Source of the DNA: Nitrosomonas mobilis
GTDB lineage: Bacteria; Pseudomonadota; Gammaproteobacteria; Burkholderiales; Nitrosomonadaceae
Direction: 5' to 3'
Assembly (NCBI RefSeq): GCF_900103035.1
Contig: NZ_FMWO01000044.1
Coordinates: 62,001 to 126,000, forward strand
Length of the DNA: 64,000 bases
How positions within the stretch are numbered: the first letter of the stretch is position 1; the number at the start of each line of letters is the position of its first letter. The translations under genes and the position numbers were made by a program. The notes under the pieces were generated by a model. The model ran no database searches. It worked only from the letters and a program-made list of their open reading frames with translations, and was not told where the DNA came from. Shown in pieces: positions 1-64,000 of the stretch.

Positions 1-55
1 ACCGGAAGTTTAGTAAAGCAATAAACAAACCAACAGAAACCAGCCAGAATTTGAC

Positions 56-84
56 AACTTCTATTCTTGCCTAGAATAGAAGTT
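56..84. repeat. Perfect hairpin overlapping the carB stop codon
   Basis: Two 12-base arms (56-67 and 73-84) are exact reverse complements around a 5-base loop. The carB stop codon (71-73) lies in the loop and right arm. On the plus strand the stem is followed by a run of five T (83-87), so it could end a plus-strand transcript entering from the left. On the minus strand, which carries carB, no T run follows, so it would be a weak terminator in that direction. Confidence 0.55.
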
Positions 85-3000
85 TTTGCAAACAATAAAC
101 CTGTAATTCCTGACGGCCGACCATACCCATGCAGGCGGCGCGCGCACCAGCAAGTGTCGTATAGTAGGTGGTTTTAGCTTGTAATGCTGCCCGCCGGATC
201 GAATAGGAGTCCCGTATTGCGCTACGTTTGTTCATCACGGTGTTGACGACCAGACTGAATTCCCCATTCTTAATTCTATCCACGATATGCGGTCTACTTT
301 CCGTCACCTTGTTGACGATGGTTACAGGCAGGCCAGCTTCCATGATGGCCTGCGCCGTGCCACGTGTGGCGAACAGTGAAAGATTCAAGGTATGAAACTG
401 CCTGGCAAGAAGAACTGCTTCAGCCTTGTCGTTGTCACGCACGCTTAACAGCACCTTACCAGAAACAGGCAACTGTATGCCTGCTGCCAGCTGAGATTTA
501 ACAAAGGCTTCCGCAAAGGTTTTACCTATTCCCATAACTTCACCGGTTGATTTCATCTCTGGTCCCAGAATAGTGTCCACCCCGGAAAACTTAACAAATG
601 GAAATACCGCTTCTTTAACCGAGAAATGTGCGGGAATGATTTCTTTGGCAAATCCCTGATCAATCAGTTTTTTGCCAGTCATGCAGCGTGCAGCGATCTT
701 AGCCAATTGCAGACCGGTTGCCTTAGACACAAAAGGAACTGTTCGTGATGCCCGCGGATTGACCTCCAGCACATAAACCAGATCGTCCTGGATGGCAAAT
801 TGAACATTCATCAATCCCTTGACACCGAGTTCATGGGCCATGGCGGCTGTCTGCCGGCGTAACTCGTCCTGCATTTCTGCAGAGAGGCTGAACGGCGGTA
901 ACGAACACGCCGAATCTCCCGAATGAACGCCCGCCTCCTCGATATGTTCCATGATGCCGCCGATCAGTACCGTTTCACCATCACAAATTGCATCGACATC
1001 AACCTCGACAGCATTATTGAGAAAATGATCGAGCAATACCGGAGAATCATTGGAAACCTTTACCGCCTCCGTCATATAGCGTTGCAAGTCGCGGGCCTCA
1101 TGCACAATTTCCATGGCGCGGCCGCCCAGCACGTAACTGGGTCTGACCACCAGCGGATAACCAATTTTATCTGCTGCGGCCAGCGCTTCTTCCGGGCTGC
1201 GTGCCGTCAGATTAGGTGGTTGCCTGAGTCCCAAGCGCTGCAGCATGATCTGAAAACGCTCGCGATCCTCGGCGCAATCGATCATATCCGGACTGGTACC
1301 GATTATGGGTACGCCATTAACAGCCAGTTCACGTGCCAGTTTCAACGGCGTCTGCCCCCCATATTGCACGATCACTCCCACCGGTTTTTCCAGCGCGACT
1401 ATTTCCAGCACATCTTCCAGTGTCAACGGTTCGAAATAGAGGCGATCTGAAATGTCGTAGTCAGTCGAAACCGTCTCTGGATTGCAATTAACCATAATTG
1501 TTTCATACTGGTCTTCGCGCATTGCAAGCGCCGCATGAACGCAACAATAGTCGAATTCTATTCCTTGCCCGATACGGTTCGGGCCACCGCCCAACACCAT
1601 GATTTTTTTATGATCACTTGGCCTGGACTCACATTCCTCTTCATAGGTTGAATACATATAGGCGGTCTGGGTAGCAAATTCTGCGGCACAGGTATCCACC
1701 CGTTTATAAACCGGACGGAGATTGAGCAAGTGCCGTCTGGCCCTGACCGCATCTTGGCCGCAGCCAAGCAAGATCGCCAGGCGACGGTCAGAAAAGCCGT
1801 TGCGTTTCAATCGGCGAAATGCTGCATAATCGAGCGAATCCAGCTTCTTTCCGGAAAGGAGCTGTTCCTGTCTGACCAGATCCTCGATTTGCGCCAGAAA
1901 CCAGGGATCGATTCTGGTAAATTCCTGAATTTCAGCAAACGTCAGACCACAGCGAAAAGCATCGGCGACATACCACAGGCGATCCGGACCAGGATAACTC
2001 AGCTCGACTTTGATAGCTTCCAGATCGGTCGTTTTTTCATCGAGTCCATCTACGCCAGTCTCCAGCCCACGCAACGCTTTTTGTAACGACTCCTGAAACG
2101 TGCGGCCAATTGCCATCACTTCGCCAACCGATTTCATCTGCGTCGTCAAGCGGTCATTAGCTTGCGGAAATTTTTCGAAAGCAAAACGTGGAATTTTGGT
2201 TACCACATAATCGATTGCCGGTTCAAATGAGGCGGGCGTTACCCCGCCAGTGATATCGTTACCAAGTTCGTTGAGTGTGTAACCTACCGCGAGCTTGGCG
2301 GCAATTTTAGCAATCGGGAAACCAGTAGCCTTGGAAGCAAGCGCGGAAGAACGTGAAACGCGGGGATTCATTTCGATAACCAGCATTTCGCCATTTTCCG
2401 GATTGAGTGCAAACTGTACATTAGCACCGCCCGTTTCCACTCCGATTTCCCGGAGTACGGCAATGGATGCATCCCTCATACACTGATATTCCTTGTCCGT
2501 CAGTGTTTGCACAGGCGCAACCGTAATAGAATCCCCTGTATGTACACCCATTGGATCAAGGTTCTCGATTGAGCAGACAATGATGCAATTATCCTGCCTG
2601 TCACGAATAACCTCCATTTCAAACTCTTTCCAGCCAATGACGGACTCTTCGATCAGCAACTCACGGGTAGGAGAAGCTTCCAGACCGCCTTCGCATATCT
2701 GGACAAATTCCTCACAGTTGTAAGCAATGCCACCGCCGCTGCCGCCCAATGTGAAAGACGGTCGGATGATAGCAGGGTAACCAATCGCTGCCTGTACCTG
2801 CAGGGCTTCCTCCATACTGTGTGCCATCGCAGAGCGCGCAGATTTGAGACCGATACGGGTCATGGCCTGCTTGAACTTGTCCCGGTCTTCCGCCATATCG
2901 ATTGCCTGGCGGGATGCGCCAATCAGTTCGACACCATAACGTTGCAGCACACCATTTTTCACCAGGTCTAAGGCGCAGTTGAGTGCGGTTTGTCCGCCCA

Positions 3001-3268
3001 TAGTTGGAAGCAACGCATCCGGGCGCTCGATTTCGATGACCTTCTCGACCGCTTGCCAAATAATTGGCTCGATGTAGGTGGCATCGGCCATTTCCGGATC
3101 GGTCATGATGGTGGCTGGATTGGAGTTAATCAGAATAACCCGGTAGCCTTCCTCGCGCAGCGCACGGCAGGCCTGCACACCTGAATAATCAAACTCACAA
3201 GCTTGCCCGATAACAATGGGTCCAGCGCCTATAATAAGTATGGAATGCAGATCGGTTCGTTTGGGCAT
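71..3268 (-). CDS. carB: Carbamoyl-phosphate synthase large subunit
   Basis: Synthesises carbamoyl phosphate from bicarbonate, two ATP and ammonia delivered by CarA, feeding arginine and pyrimidine synthesis in the cytoplasm. The 1065-residue length is that of a full CarB. It shows the expected internal duplication: two ATP-grasp halves, each opening with a glycine-rich segment ([18 protein letters not shown] near residue 12 and [20 protein letters not shown] near 560) and each carrying an EMNPR or EVNPR metal-binding motif. A C-terminal allosteric (MGS-like) domain follows from about residue 930. It lies 24 bases after carA in the same operon. The start [16 protein letters not shown] is the family start. 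Confidence 0.98.
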
Positions 3269-3292
3269 TTCGTGTCGAGTAGTTAGCGATAT

Positions 3293-4450
3293 TCAGGCAA
3301 ATGAATCTTTTTGTGCATGCTGGGTGATGTTGTTAATAAAACGATCGAACAAATAGTCCGCATCATGCGGGCCGGGGCTCGCTTCGGGGTGCCCTTGAAA
3401 GCAGAAAACAGGATGATCAGATAACTCAAAACCCTGCAAGGTGCCATCAAACAGGGATTTATGAGTAATACGCGCATTATCGGGCAGAGTTTCGGCGGCA
3501 ACTGCAAACCCATGATTCTGACTGGTAATCATGACACGACCGTTATCGATGTCCTGCACCGGATGGTTCGCACCATTATGTCCGAATTTCATCTTGACCG
3601 TTTGCGCACCAATGGCAAGCGCTACAAGCTGGTGCCCGAGACAGATGCCGAACAGTGGAATTTTTTTTGCCAACAATATGCGGGTTGCCGCAATTGCGTA
3701 ATCACACGCCCCAGGGTCTCCAGGGCCGTTGGACAACAGAACGCCATCGGGTTGGTCTGCCAGAATTTCATGAATGTCTGTTTGTGCCGGATAAACCTTG
3801 ACCCGACATCCCCGTTCCACCAGTTTACGCAAAATCGCCCGTTTGACCCCAAAATCCAACACTGCCACCCGCCACCGACCATTATTCGATGCGCGATAAC
3901 CTTCTTCAACCGTCCATTCGCCCTCATCAAATTCGCGAACATCGTCGCAACTAACGACACGAGCCAGATCCAGCCCTTCCAGCCCAGGAAAGGCGCGTGC
4001 CTGACACAAGGCATCATCGACATCGACCTGCCCGGCCATGATGCACCCAGCCAGCGCACCTTTTTCTCTAAGAATTCGGGTGAGCTTGCGAGTATCAATG
4101 CCTGCAATGGCGACAACGTGATGCCGCTTCAAAAAATCTGGCAGAGACTGCTTGCTGCGCCAGTTGCTATGCATAAGCGGCAAATCACGAATTACCAGCC
4201 CTGCGGCATGCACCGCACAGGCAGAAATAGATTCGTTATCTTCGCTATTGGTACCTGTGTTGCCAATATGAGGATAGGTCAGCGTGATGATCTGACGACA
4301 ATATGATGGATCAGTCAGTATTTCCTGATAACCGGTCATGGCAGTATTGAAAGCCACTTCACCCGTGGTAATGCCCGTCGCGCCAATAGCGTATCCGTGA
4401 AAAACGGCACCATCAGCCAGAACAAGTACAGCATGCGGATGGTCGGACAC
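3293..4450 (-). CDS. carA: Carbamoyl-phosphate synthase small subunit (glutamine amidotransferase)
   Basis: Hydrolyses glutamine and passes ammonia to CarB. The protein has 385 residues: an N-terminal CarA-specific domain (to about 150) and a class I amidotransferase domain. The nucleophile is the Cys of GICLGHQ, and the His/Glu of the triad sit in [13 protein letters not shown] near the C-terminus. The start is a GTG at 4450, preceded by GGAGAG at good spacing; no ATG fits as well. First gene of the carAB operon. The 325 bases upstream (4451-4775) contain no gene and must hold its promoter and that of the divergent glycan operon. Confidence 0.97.
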
Positions 4451-4775
4451 GGCGCTCTCCAGTATTTACAAGATGCTATTACGCGGACATAAAAAATGCG
4501 GGTTGAAATATACAAAAATTAATTTCGTGCCGCTTGACACAATTATACGCGAGAAATCCGAGGTTTTCCAGAAGCTCTCCCAATATGCTGACAATAGTCA
4601 ATCTCAGGAATAGTGCAGCATCACCCGCACCAGAAAAATACCAATAACATAGACATAGCAAGAGAGTTGATTGCCGTCACTCGCCGGCAATTTACATCTG
4701 TAAAATACTCTGTACATCACTTGGCATACCTGATATAAACAGGAATACAAAAGCCTGGGATTTAAGACTTATCCA
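4451..4775. other. Divergent intergenic region, carA / glycan operon
   Basis: This 325-base AT-rich stretch separates carA (minus) from the glycan operon (plus). I see no open frame with a recognisable product. TTGACA occurs near 4534 on the plus strand but without a convincing -10 at 17 bases. I find no clear repressor palindrome. Confidence 0.5.
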
Positions 4776-6047
4776 ATGAAAGCGCTTTTCTTGTTGCGTC
4801 ATTACAATGATATCGACCACATCACCCCTGTTATCGTCAGGTGGGTCGAATCTAATCACAGCTGTGATGTTGTTCTGATCGGCAATCCGCAGTTTCTGCA
4901 AGACTACCGCATTCAATTTTTGAGTAAACTCAATGGCGTAGTAGTGACGCTTATTCGCAAGCAGCTACCAGCACTCTTGTTTATCAAATGGCGCGCACAG
5001 ACATTGATATTAGGTCGCGGTTTACGTCGTACAATTTTGCGACCAATTGCCGATCTGTTGATCTCGGTGCTGAGTATCGACCGACGACAGCAAATCTGGC
5101 AAGCAGTGACTTGGAAATTGCTGACATTCAGCTTTGCCAATGAGGAAGCAGGTGTCGTAGTATTCGACTGGATCACGAAGGACTCGCCGGTCGCGCTCGA
5201 ATGGGTCGAAACCGTCGTAGCTATGGCACATTCCATGGGGTTTGGAGCCGTATCACTGCCGCACGGTGACAGTCCCCATTCCAGCCAGCTGATCCGGCAC
5301 GGCGAATGGCGCCTTCAGCCAAATGATCTCTATGCTGCTGGCCGGATATTCGATCGGCTGGTGGTGCCGAATGAACTTTGTGCCCAGCGCTTTCGCCCGT
5401 TCATGAATGAACGGGCGCTTGCGGTGCTCGGTTCACCACGTTACTGCGATGAATGGCTTGCAAAACTGAAAACGCTACTGCCTCCTTCACCCCTCGGGCA
5501 TGATGCAATCCATCTCAAAATCGTGCTTTTTTTGCGCAAAAACGAATTCACAATCTTCTGGGAAGAAGTCGGTGAAGTCGTGCACATGATCTCAGCCTTT
5601 CCGGGTGTCACCTTGATGATCAAACCGCATACCCGCGGTGGATGGAAACAGTCGTTCACCAGCAATAGTGCGCTGCGGAAACTGGCGAATGTGCACATCG
5701 CGGATGACGACGTTCACTCCGCGCATTTACTTGCATGGGCAGATGTCATCATCGATTTGGCCACATCGGTGGCATTTGAGGCAATCAAGGCCGGAAAACC
5801 GGTGCTCGCGGCCGATTATCTGCATGCAGGCCGCTCGGCTGTCGCGGATTATCTGCCGGAGACGGCATTATGGTGCCGCGACGATATCTACCAGAAAATC
5901 GATCATTTTCTCACGCATGGTTGCGGCCATTTTTATAATGAAACGCATCGGCGGCGGTTTCTCCGGGAAATGATTGATGGCCCGGATACCGACGTATTGG
6001 CGCGATATGTGCAGCTACTTGAAGAACTGACGAAACAGAAAAGGTAA
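4776..6047 (+). CDS. Putative surface carbohydrate biosynthesis protein, GT-B-like fold
   Basis: The enzymatic function is not recognised. The 423-residue protein lacks a signal peptide or clear membrane span. Its C-terminal half has the look of a GT-B nucleotide-sugar or CDP-glycerol transferase domain: GSPRY near 222, a KPHTRGG strand-loop near 285, then an acidic-helix region (DLATSVAFEAIKAGKPVL) near 328 resembling the donor site of capsule and teichoic-acid type transferases. It is first in a five-gene operon whose last two genes make and activate a nonulosonic acid. I infer a role in assembling or decorating that glycan. Its stop overlaps the next start by one base, implying translational coupling. 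Confidence 0.6.
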   Translation: MKALFLLRHYNDIDHITPVIVRWVESNHSCDVVLIGNPQFLQDYRIQFLSKLNGVVVTLIRKQLPALLFIKWRAQTLILGRGLRRTILRPIADLLISVLSIDRRQQIWQAVTWKLLTFSFANEEAGVVVFDWITKDSPVALEWVETVVAMAHSMGFGAVSLPHGDSPHSSQLIRHGEWRLQPNDLYAAGRIFDRLVVPNELCAQRFRPFMNERALAVLGSPRYCDEWLAKLKTLLPPSPLGHDAIHLKIVLFLRKNEFTIFWEEVGEVVHMISAFPGVTLMIKPHTRGGWKQSFTSNSALRKLANVHIADDDVHSAHLLAWADVIIDLATSVAFEAIKAGKPVLAADYLHAGRSAVADYLPETALWCRDDIYQKIDHFLTHGCGHFYNETHRRRFLREMIDGPDTDVLARYVQLLEELTKQKR

Positions 6048-7102
6048 TGTCGTCCTACGAAATTCATTTTGGCGGACCCAAGCAGTCGCCGGGATATCTG
6101 CGCGATATGCTGGCTGCCCGTATTGCCGCCGTTCCGGCAGGCGGCGCGATCGACTGGGTAACCTATTATTTCCGGGACTGCGAATTGGCCGAAGCACTCA
6201 TCCATGCGAAACGACGAGGGGTAAATGTGACGATCTGCCTGACTGGCAAACCGCGCGTTACCGATGCTAACGACGAGGTCATCAGTCTGTTGTCCGGTGA
6301 ACGGGGATTGGACAATGGATTGCGTAAAATTATTCTGCCGGGAATTTCCACCCCTCATAACCGGACATGGAGACCTCAAGTACACGAAAAACTGTATTGC
6401 TTCTCACATCCCGAACCGGTTGCTTTCATCGGTTCATTCAATCCGTCTGGCAACCGGTTAGCCGAGCAGTCGGAAATACTTCAGGAAATCGGGGATCAGG
6501 ACCGCGGCCACAATGTGCTGATTGGTATAATGGCGCCGCAAATAGTCGAGGTACTGATGCAGCACGTGCGGCAATTTCAGCAACAACCACCAGGCCTGTT
6601 GTACCGCTTTTCTGACCGGGCAAATCGGGCAATTTGCGATAATGACATCGCGATTCATTTTTTGCCCAGTATCTGTTCGCATCCGGTTGTACGATTTTTA
6701 CGTTTGGTCGAAAAAAATGCCCGAGTGCGTGTTGCCGCTTCCCATATCCGTATGCAGCAAGCGGCTGATGTCATGATTGAGCTTGCCAGACGGGGGGTAA
6801 AGGTGGAAATCATTGCCAATCACACGCATCGCCGAGTACCTCCTGCCATAGAACGGCGCTTGACAGCTGCAGGAATTCAGATCGACAGAATAGGAGCCGC
6901 CAATAACTTGCCCATGCATCTCAAATTTTTGCTGGTAGAGGATCAAGGCCGATTTTGGTCAATTTTTGGCAGTTTCAACTGGACTAAGCCTTCTTTCTGG
7001 CTGAACCATGAAATCATTGCCATTTCGACCGATCTAAAAATTTTCCAGGCTTTCTCCGAGCAATGGGAATTACTGGAAGCAGCAAGATCGGAGCAGCAGT
7101 AG
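6047..7102 (+). CDS. Phospholipase D-like domain protein
   Basis: The 351-residue protein has the two-lobed layout of the PLD superfamily. The N-terminal motif is VHEKLYCFSHPEPVAFIGSF, followed by N-P-S-G-N (around 108-132). The C-terminal motif is MHLKFLLVED followed by GSFNW (around 288-312). The second HKD motif is complete with an acidic residue. In the first, the position usually Asp is Ser, so one half-site may be altered. PLD-fold enzymes cleave or transfer phosphodiester bonds; the substrate here is unknown. There is no signal peptide. It overlaps the previous gene by one base and lies between two glycan genes, which suggests a phosphodiester in the glycan rather than a nuclease role, but that is inference. 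Confidence 0.75.
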   Translation: MSSYEIHFGGPKQSPGYLRDMLAARIAAVPAGGAIDWVTYYFRDCELAEALIHAKRRGVNVTICLTGKPRVTDANDEVISLLSGERGLDNGLRKIILPGISTPHNRTWRPQVHEKLYCFSHPEPVAFIGSFNPSGNRLAEQSEILQEIGDQDRGHNVLIGIMAPQIVEVLMQHVRQFQQQPPGLLYRFSDRANRAICDNDIAIHFLPSICSHPVVRFLRLVEKNARVRVAASHIRMQQAADVMIELARRGVKVEIIANHTHRRVPPAIERRLTAAGIQIDRIGAANNLPMHLKFLLVEDQGRFWSIFGSFNWTKPSFWLNHEIIAISTDLKIFQAFSEQWELLEAARSEQQ

Positions 7103-7128
7103 TATCATTACTTTTCATATTCTTCCAT

Positions 7129-8517
7129 ATGATATCAACGCTCATCATTCCAGTTGAAAGCCAGGTCCGTGAACTGGATGCCAAACTTCTGCTGGCGTGT
7201 ATAGCAGCCGAACAGGGTTTCCCAGTCATCATCGGCTCACGCGCATTCACACATTTTGAAATAGCTTCGATTCCGCGTGGCGTATATCTGGCCAAAAGTA
7301 TGCGCGGCATCAGCAGCTCGATGTTCACAATCCTCCGCCAGCTTGGGCATGAAATCGTTGCGTGGGAGGAAGAAGCACTGGTGCATCCGCCAGCTGATAC
7401 GTATTTTTCGCTGCGGTTATCTCCCAAAACCGTCAGGCAGGTCTCACACATATTTTCCTGGGGAGAAGAAAACGCCGATCTGATGCGTCAGTATCCGGCA
7501 TTACCCGATAATTTGCCTATCCACATTACGGGAAATCCCCGTGGAGACATGTTGCGACCGGAAATTCGTCCCTACTTCGCTGCCGAGGTGGAACGGCTGC
7601 GTGATCGTTTCGGTGATTTCGTCCTGGTCAATACCAACTTCAGCGACGTCAATCCCTATATCCCCAGTATCGGTCTGTTGATACCGAGAAGTCGTTCGCG
7701 ACCAGCGCGCATGGGGCAGGCCGGGCTTGGCATGAGTCGGGAATTTGCCGAAGGATTATACGAGCACAAACAGGCCATTCTGGCAGATTTCCGGCAACTC
7801 ATCCCGGCACTTGCCCGTGCATTCCCGGAAAGAAAAATCATCGTGCGCCCCCATCCAAGTGAAAACCAGCAGATTTATCATGCAATTGCAGCTGAATACC
7901 CACAAATAATTGTTTCTAATGAAGGAAATGTCATTCCTTGGTTGCTGGCGACAAAAGTGATGGTCCATAATGGCTGCACAACTGGATTGGAAGCCTACGT
8001 ACTTGGCGTTCCAGCCATTTCATATCTGGCAACACTCAATGAATATTATGATTATGATTTTCAGGGACTACCTACCCGCCTGAGTCATCAATGTTTCAAT
8101 TTCCAGGAGCTGGCGGACACACTATCTCAAATTCTGTCAGGTGCATTGGGGGCTGCAGAGAGTGAAGAGCGCCAAACGCTGATTGATTACTACCTGACGG
8201 CACGTGATGGGCCACTTGCCTGTGAACGTATCACCAGTATCCTGAAGGAAAATGGATACGGTAAAAGACAGCCGCCAGCAAGACCGCTTGGCACATATCT
8301 GCAGGGATGGCTGCTTGCTGAACTGAAAGCGACTTTGACGCAACTTTACATGCGTCGCCCCGGCCCCAATCGGCTCGCCTACCACGATCACCGTTTTCCC
8401 CCGATTTCGGTGGCGGATATCGAATGCAGAGTGGAGCGCTTTGGCGGATTACTGAACCGCTTCCGTTCAATCAAAGTAGCGCCTTATGCAAAGCATGTAT
8501 TCAGGATTACTGCGTAG
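7129..8517 (+). CDS. Surface carbohydrate biosynthesis protein
   Basis: I place the start at ATG 7129 (MISTLIIPVESQVRELDAKL), because the 22 codons before it overlap the upstream gene and do not look conserved; the family begins with LIIPVE-x-x-x-RE-x-DAK. This gives 462 residues. The family (surface carbohydrate biosynthesis proteins found beside nonulosonic acid genes) resembles GT-B proteins: an N-terminal Rossmann-like half, then VRPHPSEN near 243 and HNGCTTGLEAYVLGVPAISY near 280, typical of the donor-binding half. The exact reaction is not established. The context (neuB and neuA fusion just downstream) supports a role in transferring or handling the nonulosonic acid. Confidence 0.75.
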   Translation: MISTLIIPVESQVRELDAKLLLACIAAEQGFPVIIGSRAFTHFEIASIPRGVYLAKSMRGISSSMFTILRQLGHEIVAWEEEALVHPPADTYFSLRLSPKTVRQVSHIFSWGEENADLMRQYPALPDNLPIHITGNPRGDMLRPEIRPYFAAEVERLRDRFGDFVLVNTNFSDVNPYIPSIGLLIPRSRSRPARMGQAGLGMSREFAEGLYEHKQAILADFRQLIPALARAFPERKIIVRPHPSENQQIYHAIAAEYPQIIVSNEGNVIPWLLATKVMVHNGCTTGLEAYVLGVPAISYLATLNEYYDYDFQGLPTRLSHQCFNFQELADTLSQILSGALGAAESEERQTLIDYYLTARDGPLACERITSILKENGYGKRQPPARPLGTYLQGWLLAELKATLTQLYMRRPGPNRLAYHDHRFPPISVADIECRVERFGGLLNRFRSIKVAPYAKHVFRITA

Positions 8518-8557
8518 CAGCCACTCTGGATTTTCGATAAATTATTTTTACTTACTT

Positions 8558-9436
8558 ATGAATCCACCAAAAATCGTTGCAGAAATCGGTTGTAACCATA
8601 AGGGCGATATCGAAATTGCCTTTGAAATGATCAAGGTCGCAGCAAATTTCGCTAAATGTGATTATGTTAAATTTCAGAAACGGACAAACAAAGAGCTGCT
8701 CACGCCCGAAGAATATAACGCACATCACCCCAACCCTCAAAACAGTTATGGCGACACTTATGGCGCGCATCGTGAATTTCTCGAATTCGATGTCGAGCAG
8801 CATCGTAAGCTTAAAAAGACATGTGAAACCAACGGTATCGGCTATTCAACCTCGGTTTGGGATATGACTTCAGCCAAAGAAATTGCAGGAATCAACCCCG
8901 AATTCATCAAGATTCCGTCGGCATCCAACCTGAATTTTCCGATGCTCGAATTTCTTGCCGACCATTATCAGGGCGATATCCATATCTCTGCAGGCATGAC
9001 CACGCCGGAAGAACTGGAAACCATCGTCGCTCTGATGGAAGCACATGATGCCGCACATCGGGTCGTACTGTATGCCTGCACCTCTGGTTACCCAGTGCCG
9101 TTCGATCAGGTGTGCCTGCGGGAGATACAAATACTGAAAGGCCGGTTTGGCAAACGCGTCAAAGAAATCGGATTTTCGGGTCACCATCTCGGTATTGCCG
9201 TCGATGCAGCCGCAGTTGCGTTAGGTGCTTCCTGGATAGAACGGCACTTCACGCTCGACCGCACCTGGAGAGGCACTGATCATGCCGCATCACTAGAACC
9301 GGATGGTTTGCGCAAGCTGGTCAGGAATGTACGCGCCGTTGCCAGTGCATTGTCATACAAGGGCCAAGCCATACTGGAAATCGAGGCCCCTCAGCGCAGC
9401 AAGCTCAAACGTCTCAAAGGAGTGCACTTCAACTGA
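8558..9436 (+). CDS. N-acetylneuraminate synthase family protein without SAF domain
   Basis: Condenses phosphoenolpyruvate with a hexosamine or hexose, or its 6-phosphate, to a nine-carbon sugar acid. I use ATG 8558 (MNPPKIVAEIGCNHKGD); upstream codons are in the tail of the previous gene. The 292-residue protein carries the NeuB TIM-barrel motifs: EIGCNHKGD, DYVKFQKR, KIPSAS, ISAGMTTPEEL, YACTSGYPVP, and GFSGHHLGI followed by ERHFTLDRTWRGTDHAASLE. It stops where the barrel ends, so the usual C-terminal SAF (antifreeze-like) domain of about 60 residues, which normally completes the active site, is missing. The R/K-TW-R/K-G-x-DH-ASLEP signature resembles the animal phosphate-using synthase (NANS). 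It overlaps the next start by one base. Confidence 0.85.
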   Translation: MNPPKIVAEIGCNHKGDIEIAFEMIKVAANFAKCDYVKFQKRTNKELLTPEEYNAHHPNPQNSYGDTYGAHREFLEFDVEQHRKLKKTCETNGIGYSTSVWDMTSAKEIAGINPEFIKIPSASNLNFPMLEFLADHYQGDIHISAGMTTPEELETIVALMEAHDAAHRVVLYACTSGYPVPFDQVCLREIQILKGRFGKRVKEIGFSGHHLGIAVDAAAVALGASWIERHFTLDRTWRGTDHAASLEPDGLRKLVRNVRAVASALSYKGQAILEIEAPQRSKLKRLKGVHFN

Positions 9437-10599
9437 TGCGCTGGGTTGCCTTCATGCCCTTGCGGGCCAATTCGAAATCCATTCCCGATAAAAATATTCG
9501 ATTGATCGCCGGTAGACCATTGTTTGCCTGGAGTCTCGAACAAGCAATTGCCTCATGCTGTTTCGATGAAATCTATGTTGCCACCGATTCACCCAGAATT
9601 CGCAGCAACGTACTGATCCAATTCCCTACAGGCGTTTCGGTACTAGAGCGTTCGGCGGAAACCTGTACTGATATGGCAAGCACGGAAAGCGTCATGCTCG
9701 AATTTCAGCAAAAAATTGCCTTTGACGTGATATGCCTGATCCAGGCGACCTCTCCACTAACTCGAGCAGAAAATTTTCGTATAGCCAAACAAAAATTTCT
9801 CGCGAATAATCTGGATTCTCTGCTGACAGCTGTCCCTTCGAAACGTTTTTTCTGGACGAAAACAGGTGCTGCGATCAACTATGACCCTGCCAATCGCCCA
9901 AGACGGCAGGATTTCGAAGGCTGGCTCATGGAAAACGGGGCTTTCTACTTTACCCGGAAGACATTGCTTGCGGAAACGGGAAACAGACTCGGTGGACGCA
10001 TTGGCATTCATGAAATGTCGCCTGAGACCGCTCTCGAAATCGATGAAATTAGTGACCTGGCAATCGTGGAACAGCTACTACTGCAGCGCCAGCAGAAATT
10101 CGACCGTATGCCGACAACACGGATCAGGCTGTTCGCACTCGACGTGGATGGGACTTTAACCGATGGCGGCATGTACTACGGCTCTGATGGTGAAGCACTC
10201 AAAAAATTCGATACGCGTGATGCCCATGGTCTACAACTGCTACGTGAGAGCGGAATTCGGGTCTGTGTGCTCAGCTCGGAGAACAGCCCTGCTGTGGCGG
10301 CGAGGATGAAAAAGCTGAAGATCGACGAATATTACCCGGGTGTGAAAGACAAGTTTGCTATGATCGAGCAGAAACTCCCATCCTGGGGAGTAGCTTTGCA
10401 CGAAATTGCTTATATTGGAGATGATCTCTGCGATCTGAGATGCCTGCAACGTGTGGGGCTGGCAATATGTCCAGCCGACGCCGTTTTGGAGGTCTTGCGT
10501 CACGCTCACCATGTGTGCCTACGATCAGGCGGGCATGGCGCCGTGCGCGAGGCATGCGACCGCATACTCGATATCAACAGGAATCTGTCAGAAAAGTAA
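9436..10599 (+). CDS. Bifunctional acylneuraminate cytidylyltransferase / KdsC-like HAD phosphatase
   Basis: Fusion of two enzymes in 387 residues. Residues 1 to about 225 are a CMP-nonulosonate synthetase (NeuA): MRWVAFMPLRANSKSIPDKN at the nucleotide-binding end and LIQATSPL for substrate contacts. Residues 230-387 are a HAD-type phosphatase of the KdsC class: LDVDGTLTDGGMYYG (nucleophile Asp236, acid/base Asp238), the LSSENS loop, Lys in GVKDK, and IGDDLCDL. All catalytic residues are present, so the phosphatase should be active. Together with the adjacent NANS-like NeuB this suggests a pathway through a 9-phosphate sugar acid, dephosphorylated and then activated with CTP. No neuC (2-epimerase) is in the window. 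Confidence 0.88.
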   Translation: MRWVAFMPLRANSKSIPDKNIRLIAGRPLFAWSLEQAIASCCFDEIYVATDSPRIRSNVLIQFPTGVSVLERSAETCTDMASTESVMLEFQQKIAFDVICLIQATSPLTRAENFRIAKQKFLANNLDSLLTAVPSKRFFWTKTGAAINYDPANRPRRQDFEGWLMENGAFYFTRKTLLAETGNRLGGRIGIHEMSPETALEIDEISDLAIVEQLLLQRQQKFDRMPTTRIRLFALDVDGTLTDGGMYYGSDGEALKKFDTRDAHGLQLLRESGIRVCVLSSENSPAVAARMKKLKIDEYYPGVKDKFAMIEQKLPSWGVALHEIAYIGDDLCDLRCLQRVGLAICPADAVLEVLRHAHHVCLRSGGHGAVREACDRILDINRNLSEK

Positions 10600-10691
10600 C
10601 AATACTCGCGGCCAGGGCGTGGATCAGGCTGTACCGATGCAAAGCCGAATAAAACTATTTTTTGCCCCGGTCCTCAATAAAATTGATCAAG

Positions 10692-11783
10692 TCAATGATG
10701 CGATGGCATCCGGTATCCCTTAAGCCATGACTTAAAATAACCTATATCCTTGAACGACTGCAGATCCCGCTGAATACCGCTGATCGAATCTTCCAGAATA
10801 TGGACATCCTCCTTCAGAAGCATGAGTAATTTTTGTGGTGACAGATGTTCATACAGCTCACATCCGGCCGTTGCCTTCATCTTCATCTCCATCAACATGA
10901 CTTCTTCTCCTAGCTCCTCCAACTGGTTCTGTAGAATCTTATTGTAGTATTTCAGACGATCTTCGGCGATACTGTTGATCTGCATCTGATCAATCTGCTC
11001 GACATTCAGTTGTAATTCCAGCAATCGCAGCAGATCCCGTTTTCCATAAGCCACGGTAATCTGCTTCATCAGATTGGTTTTACGCTCACGTTCACCCGGG
11101 TCTGACTCGCGATCAGGATGAAGTGCCGCAACCAGTTGTCGATATACCGCCTGAATCGATTTACTTACATTGGCCGCCTCTGCGCGCTCGCGGGCTTCCT
11201 TGGCCAGTTGTTTGCCGGTTTTTTTGCGCTCGGAAGAGGGGGCATCAGCAGGTCGCTGTTCCTCCATTTTTTGCTGCAATCGCCTTGCGGTCTCTTCCAG
11301 ATCAGAAATATCAAATTCTTCATCACCCAGCTCAACGCCATATTCTTCCTCAAACATTGATTTCAGAAAATCATTGGCCATTTCACGCTCACTCTGAATG
11401 ACATCATCATAGCTTGATCCGCTGTAACGAGCATATAGAGCTTTCAAATCGTCACGACCATACTGACGCATCAATTCGCCACATATCTCGGTAATCAGAT
11501 GCACGATTTTGGATTGCTGCTGCTTGGTAAATTTATGACTCAAGAACAGTGTATCCAGCAAAGCCACCATTTCTGCCTGATTATCAGCGAACGCGGCACG
11601 TAACGGTATCAGCTTTTCAGAAACTGCCTGCTGATATAGGGGAATGATTTCCTGCCATTGTGTCAGCAATCTTTTTTGGGCATCGATTTTCTTAATCAAT
11701 GCATTGAATTTTCTCTGCGCAGGCGTAAGACGATTCTGTCGACTTGTTTGAATTTGAACGACTCTTGATTTGGAGGATATCAT
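10692..11783 (-). CDS. J-domain-containing protein
   Basis: The 363-residue protein is mostly charged helices. Around residues 205-250 a J domain can be read: the HPD tripeptide occurs in VYRQLVAALHPDRE, followed by basic residues and the helix in which a DnaJ would have its last turn. J domains stimulate the ATPase of DnaK. No Gly/Phe linker or zinc-finger domain is present, so it is a class C-type J protein with unknown client. Long coiled-coil-like helices lie at 90-200 and 260-330. No signal peptide. It lies downstream of the glycosyltransferase on the same strand but 42 bases apart, with no functional link obvious. Confidence 0.72.
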   Translation of the reverse strand: MISSKSRVVQIQTSRQNRLTPAQRKFNALIKKIDAQKRLLTQWQEIIPLYQQAVSEKLIPLRAAFADNQAEMVALLDTLFLSHKFTKQQQSKIVHLITEICGELMRQYGRDDLKALYARYSGSSYDDVIQSEREMANDFLKSMFEEEYGVELGDEEFDISDLEETARRLQQKMEEQRPADAPSSERKKTGKQLAKEARERAEAANVSKSIQAVYRQLVAALHPDRESDPGERERKTNLMKQITVAYGKRDLLRLLELQLNVEQIDQMQINSIAEDRLKYYNKILQNQLEELGEEVMLMEMKMKATAGCELYEHLSPQKLLMLLKEDVHILEDSISGIQRDLQSFKDIGYFKSWLKGYRMPSHH

Positions 11784-11825
11784 GATGAAATTTCAATCAT
11801 AGAAGGTTCTGGGTTTAGTGTTGAG

Positions 11826-12983
11826 TCAAGCCTGATAGACAGTTTTTTGGCAATTTTCATAAACCTGCAGATATTGCCGGGCAACCGACTTACGATCTGG
11901 CCATTGCCTGACTCTATGGCTGGATTTTAAGGCTAATTCTGTGCAATACATAGGATTTTTGATCAGGTATTTTAACCGAGCGACCAAATTGCTACCGTCT
12001 GGATTGACCAGTTCAGCAGCATCTCCCACCACATCAGCCACACCTCCTACTTTTGTACAAACGACCGGCAAACCAGCCATCATTGCTTCCAGAATCGCCA
12101 TGCCGAATGATTCAGTAGCCGATGCGCTGACAAATATGTCTGCTGCTGCCAGATAGAGGCCAACCGTATCTGTAGACGTCATTACAGGAGGGGCAAGACC
12201 AAGGCTCTCCGCGCGTAACAGATAGGGATCTTTGTCACCATCACCCAGGATTACCAGACGGCAATTATCTGGCAGATAAGCCATCGCATCGATGATAAGC
12301 TCAAAACGCTTTAGTGAAATTAATTGGCCAACCGCCAGAATATATCGCAATCCACTATCCCATCCCAAAGCGTAGCGCGCATCATCTTTTTTGGGAAAAC
12401 TTAGTGCCGGCAGAGGGTGTGGAATGGCATGCCAGCGGGCGTCCATTGATAGTTGTAATTCCAACGCGAGGTTAGCCCGCCCACTGGATGTCGGGCAGAT
12501 TATCCAGTCTGCACTGGAAAGCACTCGCCGCTCCCAATGCCACAAAAGAAACCTAAACCAGAGTGGTAACGGATGGATATACTGATGCAAGGCATGTGAA
12601 ACACAGTTATATCCGTGCTGACTAACCCCCCAGGCGATTGAGTGCCCATGTAGCTCTGCGCGGGCACCGGCAGCAACCACCGCATCGTGACAATGTAAAT
12701 GAGTATAGCCCTGCGCGATAGCGCTTCGACCCGCTGTCCGCCCGGTTTCCCAGGCGGTAACCATCAGATGCAGAGTTGAAAAAAATGTTTTGGGGAAAAT
12801 TTTTGCCAACTTCCGTGTCCAGTTTGTAGCCCGCCGAATAGAATCCGGCTCCAGATCACTGCTGCAAATGAAATCTACCAGCATCCCATTCTGTTTTAAA
12901 CCATCGAGCAGCATGATATTTGCACGCCCCATTCCATAGCGGCAATCCGAGCGGGATTCACGGCTCGCATGCAGAATTTTCAT
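11826..12983 (-). CDS. Glycosyltransferase family 4 protein
   Basis: The 385-residue protein has the GT-B layout of family 4. The N-terminal acceptor half begins MKILHASRESRSDCRYGMGR. The C-terminal donor half has LAVGQLISLKRFELIIDAM (near 230), VILGDGDKD, and the EX7E-type motif in SATESFGMAILEAMMAGLPV (near 305). It transfers a sugar from a nucleotide donor to an envelope glycan; donor and acceptor cannot be told. It follows fur by 24 bases on the same strand, so it may be cotranscribed with fur. Confidence 0.88.
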   Translation of the reverse strand: MKILHASRESRSDCRYGMGRANIMLLDGLKQNGMLVDFICSSDLEPDSIRRATNWTRKLAKIFPKTFFSTLHLMVTAWETGRTAGRSAIAQGYTHLHCHDAVVAAGARAELHGHSIAWGVSQHGYNCVSHALHQYIHPLPLWFRFLLWHWERRVLSSADWIICPTSSGRANLALELQLSMDARWHAIPHPLPALSFPKKDDARYALGWDSGLRYILAVGQLISLKRFELIIDAMAYLPDNCRLVILGDGDKDPYLLRAESLGLAPPVMTSTDTVGLYLAAADIFVSASATESFGMAILEAMMAGLPVVCTKVGGVADVVGDAAELVNPDGSNLVARLKYLIKNPMYCTELALKSSHRVRQWPDRKSVARQYLQVYENCQKTVYQA

Positions 12984-13007
12984 GGCAGAACCGCTTATAA
13001 GCCCGGG

Positions 13008-13457
13008 TTATTTTCGGTGAGGACAATTCACTTTGGTGCAATCAGCATACAAGGATAAGGAATGTTCCTGAAGAGTGAACCCTCGATCTTTCGCAATTTT
13101 GGTTTGGCGTCTTTCGATCTCAGCGTCGAAGAATTCCTCCACTCGACCGCATTGCAGGCAGACGAGATGATCATGATGATTAGCGCTGGCAAGTTCAAAT
13201 ACCGCTTTGCCGCTTTCAAAGTGGTGGCGCTCCAGCAATCCAGCTTGTTCAAATTGTGTGAGTACGCGATAAACGGTTGCCAAGCCAATATCGTCACCTT
13301 CGGCAAGCAACTCCTTGTAAATATCTTCCGCTGACAGATGACGAATTTGGCTATTTTCAAATAAATTTAATATCTTCAATCGAGGTAGTGTAGTTTTAAG
13401 GCCAATATTCTTAAGCTCAATGCTCTTCAAATTTTGCGGCTTATTCATAGGTTTCAT
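13008..13457 (-). CDS. fur: Ferric uptake regulator
   Basis: Iron-responsive repressor. The 149-residue protein has the Fur winged helix ([13 protein letters not shown], then [20 protein letters not shown] as recognition helix and wing). The metal-binding dimerisation half has [11 protein letters not shown] with a CxxC pair and a second CxxxxC pair in [10 protein letters not shown] at the C-terminus. The N-terminus ([19 protein letters not shown]) is about 15 residues longer than in most Fur proteins; an internal start is possible. It is divergent from bamE, a common arrangement in proteobacteria. Confidence 0.95.
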
Positions 13458-13608
13458 CCTTCAAAAAAAGAGATTTGCTGTATCATATAGATACTCAGAA
13501 ACACAATATTTCATGGTTGTTGCCCGGGCCAGTTAGTTTGGACAATCAATTTTATTGCGTCATTTACCTGGCTCTACTCCGGCAAGATTCAGAAAAAAGT
13601 TACTCGGT

Positions 13609-14100
13609 ATGCCCCTATCTTCACTGCGGTTACTTCTACTGTTGCTCAGTCCTGCCATCTTAACCGGCTGCTCTAACCTCCCAGGCTTTCCGTACCGAAT
13701 TGATATCCAGCAGGGCAATGTGGTAACGGAGGAGATGATCGCTAAGTTAAAAACTGGCATGACCCACTCACAAGTCCGTTTTGTACTGGGTTCGCCACTG
13801 ATAACCGATGCCTTTCACCATAACCGCTGGGATTATATTTATTACTTCGCCCCTAGCGGGCGCGTTGCAGAAGAAAAGAAGCTGACCGTTTTCTTCGAAA
13901 ATGACCGTCTGATGAAGATTAGCGGGGATTTTCCTGTGCCTAGCACCTTCAGTGAGCCTGATGAAATTATACCTGCATCTGATCAGCCATTTGATTCAAT
14001 CGAGAATCGTGACAACCTACTTCAAAAAGAAATAAACGATAATCCAGAGATTGATTTTTTGAAGCAAAATCAGGATGATTTTTATAAAGGCAGGGAATGA
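13609..14100 (+). CDS. bamE: Outer membrane assembly lipoprotein BamE (SmpA/OmlA)
   Basis: Part of the BAM complex that inserts beta-barrel proteins into the outer membrane. I choose ATG 13609 ([21 protein letters not shown]), which gives a lipoprotein signal with lipobox LTGC; the frame's 18 upstream codons would bury it. The mature part contains the BamE core: [28 protein letters not shown]-type segments, then NRWDYIYYF, and [18 protein letters not shown]-terminal extension of about 50 acidic residues follows the core. Its stop overlaps the dapB start by four bases (ATGA), so the two are coupled. Confidence 0.93.
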
Positions 14101-14903
14101 CGTTATTGAATATCGCAGTAGCCGGCAGTACCGGTCGTATGGGTAGAACATTGATAGAAGCTATCACAGAAGCAGAAGATTTGAGACTGTCAGCCGCGCT
14201 AGAACAGCCAGGCAGCCAGGCGTTATCCCAGGATGCTGGCGCATTGCTGGGTACGCCTTGCGGAATTCCGATCAGCTCCAACCATATCGATTCCCTGAAA
14301 ACCAGTGACGTCCTGATTGATTTCACTCGCCCGGCCGGCACGCTAGCCTACCTGGCCGCCTGTCGCGAGCTGAACATAAAGATGGTTATCGGCACCACTG
14401 GTTTTACTGCTGCCGAAAAAATGATCATTCAGGATGCCGCGAACGAGATTGCCATTGTATTCGCTCCAAACATGAGTATTGGCGTCAATGTGCTGTTCAA
14501 ACTCCTTGAAGTCGCGACAGTCGCCTTGCAGGATGACTATGACATTGAGATCATCGAGGCGCACCACCGCCATAAGGTTGACGCACCATCCGGAACGGCG
14601 TTACGCATGGGGGAGGTCATCGCGCAGGTGGCAAACCGGCAGCTCGATCAGGTGGCAATTTACGGCAGGCATGGTCAAACTGGTGAACGAGCATCTGATA
14701 CGATCGGCTTTTCCACTATTCGTGGCGGCGATATTGTCGGCGACCATACCGCGCTATTTGCCGGTATCGGCGAGCGTATCGAAATTACACACAAGGCCAA
14801 CAGCCGCAAAACATTTGCTACCGGTGCGCTGCGCGCGGCCCGCTTCCTAAGCGCTCACAAATATGGTCTGTTTGATATGCAGGACGTCTTAGGGTTACGT
14901 TAA
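14097..14903 (+). CDS. dapB: 4-hydroxy-tetrahydrodipicolinate reductase
   Basis: NAD(P)H-dependent step of the diaminopimelate/lysine pathway. The 268-residue protein begins with the Rossmann loop [17 protein letters not shown], has GTTGFT near 100, and carries the catalytic segment [15 protein letters not shown] near 155, with the His pair and Lys. [21 protein letters not shown] segment closes the substrate domain. Length and motifs are complete. Coupled to bamE by a four-base overlap and followed after 21 bases by apaH. Confidence 0.97.
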
Positions 14904-14924
14904 CTTCAGAAAACATCCTTTAAA

Positions 14925-15728
14925 GTGTCAACCTATGCAATAGGCGATATACAGGGCTGCCATCAACATTTTCAGCAACTGCTGGAGATAATCGGTTTTA
15001 ATCCCAGCCGTGACAAACTTTGGCTGGTAGGGGATGTCGTCAACCGTGGACCGAATTCGTTGGCAGTATTGCACACATTGATGCAGCTGGGTGATGCTGT
15101 GATTATGGTGCTTGGCAATCATGACCTGCATCTTTTGATGGTTGCTGCGGGGGTCACCACCGAACAACCACATGACACCCTGAAATCGATTTTGCAGGCA
15201 CCAGACCGGGAAAAACTGTTGAGCTGGCTACGGCACCAGCGCCTGTTTTACCACGAGGACGAGTACGCGCTGGTTCACGCCGGCCTGCTCCCTGGCTGGA
15301 GTGTTGATCAAGCAGAGTATTTGGCACAGGAAGTCGAAGTCATACTATGTAATGATCAATCCTTCCAGGAATTTGCTCCCAGCATGTATGGTAACGATCC
15401 TGACCACTGGCAAGACAGCCTGCAGGGAGAACATCGCTGGCGTGTCATCATTAACGCCATGACACGTCTGAGAGTCTGTACCCGCGAGGGGAAAATGAAT
15501 TTTGCTTTCAAGGCTAATCCGACCGACATTCCTGCGGGATATGTGCCATGGTTTAATGTACCAAATCGTGCCAGCAAAACACACACCATCCTGTTCGGTC
15601 ACTGGTCAGCTCTGGGATTGCGTATGGAACGTAATCTGATTGCGCTTGATACCGGCTGTTTGTGGGGCGGCAGACTTACCGCAGTGCGCCTGGAAGACCG
15701 CACGGTTTTTCAGGTTCCATGTGCCTGA
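14925..15728 (+). CDS. apaH: Bis(5'-nucleosyl)-tetraphosphatase, symmetrical
   Basis: Splits Ap4A into two ADP. The 267-residue protein has the metallophosphatase signature blocks: YAIGDIQGCHQHF (metal ligands D and H near residues 7-12), WLVGDVVNRGP, VLGNHDLH, and a C-terminal LFGHWSALG and ALDTGCLWGGRLTA. The start is GTG 14925; no ATG lies near it. Its last 53 bases overlap the convergent plsC-like gene. Confidence 0.96.
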   Translation: MSTYAIGDIQGCHQHFQQLLEIIGFNPSRDKLWLVGDVVNRGPNSLAVLHTLMQLGDAVIMVLGNHDLHLLMVAAGVTTEQPHDTLKSILQAPDREKLLSWLRHQRLFYHEDEYALVHAGLLPGWSVDQAEYLAQEVEVILCNDQSFQEFAPSMYGNDPDHWQDSLQGEHRWRVIINAMTRLRVCTREGKMNFAFKANPTDIPAGYVPWFNVPNRASKTHTILFGHWSALGLRMERNLIALDTGCLWGGRLTAVRLEDRTVFQVPCA

Positions 15729-16455
15729 TCTCGACTGCCAGAACGCGCGCAATTGCCTGCTCTGCCAGGCGCGCGAGTTCCCGCCGGTTCAAGTTGTGAC
15801 AGGTAATCGGTTCACAAAAAATCAGCTCCGCCTGGGTTCGTGGTTGCCGAAGAATTTGCAGCAGCGACTGAAAGATTGAAATATTCACATAAGCCGTATG
15901 ACGGCTTACCCCGTCATCTGCCAGTGAATACCGGATTGCCACAGGGTACAAACGGGTTTGGGTGCTGATTACCGGTTGCAGCAAGGACGCATGAAAATGG
16001 TGGAGAACCGAACCATCACCGGTCATCCCTTCTGGGAAAACAGCAACATATCTCCTGGATTGCAGCAAATCAAAGATTTGCCGGTTGACACGCAACGCAT
16101 CGCTGCGCTTTTCCCGGTGAATAAACAATGTGCCGGCTCGCTCACAAAGCCCGCCAACCAGTGGCCAGCCACGAATCTCATCCTTGGCGACAAAACGTAC
16201 CGGCAGAACTGCCAGCATCACTAGAATATCCAACCACGACGTATGATTGGCCGCCAGCAAGCCAACCGCCTGATTATCTGATGGCACCGCACCGCGCACA
16301 CACAGATTGACATGCAGAATACACAAGAACTGTTGCGCCCACTTTGCAGCCATCCGTTTCTGCTGGATTTTGCCGAGATTCGGATAAACAAATGATTTCA
16401 GCAATCCGGTTGCCAAATGCAGAAATAATCTGCCTAACCGAACGTAACCAATCAA
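15676..16455 (-). CDS. 1-acyl-sn-glycerol-3-phosphate acyltransferase family protein
   Basis: PlsC-type acyltransferase of 259 residues that would acylate lysophosphatidic acid or a related lipid at the inner membrane. The HX4D motif is clear in ANHTSWLDILVM near residue 90, followed by FVAKDEIRGWPLVG and the glycerol-phosphate block FPEGMTGDG near 160. The N-terminus is basic and hydrophobic, as for a membrane-associated enzyme. The 3' end overlaps apaH on the other strand by 53 bases, so the two transcripts converge. Confidence 0.9.
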   Translation of the reverse strand: MIGYVRLGRLFLHLATGLLKSFVYPNLGKIQQKRMAAKWAQQFLCILHVNLCVRGAVPSDNQAVGLLAANHTSWLDILVMLAVLPVRFVAKDEIRGWPLVGGLCERAGTLFIHREKRSDALRVNRQIFDLLQSRRYVAVFPEGMTGDGSVLHHFHASLLQPVISTQTRLYPVAIRYSLADDGVSRHTAYVNISIFQSLLQILRQPRTQAELIFCEPITCHNLNRRELARLAEQAIARVLAVEIRHMEPEKPCGLPGALR

Positions 16456-16514
16456 TTTAATGGTGATTTTTATCCGGCATTAACAATCCTGAAGCAGTTA
16501 TATTGCTTTTTACT

Positions 16515-17450
16515 TCAGGGAAGGGGGCTGCCGAAAGCCGACTGATAAAGCGTCTCGATTTCGGTACGCGAGTATTCGTGATTCTGGCCACCGCGATACG
16601 CAATCTTAAGTGATCCCATCAGGGAAGCGAGCTGCCCTGTGGTTTGCCAACCCAGTCCACGTGCTATACCGTATAACAGACCTGCGCGGTAGGCATCACC
16701 GCAGCCGGTCGGATCGACGATTTTCCGGGGCTTGACAGCTGGGATAGCATATTTTTTTCCATCCGCATAAATGACCGACCCCTCCGCTCCTTTGGTTTCG
16801 ATGAATGCATTGACTTTGGCCGCCAGAGCTTCAAGATCAAGACCGGTCCGTGATTGCAGCAGCTGTGACTCATAATCGTTTACGGCGACATAATCCGCCC
16901 TGTCGATGAAGTTCAACAATTCTTCGCCATTGAACATCGGCAGTCCCTGCCCAGGATCAAATAAAAAGGGAATACCGGCCTCATGGAATTCGCGTGCATG
17001 GGTAATCATGCCATCCCGACCATCGGGAGCAATGACGCCGAGCCCGACATTCGTAGCTGCTTGAACGCTGTTTTTATGAGAAAAATTCATCGCTCCCGGA
17101 TGAAAAGCAGTAATCTGATTATCATCCAGATCGGTAGTAATAAAAGCCTGCGCAGTAAAGGCATCCTCAATCTGACGAATATAGGTTTGCGCCAGTCGCA
17201 GCTTTTCCAAGCGATAGCGGTACGGTTGAAAATCATTACCGACCGTGGCCATGACCAATGGATCATCATCAAGCAACCGCAGATTATAGGCAATATTGGC
17301 CGCACAGCCGCCAAATTCGCGGCGTATTTCCGGGACGAGGAACGCAACATTTAGCACATGAATCTTGTCCGGGAGAATGTGATTTTTGAAACGATCCTCA
17401 AACACCATGATAGTGTCATAGGCAACAGAGCCGCAAATTAGTGTTTGCAT
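16515..17450 (-). CDS. PfkB-family carbohydrate or nucleoside kinase
   Basis: The 311-residue protein is a ribokinase/adenosine-kinase fold enzyme. The N-terminal block FGGCAANIAYNLRLL (near 47) and the catalytic block DPTGCGDAYRAGLLYG (near 250), with the GxGD anion hole and Asp base, are both intact. The substrate is uncertain; the overall pattern, opening MQTLICGSVAYDTIMVFEDR, is like bacterial adenosine-kinase-type proteins. It lies 106 bases after the gcv operon on the same strand. Confidence 0.88.
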   Translation of the reverse strand: MQTLICGSVAYDTIMVFEDRFKNHILPDKIHVLNVAFLVPEIRREFGGCAANIAYNLRLLDDDPLVMATVGNDFQPYRYRLEKLRLAQTYIRQIEDAFTAQAFITTDLDDNQITAFHPGAMNFSHKNSVQAATNVGLGVIAPDGRDGMITHAREFHEAGIPFLFDPGQGLPMFNGEELLNFIDRADYVAVNDYESQLLQSRTGLDLEALAAKVNAFIETKGAEGSVIYADGKKYAIPAVKPRKIVDPTGCGDAYRAGLLYGIARGLGWQTTGQLASLMGSLKIAYRGGQNHEYSRTEIETLYQSAFGSPLP

Positions 17451-17556
17451 CGATTGATTATTTACAAATATATTAAAAGTACAATAAACACAGCCAATAC
17501 TGATGATAGCAGTATTGGCTGCTCATGAAAAACTGAGGAAGTGTTGACCAAGGCGC

Positions 17557-19005
17557 TCAGGTAGGTGTCCAGGTAAGGTCCGGTTCACGTGCAGCCTTGA
17601 CCTCGTCGAGTTTACGCAATGGCATGAGATGTGGCGCACCCTTGACCATATCTGGCTGAGTCTCGATTTCGACCAGAATTTCCTTCATCGCATTGACAAA
17701 ACTATCCAGGGTTTCTTTGGATTCTGTCTCTGCGGGTTCAATCAGCAAGCACTCGGGTACCAACATCGGAAAATATGTGGTGGGTGCATGAAAATTTTTA
17801 TCCAATAATCTTTTTGCCAGATTCATCGCGGTCACTCCAGTTTTATCCTTGATACCTTTTGTCGTGACGATAAACTCGTGGCTGGCACGTCGAGTAGGAT
17901 AAGCAATTTCAAAACCTGCCTTGCGCAACTCGGCCAGCAAATAATTGGCATTGAGCGTGGCGTACTCAGAAATACGATGCATGCCTTCCGCACCCAGTAA
18001 GCGTACATAAATATAAGCACGTAGCAGCACACCGGCATTTCCCATGTGGGCAGACAAACGGCCGATGGATTGTGGCCGATCCTTTTCAGTCAGCCAGCGA
18101 TAAGCTCCATTCTCGTAAGCCACGATCGGCACTGGCAAATAAGGCAGCAAACGCTCGGCAACACCAACCGGCGCAGAACCAGGCCCGCCGCCACCATGTG
18201 GCGTGGAGAAGGTTTTGTGCAGATTCATGTGGATAACATCAAATCCCATATCGCCGGGTTTGACTTTTCCCAGCACCGCATTCAGATTGGCGCCATCGTA
18301 ATACAGCAGTCCACCGGCAGCGTGTACAATCCGGCTCATTTCAGCTACTTTTTTCTCAAAAACACCCAGTGTTGAAGGATTGGTCAGCATTAACCCGGCA
18401 GTCTTTGGTCCAACGGCTGCTTTCAGCGCTGCCATATCGACATCGCCTTCTTCATCGGTTGGAATTTCAACTACCTTGTAGCCACTCATCACGGCTGTTG
18501 CCGGATTGGTACCATGCGCCGCATCAGGAATGATAATTTCGGTGCGCGCGGTATCCCCCCGTGCCTCATGATAGGCACGGATCATGGTAACGCCAATCAG
18601 CTCGCCCTGCGCACCCGCCATCGATGTCAGGCTGACCGCTGCCATACCGGTCACACCTTTCAGGATTTCCTGCAACTCGTACATGCAGGCCAGAAACCCC
18701 TGCCCGGTATCTTCCGGCGCCAGTGGATGACGGGACAAAAACTGCGGCAACATTGCCAATGAGTTACAGGCGCGCGGGTTGTATTTCATCGTGCACGAGC
18801 CCAATGGATAAAATTGGGTATCGATCGAGAAATTTTTCTGCGAAAGCCTTGTGTAATGCCGCACTGTGTCCATTTCCGAAACTTCCGGTAACAAAGGCTT
18901 CGATTGACGTAACAGCTTATCGGGTATGTTGTGCTTGGTAGCACGGGTTGCTGGCGATTGAGAATAGTTATATCGCCCGGGACGCGAATGTTCGAATATC
19001 AGCAT
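17557..19005 (-). CDS. gcvPB: Glycine dehydrogenase (decarboxylating) subunit 2
   Basis: C-terminal half of the split P protein of the glycine cleavage system, which decarboxylates glycine with PLP and passes the aminomethyl group to GcvH. The 482-residue protein carries the PLP lysine in the block [16 protein letters not shown] (near 270), with AAHGTNPAT upstream as phosphate contacts. It is last in the operon, separated from gcvPA by tpx. Confidence 0.97.
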
Positions 19006-19026
19006 GATATGAATTTGAAATAAATT

Positions 19027-19521
19027 TTAGTTCAATGCAGCCAAGGCAGCATCGTAATTGGGTTCATCCTTGATTTCAGGTACCAGCTCGGCATGGATGA
19101 TCTTGTCATTCTCATCGAGCACGATGACCGCGCGCGCGGTAATGCCGGCAAAAGGCCCATCAGCGATGGCAACGCCATAATCACGCATGAACTGTGCACC
19201 GCGCATGGTAGATAATGGCACCACCTTGTCCAATCCCTCAAGATCGCAAAAACGGCTCATGGCAAACGGCAGATCGGCGGCAATGATCAACACGACCGTA
19301 TTATTCATTTCACTGGCACGCTGGTTAAATTTACGGGTTGATAATGCGCAGACCGGCGTGTCGAGGCTCGGAACGATATTGAGCACCTTTTTCTTGCCGG
19401 CAAAATCAGCCAGTGTGACATCCTTCAAATCCCGATTGACCAGCGAAAAAGCAGGCGCCTTGGTGCCTACTTGAGGGAAAGTGCCTTCAATTTTGATTGG
19501 TGTACCACCGATTGTGACCAT
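19027..19521 (-). CDS. tpx: Thiol peroxidase (Tpx-type peroxiredoxin)
   Basis: Reduces hydroperoxides with thioredoxin. The 164-residue protein has the Tpx signature: peroxidatic Cys in [14 protein letters not shown] near residue 60 and resolving Cys in [10 protein letters not shown] near 94, with the Tpx-typical Arg in [10 protein letters not shown]. No signal peptide, so cytoplasmic. It sits between gcvPA and gcvPB on the same strand with gaps of 57 and 21 bases, inside the glycine cleavage operon. Confidence 0.96.
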
Positions 19522-19578
19522 GTTGAATCTCCTTGATAGTTTGATTGACTGTGAAATTACTAATACATCATCGGCGAG

Positions 19579-20934
19579 CTAACAGGCAAGTGCCTGCCGA
19601 AACAGTTCTACATATTTATCCAGATCTGCCGGTACCTTAGTCTCCGTTGCGCAAACCATCAGGCAATTATCCAGCTCGCGATAATTATCATCAAACGTAT
19701 AACCTGCCAGCACTCCGTGGGATTTGAGGTTGTCCAGCACGACTGATGCGGGCTTCGGCAGGGAGAGCACAGCTTCATGAAAAAATGGACTGTCAAAAGC
19801 TTTTTTCACGCCGGGTATACGGGTCAATGCTTCAATTAGTGTCAACGTATTGGCATGTGACTGAGCGGCCACGCGATAAAGTCCTTCCGGCCCGAGCAGT
19901 GACATATGAATGGTTGCTGCCGTCACCATCAGCCCCTGATTGGTACAGATGTTGGACGTTGCCTTGGAACGGCGGATATGCTGCTCCCTCGCCTGCAATG
20001 TCAGGACAAATCCTTCCTTACCTTCTATATCAGTGGTACGGCCAATGATTCTGCCCGGCATCTGTCTGACCAGAGGCTGTTTGCAGGTCATGAAACCAAA
20101 GTAAGGCCCACCGCTGGATAAGGGTATGCCCAGTGGCTGGCCCTCTCCCACGGCAATATCTGCACCTTTTTCACCCCATTCTCCTGGCGGTGTCAGCATG
20201 GCAAGTGAGATGGGGTTGACGACGGCAATGGCCAGTGCGTTCTTGCTATGTGCCCAGTCCGTCAGAGCATCGACTGATTCAAATACACCAAAGAAATTGG
20301 GTTGCGGAATGACAAGTGCAGCAAACTCGGTCTGGCCAGCCTCCTCAAGTTGAGCCAGCATAGTTTGCCCCGATACTGGATCGTATGGAATTTCAACCAT
20401 TTCGATCGACTGGTTTCTGACAATGGTACGCACGACCTTACGGTATATCGGATGTACTGTTTGCGGAATCAAAATTCTGCTTGAAGTACGGTGCTGGCGT
20501 ACCGCCATCAGTACCGCTTCGGCAAGCGCAGATGCACCATCGTACAGACTAGCATTGGAGACATCCATGCCAGTCAATGAGGCCATCATCGTTTGGTACT
20601 CATACAGCAGTTGCAGTGTTCCCTGACTGGCTTCTGCTTGATATGGCGTATACGATGAATAAAACTCTCCACGCGTTGTAATTTGCCAGACGGCTGCCGG
20701 AATATGGTGCTCATAAGCGCCTGCACCAATGAAGTTAAGATAAAACCCATCCTGCTGCGCACGTTCCAGCATCAGCCGCGCGATTTCCATCTCGCTCATT
20801 CTCGGGGGCACATTTTTCAATGTGCCCGTTCGCAATTCAGCGGGGATTTCGTCAAACAGTTCTTCTATCGAATTAGCTCCAATGCTGGCAAGCATTGCGC
20901 TAACATCTTCTTCAGTGTGTGGAATAAATGGCAT
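19579..20934 (-). CDS. gcvPA: Glycine dehydrogenase (decarboxylating) subunit 1
   Basis: N-terminal half of the split P protein, forming the alpha2beta2 decarboxylase with GcvPB. The 451-residue protein opens [15 protein letters not shown], the family start, and includes [15 protein letters not shown] near 70 and [14 protein letters not shown] near 97, both conserved in this subunit. It contains no PLP lysine block, as expected. Third gene of the operon after gcvT and gcvH. Confidence 0.97.
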
Positions 20935-21018
20935 AGTTATAATTTCATTCGGTTTGTTTTCATTGCTTTGTGCTCGAAACGGGAGAAATATCCTACAATC
21001 CCTGGCAATATGGCTGGA

Positions 21019-21411
21019 TTAGTGAGCTTCTTCCGCAATCAGCTTCTCATAACCGGCAGCATCGAGAAGGGCATCCATTTCGCCGAGGTTGGTCGGTTTC
21101 AGCCTGAAAAGCCATGCTGTATAAGCATCCTGATTTATTTTTTCCGGAGCGGATTCCAGCTCCGTGTTAACCGCAACGACTTCACCACTGATAGGCGAAT
21201 AAACATCGGACGCAGATTTGACGGATTCCACTACCGCACATTCTTCACTCTTTGCAAGACTTCGCCCGACTTTTGGCAGTTCGACGAACACCATGTCCCC
21301 CAGTAGTTCTTGTGCATGGTGCGATATACCCACAGTAACTGTTCCATCCTCTTCGGCCTTAACCCATTCATGTGATTTTGCATATTTCAGCGCTGCCGGA
21401 ATGCTCATCAT
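21019..21411 (-). CDS. gcvH: Glycine cleavage system H protein
   Basis: Lipoyl carrier that shuttles the aminomethyl group between P, T and L proteins. The 130-residue protein contains the lipoylation block [14 protein letters not shown], with the acceptor Lys near residue 66. Two adjacent ATG codons are possible starts (21411 and 21408); GGAGAA sits just upstream and gives the better spacing to the second. Confidence 0.97.
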
Positions 21412-21450
21412 TTATTCTCCAAAAGATAATTAATAACTGATTTATATATT

Positions 21451-22542
21451 TCAAACAAGTGCCTTGCCATTGCGTACAAATGGGTAGTTAACGACCCTGG
21501 CTGCAAGCTGCCTGTCACGTATTAATACACTGACTTCATCCCCGACAGCCAGCTCGACCGGTACACGCGCCAATGCGATTGACTGATTGAGTGTCGGTGA
21601 AAACCCACCGCTGGTGATTTCTCCCTGTCCAGATAATTCTCCGCCCTTAATGATGACTTTCTGGTGACTACGCAATATTCCTTTATCGAGGAGCAGCAAC
21701 CCCGTCAGTTTCTGTCTGACCGGTTTTTGCTGCAGCGAGAATTTACCAATGAAATCACGATCACTTTTTAAATCTACCGTCCAGGCAAGCCCTGATTCAA
21801 GCGGATTGGTCGTTTCATCCATGTCCTGACCGTAAAGATTCATGCCTGCTTCCAGGCGTAATGTATCGCGCGCTCCCAGGCCGATTGGCGCAACACCCGC
21901 TGCGTGTAGCTTCTGCCAGAAAGCGGGGGCATCATCTGCCGGCAGGATGATTTCAAAACCATCTTCACCGGTATAGCCGGTACGGGCAATAAAATAAGAT
22001 TCAAACACCACCGACTGAAAAGGCTTCAAAAATTCGGTAACCGCTTGCGTTCCAGGAATGGTAGCCCACACCTTGCTGCGTGCATTGGGACCTTGCACGG
22101 CGATCATGGCAAGATCGCGACGAGGGGTAATTTCCAGCTGAGGCGCGCTTTGCCCTGCCTGTCGGGTAATCCAGGCGATATCCTTGTCCGCTGTGCCGGC
22201 ATTAACCACCAGACGGAACCAGGATTCGGTCATAAAATAGACAATTAGATCGTCGATAACACCACCTTCAGGTGTCAGCATGCAAGAATAGAGCGCTTTG
22301 CCAGTCAGCGTCAGCTTATCAACGTTATTAGCCAGCAAGCCGCGCAGGAAGTCGCGGACGTTTTCACCACGGATATCCACCACCAGCATGTGGGAAACAT
22401 CAAACATGCCGGCATCACGCCGTACCTGATGATGCTCATCCAGCTGGGAACCATAATGCAGGGGCATATCCCAGCCACCGAAATCCACCATCTTGGCCTG
22501 CATGACACGATGAGTTTCGTTAAGAGGAGTTGTTTTCAGCAT
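21451..22542 (-). CDS. gcvT: Aminomethyltransferase (glycine cleavage T protein)
   Basis: Transfers the methylene group to tetrahydrofolate and releases ammonia. I place the start at 22542 ([20 protein letters not shown]), with GAGAG upstream; the 20 codons before it are unlike the family. The 363-residue product has the expected blocks: [25 protein letters not shown], and the C-terminal barrel ending in [10 protein letters not shown]. First gene of the gcv operon, directly behind a glycine riboswitch. Confidence 0.96.
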
Positions 22543-22663
22543 GATTCTCTCAAAAAATAGTAAAAAGGAAGTCGGTTTCTCAAAAATTCGCCAGAAATAC
22601 ACCTGAATTAATGGTCCTACCCCATGAAATAAAAGGGATTAGCAATTTTCAGGTTTGACCATT

Positions 22664-22866
22664 CCCCTCTGTCCATTTACCTGAGAGTTTTATCGGAAAT
22701 CACTTCCCGAGTGCCCCTTCGGTGGCTGATACATTCACTCAGCGCTCTCCAGATTGCCTGTCACTAGCAGTTGTTCAAACCGGTTTACCGGCCAGGCCTG
22801 AGCGATTCCGGGGGGTTACGCCTTCGGCGGCGCTATATTCTACTATAGCGCACTCTCCTGCCAGGA
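22664..22866 (-). promoter_or_regulatory. Tandem glycine riboswitch (gcvT element)
   Basis: Reading the minus strand, two aptamer modules stand in series. The first has GGAGAG, CGCCGAAGGCGTAACC and GCTCAGGCC. The second has CTGGAGAG, CACCGAAGGGGC and GATAAAACTCTCAGG, ending in GGACAGAGGGG. These are the conserved cores of the two glycine aptamers, with the short linker of the cooperative class. It ends about 120 bases before the gcvT start. By family knowledge, glycine binding switches on the downstream gcv genes. No clear intrinsic terminator follows, so the expression platform may act on translation. Confidence 0.93.
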
Positions 22867-23135
22867 TGATGTTTTAGCAGGCTGCCACTATACCCTAGCT
22901 TGTGGTTTCAGTACAAGATCAAGTCTCTTTCTATACCAAATAAGTGAAAAATCGAATCTTATTGATTAATACCACGTGACAGCTCAGCATGAAGCAGGCT
23001 GAAGTGGATTACCCATGAAGGTGCGGTGCAGCAATTAAAATTTGTTGTGGCTCTGCTTATGCATGTATCGAGGTAAGAACGGATGATGCAGAAGTTCTCC
23101 GCCCCATTGAGAGTGCGGAAGCAACCGGAGATTTT

Positions 23136-23308
23136 TTATTTTACTTTAGGCATTCGAATCACACGTTCACCCAGATTATTTATGAAAAGAACACGAAGGT
23201 CCGTCACAAAGCGCAGCACCTCGTCCGGTTCCCGCACATGCTTGAGAGTCGTTCCTTCGCGTCCAGCCTGACCACCGAGCTTGGCACCCGAGGGGGTAAC
23301 GCAGTAAG
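23136..23308 (-). pseudogene. IS66-family transposase, C-terminal fragment
   Basis: On the minus strand the frame ending at the TAA at 23136-23138 reads EPDEVLRFVTDLRVLFINNL then GERVIRMPKVK. This matches the IS66 transposase C-terminal block (D-V-L-R-F-x-x-D-x-x-VPF-x-NN-x-AER-x-x-RM-x-K-x-K) with substitutions. Only about 55 residues remain and the family's last residues are missing, so it is dead debris. It abuts the DUF3465 fragment. Confidence 0.6.
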
Positions 23309-23341
23309 CTTGCCTTCTTCAGCTCATCGGAGGACGGTGGC

Positions 23342-23581
23342 TTGTTAAAAGTGGGGGAAATTACCGATTTCATTGAATTAGAAGTCGATAGCGATGAATT
23401 ATTAATCCAGCCATTTGCGAGCGCGCAAAGAATAGATACCTTGGCAGTGAATGACCAGATCAAATTTTTTGGTGAATATGAATGGAATGATAAAGACGGC
23501 GTTATTCACTGGACGCATCATGATCCTGAGAAGATTCATGTAAATGACTGGCTTTTTCATAATAGTATGATCTATCAATAA
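23342..23581 (+). pseudogene. DUF3465 protein fragment, 5' truncated
   Basis: The 79-residue frame reads like the C-terminal part of the DUF3465 family: VNDQIKFFGEYEWNDKDGVI followed by HWTHHDPEKIHVNDWL. The family usually has a signal peptide and about 60 more residues in front; here the frame begins just after IS66 debris, so the 5' end was probably lost by insertion and deletion. The TTG/ATG-less region before it gives no plausible start. It could still be expressed as a short protein. Confidence 0.6.
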
Positions 23582-23694
23582 TCATCATGTACTGATAGCA
23601 ACTACAGTGAAAAATCTATTTTGCGTGCCTTAGGCCGACCCAAAGCCTGTAAGACCGGTGATCAGCAGGATCGGTGGTCAATCCAAGAAAAGCA

Positions 23695-23770
23695 TGGCTC
23701 CCCGACCAGGGCTCGAACCTGGGACCTGCGGATTAACAGTCCGTCGCTCTACCAACTGAGCTATCGGGGA
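23695..23770 (-). tRNA. tRNA-Asn (anticodon GTT)
   Basis: The minus strand folds as a cloverleaf of 76 bases including an encoded CCA: acceptor stem TCCCCGA/TCGGGGA, D arm TAGCTCAGTTGGTAGAGC, anticodon loop with GTT inside ACTGTTAAT, and T arm GGTTCGAGCCC. Discriminator base is G. The anticodon assigns it to asparagine. Confidence 0.96.
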
Positions 23771-23912
23771 ATAGGAGGAAAGCAATTTGAACGAGGTGCG
23801 ATATTAGCCTGTTAAGCTGATTTGGTCAATACCGCTTGTGTAGAGACTGTAGAGAACAAACAAATTCAGGCCACATCTGTGAAACATGATCAACCGTCAG
23901 CCTTACCGGCAT

Positions 23913-24773
23913 TCAAAGCACATCGGCAAACCCCTTACGGGTTTTCTGGAACCAGGCGTAACCTGCCCACGCGACTACAGTGGCGATAGCGGTATAAATA
24001 CTAAGCCCTATCCAGTCAGGCAATCTCCCCCAGATAAGCACGGCCCTCGCTTGCTCGATGATGAAGGTAAGCGGGTTGGCCATAAGCCACGGCTGAATTT
24101 CCTCCGGCAATGCGGTTACGGGATAAAAAACAGGAGCAAGAAACAGCATAACGGTAGTGACAATGCCAATAGTTTGCCCGACATCCCTCAGGAAAACACC
24201 GAGTGAGGCCAGCATCCAGGCAATGCCCAGAGTGAGAATGATCAACGGCAGCAATACCAGCGGCGTAAAAACAGCTGTCCAGTGCAGGTAGCCATTGAAC
24301 AGCACGAAAGCAATCAGCAGCACGCCTAAACTGACCAAGCTATGAAACAGCGCGGCCCCCATACTGATAGCCGGCAGAATCTCCAGCGGAAATACTACTT
24401 TTTTGACATAGTTGACGTTGGAAAGAATTAACCCTGGCGCGCGGTTGAGCACTTCAGCAAACAGGCTATGCACGATCAAGCCGACAAACAACACCACGGC
24501 AAACTGGGTTTTGCTTTCTTCTTCACCCATCCCCCAGCGCGCCTTGAACACCACGGAAAAGACAAAGGTATATACGGTAAGCATGAGCACGGGATTGAAA
24601 AACGACCAGGTAAGCCCCATGAAGGAACCTTTATAACGTCCCACCACTTCGCGTCTGATCATCTGCGCGATAAGCTGACGGTTATGCCACAGGCTCTTGC
24701 CCAATGCCAGCAGGGAAGTTGGGCGAGCAGCATGAGGATTAAATCTTATTGATGGATCAATCATACGAAGCAC
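23913..24773 (-). CDS. ABC-2 type polysaccharide export permease
   Basis: The 286-residue inner-membrane protein resembles Wzm/KpsM permeases, which export lipid-linked O-antigen or capsule. After a short cytoplasmic N-terminus come the motif RREVVGRYKGSFMGLTWSF and six predicted hydrophobic segments, including one starting MLTVYTFVFSVVFKARWGMG and the PVFYPVTALPEEIQPWLMAN loop near the C-terminus that marks this family. The partner ATPase (Wzt/KpsT) normally lies immediately downstream, but here a tRNA and debris follow. The gene may have lost its partner or use one encoded elsewhere. Confidence 0.88.
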   Translation of the reverse strand: MLRMIDPSIRFNPHAARPTSLLALGKSLWHNRQLIAQMIRREVVGRYKGSFMGLTWSFFNPVLMLTVYTFVFSVVFKARWGMGEEESKTQFAVVLFVGLIVHSLFAEVLNRAPGLILSNVNYVKKVVFPLEILPAISMGAALFHSLVSLGVLLIAFVLFNGYLHWTAVFTPLVLLPLIILTLGIAWMLASLGVFLRDVGQTIGIVTTVMLFLAPVFYPVTALPEEIQPWLMANPLTFIIEQARAVLIWGRLPDWIGLSIYTAIATVVAWAGYAWFQKTRKGFADVL

Positions 24774-24857
24774 TCCGGTTCGGATAAAAATTAGGTCTGT
24801 TGATTAGCTAAAGTAGTTGCCTGGTATTTTCTGTACAAATTTTAAATATCTTCAATT

Positions 24858-25781
24858 TCAGCGCATCTCTTTCAATGGTTTAATGCCATCCAGCGTGGCG
24901 AAGCAAACCCGATTGATCGTTTGCAGAAAATCCTGCAGGTAACGAAGCGAGGCGGTATCTTCCCGCACCGATAAATACAGATCACTCCACAGACCATTTG
25001 CACCAATGCGCCGGGCAATGACGTAGTTGTAATCCAGATAGTTCCTGATTCCCCAGCCTGGCAGCGCGGCGATGCCTCGCCTGCTTGCCACCAGTTGCAA
25101 AATGGCCACCGTAAGCTCGGCAGTTCGTCTTTGCCAGGTCACCCCCGCAGGCATCAACACTTGCCGAATCAGATCAATGCGTGTTTCTGGCACAGGATAG
25201 GTAATCAGCATATCCTGGGAAAAATCCATGGCATCGAGTACGCGTTTCTTGCCGAGTACATGTCCCGGCGCCAGCACCGCCAGAATCTCGAAACAAAATA
25301 GCGGAAAATGCACAATACCCGACTGAGGCTGGCTTTCGGAACCAATGACGACATCGGCAACCCCTTTTTTAAGTAGGGAAACAGGGTCGCTGTGGAATCC
25401 AGAAACCAAATCCAGCTCGACCGCAGGCCAGTCCGAACGAAAAGTATCCATGATCGGCATCAACCAATCGAAACAGGTGTGACATTCCAGCACAATGCGC
25501 AGGCTTCCTGCCGCCTGCTGGGTAATCCTTGCCAGATCACGCTCCGCTACCCGGATATCCTCCAGTATTTTTTCTGCCAGCAGCACGAGGCGCTTGCCCG
25601 CATCGGTCAACTGCACCGAGTGCCCGCTGCGCTGAATGATGGACAACTGGTAATAATCCTGCAACACCCTGATTTGATGAGACAAGGCGGACTGAGTTAA
25701 ATGCAGGCGCTCTGCCGCCAGCGAAACACTGCCGGTTTCGTGTAATGCATTCAGAGTACGAAGATGGCGCAATTCCAACAT
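24858..25781 (-). CDS. metR: LysR-family regulator of methionine genes
   Basis: The 307-residue protein has an N-terminal LysR helix-turn-helix (MLELRHLRTLNALHETGSVS, then LHLTQSALSHQIRVLQ) and a C-terminal effector domain. It is divergent from metE, and a perfect MetR consensus operator lies between them. MetR uses homocysteine as coinducer in enterobacteria. The identification as MetR rather than another LysR protein rests on this context plus the HTH sequence. Confidence 0.92.
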   Translation of the reverse strand: MLELRHLRTLNALHETGSVSLAAERLHLTQSALSHQIRVLQDYYQLSIIQRSGHSVQLTDAGKRLVLLAEKILEDIRVAERDLARITQQAAGSLRIVLECHTCFDWLMPIMDTFRSDWPAVELDLVSGFHSDPVSLLKKGVADVVIGSESQPQSGIVHFPLFCFEILAVLAPGHVLGKKRVLDAMDFSQDMLITYPVPETRIDLIRQVLMPAGVTWQRRTAELTVAILQLVASRRGIAALPGWGIRNYLDYNYVIARRIGANGLWSDLYLSVREDTASLRYLQDFLQTINRVCFATLDGIKPLKEMR

Positions 25782-25784
25782 ATA

Positions 25785-25797
25785 TGAATATTATTCA
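25785..25797. promoter_or_regulatory. MetR operator
   Basis: TGAATATTATTCA is an exact match to the published MetR consensus TGAANNT/ANNTTCA and is palindromic. It begins four bases upstream of the metR start codon and lies about 90 bases before metE. Bound here, MetR would repress its own gene and activate metE. A weaker half-site (TGATTCA) occurs near 25822. Confidence 0.82.
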
Positions 25798-25883
25798 TTG
25801 TTAATCACAAAAACTATCATTTGATTCATTATAGTGCATCCTTGACAATGTCTGTTTCTCAATCAGCGCAACAAGGTGCAATC

Positions 25884-28154
25884 ATGATACTTACCCATAA
25901 TCTCGGGTTTCCCCGAATCGGCGCGCAGCGGGAGCTGAAAAAGGCGCTGGAAGCATACTGGAACGAAAAATCTACTGCAGAGCAACTATTGGCAGCAGCC
26001 AATAGTATTCAGGCTGCCAACTGGAAAATACAGCAGCAAGCCGGGATCGATCTGATTCCAGTCGGAGATTTTTCGCTGTACGACCACGTGCTCGACATGA
26101 CGATGCTGCTCGGCGCAATCCCGCGCCGCTTTGATGCGGATTACCCTAAGCCGCTCGATCTGTATTTTGCCATGGCGCGCGGCAATGCTAAACAGCCTGC
26201 AATGGAAATGACTAAATGGTTCAACACCAATTACCATTACATCGTACCGGAGTTTGATGCAGATACCGAGTTCAAGCTCGCATCCACGAAGCTTTTCGAA
26301 GAAATAAAAGCCGCGCAGGCCTGTGGCATCACCCCTAAACCGGTTCTGGTCGGCCCCTTATCCTATCTCTATCTGGGCAAGGAAACCATTGCCGGGTTCG
26401 ATCGCTTGCAGCTCTTGCCACGTTTGCTGCCGGTCTATCAGCAAATTTTGCAGGAAATGGCATCTCTTGGTGTGACCTGGGTACAGATCGATGAACCAAT
26501 ACTAACCCTGGATCTCGACCATGGCTGGGCAGAAAGCTTCCTGCCTGCTTACCAGACACTTGCCACAACTGGCTGCAAATTGATGCTGGCAACTTACTTC
26601 GGCTCAGTCACACACCATGCCGCCACACTTGCAACATTGCCAGTCGCTGGATTACACCTCGATCTGTGCCGCGCGCCTGAACAGCTCGATCACTTTTCAG
26701 GCAGTGATTTTACGGATAAGGTGCTGTCGCTCGGTATCATCGATGGTCGCAATATCTGGCGTGCCGATCTGTCTGCCAAACTAAAAACTCTGCTCCACAC
26801 CTTGTCCGCAAGGAAAAGTCCTGTGTGGATTGCACCCAGCTGCTCATTGTTACATTGCCCGGTCGATCTGACGCAGGAAAGCCAGCTTGATGCAGAAATC
26901 AGAAACTGGCTGGCATTTTCCGTGCAGAAACTCCAGGAAATCTCGACACTTGCACGAGGCCTGAACCAGGGACAAGCCTCGATCAGTGCTGAATTGGCCA
27001 GTGCAGATCAAGCAATTCAATCACGGCGCGAATCAACCCGCATCCATAACCCGGTCGTCCGTCAAAGAGTGGCGGCGCTCGGCGCATCTGATTATGCGCG
27101 CAGCCATTCTTTTACCGAACGGCAAAAAGCGCAACGCCAACGTTTCAGCCTGCCGCTGCTACCAACGACCACTATCGGCTCCTTTCCGCAAACATCTGCC
27201 ATTCGCCAGACTCGCGCCGCCTTCAAGAAAGGTGATATCAGTCATCTCGACTATCTCGCGGCTATGCGTGCCGAAATCGGAGATGTCATTCGTAAACAGG
27301 AAGCGCTTGAGCTCGATGTGCTGGTACACGGCGAACCCGAGCGCGGCGATATGGTGGAATATTTTGGCGAACAGCTGTGGGGATATGCATTTACCGAGCA
27401 CGGCTGGGTACAAAGCTACGGTTCACGTTGTGTTAAACCGCCAATTCTCTATGGTGACGTTCACCGCCCGGAAGCGATGACCGTGGAATGGCTCGCTTAT
27501 GCGCAAAGCCTAACCAAAAAGCCGGTCAAAGGCATGCTGACCGGCCCGGTCACGATGCTGATGTGGTCATTCGTGCGTGATGATCAACCACATGCACAAA
27601 CCGCGTTGCAGCTGGCATTGGCAATCCGTGACGAGGTTCGCGATCTGGAAAAAGCCGGTATTGGCATGATCCAGATTGATGAACCGGCCTTCCGAGAAGG
27701 CTTGCCGTTGCGGAAAGCAGAATGGCAGGACTATCTGGATTGGGCTGTGAAAGCATTTCGTGTAGCCAGCGCAAACGTTCAAGATGAAACGCAAATACAC
27801 ACGCACATGTGTTATTCCGAGTTTCACGACATCCTGCCCGCCATCGCTGCACTCGATGCCGATGTGATTACCATCGAAACATCGCGCTCGCGCATGGAAT
27901 TACTGGATGCATTTGCGAAGTTTTCCTACCCGAATGAAATCGGCCCCGGTGTCTATGATATTCACTCGCCGAGGATCCCGGACGCAGCGGAAATGCTTGC
28001 TTTACTGCAGAAAGCCGCTGCAACCATCGATCCGCGGCATTTGTGGGTCAATCCTGACTGCGGCCTGAAAACCCGCAACTGGCCTGAAACCAGCGCGGCC
28101 CTGGAAAAAATGGTGAATTGTGCCAAAAATATGCGCGGTATCCTGCAAAGTTGA
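25884..28154 (+). CDS. metE: Cobalamin-independent methionine synthase
   Basis: Transfers the methyl group from 5-methyltetrahydropteroyl-triglutamate to homocysteine. I choose ATG 25884 ([20 protein letters not shown]), which has AAGGTG upstream and matches the family start; the frame's 21 earlier codons cover the promoter. The 756-residue enzyme has both barrels. The zinc site is present: the HTHMCYSEF block near 640 and the Cys of [11 protein letters not shown] near 725. Folate contacts include [10 protein letters not shown] near 430. Regulated by the divergent metR. Confidence 0.97.
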
Positions 28155-28566
28155 AGTTAAATTCACCTTATCGGGATAGCATGGCCCATATCGTTCTATC
28201 GCCACGGGAATCCATGCAAAGGCTGGCCACGTTTGCTCAAGCGGGTGTTTGAAATCAGCAATTAAATTATAACCATGCATTATTAACATTAAATGTTAAT
28301 AATGCATGGATGGTAAAACTGGTTCTGTTCAGGCAACCAGTTCGTCTATGGTGCTTATGGGATACGCTCCCGCAGCTAGCGCGCCATGAACCAAATAACG
28401 AATCTGATGCAGATTACGTACACATCACAACCAGGCCGCTAAATAAAGCTATACCTGATTCACCGGCTGTATCCGCAATTCGCACCCCCCCCTGTGCCTA
28501 ACCTATCTTGACCACCCTGATCGATAAAGGTATCGTAATACCATTCTTCTATCGATAGGTGTTGCC
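28155..28566. other. Gap between metE and vapB
   Basis: Apart from the palindrome at 28273-28309 I see no gene here. The right end holds a plausible vapBC promoter: TTGACC (28508-28513), 17 bases, TATCGT (28531-28536). The -10 overlaps the inverted repeat GGTAT-CGTA-ATACC (28529-28542), a candidate autoregulatory operator. ATCGATA at 28520 and TATCGAT at 28550 form a wider repeat around it. Confidence 0.5.
28273..28309. repeat. Perfect 37-base palindrome
   Basis: Arms CCATGCATTATTAACATT (28273-28290) and its exact reverse complement (28292-28309) flank a single A. The sequence is AT-rich and is not followed by a T run on either strand, so it does not look like an intrinsic terminator. It lies 119 bases after metE, at the point where the accessory zone begins. 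It could be a protein-binding site, a recombination site or a cruciform. Confidence 0.85.
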
Positions 28567-28773
28567 ATGACTACAGTAACCGTTTCTCCTAAGTATCAGA
28601 TTGTCATTCCTAAAGAAATTCGTGAATCGATGGGGATTGTGTCTGGCCAGAAAGTCCAGATCACATCATACCAGGGGCGAATTGAGGTGGTTCCTCTCAA
28701 ACCCATGAGGGAGATGAGAGGCTTTCTGAAAGGAATCGATACCACCGTTCTCAGGGAAAAAGATCGGATATGA
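28567..28773 (+). CDS. vapB: AbrB/SpoVT-type antitoxin (VapB)
   Basis: The 68-residue protein is a swapped-hairpin AbrB-fold DNA-binding antitoxin: VTVSPKYQIVIPKEIRESMG then GQKVQI and IEVVPL. The C-terminal tail (MREMRGFLKGIDTTVLREKD) is the part that typically plugs the PIN toxin. AGGTG lies upstream at good spacing. It overlaps vapC by four bases (ATGA), the usual toxin-antitoxin coupling. Confidence 0.92.
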   Translation: MTTVTVSPKYQIVIPKEIRESMGIVSGQKVQITSYQGRIEVVPLKPMREMRGFLKGIDTTVLREKDRI

Positions 28774-29165
28774 ATGTCGTAGATTCATCAGCCTGGTTGT
28801 CCTATTTCGCCAGCGATGGCAGCTCTGCGGTATTTGCCGAGCCCATTGAAAAACTATCAAAGTTACTGGTCCCCAGCATCACAATCACGGAGGTTTTCAA
28901 AAATGTATTACGTCAACGAGGAGAAGAAGCAGCCCTGATCGTCACTGCCCATATGGAACAGGGTAAGGTAATTCCGCTAAATTCGGAGCTTGCCAAGGAT
29001 GCTGCAAAATTTGGTGTTCTCCATAAATTGCCGCTGGCCGATAGCATTATTTTCGCCACTGCTCAAAAGTATTCTGCTGTAATCTGGACTCAAGATAACG
29101 ACTTCGAAGACTTGCCGAATATCAAATACATTTCCAAGTCAAGCACAGGCAGATTCAACAATTAA
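28770..29165 (+). CDS. vapC: PIN-domain ribonuclease toxin (VapC)
   Basis: The 131-residue PIN domain carries the acidic residues that bind Mg2+: Asp5 in MNVVDSSAWLSYF, Glu in TITEVFKN near 40, Asp in LPLADSIIFATA near 91, and Asp in WTQDNDFEDL near 110. VapC toxins cleave tRNA or rRNA when the antitoxin is degraded. The catalytic set is complete, so it should be active. Confidence 0.93.
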   Translation: MNVVDSSAWLSYFASDGSSAVFAEPIEKLSKLLVPSITITEVFKNVLRQRGEEAALIVTAHMEQGKVIPLNSELAKDAAKFGVLHKLPLADSIIFATAQKYSAVIWTQDNDFEDLPNIKYISKSSTGRFNN

Positions 29166-29340
29166 CGGTGACATAGCCTTGATTTAACAACTATATAGAT
29201 AGCCCCTATATGATTATAAAACTTTTTACCGACTTTATCAGACAGGAAATGTCATATATATTACGTTAGAGTGGACTGATACTATGGACGCGCCATACAT
29301 CCAACAAGAACGATGCAGAGAAAATAATGGCGGGAATAGT

Positions 29341-30354
29341 ATGCCCGATGTGAACTACCACAAGCAAGCACAGAACTTTTACGGGAAGGCACCTGTCATC
29401 ATTTTAGGCAGCGGTGCCTCGGCTGCGCACGGCATGCCTGGAATCCAGGCGCTAGCGGACCATCTGGTTGAAAATGCTGACGTTTCTGGGCTAAATGCTG
29501 CCGAAATCGAAGCATGGGAGAAATTCTGCCAGCTGTTGAAGGATAAAGTTAACCTAGAAGACGCTCTGCACCAAGTAACAGCTTCCGAAGATTTGACATC
29601 CAGAATTGTCAAATCCACTTGGGGGCTGATTAGCTCTGAAGATAGCAAGATCTTTCAGATGAGCCTCCAAGATAATGCGTTGTTTCCATTGAGCCGCCTT
29701 CTTGAGCATATGTTCAAAAGCAGTCTCAAAACAATCAACATTGTCACTACAAACTATGATCGCCTAGCGGAGTATGCATGCGATCAGGGGCGAATCCACC
29801 ATTATACTGGGTTCACCCACGGCTTCTTCCGCCAGCTCGCAGACCCTTCAGAAATTACCTCTGAGCGCAAGGCTAATATTTGGAAGGTCCATGGGTCTCT
29901 GGATTGGTTCCAGTCCCCTCTGGAAGATACTGTCGCCCTCCCAAATATCCAAGACATACCGGATAACTACCAGCCGCAGGTCGTGACACCTGGAACGCAA
30001 AAATACCAAACAACTCATCTTGAGCCGTTCCGTTCCATTATCAGTCGCGCTGATCAGGCTCTCAATGATGCCGGTTCGTACCTTTGCATTGGTTATGGTT
30101 TTAACGACGAACATATACAGCCGAAACTGATGGAGAAGTGCCTTCGGCAGAAAACACCAATGACGGTTATCACCTACGCGCTTTCTGGCTTAGCCAGAAA
30201 GCTTATTCTTGAGCGAGGCGCACAGAACTACCTGGCAATAGAACGGGGCGAAAACGACGACCAATCGATCGTTTATTCCTCTCTGGATAAGAATCCGCTG
30301 AAAGTGGAAAAAAATATCTGGAGTCTTGAAGGTTACCTGTCACTCATCATGTAG
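29341..30354 (+). CDS. SIR2-domain protein of a SIR2-HerA defence pair
   Basis: SIR2-family domain of 337 residues. Visible: the NAD loop ILGSGASAAHGMPGI at residues 21-35, VTTNYDRLAEYA near 137 and the catalytic His (about 184) in IWKVHGSLDW, then LCIGYGFNDEHIQ near 262. In antiphage systems of this type the SIR2 protein depletes NAD or acts as a nuclease when complexed with HerA. The start is uncertain: ATG 29341 follows GGCGGG, but ATG 29284 in frame would add 19 residues. HerA follows after 9 bases. Confidence 0.88.
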   Translation: MPDVNYHKQAQNFYGKAPVIILGSGASAAHGMPGIQALADHLVENADVSGLNAAEIEAWEKFCQLLKDKVNLEDALHQVTASEDLTSRIVKSTWGLISSEDSKIFQMSLQDNALFPLSRLLEHMFKSSLKTINIVTTNYDRLAEYACDQGRIHHYTGFTHGFFRQLADPSEITSERKANIWKVHGSLDWFQSPLEDTVALPNIQDIPDNYQPQVVTPGTQKYQTTHLEPFRSIISRADQALNDAGSYLCIGYGFNDEHIQPKLMEKCLRQKTPMTVITYALSGLARKLILERGAQNYLAIERGENDDQSIVYSSLDKNPLKVEKNIWSLEGYLSLIM

Positions 30355-30363
30355 GAAGAAAAG

Positions 30364-32094
30364 ATGCCGATTTTTAACTTTAAGGACAAAGAAGCACTGG
30401 GGAAGGTTGCCTCCGTCGACACTACAAATGTGATCGTAGAGGTGGAGAACGTCGACCAACTCAAAAGATTGCAGGTTAACCATCTCGCTGTACTACAAAG
30501 CAGCAGGCCGGGACAACACCTCATCGGTCTCATTACGCAGGTGACTCGAAAGCGTGGCATCGAAGAGATTATCAATAACGGCATCAACGACCACGCTTCA
30601 GAGTTAAATCTGTGCCGTATCGCCCTGATCGGCACCATGCTGGATCGTGATGGCGAAAAGGAAAACGTGTTCCGCCGCACTCTCGAAAGCGTTCCCGAAA
30701 TTGACGCGAACTGCTTCTCGCTCGAAGGCGAAAACCTCACAGCGTTCATGCGCACCCTTTCCAGCGTCTCAGCCGACGGAAATTCCCTCACTCTCGGCAA
30801 ATACACGCTGGACGAGCACGCTGTTGCCTACCTCAACGGTAACAAATTTTTCCAGCGCCACGCATTCATTGGCGGCAGCACCGGTTCAGGTAAGTCCTGG
30901 ACGACAGCCAAGATCATCGAGCAAATGTCGGAGCTTTCTACAGCCAACGCCATCGTCTTCGACCTCCATGGTGAATACTCACCACTTGTAGGACGGGGCA
31001 TTCAACACTTTAAGGTCGCCGGACCAGCAGACGTTGAGGCCAAGAAAACTATTGGCGACGGTGTGATCTACCTGCCGTACTGGCTGCTTTCGTATGAAGC
31101 GCTCGTGTCCATGTTCGTCGACCGCAGCGACCAGAATGCCCCCAACCAGGCCATGATTATGGCGCGCGAAATCAACCAGGCGAAGCAAAAGTATCTGGAG
31201 GAAAACGGTCAGCAAGATGTGTTGAAGCATTTCACCGTCGATAGTCCAGTTCCGTTTGCTCTCGATGGCCTTATGAGGCGGTTGAATGACATCAACGTCC
31301 AGATGGTTCCTGGGGCGGGTGGCAAAGAGAAGCAAGGCGATTTCTTCGGAAAACTCGCCCGAATGATTTCACGCCTTGAGAACAAAATCTCTGATAGACG
31401 CCTTGGCTTTATGTTCAACGGCGGTAGAGAGCTATTGGATTTCACCTGGCTTGAGAAATTCACCACTGCGGTGCTCGGGAGCACCAGTGAGAATAGCAAG
31501 GCCGGGATTAAGATCATTAACTTCTCGGAAGTGCCTTCTGACGTACTGCCATTGATCGTATCTCTAGTTGCGAGGGTCTCGTTCTCCGTCCAACAGTGGA
31601 CACCATCGGAGCTACGTCATCCTATTGCGCTCTTGTGTGATGAGGCGCATCTCTACATGCCTCAGCGCAACATGGCCGACTCTGCCGACGACATCTCGCT
31701 CGATATTTTCGAGCGCATTGCTAAGGAAGGTCGTAAATACGGCGTCAGCCTTGTGGTAATAAGTCAACGTCCGTCCGAAGTAAATAAGACGATGCTCAGC
31801 CAGTGTAGCAACTTCGTATCCATGAGATTGACCAACGCTGAAGATCAGGGCGTTATCAAGCGTCTACTTCCGGATAGTCTTGGCGGGTTCAGTGACATCT
31901 TGCCGACTCTCGATACAGGCGAAGCGCTTGTTGTCGGTGATGCCAGTCTGCTACCAAGCCGGATCAGAATCGACGAGCCCAAAAACAAACCAAATAGCGG
32001 TACGGTCGATTTTTGGGATGAATGGCAGAAGCCTATCAAGGATAATCGCTTGTCAACTGCCGTTGATAACTGGCGTAAGCAGAGTATTCAATAG
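30364..32094 (+). CDS. HerA-like hexameric ATPase of a SIR2-HerA defence pair
   Basis: The 576-residue protein has an N-terminal HAS-barrel segment (to about 110), then a FtsK/HerA RecA-like core. Walker A is IGGSTGSGKSWTTAKI (around 168-183), Walker B is LLCDEAHLYMP near 420, followed by VVISQRPSEVNKTMLSQCSN, the sensor/arginine-finger region typical of HerA. In known systems HerA forms a hexamer that assembles with the SIR2 partner. The start has AGGAAG at five bases. Same operon as the SIR2 gene. Confidence 0.92.
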   Translation: MPIFNFKDKEALGKVASVDTTNVIVEVENVDQLKRLQVNHLAVLQSSRPGQHLIGLITQVTRKRGIEEIINNGINDHASELNLCRIALIGTMLDRDGEKENVFRRTLESVPEIDANCFSLEGENLTAFMRTLSSVSADGNSLTLGKYTLDEHAVAYLNGNKFFQRHAFIGGSTGSGKSWTTAKIIEQMSELSTANAIVFDLHGEYSPLVGRGIQHFKVAGPADVEAKKTIGDGVIYLPYWLLSYEALVSMFVDRSDQNAPNQAMIMAREINQAKQKYLEENGQQDVLKHFTVDSPVPFALDGLMRRLNDINVQMVPGAGGKEKQGDFFGKLARMISRLENKISDRRLGFMFNGGRELLDFTWLEKFTTAVLGSTSENSKAGIKIINFSEVPSDVLPLIVSLVARVSFSVQQWTPSELRHPIALLCDEAHLYMPQRNMADSADDISLDIFERIAKEGRKYGVSLVVISQRPSEVNKTMLSQCSNFVSMRLTNAEDQGVIKRLLPDSLGGFSDILPTLDTGEALVVGDASLLPSRIRIDEPKNKPNSGTVDFWDEWQKPIKDNRLSTAVDNWRKQSIQ

Positions 32095-32229
32095 AAAAGG
32101 GAAAGGGGGCGCCACCCTTTCTTATATACATACGGCGTCACCAGCAGAGCTTACCGAAATGTCGCAGGGTCTCCGTCCTTGGTGTGTCAATGGGTGATTT
32201 CATTGCTGATTTCGCTGCGTTACCTGTTG

Positions 32230-32539
32230 GCTGCCCATCTGCATCTGCTTACACCGGTATTGCAGGGTCACGGTATCAAGCATGAAGCCATTGTAACGGG
32301 AGTTCGGGCTACTGGCGTTTCACTGGATCAATACCCTGTTGGGCAATGTTAAATCTGGGATGCAAGGAACTTATCATACGATTCAATCAAAACATCTGCC
32401 ACGCTATCTGGCGGAATTTGAATATCTATTTAATCAGCGGTTTACGCTCGATGCAATTGTAACCAGATTGGTTCATGCGTCAGTCCGGACGCCACCCCCG
32501 CCGGGTCGGCTGCTAAGACTGGTTGAAACTTCTTGGTAA
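32230..32539 (+). pseudogene. IS1595-family (ISXO2-like) transposase, C-terminal fragment
   Basis: From about 32243 one frame reads TPVLQGHGIKHEAIVTG. After a frameshift near 32320 another reads HWINTLLGNVKSGMQGTYHT, then KHLPRYLAEFEYLFNQRFTL and the tail RTPPPPGRLLRLVETSW. These are the final blocks of the ISXO2-like DDE domain. The N-terminal two thirds are absent. It lies right behind the SIR2-HerA pair. Confidence 0.72.
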
Positions 32540-32699
32540 TCAGGTAATGTTTTGAGTCTAGTATTGTTTAATTTTTATTAATATCTAATAATCAATTATT
32601 TATACTCGGATAACGGTTTGATTTTCCTTAGCGTATGCTTCCGTACTGCAGGACTTTAGACCCCGTAACTATGTTTGTGAGTTCTCATGTTTTTGGTAA

Positions 32700-33305
32700 T
32701 CAACGATTAACGATCGTTCTAAACGTTAAGTTTACTCTTGGTTCCTGTACCCTTTTCGTTAGCGGTAAACGGTGCAACCAGTTAGCCTGAGTAGTTCCTT
32801 TCATGACCAACAGGCTGCCATGTTGTAACGTTATGGATACAATGTCTTTAGTGCGTTTATGCTTAAAGCTGAACTTTCGTGCAGCACCAAAACTCAGGGA
32901 GGCAATTGCGCCGTTTTTCTTTAAATCGGTTTCGCCATCGCTGTGCCAGGCCATTCCTTCCGAGCCATCGTGATACAGGTTAAGCAGGCAAGAATTAAAT
33001 TTTTCACCAGTTGTTAGTTCCACTTGCGTCTTCAAATCCACTAGCTGAGGTGTCCATGGCAAGGCAGATTTAGTGGTGTTGGAATAGGTGTAGCTATAAG
33101 GTTTATCGCCATACCAGGCCACTTTCCGTTTAGTAATAATGTGCTTGCCAAAAATAACGGCCTCATCGTGCTGCCACGCAACAGTGTCCAACAGCTGTGC
33201 CAGATAAAAGTCTGCCTCCCGCCAGGACATCAACGTGCCGTAGTAGGAAACATCGCCATCCTGTGTCAATACGCTAATGGGATTTTTTAGAAGTTCGTCG
33301 AACAA
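32700..33305 (-). CDS. alkB: Alpha-ketoglutarate-dependent dealkylase AlkB
   Basis: Oxidative repair of 1-methyladenine and 3-methylcytosine. The 201-residue protein has the double-stranded beta-helix metal site: HSDGE in GMAWHSDGETDL near 120 (His and Asp ligands), the second His near 178 in ANWLHRLPLTK, and the 2-oxoglutarate-binding arginines in EPRVNLTFRTI. Length matches the AlkB/ALKBH2-like family. Last gene of the ada-like operon, 65 bases after its neighbour. Confidence 0.9.
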   Translation of the reverse strand: MFDELLKNPISVLTQDGDVSYYGTLMSWREADFYLAQLLDTVAWQHDEAVIFGKHIITKRKVAWYGDKPYSYTYSNTTKSALPWTPQLVDLKTQVELTTGEKFNSCLLNLYHDGSEGMAWHSDGETDLKKNGAIASLSFGAARKFSFKHKRTKDIVSITLQHGSLLVMKGTTQANWLHRLPLTKRVQEPRVNLTFRTIVNR

Positions 33306-33370
33306 ATCTCGCTCTGCTGATAAATGACCTTAGCTTCTGGTCGCTAATATCACGATGATTCAATACACCG

Positions 33371-34084
33371 TTAACTGGTTGCATCATGAAAAATGACACC
33401 TAATGTATGCCGTTGACCGCTGTGTACTTCACTCACGCCATGCTTCATGGGTGCCCGATAATATCCCCTGGTTCCCTTCACTGGCCTGAAGTACGTGGTA
33501 AAAATCACCATGTCTCCCAGCTTTAAATTTACCACTATGGCTTTCGACTGAGCCCGTGGTGTTTGCTGCGTTAAAACAAGCTCGCCGCCGCTGAAATCTG
33601 TCGTCGGGTCATTCAGTAAAAATACCGCTTGCATGGGAAAGTAAACTTCGCCGTACAAATCCTGATGCAAGGTATTAAAATCACCCCGTCCGTATTTAAG
33701 AATTAATGGCGTTGGTTTCAGTTGCTGGTTAGCTTTGCACTCGGCAAGCAAGCCCTGATATGTCAATGGAAATTGTTTGTCGATTTCCAGTTGGTTCATC
33801 CATAGATTGGCAATCGGAACCAACTTTGGGTACACCGTTTCTCGTATTCGCTGAATAATGTCTGGCAGTAGATAAGCAAAGTATTTATATTCACCTCGCC
33901 CAAAACGATATCGCTCCATTACAACCGTTTTACGGTATGCCGTTGAATTGTCATATTGATCGATAAAATGTTGACAATGGCCTTTGGAAAAAACGCCGGG
34001 CACAATGGCATAACCCTTGTTATGCATCGCCTCGCTAACCCTTACCCAGTCAATGGATTCCAGTTTATTTTGCACATCGAGCAT
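33371..34084 (-). CDS. 2OG-Fe(II) oxygenase family protein
   Basis: The 237-residue protein has the dioxygenase metal triad: HxD in DFNTLHQDLYGEVYFPMQ near residue 133, the distal His in MKHGVSEVHSG near 214, and the 2-oxoglutarate arginine in RHTLGVIFHD. SGGELVLTQQTPR between them is typical of prolyl-hydroxylase-like oxygenases. The substrate is unknown. It starts three bases after the ada-like gene ends and is followed by alkB, so it is part of an alkylation-response operon. Confidence 0.85.
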   Translation of the reverse strand: MLDVQNKLESIDWVRVSEAMHNKGYAIVPGVFSKGHCQHFIDQYDNSTAYRKTVVMERYRFGRGEYKYFAYLLPDIIQRIRETVYPKLVPIANLWMNQLEIDKQFPLTYQGLLAECKANQQLKPTPLILKYGRGDFNTLHQDLYGEVYFPMQAVFLLNDPTTDFSGGELVLTQQTPRAQSKAIVVNLKLGDMVIFTTYFRPVKGTRGYYRAPMKHGVSEVHSGQRHTLGVIFHDATS

Positions 34085-34087
34085 GTG

Positions 34088-34960
34088 TTATTCACTCGCC
34101 CTTACTGCTTCCAACCTGGCGGCTTCCCAACCAATCAAAACCGATTTCCGCGTGGTACCCCAGCGGTATCCGCCCAGACGCCCACTGGATTGTATAACTC
34201 GGTGACAGGGAATAAGAAAAGCGACCGGATTACTGCCAATAGCGCTGCCAACGGCTCTAAACGCTTTCGGCTTATTGATTTTTCCAGCCAGATTGCCGTA
34301 CGTAGTTAATCCACCTTCGGGAATAGTTAGCAAACTTTCCCAAACCTTCAGCTGAAAAGATGTGCCACTAAGATGCAGTTTAATTTGGTTCATCTGGCGC
34401 CAGTCCTTTTGAAAAATAAGCAACGCGTCCTGCTGCAACCGGTCCATGACTTGACGGTATATTGCGTTCGGGAAGCGTGATTTTAAATCAGATAACGCTT
34501 GTTCTTCATTCTCCTCAAAAAACAGATGACAGATGCCCTTTGTGGTTGATGCCACAATCAACTTGCCGAAAGGACTGTTGGCAAAAGAGTAGTTAATATT
34601 CAGCTGCTCTCCGCCATTTTTAAATTCTCCCGGCGTCATTCCCTCAATCGAGACAAACAGATCGTGCAGGCGACCAGTGCCGGATAACCCGGTTGCGTAC
34701 GCAGTATCAAGCAATGTCGACTGCTCATTACTTATTAGCTGCTTGGCATAGCCAAGACTTAGGTATTGGACAAATTTCTTGGGACTGATTCCTGCCCAAT
34801 CCGAGAACAGCCGTTGGAAATGAAAGGGACTCATATTTACTTCGGCAGCCACCTGATCCAACGACGGCTGCTCTTTGAAGTGCCGCTGAAGATAGTCAAT
34901 TGCATTCGCCATTCGATAGTATGTCTTACTATCCTGAATAACTTCATCTTGAGTTGTCAT
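34088..34960 (-). CDS. Ada-like AraC regulator / methylated-DNA-cysteine methyltransferase
   Basis: The 290-residue protein joins an AraC helix-turn-helix domain (about 15-115: LDQVAAEVNMSPFHFQRLFS, then GISPKKFVQYLSLGYAKQLI) to an O6-methylguanine methyltransferase domain (about 125-290). The acceptor Cys lies in IPCHRVIQSSGRLGGYRWG near residue 251. The zinc-binding N-terminal Ada domain, whose Cys senses methylphosphotriesters, is absent. First gene of the operon with the 2OG oxygenase and alkB. Confidence 0.92.
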   Translation of the reverse strand: MTTQDEVIQDSKTYYRMANAIDYLQRHFKEQPSLDQVAAEVNMSPFHFQRLFSDWAGISPKKFVQYLSLGYAKQLISNEQSTLLDTAYATGLSGTGRLHDLFVSIEGMTPGEFKNGGEQLNINYSFANSPFGKLIVASTTKGICHLFFEENEEQALSDLKSRFPNAIYRQVMDRLQQDALLIFQKDWRQMNQIKLHLSGTSFQLKVWESLLTIPEGGLTTYGNLAGKINKPKAFRAVGSAIGSNPVAFLIPCHRVIQSSGRLGGYRWGTTRKSVLIGWEAARLEAVRASE

Positions 34961-34994
34961 AATAGACTCACCCTAATTCTAAAAATCAGATTTT

Positions 34995-35240
34995 ACAGAT
35001 CGATATACCGCTGGTAGTGTGATCTTTTCAGGTGTCGCGATACGTTTTAGCGCATGCATATGCTTAATAAATATCCGTACTTTGGTAGAATCACCAAATT
35101 CCTTGGTCATGGCTATATCCATAGCACCGGGTAACAAGGCGTTCACTCGAATACCATTTTTTGGCGTGTCACCGCAATCACTTTAGCGCGCTCGTGTCGG
35201 TAACGGTAGCAATCTTGTCATTTAACATTCCAGTTGCTGC
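34995..35240 (-). pseudogene. Short-chain dehydrogenase remnant
   Basis: On the minus strand the start of an SDR gene can be read from about 35231 (MLNDKIATVTDTSAL, a Rossmann start with the glycine motif already lost), then a stop. In another frame, from about 35175, comes GDTPKNGIRVNALLPGAMD followed by AMTKEFGD and a tail to 34995. The RVNALLPG segment is the family's C-terminal landmark. The middle, with the catalytic Tyr-x-x-x-Lys, has been deleted. Confidence 0.65.
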
Positions 35241-35541
35241 GCCCGCATTTACGCTGAACCAGAGAACACTTTATTGAACAGCGCTGCATAGATCGACCCG
35301 TTTCTTGCTGAATTCACTCAATGGATAAGAAAGACAGGGCTCATATGAAAAGAGCGTGATTATGGCCTTAGCCGACGAGAGCATACTGGGTCTCATGCAG
35401 CGCCATTATTTTTATGATCGATGAGCTCAATACTACTGAATTGATAGGTCATTTTATGCAAGACTTTAATTTTATTGGCTAAGTCATCGTTAAGTAGTAA
35501 TCTACACTGTTCTTATATGAGTCAATAAGATAGAGTCTGCA
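35241..35541. other. Gap in the debris zone
   Basis: Between the dehydrogenase remnant and the IS1595 N-terminal fragment I see no gene, promoter or repeat I can support; the sequence is stop-rich in every frame. Confidence 0.5.
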
Positions 35542-35715
35542 ATGAAAACTAAAGAATTCCAGCTATCAACGGCAAAGCTTGAAAGAGTGACGCCACACCA
35601 GAGAAAGGAGTTATTGTCAAATCTAGTGTATAGAGAATCAAGTGGCCACCTGTTTTTGACCTCCATTTTGTTTAATACCGTTAACGAATTTGATACTCTG
35701 CACAACATCTGCTAA
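35542..35715 (+). pseudogene. Possible IS1595-type transposase N-terminal fragment
   Basis: The plus strand reads MKTKEFQLSTAKLERVTPHQ followed by RKELLSNL, which resembles the short N-terminal helix of IS1595-group transposases, then continues unlike the family to a stop at 35713-35715. No zinc ribbon or DDE domain follows. A fragment at best. Confidence 0.35.
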
Positions 35716-35739
35716 CAAATTTATAGCGCCTTAGTCGTA

Positions 35740-35930
35740 CCATTTCTTCTGCGCCACTTCCATCAGTTTGAACGCCATTGTCAAAGTAGTCGTCCGGTTT
35801 CCACAGTTTTTGGTTCTGGCTGTTCTCGGCCGGACAGTTGCAAAGACGGATTCGACTGGATTGGTTGTTTTAATGTGTTGCCAGTTTTGCGCGTCAATAA
35901 ACGAATCGTTTGTCTGGCGGCCAGCAGCAA
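35740..35930 (-). pseudogene. IS256 (mutator) family transposase, C-terminal fragment
   Basis: On the minus strand: IDAQNWQHIKTTNPVESVFA followed by TVRPRT, then TTTLTMAFKLMEVAQKKW. The TTNP-x-ES-x-FAT-x-R-x-RT block and the AL-x-M-x-FKL tail are the C-terminus of IS256-type transposases. The catalytic DDE part is missing. Confidence 0.72.
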
Positions 35931-35954
35931 CGGGTAGCGATTGCGCGGGCTTTG

Positions 35955-36216
35955 GTGACGCGGCCCTGCGTTGGTGTTTACCGATGAGCCTACCGGTAAT
36001 CTGGATACGCACACGGCGAATGAGGTGTTTAGTTTATTTGAGCGTTTTAACGTTGAACATCAATGTGCGATTGAGATTGTGACGCATGATCCGCGCTTGA
36101 GTGCACGCTGCCCGCGGACCATTGGTTTGACCGATAGCCGTGTTGTTTATGACGACGCCTCTGCCGATTTACCCAGTTTGCTTACTTTGGGTCGCCAGCT
36201 GACTATAAAACTGTGA
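35955..36216 (+). pseudogene. ABC transporter ATPase, C-terminal fragment (LolD/MacB-like)
   Basis: The frame runs [20 protein letters not shown] (Walker B and D-loop), then [20 protein letters not shown] (H-loop), and ends at 36216. Walker A and the signature motif are gone. The join with IS256 debris lies at about 35955. The DEPTGNLD form is characteristic of the LolD/MacB/FtsE class of ATPases. Confidence 0.75.
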
Positions 36217-36271
36217 GCGCAGGCGGCCCGTCTCCAACGTTTGCTTGGCATCGTGTACCGTTAAATGGCAC

Positions 36272-36296
36272 TTTTGCACTTAATGCGACAGAACCA
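36272..36296. mobile_element. Isolated IS6-family-type terminal repeat
   Basis: The 18 bases CTTAATGCGACAGAACCA at 36279-36296 occur again, identically and in the same orientation, at 47349-47366 next to the broken IS6-type transposase. On the minus strand they read GGTTCTGTCGCATTAAG, like IS6-family termini (GGTTCTGTTGCAAA type). No transposase lies beside this copy, so it is an orphan end. Confidence 0.6.
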
Positions 36297-36319
36297 ATAA
36301 ATTTACAGGCCTATTATTA

Positions 36320-37708
36320 ATGAGAAAATTAGCACGTATATTGCTTGTTTTATTTGTTATTTCAACACTCTCGGGTTGCTTGTCGCCTATTGTGTTAAAC
36401 CGGGCAGTCGAAGTTTATGACGACGCTGCTATCCGTGCAGAATCTAAGCAACTTTTGATTAATATTGTTCGCGCCCGGCATCATGAGCCGTTGCATTTCA
36501 CAAGGGTTTCAAATATTGCAGCCACTTTCAGTTTTAGTGCGAATGCAGGGGCAACTCCTGCGCTGACAGGAGATAGTGGTAGTCTGTTGGCACCAATATT
36601 TGGAGGGGGCGTTTCAGAAAATCCTACTTTCAGCATTGATCCAATTTCAGGAGAAGAATTTACGAAACGACTCCTGACCCCATTCAGTCAACATAAGTTG
36701 ACCTTGTTACTTCGTCAGCACTTTGATGTTGACCTTATGTTGCGGATGATGGCGCAGGAACTGCGCTTGTATCACACGGAACAAAAAACTGCTATTCGCA
36801 ATAATCCAGGATCTGGGGAGCGAGGTCACCAGCGGCGCTTGCGCCATGGCTCAAAACAGAGACCTGTTTCTCCAAATATCTTGGATACAAAAAACCAGGA
36901 TATCTATTATCAACTTCCCGGCATTCAATTGACCCAAGAGCAGAAGCATCGCCAACGCAACCGGCAGCGCGCACATTTGCAACAAATCACCTATCATAAT
37001 AGCCCATCAGATCAAGATGGTTACGAGATGTTTCGTCGTGTCGCGCTCCATCTCTCAGCCATTCAAGATCAGAAAAAACTGTATGCTGAACCGTTGACAC
37101 TTGAGCGCAACTGGACTATACCTGCTGGTGCGGTTTCGACGGAAGGACTGTTTCAGGCCATAGAAAACGATTTTAGTGTGAATTACGACCAGCAAAAAGG
37201 CACGTATACGCTTAGCAAACAATTGTTGGGCCCTATTCTCATCACAAACTATGATCCAGATATACTCTGTTGTGAAGAGCGCGCAGAGTTATACGACTTG
37301 ATCAATCCCTGGATAGAAAATGATGTCGCTTTCGATATCAGACCAGGCTATCCTGGCGGTGAATGGCCAATAAGAGGCTCTTTCCGACTCAGAAGTTTCC
37401 ATACAATTCTCAACTTTATCTCTCATTCTCTGAGTGAAGAAGCAGAATATTACGTTGAGAAAGATCCGCGCACACCACCCATTGCCAGAGATGAGAATCC
37501 CAGCCATACCTTAGGGCTTATCATCGCAGATAAACTCCCGCCCGATGTTAATCTGTCCACTTATTTACATGGAAAATATTACGCAGTGGATACAACAGGG
37601 TCGCATTCCCACTGGAATCTTAATGCATTCCAATTACTCTACATCCTATTCAGATTGACGATCACTGACGCAAAATCTCTCGGTTTACCTATTACTATTT
37701 CCAAGTAA
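36320..37708 (+). CDS. Hypothetical lipoprotein
   Basis: I do not recognise the family. The 462-residue protein has a clear lipoprotein signal (MRKLARILLVLFVISTLSGC, lipobox LSGC), so the mature protein should be anchored in a membrane facing the periplasm. After it comes a stretch resembling an alpha/beta domain (LINIVRARHHEPLHFTRVSN). A basic, low-complexity linker (about 160-225: RRLRHGSKQR, QKHRQRNRQRAH) follows, then a C-terminal domain from about 230. No catalytic motif is visible. It stands alone, with an IS6-type terminal repeat 24 bases upstream. Confidence 0.75.
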   Translation: MRKLARILLVLFVISTLSGCLSPIVLNRAVEVYDDAAIRAESKQLLINIVRARHHEPLHFTRVSNIAATFSFSANAGATPALTGDSGSLLAPIFGGGVSENPTFSIDPISGEEFTKRLLTPFSQHKLTLLLRQHFDVDLMLRMMAQELRLYHTEQKTAIRNNPGSGERGHQRRLRHGSKQRPVSPNILDTKNQDIYYQLPGIQLTQEQKHRQRNRQRAHLQQITYHNSPSDQDGYEMFRRVALHLSAIQDQKKLYAEPLTLERNWTIPAGAVSTEGLFQAIENDFSVNYDQQKGTYTLSKQLLGPILITNYDPDILCCEERAELYDLINPWIENDVAFDIRPGYPGGEWPIRGSFRLRSFHTILNFISHSLSEEAEYYVEKDPRTPPIARDENPSHTLGLIIADKLPPDVNLSTYLHGKYYAVDTTGSHSHWNLNAFQLLYILFRLTITDAKSLGLPITISK

Positions 37709-37866
37709 TTTTTTCAAAATAAATCGTAGTTGACTATTTTTGAGTTCATCAGGCAATTTTTCTTAAATGAAATTAATGAGCGATTTGAATGAAAAACACC
37801 TAACGCGAAAGAGCCTTTCACTACGCTCCATTTCTAGACATTCATGCGGCGCGTCAGGAGATCACC

Positions 37867-38235
37867 ATGCGAACTAGCTTTTCCAAACAGATAAAGCCCT
37901 ATATTGAGGCAGAGCTTAACAAAGCGGCCTCGGCCAGATCGGCAAGTTACTATGACGAGGAGTTTTCCCACCTGGAACGAGCGCATGTTCTCGGACAAGA
38001 ATCAACTTATTGGCACGTCAAAGTGCATGTATTAATGTTGGCGTGGGCTGTTCGTAACCATGCCATTAAAGAATCGCTCGGGCAGGTTGTACGTACTATT
38101 GGTGCCGCGACGGTAACTGTACTGGGATTGATCCCATTGGGCAATACTGGTGGCAGCAATGTCAACCCATTTAAGAAAATGCCGATTGATCCGGAACTTG
38201 CCGCGCTCATTCACAAAGCCAAGGACGGGACATAG
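37867..38235 (+). CDS. DUF3703 domain protein
   Basis: The 122-residue protein matches the DUF3703 family: EFSHLERAHVLGQESTYWHV near 49, then VVRTIGAATVTVLGLIPLGN, with GGSNVNPFKKMPIDPELAAL at the end. The function of the family is unknown. AGGAG lies just before the start. A short hydrophobic stretch (ATVTVLGLIPLG) might touch a membrane but is too brief to be a clear span. Confidence 0.8.
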   Translation: MRTSFSKQIKPYIEAELNKAASARSASYYDEEFSHLERAHVLGQESTYWHVKVHVLMLAWAVRNHAIKESLGQVVRTIGAATVTVLGLIPLGNTGGSNVNPFKKMPIDPELAALIHKAKDGT

Positions 38236-38680
38236 CCAGGCGGTCATTGGAACCAGATAAAAATAAGACTTAAGCAGACATATTTTTTAATAAATTAAGT
38301 TAGTTGACATATTGGCAATATCTGTTTCCAACCCAGGCTGGGTGAAAACACCGAGAGTATTACAAATCATCGGCATGTAAAATGCTCGGCTAGCGGTGAA
38401 ATTGTCACTTACCGAGGTAAGCTCAACACACGCATTACCAGGGAAAAAGTAGGTACACTGCACAAACTGAGTTATAACTAAATCTAGTTAGTGTTTGAGC
38501 GGTTGAAAACTGGAGCAGGTGGGTTTATCCCAGTAAGGAACGCAGGATAAGCTGTCACACATATTTAGCGACTATACCCACCTGCAGATTTTATAAACTA
38601 GATTTGATCTAGCATCTTTTTAGGTCAGTGTTAATGGGTCGACTTCCTCACTATTCTGTGAAAAATAAATAAACTCTTTA
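38236..38680. other. Gap between DUF3703 gene and ferritin gene
   Basis: No gene I can support. A 10-base inverted repeat, GCAGGTGGGT (38515-38524) and ACCCACCTGC (38576-38585), brackets 51 bases, and AACTA-AATC-TAGTT lies just before it (38477-38490). This may be an old mobile element end or an RNA structure. Frames are full of stops. Confidence 0.45.
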
Positions 38681-39262
38681 CTAATCTTCCCGTTCACCCA
38701 GTTGCCTATCAATCATCAGCAATCCAGGAGCAGAATCTCCTATCATATTCAGTTGATCGACAACTAATTTAGTCGACATCAACTCCTCGACCTGCTCTGC
38801 CACAAAAAATTGTAGATAATTATGCGTTGCAGCATCTTCTACCTGGCCCGTTAATTTTATCAAGCGATTAATCATTTCCGTAACCTTCTGCTCATGTAGG
38901 TAAGCATCTTGAAATGCAGCCAAAGGGGACTCCCAATTACTAGGGGGCGCCTTGATGCCTGTTAGGACAACGCGACCGTCACGATCATGAATATAATCAA
39001 AGAATTTTATGGCGTGCTCAGTTTCTTCCTTTGCTTGCAAGCGCATCCAATGGGCGGCTCCGACCAAGCTTTTTGATTCAAAATAAGCAGCCATGGAAAG
39101 ATATAAGTATGCAGCATGTAATTCTGCATTAATCTGCTCATTTAAGGCTTTCTGCATTTTGCTATCCAGCTTTCCTACCTGGCTGGCCTCTTGCGCTTGA
39201 GCCGAAAAAATAAAAGCAACTAATAAAAAAATAGTACTCATAAATCTTAGTTTTTGCATCAT
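38681..39262 (-). CDS. Ferritin with a Sec signal peptide
   Basis: Four-helix ferritin of 193 residues whose first 24 residues form a signal peptide (MMQKLRFMSTIFLLVAFIFS, then AQA as cleavage site). The rest aligns with bacterial FtnA, and the ferroxidase ligands are all kept: Glu in NAELHAAYLY, Glu/His in AKEETEHAIKFFDY, Glu in YLHEQKVTEM and the pair in VAEQVEELMS. So it should oxidise and store Fe2+, but outside the cytoplasm. Most bacterial ferritins are cytosolic. It is divergent from the ArsR-type regulator gene across a perfect palindrome. Confidence 0.9.
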   Translation of the reverse strand: MMQKLRFMSTIFLLVAFIFSAQAQEASQVGKLDSKMQKALNEQINAELHAAYLYLSMAAYFESKSLVGAAHWMRLQAKEETEHAIKFFDYIHDRDGRVVLTGIKAPPSNWESPLAAFQDAYLHEQKVTEMINRLIKLTGQVEDAATHNYLQFFVAEQVEELMSTKLVVDQLNMIGDSAPGLLMIDRQLGERED

Positions 39263-39398
39263 GACCCCTTAGAGTTAGTTAACCGATTGTTAAAAATTAA
39301 GAAATTTTAATTCTATCCATTTATCTTATGTCAAAGCTTAGCAATTTGTTCAGTCTGGATAATAAAAAAGCACTGACGCTTACGTAGCATAAGCTGCT

Positions 39399-39414
39399 AT
39401 ACTAATATTAGTAT
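39399..39414. promoter_or_regulatory. Palindromic operator candidate
   Basis: ATACTAATATTAGTAT is a perfect 16-base palindrome, 22 bases before the ArsR-type start and between it and the divergent ferritin gene. AT-rich palindromes of this size bind ArsR-family dimers. TATAAG and GATAAT just after it could be -10 elements for the regulator gene. Confidence 0.7.
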
Positions 39415-39436
39415 AAGATAATAAGATAATATAAGT

Positions 39437-39736
39437 ATGCGCGATATGCAAAAAAATGTTCAAGCGGCATCGAAATTACTAAAGACGATGGCAAATACCA
39501 GTCGTTTGATGGTGTTATGTAACATTGTTAAGCAGGAACACACAGTTAGCGAGTTGGAAAAATTGATTGGTTTGAGTCAATCGGCGTTATCGCAACATTT
39601 GTCACGCTTACGCTATGAGGGTATTGTGGAATATAGACGTGAGGGGCAAAACGTTTATTATTCCTTGAAAGATGACAGTGTACGCCGTGTGCTGGAAGTC
39701 CTATATGACATCTACTGTGAAACTGATAATGAATAA
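39437..39736 (+). CDS. ArsR-family regulator, BigR/SqrR-like two-cysteine type
   Basis: The 99-residue winged-helix protein has the ArsR recognition region VSELEKLIGLSQSALSQHLS and a beta wing EYRREGQNVYYSLKD. It lacks the metal motif of ArsR/SmtB (ELCVCDL). Instead it has Cys28 (RLMVLCNIV) and Cys94 (LYDIYCETD), the two positions that form the disulfide or persulfide in BigR, SqrR and YgaV. I infer a redox or sulfide sensor. It probably represses itself and the divergent ferritin, and perhaps genes downstream. Confidence 0.88.
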   Translation: MRDMQKNVQAASKLLKTMANTSRLMVLCNIVKQEHTVSELEKLIGLSQSALSQHLSRLRYEGIVEYRREGQNVYYSLKDDSVRRVLEVLYDIYCETDNE

Positions 39737-40055
39737 CCAGTCAGGTGTGCCAAAGAGTGGTTACATGATTGAATCAATGACCACTACTACAGCGCATGAC
39801 ATTCTTGACGCACTCGATAGTAAAGCCCCTTCCATAGCCTCAACATGGAATGCTGTTTGCCTGGGAGTCACGGGAGGTACTAGCCAGCGTCGTACTGTAG
39901 CCATCCCGCAAATACCATCGCATAATGTGTTACTTGGGCAAAGTCCGGTAAATGAGTATGTCTCACCAAAATCGTCTATGCATAATATTCTTTGCATAAA
40001 AGTTAGAAAGGGAGCAACAGAACCATTAGGTTGGGAATATAGCGGAAGCTATTAA
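39729..40055 (+). CDS. Hypothetical protein, doubtful
   Basis: The 108-residue frame begins at ATG 39729, overlapping the regulator's stop, and runs MNNQSGVPKSGYMIESMTTT to a stop at 40055. No signal peptide, membrane span or family motif is visible. Composition is ordinary for a coding frame. It may be a real small gene in the operon or a chance frame filling the space before the next gene. Confidence 0.3.
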   Translation: MNNQSGVPKSGYMIESMTTTTAHDILDALDSKAPSIASTWNAVCLGVTGGTSQRRTVAIPQIPSHNVLLGQSPVNEYVSPKSSMHNILCIKVRKGATEPLGWEYSGSY

Positions 40056-40091
40056 ATTAAGATTGTTTTTAACTATTTAGGAGAAATGACC

Positions 40092-40685
40092 ATGATTGAT
40101 TCAAAATCCATAATTTCTACTGTTGTTAGTACTGTATTCGTTATTGCTATCTCTACTGTACCAACTATCTCATTAGCTGAAAGTGCTCAATCTTTGAATA
40201 AGAGTTTGATGCTAGCGCAGGTCCCTCAGCATGAACAAGATAAGGAAAGTGCACATGGTAGTCACGACAAGAGTAAAGAGGGGGATAGCAAGCACGGCGC
40301 CAAAAAACATGGCAGCATGAAGAAGGATAGGCCTGATTATGCCCATATGGTCATATCTCATTCAGACACATTAAAGCTCAGTAATGAGCAATTGGGGAAA
40401 ATCGTACGCCTGCACTTGAAACACGAGCAGGAACATAAAAAACTCAAAGCAGAATTGAAAAAAAGCATGAAGACCTTCAAAAAGGAAAGTATGAAACCCA
40501 GTACCAGTGATGCCCGTTTACGCGAAATCGGTAAGGATCAAACGAATGCTTTCAATGCAATGGTCGAACATCACATTACGGAGCGTCATGAGATTCATGC
40601 TGTTTTAACCACTGATCAAATCAACAAACTCAAAACAATGAAAATGCAACATTGTGATCAAGATAGTGAACATAATCATCATTAA
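40092..40685 (+). CDS. His-rich periplasmic LTXXQ-type protein (Spy/CpxP-like)
   Basis: The 197-residue protein starts best at ATG 40092 (AGGAG eight bases upstream; ATG 40086 would be only two bases away). It has a signal peptide (MIDSKSIISTVVSTVFVIAI) and a His/Lys/Asp-rich linker near 50-85. A long helical domain follows, with LTTDQINKLK near 180, the LTXXQ motif of the Spy/CpxP/ZraP group. The C-terminus ends in a His cluster (HCDQDSEHNHH). Such proteins are periplasmic chaperones or metal-binding stress sensors. Lies between the regulator and the His-rich peroxidase, which suggests a shared role. Confidence 0.82.
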   Translation: MIDSKSIISTVVSTVFVIAISTVPTISLAESAQSLNKSLMLAQVPQHEQDKESAHGSHDKSKEGDSKHGAKKHGSMKKDRPDYAHMVISHSDTLKLSNEQLGKIVRLHLKHEQEHKKLKAELKKSMKTFKKESMKPSTSDARLREIGKDQTNAFNAMVEHHITERHEIHAVLTTDQINKLKTMKMQHCDQDSEHNHH

Positions 40686-40686
40686 T

Positions 40687-40720
40687 TAAATTCCCTCGTT
40701 TCAAAGAGCGAGGGAATTTA
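40687..40720. repeat. Intergenic hairpin before the peroxidase gene
   Basis: Arms TAAATTCCCTCG (40687-40698) and its exact reverse complement (40709-40720) enclose a 10-base loop directly after the LTXXQ stop codon. No T run follows. It may act as a partial terminator or an RNA stability element between the two genes. Confidence 0.6.
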
Positions 40721-40757
40721 CCAATAAAAAGCTGTTGATATAAATTATGGAGGTGAC

Positions 40758-41945
40758 ATGAAACTTATTTTATTTCTCGCACTAATTTTAAGTGCCCAGG
40801 CATACGCTCAAGATGACAATAAAAACCTCGGTGCTTCCAAAGAACACCAGGAAAACCATGAGCAGGAAGAAGGCAAGCATGGCAGTGGTCACGATCATGG
40901 GAATAAGCATGAAGGAAGCAAACATGGAGACGACCACGGGCATAAAGGTGGCATGATGCAAGGCGGTGAGCATGGTCACAAAGGCGGTAAGCATGGTGGT
41001 GGTCATGGGGATGAGCATGAGGAAGGCAAGCATGGGGGTGGTCACGGGCATCATGACATGAACAACGTTAAGCAATTTTTTGAACCATTACCTGCATCAA
41101 TTATTGATGAAGAAGAGAATGCAGCCCTGATTAAGCTTGGCAAAATGCTGTATATGGATCCAAGGTTATCAGTCAATGACAAAATTTCCTGTAATTCCTG
41201 TCACGGACTCAACAATTTTGGCGTGGATAATGAACCCACATCTCCAGGCCATGAAGGTAAGCGTGGTGGTAGAAATTCTCCCACCACCATGAATGCGGCA
41301 CTTCATATTGCTCAATTTTGGGATGGACGCGCCAGAGATGTGGAAGAACAAGCTTTAGGCCCAATTTTGAATCCTGTTGAAATGGGCATGCCAAATAAAA
41401 GTGCTGTTGTAAAGAAAATACAAGCCATTGATGAATATCAGACACTATTTGCAGAAGCATTTAGTCAAGAAAAATATCCATTTAATTACAATAATATTGG
41501 TAAAGCGATTGGCGCTTTTGAGCGCACACTATTAACCCCTTCACGCTTTGATGATTTTCTTAATGGCGACGAAGATGCGTTGAATAAGAGTGAGAAAAGA
41601 GGCCTGAAAAAGTTTATGCATATGGGCTGTACCAATTGTCACAATGGTGTTGCATTGGGTGGCAACTCATACAAAAAAATCGGACTTGTTGAACCATATG
41701 AAACATCAGATATGGGTCGCTTTGAAGTGACTGGTCTTGAAAGCGACAAGAAGGTATTTAAAGTGCCGAGTCTACGAAATATTACTAAAACAGGACCATA
41801 TTTTCATGATGGTTCAGTTGAAACTTTAGATGAAGCAATTCAATTAATGGCAAAACATCAACTGGGTCTAGATCATGTCGGCCATGGGATGGTTAGAGAT
41901 ATCAAAGCATTCCTGGGGTCCTTGACGGGTAAAGACCAGTTATAA
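40758..41945 (+). CDS. Di-haem cytochrome c peroxidase with His-rich N-terminal extension
   Basis: Reduces hydrogen peroxide in the periplasm using electrons from cytochrome c. The 395-residue protein has a signal peptide (MKLILFLALILSAQAYAQ). A stretch of about 80 residues (20-105) follows, made largely of His, Gly, Lys, Glu and Asp in KHGGGHG-type repeats. Then comes a CcpA/MauG-like core with two haem sites: CNSCH (145-149) and CTNCH (291-295). PSLRNITKTGPYFHDGSVET near 335 is family-typical. The His-rich part is not usual for this family and should bind divalent metal. GGAGG lies upstream. Confidence 0.92.
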   Translation: MKLILFLALILSAQAYAQDDNKNLGASKEHQENHEQEEGKHGSGHDHGNKHEGSKHGDDHGHKGGMMQGGEHGHKGGKHGGGHGDEHEEGKHGGGHGHHDMNNVKQFFEPLPASIIDEEENAALIKLGKMLYMDPRLSVNDKISCNSCHGLNNFGVDNEPTSPGHEGKRGGRNSPTTMNAALHIAQFWDGRARDVEEQALGPILNPVEMGMPNKSAVVKKIQAIDEYQTLFAEAFSQEKYPFNYNNIGKAIGAFERTLLTPSRFDDFLNGDEDALNKSEKRGLKKFMHMGCTNCHNGVALGGNSYKKIGLVEPYETSDMGRFEVTGLESDKKVFKVPSLRNITKTGPYFHDGSVETLDEAIQLMAKHQLGLDHVGHGMVRDIKAFLGSLTGKDQL

Positions 41946-41946
41946 T

Positions 41947-41987
41947 TGAATGTGCAGACTGCACTACGTGTGCAGTCTGCACATTCA
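41947..41987 (+). terminator. Strong hairpin after the peroxidase gene
   Basis: Two 18-base arms (41947-41964 and 41970-41987) are exact reverse complements around a TACGT loop, starting two bases after the peroxidase stop codon. No T run follows, so a Rho-independent role is uncertain, but the position fits transcript end or 3' protection. Confidence 0.65.
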
Positions 41988-42349
41988 TTGCGTTATCTAC
42001 GAAAGCACCATGTCTGAAACGGCTTCCGGGATTCGCTCGACGTCGCGGGCACTGGCTCAGCTATACGCGCTTGGTTGCAGAAAAATCTTTCCCTATCGAT
42101 ATAGTAGCACCGTGGCGCGACAAGCAACCATTGACCGGCGGTATGGTGGCGCAGTGGCTACGAATGGAATCTACCGAACTTGCTTTCAGGAAGGGTCTCA
42201 ACCGGAAGTCCTCGATATTCACCTCCCCCAAACTGCGTAGCGGTCCAGGATTGCGGGTGACACTGTCAGCAGGAAGCACGCCATTGACGCGCTCCATCGT
42301 GTGCTCACAGCTTCACAGTCGCTTGATCTGGTAACAGTTGTAGGGTTTC
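41988..42349. other. Unidentified debris
   Basis: A plus-strand frame reads RLVAEKSFPIDIVAPWRDKQ followed by PLTGGMVAQWLRMESTE from about 42062, with no start and no family I can name. It precedes the NAD synthetase wreck and may be part of another broken gene. Confidence 0.35.
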
Positions 42350-43273
42350 GGCACAGGAAAATCAACTACGGATCTTGCCTGGGATGGGCATGCGATGGTT
42401 TATGAGAATGGCACGTTAATAACGGAATCCAAACGTTTTCATTACGGCTCTCAGCTATTACTCGCCGATCTTGATTTGGATCGTTTGACACAGGAGCACA
42501 TGCGGCAAAACAGTTTTAGCTAAAGTGTGAGCATTTCCGGGAAGAAATGCTGCGGAATCTTAACCATCCGGTCATGCAAGGCGAACCGGTTTACGACGTT
42601 ACATTCGAGAATGTGCAGGCAGGTGAGCGGACCAATCATCTTTGCCGTCTTGTAAACTACCATCACGCCTTGGTACTCAGCACTGGTGATCTGAGCGAAC
42701 TGGCTTTGGGCTGGTGCACTTACGGTGTTGGCGATCAGATGTCGCACTATGCCATCAATGCCAGTGTACCGAAGACGCTGATCCAGTTTCTCATTCGCTG
42801 GGTGGCCGATATGCAGCAACTCAGCGATGCGACAAACGATGTTCTGCATGCCATCTTGAATACGGGAATCTAATTCCGAATTGATTCCCGGAAAAACAGC
42901 CAGCGATCAACCTGCACAACGGACAGAAGCCATTATCGGTCCCTACGAATTACAGGATTTCAACTTGTATTACACAACCCGGTTCGGCTATCTGCCGGAG
43001 AAAATAGCCTTCCTTACCTATTGCAGCTGGCATGATCGGATACAAAATCGCTGGCCGAGTAAATCGGAACATGGGCGGCATCAGTACACAATTGGTGAAA
43101 CCAAGCATTAGCTGCAGATTTTCGCCTACCGGTTCTTTCAGGCCAGTCAATTCAAACACAGTTGTACTCCCAATTCACCCAAAGTGGGCTCTGGCGGCTC
43201 ACTTTCGCCGCGCGACAGTGAAGCCACTGTGTGGTTTGAGCACATTAAACGCATTCCGGATGCCGCCCCTTAA
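42350..43273 (+). pseudogene. Glutamine-dependent NAD+ synthetase, decayed
   Basis: Three separated frames match one family. 42350-42523 reads GKSTTDLAWDGHAMVYENGT, then LADLDLDRLTQEHMRQNSF, the end of the nitrilase domain. 42547-42873 reads [20 protein letters not shown], then [20 protein letters not shown], the synthetase domain. 42880 onward reads TEAIIGPYELQDFNLYYTTR, and after a frameshift near 43110 [17 protein letters not shown] and [13 protein letters not shown]. The ATP-binding SGGLDS region is deleted and stops interrupt the rest, so it cannot work. Confidence 0.82.
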
Positions 43274-43311
43274 AATGGGCTACTCAACAAGAAAACCGTG
43301 TGGAATCGTAT

Positions 43312-43785
43312 TTATTTCTCAGTAGGAGTAGCACAAGGCTGCCGCAGCATTTTCCTAATGGCATCGGCATGCAGCTCCTCTTCCGCGATCAAAGTGCGGG
43401 CATATTCCTCCAACACCACCGATTTGCCTTGAGCCAATTCCAGTAGCTGATAATAAGATTTCAGTGCTGCATCCTCATGTGCAAGCGATTCGCGCAGAAT
43501 ATCACCAACCGGGATTGAACAAGCCAAACTGTTATCATGCTGGTGCGTCTCCAGTAACGGGCCGATGGCGAGCGAAGGATGTCCTTCCAGCAGAGTAACC
43601 AGCTCACCTGCCTTGCGGGCATGCAGCAATCCTTCCTCAGCTTGCTTGTTCAGCCATTCGACAATAGGAATGCGGCCATAGCCATAGACCATCAGGGCAT
43701 AGTGTGTATAACGCACCACGCCGGCGAGTTCAAGTTCCATGATCTGATTTAGTAAGGCAACCGCTTTATCTTTATCCAGATTCAT
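43312..43785 (-). CDS. Bacterioferritin-type ferritin-like protein
   Basis: The 157-residue protein has the bacterioferritin helix pattern: LLNQIMELELAGVVRYTHYA (ligand Glu near 18), AEEGLLHARKAGELVTLLEG (Glu and His near 51-54), LAHEDAALKSYYQLLELAQG and IAEEELHADAIRKML (Glu and His near 127-130). No signal peptide, so cytoplasmic, in contrast to the exported ferritin upstream. It stores iron or protects against Fe2+/peroxide chemistry. Lies 99 bases downstream of the peroxiredoxin gene on the same strand; cotranscription is likely. Confidence 0.85.
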   Translation of the reverse strand: MNLDKDKAVALLNQIMELELAGVVRYTHYALMVYGYGRIPIVEWLNKQAEEGLLHARKAGELVTLLEGHPSLAIGPLLETHQHDNSLACSIPVGDILRESLAHEDAALKSYYQLLELAQGKSVVLEEYARTLIAEEELHADAIRKMLRQPCATPTEK

Positions 43786-43884
43786 GTGTTTCTCCTTCTG
43801 TTATGTGGATAAGCTACCGAACACCACTCAATTTAAAATTGTCAATTTTCAGAAGCGCCCTGCAGTGAAACCATTGTTTGAGAT

Positions 43885-44487
43885 CTATAATTTATCCGCG
43901 TGCTGACTGAGATATTCCGCAACCCCTTCAGGACTGGCTTTCATACCGGCCTCCCCGCTCTTCCAGCCCGCAGGGCAAAGTTCACCGCGCTCCTCAAAGA
44001 ATTGCAGCGCATCGACCATACGCAACATCTCATCGACATCGCGCCCAAGCGGTAAATCATTAACTACTTGATGACGCACGATACCTTTCCTGTCGATCAG
44101 GAAAGAACCTCTCAGCGCAACATGATCTGGATGGCTTACCCCATACGCATTCATCACTTCCCCACCCAGATCCGATACCAGGGCGATATTGATCGGGCCG
44201 ATACCGCCCTGGGTTATCGGTGTATTACGCCAGGCATAATGCGTGAAATGAGAGTCCACCGACACGCCGATGACTTCGACGTTACGGCGCTGAAAATCTT
44301 TCGCCCGGTGAGAGTGGGCAATGATTTCCGACGGGCAAACGAAAGTAAAATCCAGTGGATAAAAAAACAATACTGCATATTTGTCGCGAATATGCGTATG
44401 AAAATTAAAATTTTCGTCGAAACTGCCATCAGGTAAAACAGCGGGCTTAGTAAAATCGGGAGCAGGATGAGTAACGAGTATAGACAT
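43885..44487 (-). CDS. 2-Cys peroxiredoxin (AhpC/TSA family)
   Basis: The 200-residue protein has the peroxidatic Cys in DFTFVCPSEI near residue 51 and the resolving Cys in GELCPAGWKSGE near 169, the typical 2-Cys pattern. The RGSFLIDRKGIVRHQVVNDL block is also standard. Cytoplasmic. Upstream of the bacterioferritin gene on the same strand, which suggests a joint peroxide/iron response. Confidence 0.93.
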   Translation of the reverse strand: MSILVTHPAPDFTKPAVLPDGSFDENFNFHTHIRDKYAVLFFYPLDFTFVCPSEIIAHSHRAKDFQRRNVEVIGVSVDSHFTHYAWRNTPITQGGIGPINIALVSDLGGEVMNAYGVSHPDHVALRGSFLIDRKGIVRHQVVNDLPLGRDVDEMLRMVDALQFFEERGELCPAGWKSGEAGMKASPEGVAEYLSQHADKL

Positions 44488-44790
44488 TGTTTCTCCTTTC
44501 TGATTGATTAAGGAATTATTGAATCGATCCAGGTATCACGTAAAAGTTTGACAAACCTTTTACATAAAAGATCTGGAAGAGCAGTATTATCCGGATCTTC
44601 AGAAGGTATACGTTCAATCAAAAAATAGCAATCAAAGTATATCCATGGATTGCCGAAATTTACCGCCGCCACTAGAAATGGTCTGTTTTCACCCGCTCGC
44701 TTGCCGGCAAGTGCGACACTTCATTACATTTTTAGTATTTTGCAATCGGAAGCATGGAATTATTTTTCCAATCCAGCAGGGTAATACTGA
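44488..44790. other. Divergent intergenic region, peroxiredoxin / CysH-like gene
   Basis: No gene seen. An imperfect inverted repeat, GTAAAAG (44540-44546) and CTTTTAC (44557-44563), lies near the peroxiredoxin promoter side and could be an operator. The rest shows nothing I can name. Confidence 0.45.
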
Positions 44791-45423
44791 ATGACAATAA
44801 ATCAAATTTCAGAGCACAATGCGACATTACGAGATAAATCTGCACCGGAAATAGTTCGCTGGGGCATTGCACAAGCCAACGGCCGCGCCATCGTATCAAC
44901 CAATTTCCGCCCTTACGAAGCTGTTATTCTTCACCTTTGCGTTCAGGTACAACCGGATATTCCGGTACTTTGGGTTGATCACGGTTACAATCGACCCGCA
45001 ACCTACCGGTACGCCAAGAAACTTTGCGATATGCTTCATCTTAACCTTAAGATCTATCTACCGAGGCTATCCGCTGCTCATCGTGATGCCATTTATGGCC
45101 CCATTCCAAGTATCGATGATGAAGAGGAACTGAAAAAATTCAGCGCGATGATGAAACTGGAGCCCTTTCAGCGCGGCATGAAGGAATTAGCGCCTGCAAT
45201 CTGGTTCACTGCATTACGAAAAGTGCAAAATCCGCATCGGGCCAAACTGGATATTCTCTCCAGGGATGAGCTATCTGATGTCATTAAAATCAGTCCGATT
45301 TTCTACTGGACGGATACCAACATGGAAGCCTATCTCAAGCAGCACAATCTGCCCAACGAATGGGATTACTTCGATCCAGCAAAAGCTAACGAGAAGCGCG
45401 AATGCGGAATACACATCAAATAA
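44791..45423 (+). CDS. Phosphoadenosine phosphosulfate reductase family protein (CysH-like)
   Basis: The 210-residue protein has the adenine-nucleotide alpha-hydrolase fold of PAPS/APS reductases: STNFRPYEAVILHLCVQ where the PP-loop lies, WVDHGYNRPATYRYA, and the C-terminal ECGIH motif with the catalytic Cys. The CC-pairs that bind the 4Fe-4S cluster in APS reductases are absent, so a thioredoxin-dependent PAPS reductase or a related function is expected. It is shorter than E. coli CysH (244). No other sulfate genes are near. Confidence 0.82.
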   Translation: MTINQISEHNATLRDKSAPEIVRWGIAQANGRAIVSTNFRPYEAVILHLCVQVQPDIPVLWVDHGYNRPATYRYAKKLCDMLHLNLKIYLPRLSAAHRDAIYGPIPSIDDEEELKKFSAMMKLEPFQRGMKELAPAIWFTALRKVQNPHRAKLDILSRDELSDVIKISPIFYWTDTNMEAYLKQHNLPNEWDYFDPAKANEKRECGIHIK

Positions 45424-45468
45424 GCAAGGGCATACTGGCCCAAACAAACTCCTCAAAGAGGAACTGAC

Positions 45469-45960
45469 ATGGCCATGATCCGTATCCAATTCCAGACAGG
45501 CTTGTCCTTTACCTGCACTTCTGGCGAATTTTGGCACAGATGAGCAATGCACGGATGCATTGGGAGCGTCCCATTGGCCGCAAGGATTAGCTGCCCAGGC
45601 TACGGCAACACGAATTACTATTTGTTTAAGGCGGGAAAACACAAGAACTTCCAATATAAGTGCTGCTGGTTGCAGACATCTCTGACCGCAGGCACACTGT
45701 TCCAATGCACCCACTTGTCGCTAAGCGACTGGTTCCTGGCAATTTATCTGATCAGCCATGTCAGGATCGGCCTGGCGGCAAGGCAGGCTGGGACTCCGAG
45801 AACAAGGTATCTTTTGTGGCGACCATTTCTCTCGGTGCCGAAAGCCGTCTCCTGTATATTAAATGGCACTGGCACCTGGCTTTACGCGCAAAGCAATTTT
45901 TGACTGAGCTACCACTGACCTCGCGCCAGGTTGTTAAATGGAACAAAACCCAATTTGAGT
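45469..45960 (+). pseudogene. IS1595-family transposase with frameshifts and internal deletion
   Basis: Begins MAMIRIQFQTGLS, shifts frame to ALLANFGTDEQCTDALGASH, then shifts again to a zinc-ribbon/helix block LQTSLTAGTLFQCTHLSLSD followed by WFLAIYLISHVRIGLAA. It then jumps to WDSENKVSFVATISLGAESR of the DDE domain. The order matches IS1595 transposases with the middle lost and the C-terminus absent. The matching C-terminal part of the same family lies at 32230-32539. Confidence 0.8.
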
Positions 45961-46179
45961 AGTCATAAATTTATATGCTTCTATACTATTTTTAGTGGGA
46001 GGAACGGCGCACAGAGGAATTCGCCGGAATTTACATAATACTAGTCACATCTTTATTGTTTTAATTATCACCAAAAAGCACTCAACTCAAAATAACAGAG
46101 GCATATAAAATTAATTTGCCGCACTCTAGTACGGTCAAATTTGACATCAACTGACCGAAATCAATATGGAGAAAATATC

Positions 46180-46653
46180 ATGAGCTCGCATGCAGCCAGA
46201 TTATCTATCAGGCATTTATTCATCTATGCATCCACATCAGTCCTTCTTATAGCTAGTGCAGATGCACTACCATATGGGAGTAGTGGTTATTCAATGGACC
46301 CAAACTATGCAGCGGAACCCAAGCAAGCCGTGCATTTTATTGAGCCCAAAAACAATGCCACTGTTGACCAGGAATTCACTGTTAAAATGGGTATCACAGG
46401 CATGGCGATCAAACCTGCCGGGGACATGACACCCAACACTGGCCATCATCACCTTCTGATTGATGAAGATCCAATTAGAACAGGCGAAGTCATTCCAAAT
46501 TCTCCTGCGCATTTGCATTTTGGTAAAGGTCAAACTGAGACCACACTAACACTAACACCAGGAAAACACATCTTGACGCTGCAATTTGCAGATGGCGCGC
46601 ATCAATCGTATGGCTACGCTATGCGGCAAAGCATTACAGTGCATGTAAAATAA
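46180..46653 (+). CDS. DUF4399 periplasmic protein
   Basis: I use ATG 46180, with GGAG upstream. The 157-residue product has a signal peptide (SIRHLFIYASTSVLLIASADA) and a beta-rich DUF4399 domain: AVHFIEPKNNATVDQEFTVK, NTGHHHLLIDED, and PAHLHFGKGQTETTLTLTPG. His-rich HHH and HLHFG suggest metal binding, but the family function is unknown. It stands alone, followed by a long hairpin. Confidence 0.82.
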   Translation: MSSHAARLSIRHLFIYASTSVLLIASADALPYGSSGYSMDPNYAAEPKQAVHFIEPKNNATVDQEFTVKMGITGMAIKPAGDMTPNTGHHHLLIDEDPIRTGEVIPNSPAHLHFGKGQTETTLTLTPGKHILTLQFADGAHQSYGYAMRQSITVHVK

Positions 46654-46677
46654 AAAATTAGTATTTATATTTAGCGC

Positions 46678-46741
46678 AAGTACCCCTATAATCCATCATT
46701 TAGTACCTTGAAGCACTAAATGATGGATTATAGGGGTACTT
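46678..46741. repeat. Long perfect hairpin, 27-base arms
   Basis: Arms 46678-46704 and 46715-46741 are exact reverse complements around a 10-base loop (ACCTTGAAGC). The stem includes GTACCCCTATAATCC and a run of TTTT follows on the plus strand, so it could end the DUF4399 transcript. Its length and perfection exceed normal terminators, and it marks the boundary with the IS6-type remnant. Confidence 0.85.
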
Positions 46742-47366
46742 TTCTATCGGCATCGAACACTGTTCGCACTGCAACTGGTATATACATGATTGATGCGCGC
46801 CATCTTGGAGCGCATTGCCTCATAAAAAAGGTAGCCTGGACGAGTGAAAAAATGCGTTTCAATTGTCGCTCAATAGCTGCTTGATTGGCACCACGCTTGT
46901 CCATCGCTACTTTTTCAGACATATATTACTGTTTCTTGAAAAAAAGCATGACGGCTGCTTTATCACGCTTGACCGTCAATAGGAAATTAATGGTGTTTTC
47001 TTCTTTGTCGACAGCACGATAAAAGTATTCCCAGGCACTTTTGACTTTGATATAAGTCTCGTCCATACGCCAGCTTCTACCAACCGAGCGTTTATACTTT
47101 CTTCTGAAAATATTCTCCAATTTTGGTAGAAACCGGATCGCCCAACGGCTCGCTGTAGAATGATCTACAGATACACCACGCTCCTCCATCATTTCTTCCA
47201 GGTGTCGGCAACTTAACGGGTACGCCATGTACCAACGGATACAAACCAGAATTACCTCAATCGGAAATCGCATCCTTTTTACAATAAGCATGTAGCGTCA
47301 CCATCTCTTTAACGATCAACACGCTACACGAATGAATCGATGATCTCGCTTAATGCGACAGAACCA
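46728..47366 (-). pseudogene. IS6-family transposase remnant with terminal repeat
   Basis: Minus strand. The terminal repeat GGTTCTGTCGCATTAAG lies at 47349-47365. From 47291 a frame encodes FPIEVILVCIRWYMAYPLSC, HLEEMMEERGVSVDHST, WRMDETYIKVKSAWEYFYRA and VDKEENTINFLLTVKRDK of the IS6 transposase DDE domain. Two stops at about 46926 break it. Then EKVAMDKRGANQAAIERQ follows with the last catalytic region degraded. The far end is replaced by other sequence, so the element is dead. Confidence 0.85.
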
Positions 47367-47762
47367 GTTTTCCTGTACCTAGTCGCAGACATGCCTGTAT
47401 TCGGTGAAGCAAGAGGAAAGGAATGAGTCTATCATTGGGAGTCCAGCAAAGAGATCATTTTCTCACGACCACTGAAGTTTCACCGTTTTACGGTTATCAG
47501 TTATCAAGGTTCGCTGTGGTTATAGGTCGAGGTTAATTTTGATAGGGTTTGCTATAAATAACACAGACCCCATCAAAATTACTTCTGAGCGCAGGCATAC
47601 ACTTCATTAGAAAACATTAAATTTTCAATTAGATATAGCATACGATTAATATTGCCACAAAACCAAAAGCGTGAAACTTCAGTGATATTAGTGCCATAAT
47701 CCCTAATGGTGCCTGAATCCGGAATATTGTCTAGCATGAATAAAAGGACGACGATAACACGC
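47367..47762. other. Gap after the IS6 remnant
   Basis: No gene seen. An imperfect inverted repeat, AATTTTGATAGGG (47535-47547) and CCCCATCAAAATT (47568-47580), spans 46 bases with one mismatch and may be a pair of old insertion ends or a hairpin. Confidence 0.45.
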
Positions 47763-47821
47763 AGCCCGGCCGTAGGTATGCCACAGCATTTGCCGAGGAT
47801 TGGGATGTGGCTCGCCGGGCT
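47763..47821 (+). ncRNA. Candidate structured RNA or terminator-like leader before the lipase gene
   Basis: Outer stem AGCCCGGC (47763-47770) pairs with GCCGGGCT (47814-47821). An inner stem GCCACA pairs with TGTGGC (ending near 47812). TTTCTTATAA follows the outer stem. The GC-rich nested stems contrast with the AT-rich surroundings and end 24 bases before the lipase start. It could be a terminator, an attenuator or a small RNA. Confidence 0.4.
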
Positions 47822-47844
47822 TTCTTATAAGAGAGAGCATTTTT

Positions 47845-48570
47845 ATGGCACGCACTACGCTGGTTCTGTTGCATGGTTTTCTCGGTTTCTCGCATAGAGG
47901 GCCCATTGAATATTTTCGCGGTGTAAAGGGAGCGTTGCGCGATATGCATATTGCGCCACTCACCCCCGAAGTTCCCGTCGCCGGTACCATAGCCGAGCGC
48001 GCGGAAACGCTTGCCTCAGAACTTTTTCGCGGCAACACATCTACTTTTGCTTTGGTGGCGCATAGCATGGGTGGGCTGGATGCTAGATATCTGATTACCT
48101 ATCTAGATCCGGATCACCGCATAAAAAGTTTGCTTACTGTTTCCACCCCGCACCGCGGCAGCCCATTGGCGGCATGGATGCTTGAATCGCGCGGGCCGAT
48201 TCCGGCCTGGTTTCGGTATATTGGCCGCCCGGCGCTGGATGAGTTAACCCCAAAGGCATGCGCAGCCATGTCTATCCCAGACCGCGAGGATGTGGACTAC
48301 GCTTCCTATGCGGGCTGCCGCCCTGTCGATGAGCTTCCGTTCTGGCTCAAACCCTATGGGCGCATTATTTCTGAGGAAAACGATGGAATGGTTCCGATTA
48401 GCTCCGCGCAATGGGGGAAATTTCGTGGCATCATGCGCGCCGATCACGTGGAATTACTCGGGTGGAGCTTGAGCCTGTCCAACATTCGATTCAGAAGGCC
48501 TTTCGACCACCTTCGTTTTTGGAGACAGGCAGCTGTCGAAGCTATCGCAGCGGCAGAAGAAAAAACATGA
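47845..48570 (+). CDS. Lipase-type alpha/beta hydrolase
   Basis: I start at ATG 47845, with GAGAGAG upstream. The 241-residue enzyme has the oxyanion segment VLLHGFLGF at the N-terminus and the nucleophile elbow AHSMGG near residue 76. A family-typical STPHRGSPLA and a likely acid/His pair in ENDGMVPISSAQWG and RADHVELLG complete it. It resembles Burkholderia/Pseudomonas-type triacylglycerol lipases but has no signal peptide, so it should be cytoplasmic. Followed after 14 bases by the membrane protein gene. Confidence 0.82.
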   Translation: MARTTLVLLHGFLGFSHRGPIEYFRGVKGALRDMHIAPLTPEVPVAGTIAERAETLASELFRGNTSTFALVAHSMGGLDARYLITYLDPDHRIKSLLTVSTPHRGSPLAAWMLESRGPIPAWFRYIGRPALDELTPKACAAMSIPDREDVDYASYAGCRPVDELPFWLKPYGRIISEENDGMVPISSAQWGKFRGIMRADHVELLGWSLSLSNIRFRRPFDHLRFWRQAAVEAIAAAEEKT

Positions 48571-48584
48571 TAAACGAGGCGTAG

Positions 48585-50036
48585 ATGAGCATGGATCAAA
48601 ATGAGGGAAAGAAATGGCACATGCCCTGGTATGACTGGTCGATATTTTTTATACCGGGGATATTTATTCTCAGTCTTGGACTCGAGTCTGCCTTTGGCTC
48701 CCCCACAGGCCCTGATGGGCTCGCACACCGTGATTTCCGGGCTATAGCACACTGGTTTGATCCGGTATTTTTTCAGTACAATCTTATTATGACGTTGCTG
48801 ACGGTGCTGGTCGTTCCATCGCTTGCTTTAAGCTATATACAAACCATGTCGGACCAGAAGGCACAGCGTTTGCAACGCGAGGTTCCAGCTGAGCACCGCA
48901 GCGAAATCCGCAGGCGGATGGGGCAGCGCGTTTCCTTTAGCACCTTTCGGGGAAGTGTCTGGCTAACCACGACTATCGTGCTGCTAGGTACCTCGATCCT
49001 GCTGCTGTTCAAGCCCATTTCCTCAGCAGGCGGAACGGGCGTAGATTTCAGTCTTGGCGCAAACATGTTGACGATGGGGCCTTTCGCAGAATTATACGAA
49101 AGGGATCCGGACGCCTATTATTCTCATCTTATCCGAAACCAGATCGCGTTCCAGTTCGGTTTTCTAGGGGCATATGTTTATTTCATCGGCTCCGTGGTCC
49201 GTGCATATTTCACCATGGATCTAACTTCTCTCACTTTCGTCGATGGTGCCATCCGCATGATCGTCGCGAGCATACTGGCATTGGTGCTTTCCTTCGCCTT
49301 CGACTTTGCTTTCCCTACCGAGCTTAAATTACCCTCTACCTCAGTCGTTGCACGTGACAGTGTTTCCACGACTGCTGCCGAGTCTTTGCCTCCCGCTGCC
49401 GCCTCGACTACTGGTGAGGTTGTACAAGATGGCGCGCATGGCGGTCAACAGGACAATTCCGACTGGGCAGCACTTCCGGCAGGCCTGAGCCTGCTTCCAG
49501 TCATCGCCTTTTTCTTTGGCTTTTATCCGAAACGGGCGACCTTGGCAATCGAACGTATTGCACTCAGGATAATGAAGGGTATCGTTTCCGACGATAGCTA
49601 TCGTACGCTTCCACTTTCTATGCTTGCGGGAATGAGCTATGCACATGAACTGAGGCTGGAAAGAGAAGGTTTCGATAATATTGAAAATCTGAGCAATGCC
49701 GATGCTGTGGATCTGGCGATACGCACCTGTTTCAGCTACGGCCAGCTGAAGCAATGGATAGATCAGGCATGGCTTGCAGCTCACTTGCGGGAAGATTATC
49801 CGGACTTTGTCCGGCGCACTGGTATTGCAAGTAGTGATGAACTGCGCCATTTTCTAGCCAGCTGCGATTCTGCAAAGATCGACGGGGTGGAACAATTGGT
49901 AGCAGGGCTATCGACGGACCCTGCGACAAGCCCATCATGGAAAGTCAGACTGGCAGCAATTAAAATATTGCTCGATATAGCCCCTTTGCCGAGAAACTGT
50001 AGCAATCCAGAAACTGGCGAGCCTGGATCAGGCTAA
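48585..50036 (+). CDS. Hypothetical integral membrane protein
   Basis: I do not recognise it. The 483-residue protein has about five hydrophobic spans: WSIFFIPGIFILSLGLESAF, LIMTLLTVLVVPSLALSYIQ, TTTIVLLGTSILLLF, MIVASILALVLSFAF and LSLLPVIAFFFGFYP. A Pro/Ala/Ser/Thr-rich linker lies near 255-300. After the last span comes a soluble C-terminal part of about 170 residues with FDNIENLSNADAVDLAIRTC, resembling a helix-hairpin-helix-like or adaptor segment. It is in an operon with the lipase. Confidence 0.7.
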   Translation: MSMDQNEGKKWHMPWYDWSIFFIPGIFILSLGLESAFGSPTGPDGLAHRDFRAIAHWFDPVFFQYNLIMTLLTVLVVPSLALSYIQTMSDQKAQRLQREVPAEHRSEIRRRMGQRVSFSTFRGSVWLTTTIVLLGTSILLLFKPISSAGGTGVDFSLGANMLTMGPFAELYERDPDAYYSHLIRNQIAFQFGFLGAYVYFIGSVVRAYFTMDLTSLTFVDGAIRMIVASILALVLSFAFDFAFPTELKLPSTSVVARDSVSTTAAESLPPAAASTTGEVVQDGAHGGQQDNSDWAALPAGLSLLPVIAFFFGFYPKRATLAIERIALRIMKGIVSDDSYRTLPLSMLAGMSYAHELRLEREGFDNIENLSNADAVDLAIRTCFSYGQLKQWIDQAWLAAHLREDYPDFVRRTGIASSDELRHFLASCDSAKIDGVEQLVAGLSTDPATSPSWKVRLAAIKILLDIAPLPRNCSNPETGEPGSG

Positions 50037-50039
50037 TAT

Positions 50040-50205
50040 AGGCCTAGGTATTCTTGTTGGGCACCAGCAAGCGATTTTTTGAATTTTTCAATGTGCTTAG
50101 TGGTAAAAAATGTCCGATATTTTCTGCTAGGTAGATCAGGATGGCGCCAGATTCAAACACCGCGAAATCATCATTGTCATGGTCAACAATCGCCGGAATG
50201 CGATC
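50040..50205 (-). pseudogene. Glutathione S-transferase N-terminal domain fragment
   Basis: On the minus strand: [20 protein letters not shown] followed by [14 protein letters not shown], then divergent sequence to a stop near 50040. The IPAIVD...VFESGAIL-x-YLAE block is the thioredoxin-fold half of GST proteins of the YghU/Gst group. Both ends are missing. Confidence 0.75.
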
Positions 50206-50304
50206 GTTTTTGATTGTATATCCTTACTGCTATCCGTCGCCATAAGGCACCATACGGAATATAATCAACGACCATACCTATATATATTTCAGGATCGCAT
50301 CATT

Positions 50305-51192
50305 ATGCATACGGACACTCCGCAAATAGTCACCAAGGCAATTTTCCCGGTTGCCGGCTTGGGAACCCGTTTTCTGCCCGCCACCAAGGCATCTCCCAAA
50401 GAAATGCTGGTCGTAGTTGATAAGCCCCTGATTCAATACGCGGTAGAGGAAGCTTACGCTGCAGGCATACGTGAGATGATTTTTGTGACAGGCCGTCACA
50501 AACGCGCCATCGAGGATCATTTTGACACAGCATATGAACTGGAGGCAGAACTGGCCGCTAATGGCAGAGACGACCTCATCGCAATTGTCAATGCTGTCAA
50601 ACCGGATGACATGGAATGCGTATACATCCGCCAGTCCATGCCGCTTGGTCTGGGCCATGCCATATTGTGCGCCGAACGGCTGGTTCGTGGTGAACCTTTT
50701 GCTGTGTTGCTGGCTGATGACCTGATGGTTGGCGAACCACCTATCCTGCAGCAGATGACGGAACTTCATCTTCAACATCAATGCAGCCTCCTGGCGGTGC
50801 AGGAGGTTCCACAGAATCAGACCAGACGTTACGGCATCGTCAAGGGAGACATTCTGACCTCCGACCTTGTCAGGCTGACGGGTCTGGTAGAAAAGCCACA
50901 TCCCAGCATCGCCCCCAGCAATTTGGCAGTTGCCGGTCGCTATATTCTGACTTCATCGGTGTTCGATCAAATCCGCACACAACAGCGTGGCGCAGGGGGC
51001 GAAATTCAGCTTACCGATGGTATTGCGGCACTGCTTGATTCGGAACAGGTGCTAGCCTATCGATACCGTGGTAAGCGTTATGATTGCGGCAGCAAATTGG
51101 GTTTATTGCAAGCCAGTGTGGATCTTGCATCGATACATCCGGAACTCGGCCCTGAATTCTCTGATTGGCTGAAAGCGCGAGCAGGCATGTAG
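50305..51192 (+). CDS. galU: UTP-glucose-1-phosphate uridylyltransferase
   Basis: Makes UDP-glucose for envelope glycans. I choose ATG 50305 (MHTDTPQIVTKAIFPVAGLG), with AGGAT upstream; earlier codons overlap GST debris. The 295-residue enzyme shows the nucleotide motif GLGTRFLPATKASPKEML near 20, then KPLIQYAVEEAY, VLLADDLMVG near 132 and a VEKP segment. Complete length. Confidence 0.96.
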   Translation: MHTDTPQIVTKAIFPVAGLGTRFLPATKASPKEMLVVVDKPLIQYAVEEAYAAGIREMIFVTGRHKRAIEDHFDTAYELEAELAANGRDDLIAIVNAVKPDDMECVYIRQSMPLGLGHAILCAERLVRGEPFAVLLADDLMVGEPPILQQMTELHLQHQCSLLAVQEVPQNQTRRYGIVKGDILTSDLVRLTGLVEKPHPSIAPSNLAVAGRYILTSSVFDQIRTQQRGAGGEIQLTDGIAALLDSEQVLAYRYRGKRYDCGSKLGLLQASVDLASIHPELGPEFSDWLKARAGM

Positions 51193-51384
51193 CCCAGCGA
51201 GTACCGAAAGTCGGTAAGACAAGTATGCGCCCCTATGTAAACCAGTACTACCATTGATCAGCATTCTGAAACTGTAACGCTGCGAACCGGGCATATAATT
51301 CGCTGGAAGCGAGCCGTTCCTGATGTGTGCCCAGTGCTAGCAAAACGATACCGGTCCTAGAATAAAGACCCTGCGTTATGCTGT

Positions 51385-51412
51385 AAAAAAGAATGAAGAG
51401 GCAATGCCTTCA
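51385..51412 (-). terminator. Terminator of the type I secretion operon
   Basis: Reading the minus strand, TGAAGGCATTGCCTCTTCA (51412-51394) forms a short stem and is followed by TTC and six T. The stem overlaps the TolC stop codon. Confidence 0.6.
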
Positions 51413-52738
51413 CTCTGCTGCAGAGAAATAGGTTGCCACTTTTCTCAAATCATCCCGTTCCAGCGTTCCAGCGAGAAAACGCAGACGCAAATAGGCAAGT
51501 AGATAGTTATAGCGTGCTTCGGCCAGATTAACTTGAGCAGCATAAAACTGGCTTTGCGCATCCAGCAGATCGAGATTGATACGGATTCCGCCGCGGATAC
51601 TTTTCTCGGTAGCTTCCACCAGCAGGTGAGCTGAGTCAACGGCGATTTCCAGTGATTGAATGCGCAAAATACTGCTTTGCAGCAGTTGATACTGTTTTCG
51701 TAATTCCAGCATGGCCTGATCGGTCATGGCATCAAGTTCTGCTTCGGCGCGCGCCAGATTTGCGCGCGCTTGGTCGGTAACCGCATTGACACGACCTCCC
51801 GCAAAAATTGGAACATTGACTTCCACACCGACACTGGCTATCCGGGCATCACGATCCGCCGTGATGAATGAAGCCGAGTTATTACGGCTGAGGCTGGCAA
51901 CCAGATCCACTCTGGGCGCATGCCCCGAGCGACTGCGCGTAACCTCCTGTTTACTAGTCTCTACCAGATAACGCTGCGTTACCAGCTCCGCATTTCTAGC
52001 CTGTGCCATTTCATGCCAACTCTCAAAGTCGGCGGGGGTGAGTGGCTGAATCGGAAAAGCTTTTCTCAAGGTGGTCAGGCGTTCGACCGGTTCTCCAACC
52101 AATGCGGACAGGGCCAGGCGAGCAGCATCCCAGGTATCCTGGGATTCAATCAATTGTGCCTGTGCCAGGGCAAAACGGGACTGAGTTTCCAGCACATCGG
52201 TACGGGTACCTTCCCCGTGCTTGAACATGTTTTCATTTACCTGCTGCAGCTCAGCTAAAGCATCACGTTCTGCCTGTGCCAAAGCCAGCCGCTCTTTCGC
52301 CAGGAGTGCCTCGAAATAAACCTCGGCCAACCGCACGATCAGCCTGTCCGCATCACCTTCAAACTTGGACTGGCTGGAGTTGGCGCGCGCCAAACCCTGG
52401 CGGTAACTCGCCACCGCTTCCAGATTCAGCAGGGGTTGGCGCAAAGCGAGCGTGGTCACTTCATTATTGAAATTGAGTGGGGCACTGATTCCACCCTGAC
52501 TCAGGGTACCTCGATTAATCCCCTGTGCATGGGTTAGCGTCAGATTTGGCAGCAAGCCCGACAAGCCAATTTTCACATTTTGCTGTCCCGCTTCATTTTC
52601 ATGAAGCGCCGATCGAAAGACTGGATCATTGACCAAAGCAAGTTCATAGGCCCGCAGTAAATCGACTGCATGTGCACCACTCAGTGGCAACAGCCACATG
52701 ACCAATATTATTCTATACTTTGGTAAATTCAATCGCAC
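51410..52738 (-). CDS. TolC-family outer membrane protein of a type I secretion system
   Basis: Outer membrane channel of 442 residues with a signal peptide (MWLLPLSGAHA). It has the duplicated TolC helix pattern: AYELALVNDPVFRSALHENE near 28 and GIRINLDLLDAQSQFYAAQV near 390, the NPF/NLLDAQ-type repeat of TolC proteins. It is third in the operon after the ABC protein and the adaptor. Confidence 0.92.
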   Translation of the reverse strand: MRLNLPKYRIILVMWLLPLSGAHAVDLLRAYELALVNDPVFRSALHENEAGQQNVKIGLSGLLPNLTLTHAQGINRGTLSQGGISAPLNFNNEVTTLALRQPLLNLEAVASYRQGLARANSSQSKFEGDADRLIVRLAEVYFEALLAKERLALAQAERDALAELQQVNENMFKHGEGTRTDVLETQSRFALAQAQLIESQDTWDAARLALSALVGEPVERLTTLRKAFPIQPLTPADFESWHEMAQARNAELVTQRYLVETSKQEVTRSRSGHAPRVDLVASLSRNNSASFITADRDARIASVGVEVNVPIFAGGRVNAVTDQARANLARAEAELDAMTDQAMLELRKQYQLLQSSILRIQSLEIAVDSAHLLVEATEKSIRGGIRINLDLLDAQSQFYAAQVNLAEARYNYLLAYLRLRFLAGTLERDDLRKVATYFSAAE

Positions 52739-52740
52739 GG

Positions 52741-54078
52741 CTAATCTTCGCTCAGCGAGGTATGAATTCTGTCCAGAATCGGTTTCAACAGATAATTCAT
52801 CAGGGAGCGCTCACCAGTCTTGACGAATATTTCTACCGGCATGCCGGCACGGATCTGATGCTTGGCCAGTAAGGCCATGCTCTCGGGCTTGACCTGTGCT
52901 TTCATCATGTAATAGGGGATGCCAGTCTGTTCATCAGTTAAACGATCTGCCGATACCTGGGTTACTTCACCGAGGATATGCGGAGTTTTGTTCTGATTAA
53001 ACGCGGAAAAAATCAGATCCACTTCCAACCCCACATGCACCCGATCAATGAGGTGCACCGGAATCTGCCCTTCAACCACCAGCACATCTTCACTGGGGAT
53101 AATATCCATCATGCGAGCGCCGGGTGCCACTACGCCACCTTGTGTAAACACGCTTATCCCAACCACGAATCCATCCACCGGCGCTCTGACCAGCGCATTA
53201 TCCAGTTCAAAATCCTGTGCGATCAAACGACTTTGCAACGATTGTGCTTCGCGCTGAATATCGGTCAGTTGCTGGCGCACCTCCCCCTGGTATTCTTCCA
53301 CCCGTTGCACACGACGCAATTCCAGCTCGGCGATCTGCCGCTGGATACGGCCGATATTTCCTACATCCTCGGACATTTCCCCGATCAACTGCGCGCGCGA
53401 GCGCTCCAGTTCCAACACACGGTTACGCGGTACGAAACCCTCATTTGCCAGCGCCAACATGTTTTCCAGCTGTTCCTGCAGAAATCCCAGTTGTTGTTGT
53501 TTACTGCTGCGGGATGCGTTAAGACCGTTTAACTGTCCTTTCAAACCAGCGATATTTTCATGGATAGCTGCCAGATCATGCTTCACGGCTGACTGTCGTG
53601 ATGTAAACAACTGATTCTGTAATGTGACCACTTCCGCTACGCGTGGATCGTGCTGGTTTTCCAGCAAGTAGACAGGGAAAACAATGGTCGTGCGATTATC
53701 GCGCTCGGCGATCAGGCGAGCTTCCACCGCACGTGCAGTAATCAATTGTGCACGGGTAATTTCCGCCTGCGCCTTGACCTGAATATCGTTCATCTTCACC
53801 AGATGCTGTCCGGCCAATACTTTTTCACCTTCCTTGACCAGAATCTCATCAATAATTCCACCAGTCTGGTGTTGTACCGCTTTACGGTTGGTTGATACGA
53901 TCACCGAACCAGACAACGGCACCCCTTTGTCCAGCGGCGCAAAAGCTGCCCATAGTAAAAATCCACCCACTCCGACCAGTACAATCAGCCAACCGAGGCG
54001 GGCGTGGCTGGTTTCATCGGTATCGACCTGAACCGGTAGCTGCACAGGAGATTGATCATTCACTTTGTTGATTTCCAT
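52741..54078 (-). CDS. Type I secretion membrane fusion protein (HlyD family)
   Basis: The 445-residue adaptor has one N-terminal transmembrane helix (LGWLIVLVGVGGFLLWAAFA), a lipoyl/beta-barrel region opening VPLSGSVIVSTNRKAVQHQT, then a long coiled coil (about 95-280) and the C-terminal beta-barrel ending AGMPVEIFVKTGERS. The pattern is that of PrtE/HlyD. It links the inner membrane ABC protein to TolC. Located 19 bases after the ABC gene. Confidence 0.94.
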   Translation of the reverse strand: MEINKVNDQSPVQLPVQVDTDETSHARLGWLIVLVGVGGFLLWAAFAPLDKGVPLSGSVIVSTNRKAVQHQTGGIIDEILVKEGEKVLAGQHLVKMNDIQVKAQAEITRAQLITARAVEARLIAERDNRTTIVFPVYLLENQHDPRVAEVVTLQNQLFTSRQSAVKHDLAAIHENIAGLKGQLNGLNASRSSKQQQLGFLQEQLENMLALANEGFVPRNRVLELERSRAQLIGEMSEDVGNIGRIQRQIAELELRRVQRVEEYQGEVRQQLTDIQREAQSLQSRLIAQDFELDNALVRAPVDGFVVGISVFTQGGVVAPGARMMDIIPSEDVLVVEGQIPVHLIDRVHVGLEVDLIFSAFNQNKTPHILGEVTQVSADRLTDEQTGIPYYMMKAQVKPESMALLAKHQIRAGMPVEIFVKTGERSLMNYLLKPILDRIHTSLSED

Positions 54079-54097
54079 TTACTTGTACTCTCTGCGC

Positions 54098-55888
54098 TCA
54101 ATTAGCAGGGTTAGCAGTATTCGTCAGCATTCCGGGAGTACTGGGCGGAGATGCAGTTTTTTGCGCTGCCTGCTGTTGCTGCTGTTGCTGTTGCTGTGCC
54201 AGAGCAGCCATGACCTGATCGGTTGGGCCAAATAATTTGGCTATGCCATCATGCAGCAATAATAGTTTGGTTGTCGCTGACAGAATTCGCGTCCGATGAG
54301 TAATCACCACGATGGTTTTACCTCTTTTTCGCAAATCAAGAATCCCTGCCAGCAGGGCCTGCTCGCCAACATCATCCAGATTGGAATTAGGTTCATCCAG
54401 CACGATCAGCGATGGATCGCCATACATAGCGCGTGCCAGCCCAATGCGTTGTTTCTGACCGCCAGACAGACCTCCCCCTCCATCTCCCAGCAACGTATCG
54501 TATCCTTTGGGCATGGTCAGAATCATTTCATGCACACCGGCACGTTTCGCCGCCAGAATCACCTTGTCAGCATCGATCTCACCAAAACGGGCGATATTTT
54601 CACTAATGGTGCCGGCGAACAGTTCAATATCCTGCGGCAAATAACCAATATGTGCGCCCAGTTCATCCTTGTTCCATTGGTAGACATCGGCCCCGTCCAA
54701 CCGTACCTTGCCACTCGCTGCAGGCCACACACCTACCAGTAAACGTGCCAACGTTGATTTGCCGGAACCACTCGGCCCAATCACGCCCAGCACTTCACCG
54801 GGAGCAATCGCAAAACTCAAACCCTTGATCACCGCAACCTTCGATCCCGGAGGAGCCGCCATGATACCTTCTACCGAAATTCGTCCTTCCGGCTTGGGTA
54901 GCGCCATACCCGCCTGACGTAGCGGATTTTCGCTCAGTAATTTCGACAAACGCTCATAAGCACTGCGCGTCTGCCCAAATTGCCGCCAGACACTGATCAG
55001 TAATTGTACCGGACCGATAGCTTTACCCAGCAGGATGGAGCCAGCAATCATCATGCCGGGAGAAATGCTGTCTTCCAGCACCAGCAACGCACCCAGCCCC
55101 AGCATAATCGATTGCAGTGCTACCGCGACCGCCTTGCTGATCGCCGTAATCGTGCCGGACTTTTCGCTTGCTCGAGCCTGCAGATTCAGAAAACGGCGAT
55201 GCAGTTCATACCAGCGTGCTTGCAGATTGGGCAGCATGCCCATTGCCTCAATTACCTCAGCATTGCGCAGATTGTTGTTTGCCAGGGCAGAGGATGCGAC
55301 GGCGAGGGAATTGGCTTCCGCCAGGGGTTTATGCGAGAGCCGCTCATTAAGAAAAGCGAGCAATACCAGCAGGGCTGTGCCAAACAGGGCAAACACGCCT
55401 AGCCAGACATTAAACAGAAAAATAACCAGCAAATAAACCGGAAACCAGGGGGCATCAAAGAAAGCAAACAGGGCGTTACCAGTCAGAAACTGGCGCAGAT
55501 TGGTCAGATCCTGCAACGCCTGACCGGCGTTTCCATTGGCCTGCCGCAGGTTTTGCTCAAAAGCGGCAGTGTACACGCGCCGATTCAGCTTCATGTCAAA
55601 TTGCGCGCCAATGCGAATCAGCACAAAACTGCGCACATATTCCAGTGCACCCATAAAAATATAGGCACCCAGCATGATCAAGGTCAACATCAGCAGCGTC
55701 ATCTCGTTACGGCTGGTCAGCACGCTATCATAAAGTTGTAGCATATATAACGCGGGCATCAGCATTAATAAATTGATGACTGCGCTAAACACGCCTACTG
55801 TTCGGAATGCATGCTTAAAACTGGCAAGAGTCTGCGCCAACTCGCTTTGTGGGGATTGGCCATTTTTCGCTAATGGTAAGCTAGGCAT
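54098..55888 (-). CDS. Type I secretion ABC transporter permease/ATPase (PrtD-like)
   Basis: The 596-residue protein has a short N-terminus, a six-helix ABC membrane domain (about 25-320), and a nucleotide-binding domain: Walker [15 protein letters not shown] (near 375), signature [17 protein letters not shown], Walker [14 protein letters not shown]. No C39 peptidase or CLD domain precedes the membrane part, so it belongs to the PrtD/HasD class. The C-terminus ends in a run of Gln (about nine) and a Ser/Pro-rich tail, encoded by a CAG/CAA repeat near 54170-54200. No RTX substrate gene is visible nearby. Confidence 0.95.
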
Positions 55889-55984
55889 GCAAAACTCCTG
55901 TCAACAACACAGTGGTGCCATGCAATTGAGTCAAATATTGGTTTTTCTGGAAAAAATAAAATACTGCTGGAAGATCGTTCGTTA

Positions 55985-56869
55985 TCAACACAAATCTTTT
56001 TTATTTAAGGTAAAAGGGCCAGGAGCGTAATTAAAGTCATGAATTGCGGCTGAATAATCAAACACCATATCCTGATTCATTCTGTCAGCCATGCCTGAGG
56101 TGACATGCTGAAAACGCGGCAATATTCTCGCCATTTTCACAGCAGCGTGTATTAGCCATTCCGGAAAATGGAGCAGCCGTGGCGGCTGCTCCATTGCGAA
56201 AAAAATCTTTTCAACCATGTTGTGATAGGCAAGCGTCTCGCCACCGGCGATATTGTAAACCTGATCGACTGCCCGTTCAGATAATAAAGCAGCCTGACAC
56301 GCACTGGCAACATCTTCCACATGCACAGGTTGACGTAATCCCTTTGCCTGACCGGTTAACGGGAAGAAACCAAATTGACGAATGAAACGTACAATCTGCA
56401 TGATATTTTGATCCCGCCCCCAACCGTAAATCAAGGTCGGCCGCAAGATCGTCCAGCGCACACTCTGCTGTTTTGCCCAATCCTTGATACGTGACTCGCC
56501 TTCCGCCAACTGATTTGCCAATGCCCGCTCGTTGCTGTCAATCGAATGATTTTTGGTCAATACGCTGGTGGAAGACAATGCTACTATCCGACGCACTCCC
56601 TGCGCAATCAGCCAGTCAGAATGCGCCGGCAACGTCCAGATCGGTGCCAGATAGAGCCAGTCAGTGATTTTTTCGCCTTGATCAATACCGTTGTTGTTTC
56701 CCGCATGAATCTGCCGCCATGAAAGCGCCGGGTGTTGTTTCTGCATAATCGTTTCTACATTACGACGCGTGCATGCCTTGACCTGCCAATCATTTTTCAG
56801 CAATTTACTTACCAGACACTCACCGACAAAACTGGTTGCGCCAATTACGCCAACAGATCGTTTATCCAC
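55985..56869 (-). CDS. NAD-dependent epimerase/dehydratase-like protein
   Basis: The 294-residue protein opens with the Rossmann loop VGVIGATSFVGECLVSKLL (GxTxFxG-type) and resembles extended or atypical SDR proteins: STSVLTKNHSIDS near 103, LRPTLIYGWGRDQNI near 145 and HVEDVASACQAAL. The usual catalytic Tyr-x-x-x-Lys is not clearly placed, so it may be a sugar epimerase or a related oxidoreductase; substrate unknown. Overlaps the glycosyltransferase gene end by eight bases. Confidence 0.82.
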   Translation of the reverse strand: MDKRSVGVIGATSFVGECLVSKLLKNDWQVKACTRRNVETIMQKQHPALSWRQIHAGNNNGIDQGEKITDWLYLAPIWTLPAHSDWLIAQGVRRIVALSSTSVLTKNHSIDSNERALANQLAEGESRIKDWAKQQSVRWTILRPTLIYGWGRDQNIMQIVRFIRQFGFFPLTGQAKGLRQPVHVEDVASACQAALLSERAVDQVYNIAGGETLAYHNMVEKIFFAMEQPPRLLHFPEWLIHAAVKMARILPRFQHVTSGMADRMNQDMVFDYSAAIHDFNYAPGPFTLNKKDLC

Positions 56870-57767
56870 GATGTAGACCTGTTGATTTTAATAAACTGAC
56901 GCCAACATGATAAAGCACAATCACACTGAAACGCATCGTTATCCCGATGGCCACCAGCCAGGTCAGCCCAACAGGATAACGATGCAAAAAAAATTTGCGG
57001 TAAAAGCGCAACATTCCCCTGTGTTTGTGCCAGGCAACGAAAAAAGGGCGAGCATGGCTGCAGGCTCCCTGATGATGCAATACCGGAACATCCGGCACAA
57101 ACAGGATTTTCCAGTTTTTCTGCCGAAATCGCATGCACCAGTCCAGATCTTCACAATGCAAAAAATAGCCTTCATCCCAGATACCGACCGCATCAATCGC
57201 TTGCCGACGCACCAGCATCAAGGCGCCAGAGATTGCTTCAACCTCAATAGGCTGATCCGGAAGCGGCTGATGATGTAGGTGAAAATCAAAAAAAAGCGTA
57301 GGAAAGAAACGGGCAAAGCGATAAAGACCAGTTGCTCTTACAAAGGCGCGCCATGGGGTTGGAATAGCACGACGGCTTCCTCCTTGTTCACTGCCATCGG
57401 CATTGAGTAGTCGCCCTCCTACCATGCCTGTCCGTCGATCTGACTCAATCACCTGTCTCAGCCGCTCAACAGCGTCCGAACTTATCAAACAGTCCGGATT
57501 AATGAAAAGAATATAGGGAAATACCACCGCGCTCAAACCCAGGTTGCAACCTGCGGCAAATCCTACGTTTTTCTGCAAGGAAATGATATTAAGCTGTCCA
57601 TCACCAAAAAATGCATCTTTGAGTCTGACAATACTGGTATCAGTCGACGCATTATCCACAACGATAATTTGTCCTACTTGCGTTGACAGGGCAAGTGCAC
57701 AATCAACCAGTAATTCGCCCGCATTGTAATTTACGATCAAAGCAGTTATCGGGACTTGATAATTCAT
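56862..57767 (-). CDS. Glycosyltransferase family 2 protein
   Basis: The 301-residue protein is a GT-A enzyme: ITALIVNYNAGELLVDCALA at the N-terminus, IIVVDNASTDTSI near 35, FINPDCLISSD (the DxD-type site, DCL here) near 95, and YFLHCEDLDWCMRFRQKNWK near 205, the ED-x-D-x-C-x-R block of rhamnosyltransferase-type members. The C-terminus has hydrophobic stretches (LTWLVAIGITMRF). Paired with the epimerase gene by an eight-base overlap. Confidence 0.9.
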   Translation of the reverse strand: MNYQVPITALIVNYNAGELLVDCALALSTQVGQIIVVDNASTDTSIVRLKDAFFGDGQLNIISLQKNVGFAAGCNLGLSAVVFPYILFINPDCLISSDAVERLRQVIESDRRTGMVGGRLLNADGSEQGGSRRAIPTPWRAFVRATGLYRFARFFPTLFFDFHLHHQPLPDQPIEVEAISGALMLVRRQAIDAVGIWDEGYFLHCEDLDWCMRFRQKNWKILFVPDVPVLHHQGACSHARPFFVAWHKHRGMLRFYRKFFLHRYPVGLTWLVAIGITMRFSVIVLYHVGVSLLKSTGLHRG

Positions 57768-58174
57768 CCTGCAATTTTCTGACGAACTATGACTGTTTAT
57801 TTTAGGGATGAATTCGTTTTTTACCTACACTATGCATGCTGATGGAAAATCAGCCAGCTATGCACGTCTGATGACTGATTTTTAATAAACTTAATTGGCG
57901 CATTCTCCGGAAAAATCCAATCCAATATTCTGCCTACCCCGGCAGAGAAACTTTATTATACTACTGATACCTGTCAAAACCTGTAAGCTGTGATCAGGTA
58001 ACTTCAGTAATGTATTTAGAGGTGCCCTTTATCTTTATTAGGCGGGTCCTCATTTTGGCCTGTTCATATCGAATCATTTCGTGTCGAAATACTGGTTCTA
58101 GTATAGCCATAAAATAGTTACCAATTGTTTACCGCTGTAACCATTCGTATCAAATCATACGTGAAAAAAATTTT
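57768..58174. other. Intergenic region upstream of dnaA
   Basis: The 407 bases before dnaA are AT-rich and must hold the dnaA promoter. I see no exact DnaA box and no gene. rpmH and rnpA, which lie here in many bacteria, are absent. Confidence 0.5.
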
Positions 58175-59566
58175 ATGCTGAAAATAGAACCCTTCTGGCA
58201 TGATTGTCTAGCGCAGTTCGATCAGGAATTGAATAGTCAGCAATTTAATACCTGGATTAAGCCATTGCGGCTGGAAACCTCGCCGGAAGATGAAAATACC
58301 CTGATATTGATCACACCCAATCGTTTTGTTCAGCAATGGATTCGTGATAATTTCATGAGTCGTATCGAACAAATCGCGCAGCAATATTTCTGTCAGGAAG
58401 TATCACTCAAGCTTGTGCTGGATAAAAATAGTAAGGATCAGCCGGTAATCAAACCTGATCCAGCGTCGAATCACGCAAAAACAAAAAAAATAAATGCCAC
58501 GATAGCCGCCCGCAAGTCTCCTGCTAAATTAATCAAAAAAGCGGATAACAGTTTCCTGAATCCTGCTTTTAATTTTGATACCCTGGTCACTGGCAAGGCT
58601 AACCAGCTGGCGCGCGCAGGAGCACTACAAGTTGCGGATCGCCCAGGCATTGCCTACAACCCCTTGTTCATTTATGGCGGGGTCGGTTTAGGGAAAACTC
58701 ATCTGATTCATGCCATTGGAAATCAGGTACTGCATTTAAATCCGGTTGCCAAAATACGTTATGTTCATGCCGAAAAATATGTTTCGGATGTGGTCAATGC
58801 GTATCAACACAAATCATTTGACAAATTCAAGTCTTATTATCATTCATTGGATCTGCTTCTCGTAGACGATGTGCAGTTTTTCAGCGGTAAAAACCGTACT
58901 CAGGAAGAATTCTTTTATGCATTTAATGCATTGGTAGAAGCACACAAGCAAGTTATTATCACTTCCGATTGTTATCCTAAGGAGATTAGCGGACTGGAAG
59001 AACGACTGGTCTCAAGATTCGGCTGGGGATTAACCGTCGCCATTGAGCCGCCTGAACTGGAAATGCGAGTAGCGATTTTGTTGAAGAAAGCGCAGGCTGA
59101 AAAAATGAGGCTCGATGAAAATACGGCTTTTTTTATTGCCAAATATATTCGCTCCAATGTTAGGGAGTTGGAGGGGGCACTTAAACGCGTGTTAGCTTAT
59201 TCCTGTTTCACTAATCTGCCCATTTCTCTGGAACTTGCCAAAGAGGCATTGAAGGACTTGCTGGCCGTTCAAAACCGGCATATTTCAATTGAAAATATCC
59301 AGAAAACTGTAGCCGAATATTACAAAATCAAACTCACCGATATGTTCTCCAAAAAGCGTACCAGGATTATTGCCCGTCCTCGTCAGATTGCAATGGCGGT
59401 TGCTAAGGAACTGACCCAGATGAGTTTACCGGATATCGGTGAAGCCTTTGGCGGCAGGGATCACACCACGGTATTGCACGCACATCGTAAAATCATGGAA
59501 TTACGTTTATCTGACGCTGCTATAAGTCGGGATTTCAACGCACTGCTGCATATCCTGCGTGGTTGA
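58175..59566 (+). CDS. dnaA: Chromosomal replication initiator DnaA
   Basis: Binds oriC and loads the helicase. The 463-residue protein has an N-terminal domain (to about 85), a basic linker, the AAA+ domain with Walker [11 protein letters not shown] (near 170) and Walker [10 protein letters not shown], and the DNA-binding domain IV with [15 protein letters not shown] near 430. The linker is Lys-rich. Full length. The adjacent dnaN and the DnaA boxes mark the origin. Confidence 0.98.
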
Positions 59567-59768
59567 CACTTCTCTGTGCAGAAGCTGTATAGATTGTGGA
59601 TAACTACGGTTATATCCGATAACAATATTTTTATCCACAATTTATCAATAGACTATACATTGTTTATACCGCTGTTAGATGTATGTTAATACTTTGATAA
59701 TAAAATGAATTAATTTTTATACCGTATTTAGTGTTACCTTATTAACTATTATTATTCTTTTTAACTTA
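59567..59768. other. Candidate replication origin (oriC)
   Basis: Two perfect DnaA boxes TTATCCACA: one on the minus strand at 59595-59603 (TGTGGATAA on plus) and one on the plus strand at 59631-59639. An AT-rich tract (59640-59768) follows and could be the unwinding element. Location between dnaA and dnaN is typical of many bacteria. Confidence 0.7.
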
Positions 59769-60893
59769 ATGAAATTATCAATAACGGATCTCAATCTTTT
59801 ACTCAAACCACTTCAGATGGTCAGTGGTGTCGTAGAGCGACGACAAACGATGCCCATCCTGGCAAACACATTGATTGAAATCGGTGATGGAAAGCTGAAA
59901 TTGATTACCTCAGATATGGAAATCGAAAGTGAAGCCACTTCTTCCAGCGAAGAATTAATCGTTACCGAACCATTGCATACCACGGTACCGGCGAGAAAAC
60001 TACTGGATATTCTGAGAGCGCTACCGAAAAATGCTTCACTCGAACTGAGTAAACAGGAAAACCGTTTGCTGATTATTTCAGGAAAAAGCCGTTTTCATCT
60101 TCAATTATTACCAGCAGAAGCGTTTCCACGGATGCACCGAGAAGTGGAAAGTGAAAAGATTTCTTTTACGTTAACTCAAAAAAATCTGAAAAAACATATA
60201 CAGATTGCCATCCATGCTATGGCTCAGCAAGATTTGCGTTACTATTTGAATGGCATGATTTTTGCAGTAGAAGCAGACCGATTAACTTTAGTAGCGACAG
60301 ATACTCGTCGCTTGAGCCTTTCCGGTATATCATTGAATCAGCAATTTGACAAAAGCGCCGCGATCCTACCGCGTAAAGCGGCACAAGAACTGGTTCGTCA
60401 ATTGGAAGACAGTGATGCGCCAGTGACGATTGAAATAACTTCTAAAATTTTCCGCTTCATTTTTCCGGAAGCAGCGTTGACATCCAAAACCATTGCTGGA
60501 AACATTATTGACTACAAGGCCGCTCTTCCTAAGGAACGAAATTATCAATTCTCAGTGAATAGAATAGAATTTCTCTCAGCACTCAAAAGATTGGCGATCA
60601 TATTTAACCAGAGTGACCCTTTTCATAACGTCCGGTTCAAGCTTGCTGATAACGCAATCCTTCTGTCCGTTGCTAATCTGGAACATGAAGAAGCCAGCGA
60701 GGAGATTGAAACCAGTTACCAGCTTGATCCTATCGATACTGTATTCAACATATTGTTATTTATAGAAATTCTTAATGATATGGGCTCAGATTTCATTGAA
60801 TGTTCATTTGAAGAAACTCATGAAGGCCGACTATTAATTACCGCACCAAATGAAAACGATTTCCTGCACATCCTGATGCCGATGAAAAGGTAA
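59769..60893 (+). CDS. dnaN: DNA polymerase III sliding clamp (beta subunit)
   Basis: Forms the dimeric clamp on DNA. The 374-residue protein begins MKLSITDLNLLLKPLQMVSG and shows the three-domain clamp pattern: VVERRQTMPILANTLIEI near 20, YLNGMIFAVEADRLTLVATD near 158 and a C-terminal ending in LHILMPMK. Follows dnaA with the DnaA-box region between them. Confidence 0.97.
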   Translation: MKLSITDLNLLLKPLQMVSGVVERRQTMPILANTLIEIGDGKLKLITSDMEIESEATSSSEELIVTEPLHTTVPARKLLDILRALPKNASLELSKQENRLLIISGKSRFHLQLLPAEAFPRMHREVESEKISFTLTQKNLKKHIQIAIHAMAQQDLRYYLNGMIFAVEADRLTLVATDTRRLSLSGISLNQQFDKSAAILPRKAAQELVRQLEDSDAPVTIEITSKIFRFIFPEAALTSKTIAGNIIDYKAALPKERNYQFSVNRIEFLSALKRLAIIFNQSDPFHNVRFKLADNAILLSVANLEHEEASEEIETSYQLDPIDTVFNILLFIEILNDMGSDFIECSFEETHEGRLLITAPNENDFLHILMPMKR

Positions 60894-60949
60894 ATAACAT
60901 ACCGATTCAGCAAATTTCATTTTTTAATTAAATAAAGTGAACCCTGTAG

Positions 60950-63382
<2,433 letters not shown>

Positions 63383-63487
63383 AGTGTGAAAGGATGGTGA
63401 AGCTCAAAGGGTCGAACATCCTGGCAGGAAAGATGTCACAAATATTGAAATTCCGATTTGTTTATCAATCATGCATTGAGCTTTGTA

Positions 63488-63955
63488 ATGATGCTTGCTC
63501 GACACGATAATAATCAGCAGCCCGAATCTGTACAGATTCATATTCTGCAGCTGCATGATTCTACATTCATCCGCTGGTTGTATTTTGCAATCGGTTTGAC
63601 TGCACTGCTGGCAGGTATTCTCGGTATTTTCCTGCCGGTTTTACCCACGACGCCATTTATTTTGCTGGCAGCGGGCTGTTTTGCGCGCAGCTCCGAGCGT
63701 TTTCATGTGCTGCTGATGAATCATCGCATCGCCGGCCCGATCATTCGCGAATGGTGTGAACATCGGAGTATGCCTCGCAAAGTCAAACGCTGGGCTTATC
63801 TGTTCATGACCTTGTCGTTCGGCAGTTCCATTCTGATTGTCTCTTTCTTGTGGTTGAAAGGCATGTTGGCATTGCTGGCATTAACGCTTGCTTTTTTTAT
63901 CTGGCGCGTGCCAGTGAGGGAGGCCGAGTCAAACAGTAACCAAAAAATGCCATAA
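63488..63955 (+). CDS. DUF454 inner membrane protein (YbaN-like)
   Basis: The 155-residue protein has the DUF454 pattern: FIRWLYFAIGLTALLAGILG, then LPVLPTTPFILLAAGCFARS and SERFHVLLMNHRIAGPIIRE, with further hydrophobic helices. Function unknown. I start at ATG 63488 (or 63491); a TTG at 63458 is possible but has no better ribosome site. Confidence 0.85.
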   Translation: MMLARHDNNQQPESVQIHILQLHDSTFIRWLYFAIGLTALLAGILGIFLPVLPTTPFILLAAGCFARSSERFHVLLMNHRIAGPIIREWCEHRSMPRKVKRWAYLFMTLSFGSSILIVSFLWLKGMLALLALTLAFFIWRVPVREAESNSNQKMP

Positions 63956-64000
63956 TAGCGCCCGCTGAAAACGATCCAGTTGTTTACTCCTTTCCGAATA

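Follow-up and report, generated by a model that had tools for sequence, protein, structure and literature searches.

Genes and features of the locus

In this study, we analyzed positions 38681–41945 of a 64,000-nt stretch of the genome of the ammonia oxidiser Nitrosomonas mobilis (GCF_900103035.1, contig NZ_FMWO01000044.1, positions 62,001–126,000 of the forward strand), the whole of which is referred to below as the window. The following features were identified.

38681..39262, minus strand: ferritin of the non-haem type, 193 aa including a signal peptide (Pfam PF00210; PDB 3kx9_A)
39194..39262, minus strand: Sec signal peptide predicted for ferritin residues 1–23, with putative cleavage between AQA and QE (sequence)
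39398..39415, no strand: 18-bp perfect palindrome between the ferritin and ArsR genes, exact only in the window
39437..39736, plus strand: ArsR regulator of the BigR/SqrR/HlyU type, two cysteines, 99 aa (profile and PDB alignment)
39744..40040, plus strand: truncated gene for a sulfide:quinone oxidoreductase (SQR), C-terminal part only (tblastn E=1e-21, 52% identity)
40086..40685, plus strand: LTXXQ (Spy/CpxP-like) protein, signal peptide by sequence, His-rich N-terminal region (PF07813)
40687..40720, no strand: perfect hairpin with 12-nt arms and a 10-nt loop between the LTXXQ and peroxidase genes, a possible terminator or attenuator
40758..41945, plus strand: cytochrome c peroxidase of the di-haem type, 395 aa, with haem motifs CNSCH and CTNCH (PF03150; PDB 6qkn, 1iqc)
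40812..41069, plus strand: His/Gly/Lys/Glu-rich segment that follows the peroxidase signal, ~85 aa including 18 His (N-terminus comparison)
41947..41987, no strand: perfect hairpin with 18-nt arms immediately 3' of the peroxidase stop codon (sequence)

An earlier note on this DNA had described a ferritin with a signal peptide and intact ferroxidase ligands, a two-cysteine BigR/SqrR-like ArsR, a perfect palindrome between these divergent genes, a His-rich exported LTXXQ protein and a di-haem peroxidase with a His-rich segment of ~80 residues, and our analyses agreed with each of these descriptions. The SQR remnant and both hairpins had been overlooked.

The LTXXQ protein matched PF07813 at 33.1 bits (gathering cut-off 24.3), a domain that it has in common with Spy/CpxP/ZraP-like proteins, from which it differs by its His/Lys-rich N-terminal region and by its neighbourhood with SQR and peroxidase. 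Matches to it were found in 26 of 101 relatives, its own genome included. The peroxidase matched PF03150 (CCP_MauG; 187.9 bits vs. 25.6, E=2e-55) and shares the core and both CXXCH haem sites with the bacterial di-haem cytochrome c peroxidases 1iqc and 6qkn, whereas its His-rich extension is a feature of the Nitrosomonas clade (85 aa in the window vs. a median of 42 aa). Its assignment as MauG was rejected, as the score missed the TTQ_mauG equivalog cut-off (148.4 vs. 443.85 bits). At least seven His were present in the extension region of 29 of the 30 N-termini compared, which came from the best 30 loci and the window genome's own paralogue (30 of 31 kept; L026 was left out because a contig end cuts it, and L027 was measured from farther upstream). 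His-rich peroxidase extensions are thus widespread in the genus. The hairpin between the LTXXQ and peroxidase genes, which has no T run, was absent from the list of terminator-like structures.

A ferritin that appears to be exported

The ferritin matched PF00210 at 134.1 bits (gathering cut-off 24.5, E=4e-39), and its best PDB chain was 3kx9_A (E=5e-50). Alignment to this chain revealed that the ferroxidase-type residues (E, EExxH, HE and EQxEE), whose roles as ligands we assume, are retained. In its domain and these residues the protein resembles the Archaeoglobus-type/FtnA ferritins (3kx9, 1s3q), but it differs from them in bearing a predicted signal peptide. Its N-terminus, MMQKLRFMSTIFLLVAFIFSAQA followed by QE, is Sec-signal-like. 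Such a hydrophobic N-terminus with an AQA/QE site, present also in the second Nitrosomonas copy (L002), is not that expected of a cytosolic protein without an export signal, and the ferritin therefore looks as if it leaves the cell interior, where it would probably oxidise and store Fe2+ outside the cytoplasm. Most ferritins are cytosolic, and the hydrophobic segment could instead be a retained anchor, or translation could start downstream of it. We consider a non-exported ferritin improbable, however, since AAGGGG immediately precedes two ATGs at the upstream start, FIFSAQAQE is identical in the second species, and the first possible later start, Met36, already lies within the ferritin domain.

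Signal-peptide ferritins were rare in our samples. Among 85 Nitrosomonas genomes, the window's own included, the ferritin was found in two (the window and G114), with the signal peptide common to both and a dN/dS of 0.21. Beyond the genus, matches at E<=1e-10 were present in 23 of 369 class-sample and 41 of 398 phylum-sample genomes, own genome included; of the 69 ferritin loci scanned (all class-sample loci and the best 30 of 48 phylum-sample places, with one of two neighbouring G376 genes read), a clear signal peptide was seen in just two, the window ferritin and its Nitrosomonas counterpart. A signal flagged at L143 was left out of this count, as it arose by reading through from a TTG and a Met stands immediately ahead of the ferritin domain. 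Ferritin matches in 48 plasmid records were all <60% identical, and in the single plasmid record inspected (H4) the annotated gene begins at the ferritin domain. None of the titles and abstract openings returned by a literature search pointed to work on a bacterial ferritin that is exported or periplasmic. The location of this ferritin bears on whether bacteria keep ferritin iron outside the cytoplasm.

A depleted ArsR–SQR cassette

Cys28 and Cys94 of the ArsR protein align with cysteines of chain 13ct_A, which we take to be SqrR. By sequence the regulator is BigR/SqrR-like, although it scored below the NCBIfam sulf_sens_BigR equivalog cut-off (94.7 vs. 155 bits). Its dN/dS of 0.11 relative to the homolog in G019 indicates purifying selection, and given this conservation it may still regulate something; the peroxidase-core row of that comparison, also against G019, was discarded as out of frame. 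Close homologs were identified in 6 of the 85 genus genomes, own included (the window, G114, G019, G115, G112 and G015), by a genus-wide search independent of SQR; this removed the bias arising from the G115 and G112 homologs having first been met through an SQR search. All six loci are linked to SQR: a complete gene lies beside ArsR in G019, G115 and G112, one cut by a contig end in G015, and a remnant in the window and G114. As the ArsR relatives adjoin SQR genes, sulfide or persulfide is indicated as the signal, and by analogy the window ArsR would sense persulfide.

The usual order in the relatives is an MMPL gene divergent from ArsR–SQR–YgaP_TM, followed by the peroxidase or LTXXQ gene, and with this order the cassette looks sulfide-type. 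On the divergent side lies MMPL in G019, G115, G015 (cut) and G114 (a remnant). Downstream, the peroxidase gene is present in the window, G019, G115 and G114, and that for LTXXQ in the window and G112; the LTXXQ trace of G019 measures just 41 nt. In a GyrB tree of 21 chosen genomes the carriers were scattered, and the window genome and G114 were not sisters. The ArsR cassette, whether its SQR is whole or a remnant, is therefore patchy in Nitrosomonas, with the peroxidase attached in four cases and the members lost differing between genomes.

In the window, the SQR remnant lies directly after ArsR and matches only residues 315–411 of 422, such that the complete FAD-binding and catalytic region is missing. 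At E<=1e-20, nothing else in its genome matches the relatives' SQR, a protein that aligns with sulfide-quinone reductases of known structure (3sz0, E=6e-142). In comparison with G019 and G115, homologous blocks abut at window positions 39736/39737, and ~970 bp are missing relative to G019. The remnant of G114 comprises residues 398–417. An open reading frame at 39672–40055 was rejected as a separate gene, as it contains the window's remnant.

The palindrome TATACTAATATTAGTATA at 39398–39415 is the only perfect palindrome of at least 18 bases within the window. Dinucleotide shuffling of the intergenic sequence produced a palindrome of this length in 18 of 5000 runs, which makes it unlikely by chance. 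It is also unique in its genome when up to three mismatches are allowed (a reversed control pattern occurred five times per strand). It is not conserved between loci: a role as a conserved ArsR operator was rejected, as it was exact in one of six ArsR promoters and the best of the others had 4–5 mismatches.

A possible link between the ferritin and the cassette

Whether the ferritin and the cassette are linked or merely adjacent was considered in 42 neighbourhoods, window included, with a distance limit of 3 kb. The ferritin lay within this distance of ArsR, SQR, LTXXQ or the peroxidase in the window only (1/42), whereas LTXXQ was within 3 kb of SQR in five and of the peroxidase in five. Ferritin as a peroxidase partner elsewhere was rejected, as the flanks of L002–L018 had no SQR, LTXXQ or peroxidase match; a single weak ArsR match (30%) occurred ~5.5 kb from the ferritin of L003. 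At the level of gene content the result was different: G114, the only other ferritin genome in the genus, also has a close ArsR, a peroxidase 88% identical to that of the window and LTXXQ relatives. The proposal that the four genes recur together thus stands for the genome of G114 and falls for the neighbourhood. In G114 the ferritin and the ArsR–peroxidase pair are on separate contigs whose ends do not overlap, with the ferritin 0.5 kb and the peroxidase 0.6 kb from a contig end, so the two could be linked there. That both ferritin genomes are among the six ArsR genomes has a probability of 0.0042 if placements are independent. In both, the cassette has lost SQR, and no SQR loss is known for the other four ArsR genomes. 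This co-occurrence with SQR loss favours a functional or transfer link over mere adjacency.

One functional link would be that, once SQR was gone, the cells held on to the peroxidase and to the persulfide-type ArsR because both now work with the exported ferritin, so that sulfide/redox sensing is tied to storing iron and removing peroxide outside the cytoplasm. The two non-sister ferritin genomes, each with a close ArsR beside a peroxidase and no intact SQR, the selection on ArsR and the location of the window's palindrome where the two pieces meet, 136 bp ahead of the start of the ferritin gene, are in line with this. We nevertheless regard it as rather doubtful, since there are two cases and a shared transfer could yield the same pattern, the ArsR-divergent gene in G114 is an MMPL remnant with the ferritin on a different contig, the TTGACA of the relatives' ArsR promoters is missing from that of the window, and no promoter-like site was called in 39263–39436 (the scan gave 7 sites overall vs. 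a shuffle mean of 11.3). Slightly more doubtful is the broader proposition that a signal-peptide ferritin stores iron extracytoplasmically in two unrelated Nitrosomonas lineages, working with the persulfide-type ArsR and the His-rich periplasmic peroxidase, with SQR discarded and a sulfide cassette turned into an iron/peroxide set. The earlier note's single periplasmic iron/peroxide buffering module, with His-rich segments delivering metal, is very unlikely when read as one locus-encoded set in which ArsR acts through a shared palindrome. The adjacency of the genes, the rarity of the palindrome and the gene content of G114 agree with it, and a joint iron/peroxide function is conceivable. Against the module are the lack of a recurring neighbourhood, the association of the ArsR relatives with SQR, the poor conservation of the palindrome, the hairpin separating LTXXQ from the peroxidase and the commonness of His-rich segments across the clade. 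In place of the four-gene story there are two testable points, the patchy ArsR–SQR cassette and the ferritin with a conserved signal peptide in two genomes whose cassette has lost SQR.

We conclude that the locus is probably a patchily distributed, partly decayed sulfide-response cassette that has lost its main enzyme and lies beside an unusual, apparently exported ferritin. The stretch would then comprise two pieces of differing history joined in the Nitrosomonas chromosome, possibly by lateral transfer. The piece to the right of ~39403 would be the depleted cassette. In its fuller form elsewhere (a divergent MMPL exporter, then ArsR, SQR, YgaP_TM and the His-rich di-haem peroxidase or LTXXQ), persulfide would form and cause the dithiol ArsR to leave the promoter, SQR would take care of sulfide oxidation, the periplasmic peroxidase would clear H2O2 with electrons from cytochrome c, and LTXXQ would serve as a chaperone in the periplasm, for stress or metal binding. 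In the window, only a C-terminal stub of SQR is left and YgaP_TM is missing, with ArsR, LTXXQ and the peroxidase intact. The other piece is the signal-peptide ferritin gene, at the position held by MMPL in several relatives. The GC content of 38–42 kb is 0.41 and that of 58–62 kb is also 0.41–0.42, a similarity by which composition says little on foreign origin.

The known system for comparison is the persulfide-responsive BigR/SqrR operons, as outlined in PMC7315123. These resemble the window in having a dithiol ArsR at SQR, and the loci of the relatives also have a YgaP-like membrane segment, whereas in the window SQR is only a remnant, the peroxidase and LTXXQ are attached and ArsR is below the BigR cut-off. 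A more usual-looking operon is present elsewhere in the window's own genome (G000:C28), where ArsR, Blh-SQR and TauE are accompanied by a protein of the metallo-beta-lactamase type. The names TauE and persulfide dioxygenase at that locus are our own interpretation.

The locus and its relatives

The most likely reading of the locus is a sulfide-type cassette, partly decayed, that adjoins a predicted exported ferritin. All four genes that an earlier note had proposed as an iron/peroxide module (ferritin, ArsR regulator, LTXXQ protein and di-haem peroxidase) proved to be real, and a remnant of a sulfide:quinone oxidoreductase (SQR) gene that it had missed lies directly past the ArsR stop codon:

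38681-39262, minus strand, ferritin
39437-39736, plus strand, ArsR regulator
39744-40040, plus strand, SQR remnant
40086-40685, plus strand, LTXXQ protein
40758-41945, plus strand, di-haem peroxidase

The remnant matches residues 315-411 of the SQR next after ArsR in genome G019 (52% identity, E=1e-21), which itself aligns with sulfide-quinone reductases of solved structure (E=6e-142). Homology of the window to G019 and G115 runs from 39403 to 39736/39739 and restarts at 39737, with ~970 bp extra in G019 between the two blocks. SQR matches at E≤1e-20 were found in 22 of 85 genus genomes, the remnant being the sole match in the window's own genome; elsewhere in that genome, on contig C28, is a Blh-SQR fusion with a different ArsR.

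Close homologues of the ArsR (E≤1e-25, 69-82% identity) are carried by six of the 85 genomes, the window's own and the five tabulated.

Gene order at close ArsR homologues (MMPL, exporter gene; YgaP_TM, YgaP-like membrane segment)
G019 and G115: MMPL, divergent from ArsR - SQR - YgaP_TM - peroxidase
G015: MMPL, divergent from ArsR - SQR; contig ends truncate both MMPL and SQR
G112: ArsR - SQR - YgaP_TM - LTXXQ; a different gene divergent from ArsR; genome lacks a close-clade peroxidase
G114 (contig C224): MMPL remnant, divergent from ArsR - SQR remnant (residues 398-417) - YgaP_TM - peroxidase (sharing 88% identity with that of the window)

The window and G114 retain different parts of SQR (315-411 versus 398-417), and of the two only G114 has kept YgaP_TM; therefore, their losses were at least partly separate. 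Pairings were also counted in 42 neighbourhoods, a non-random choice comprising the window, two sets of 20 and the G114 ferritin locus on contig C422 (1-9108), with G114:C224 outside it. ArsR-SQR, SQR-LTXXQ and LTXXQ-peroxidase each lay within 3 kb in five of these, SQR-peroxidase in four, and ArsR-peroxidase and ArsR-MMPL in three each. A ferritin lay within 3 kb of any cassette gene in the window only.

The ferritin and its association with the cassette

The ferritin was present in one of 101 relatives and in two of the 85 genus genomes, the window's own and G114; the remaining homologues from the search are 38-53% identical. A predicted signal peptide is common to both Nitrosomonas copies and clear in none of the others (69 loci scanned). 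For this pair dN/dS is 0.21 over 193 codons (0.365 in the first 30 codons, 0.177 in the rest), indicating that the gene has been kept and its signal also, somewhat less strictly. No cassette gene was found in the 8 kb 5′ of the G114 ferritin, and on its 3′ side the contig ends after ~0.5 kb.

Both ferritin genomes fall among the six with the ArsR (chance 0.0042 if independent) and are the two in which SQR is reduced to a remnant, the completeness of the G015 SQR being hidden by the contig end. Close kinship does not account for this sharing, as GyrB identity to the window is highest in G038, G103, G012 and others (82-84%) and 78-80% in G114, G019, G115, G015 and G112, and strongly supported branches of a GyrB tree built from 21 selected genomes place the window and G114 on opposite sides. 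The other carriers are scattered in that tree, except the pair G019-G115. Joint lateral transfer or selection could explain the sharing, as could chance given n=2, and a functional tie between the ferritin and the depleted cassette is possible. The locus consists of parts of known kinds, with one odd gene and one unexplained association. Neither the four-gene set nor the cassette was evidently described in the available parts of the literature on exported or periplasmic bacterial ferritin, on peroxidase and SQR with Nitrosomonas or ArsR, on Nitrosomonas with peroxidase and ferritin, on LTXXQ with peroxidase, or on Nitrosomonas with sulfide quinone (for BigR background, see PMC7315123).

The palindrome and the His-rich peroxidase

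The palindrome at 39398-39415, also reported earlier, is indeed exact; of 5000 shuffled versions of the intergenic stretch, 18 reached its length. This 18-bp palindrome occurs in exact form in one of the six ArsR promoters; G019 and G115 have a different 14-base palindrome in common, and TTGACA is present in G019, G015, G115 and G114 and absent in G112 and the window. Homology to G019, G115 and G114 starts within the palindrome, at 39403-39405, so that it seems to straddle the join of ferritin-side and ArsR-side DNA, a reading weakened by G112, against which the homologous block starts at 39398. The palindrome may have arisen incidentally when the two pieces were joined, or it may be a new operator.

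The close peroxidase clade (E≤1e-109) was found in 46 of 61 genus genomes. At least seven His follow the signal in 29 of 30 N-termini compared, and the His-rich segment is therefore widespread in the genus (median 42 residues, 10 His; 85 and 18 in the window's peroxidase; 3 His in the corresponding region of its C28 paralogue). These segments may plausibly buffer metal. The G114 peroxidase (L222 11751-13013, on C224) has a still longer His-rich stretch with internal repeats. A second clade peroxidase of the window's genome (L111, on C28) lies ~6 kb from a BigR-type operon; in G013, G043, G052 and G055, 3-12 kb separates peroxidase and BigR-type ArsR, and in G034 the peroxidase has Blh-SQR and TauE-like genes 2 kb away, but not that ArsR. 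Directly 3′ of the window's peroxidase stop codon is a perfect hairpin (41947-41987, 18-nt arms) with no T run.

Genomic setting

The window sits in contig C61 of a 3.08-Mb genome and is chromosomal, given frames at 58-63 kb that we take, from their translations, to resemble dnaA, dnaN and gyrB. GC is 0.41 in bins 38001-42000 and comparable (0.41-0.42) in 58001-62000. A 462-residue protein with a lipoprotein-like N-terminus (36320-37708) has no Pfam match, nor has its G019 homologue; in six of the 42 neighbourhoods, the window counted, its gene is no more than 3 kb from SQR or peroxidase. Between it and the ferritin is a DUF3703 protein (PF12487, 37867-38235). A second, signal-less ferritin-like protein and a peroxiredoxin C-like gene are next to each other (together 43312-44487), 1.4 kb past the peroxidase; for neither did a homologue cluster with it in one set of 20 regions or match in another 20. 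The IS240/IS6-type transposase at 46926-47291 is truncated (PF13610 positions 2-50 of 139), a sign of earlier rearrangement nearby.
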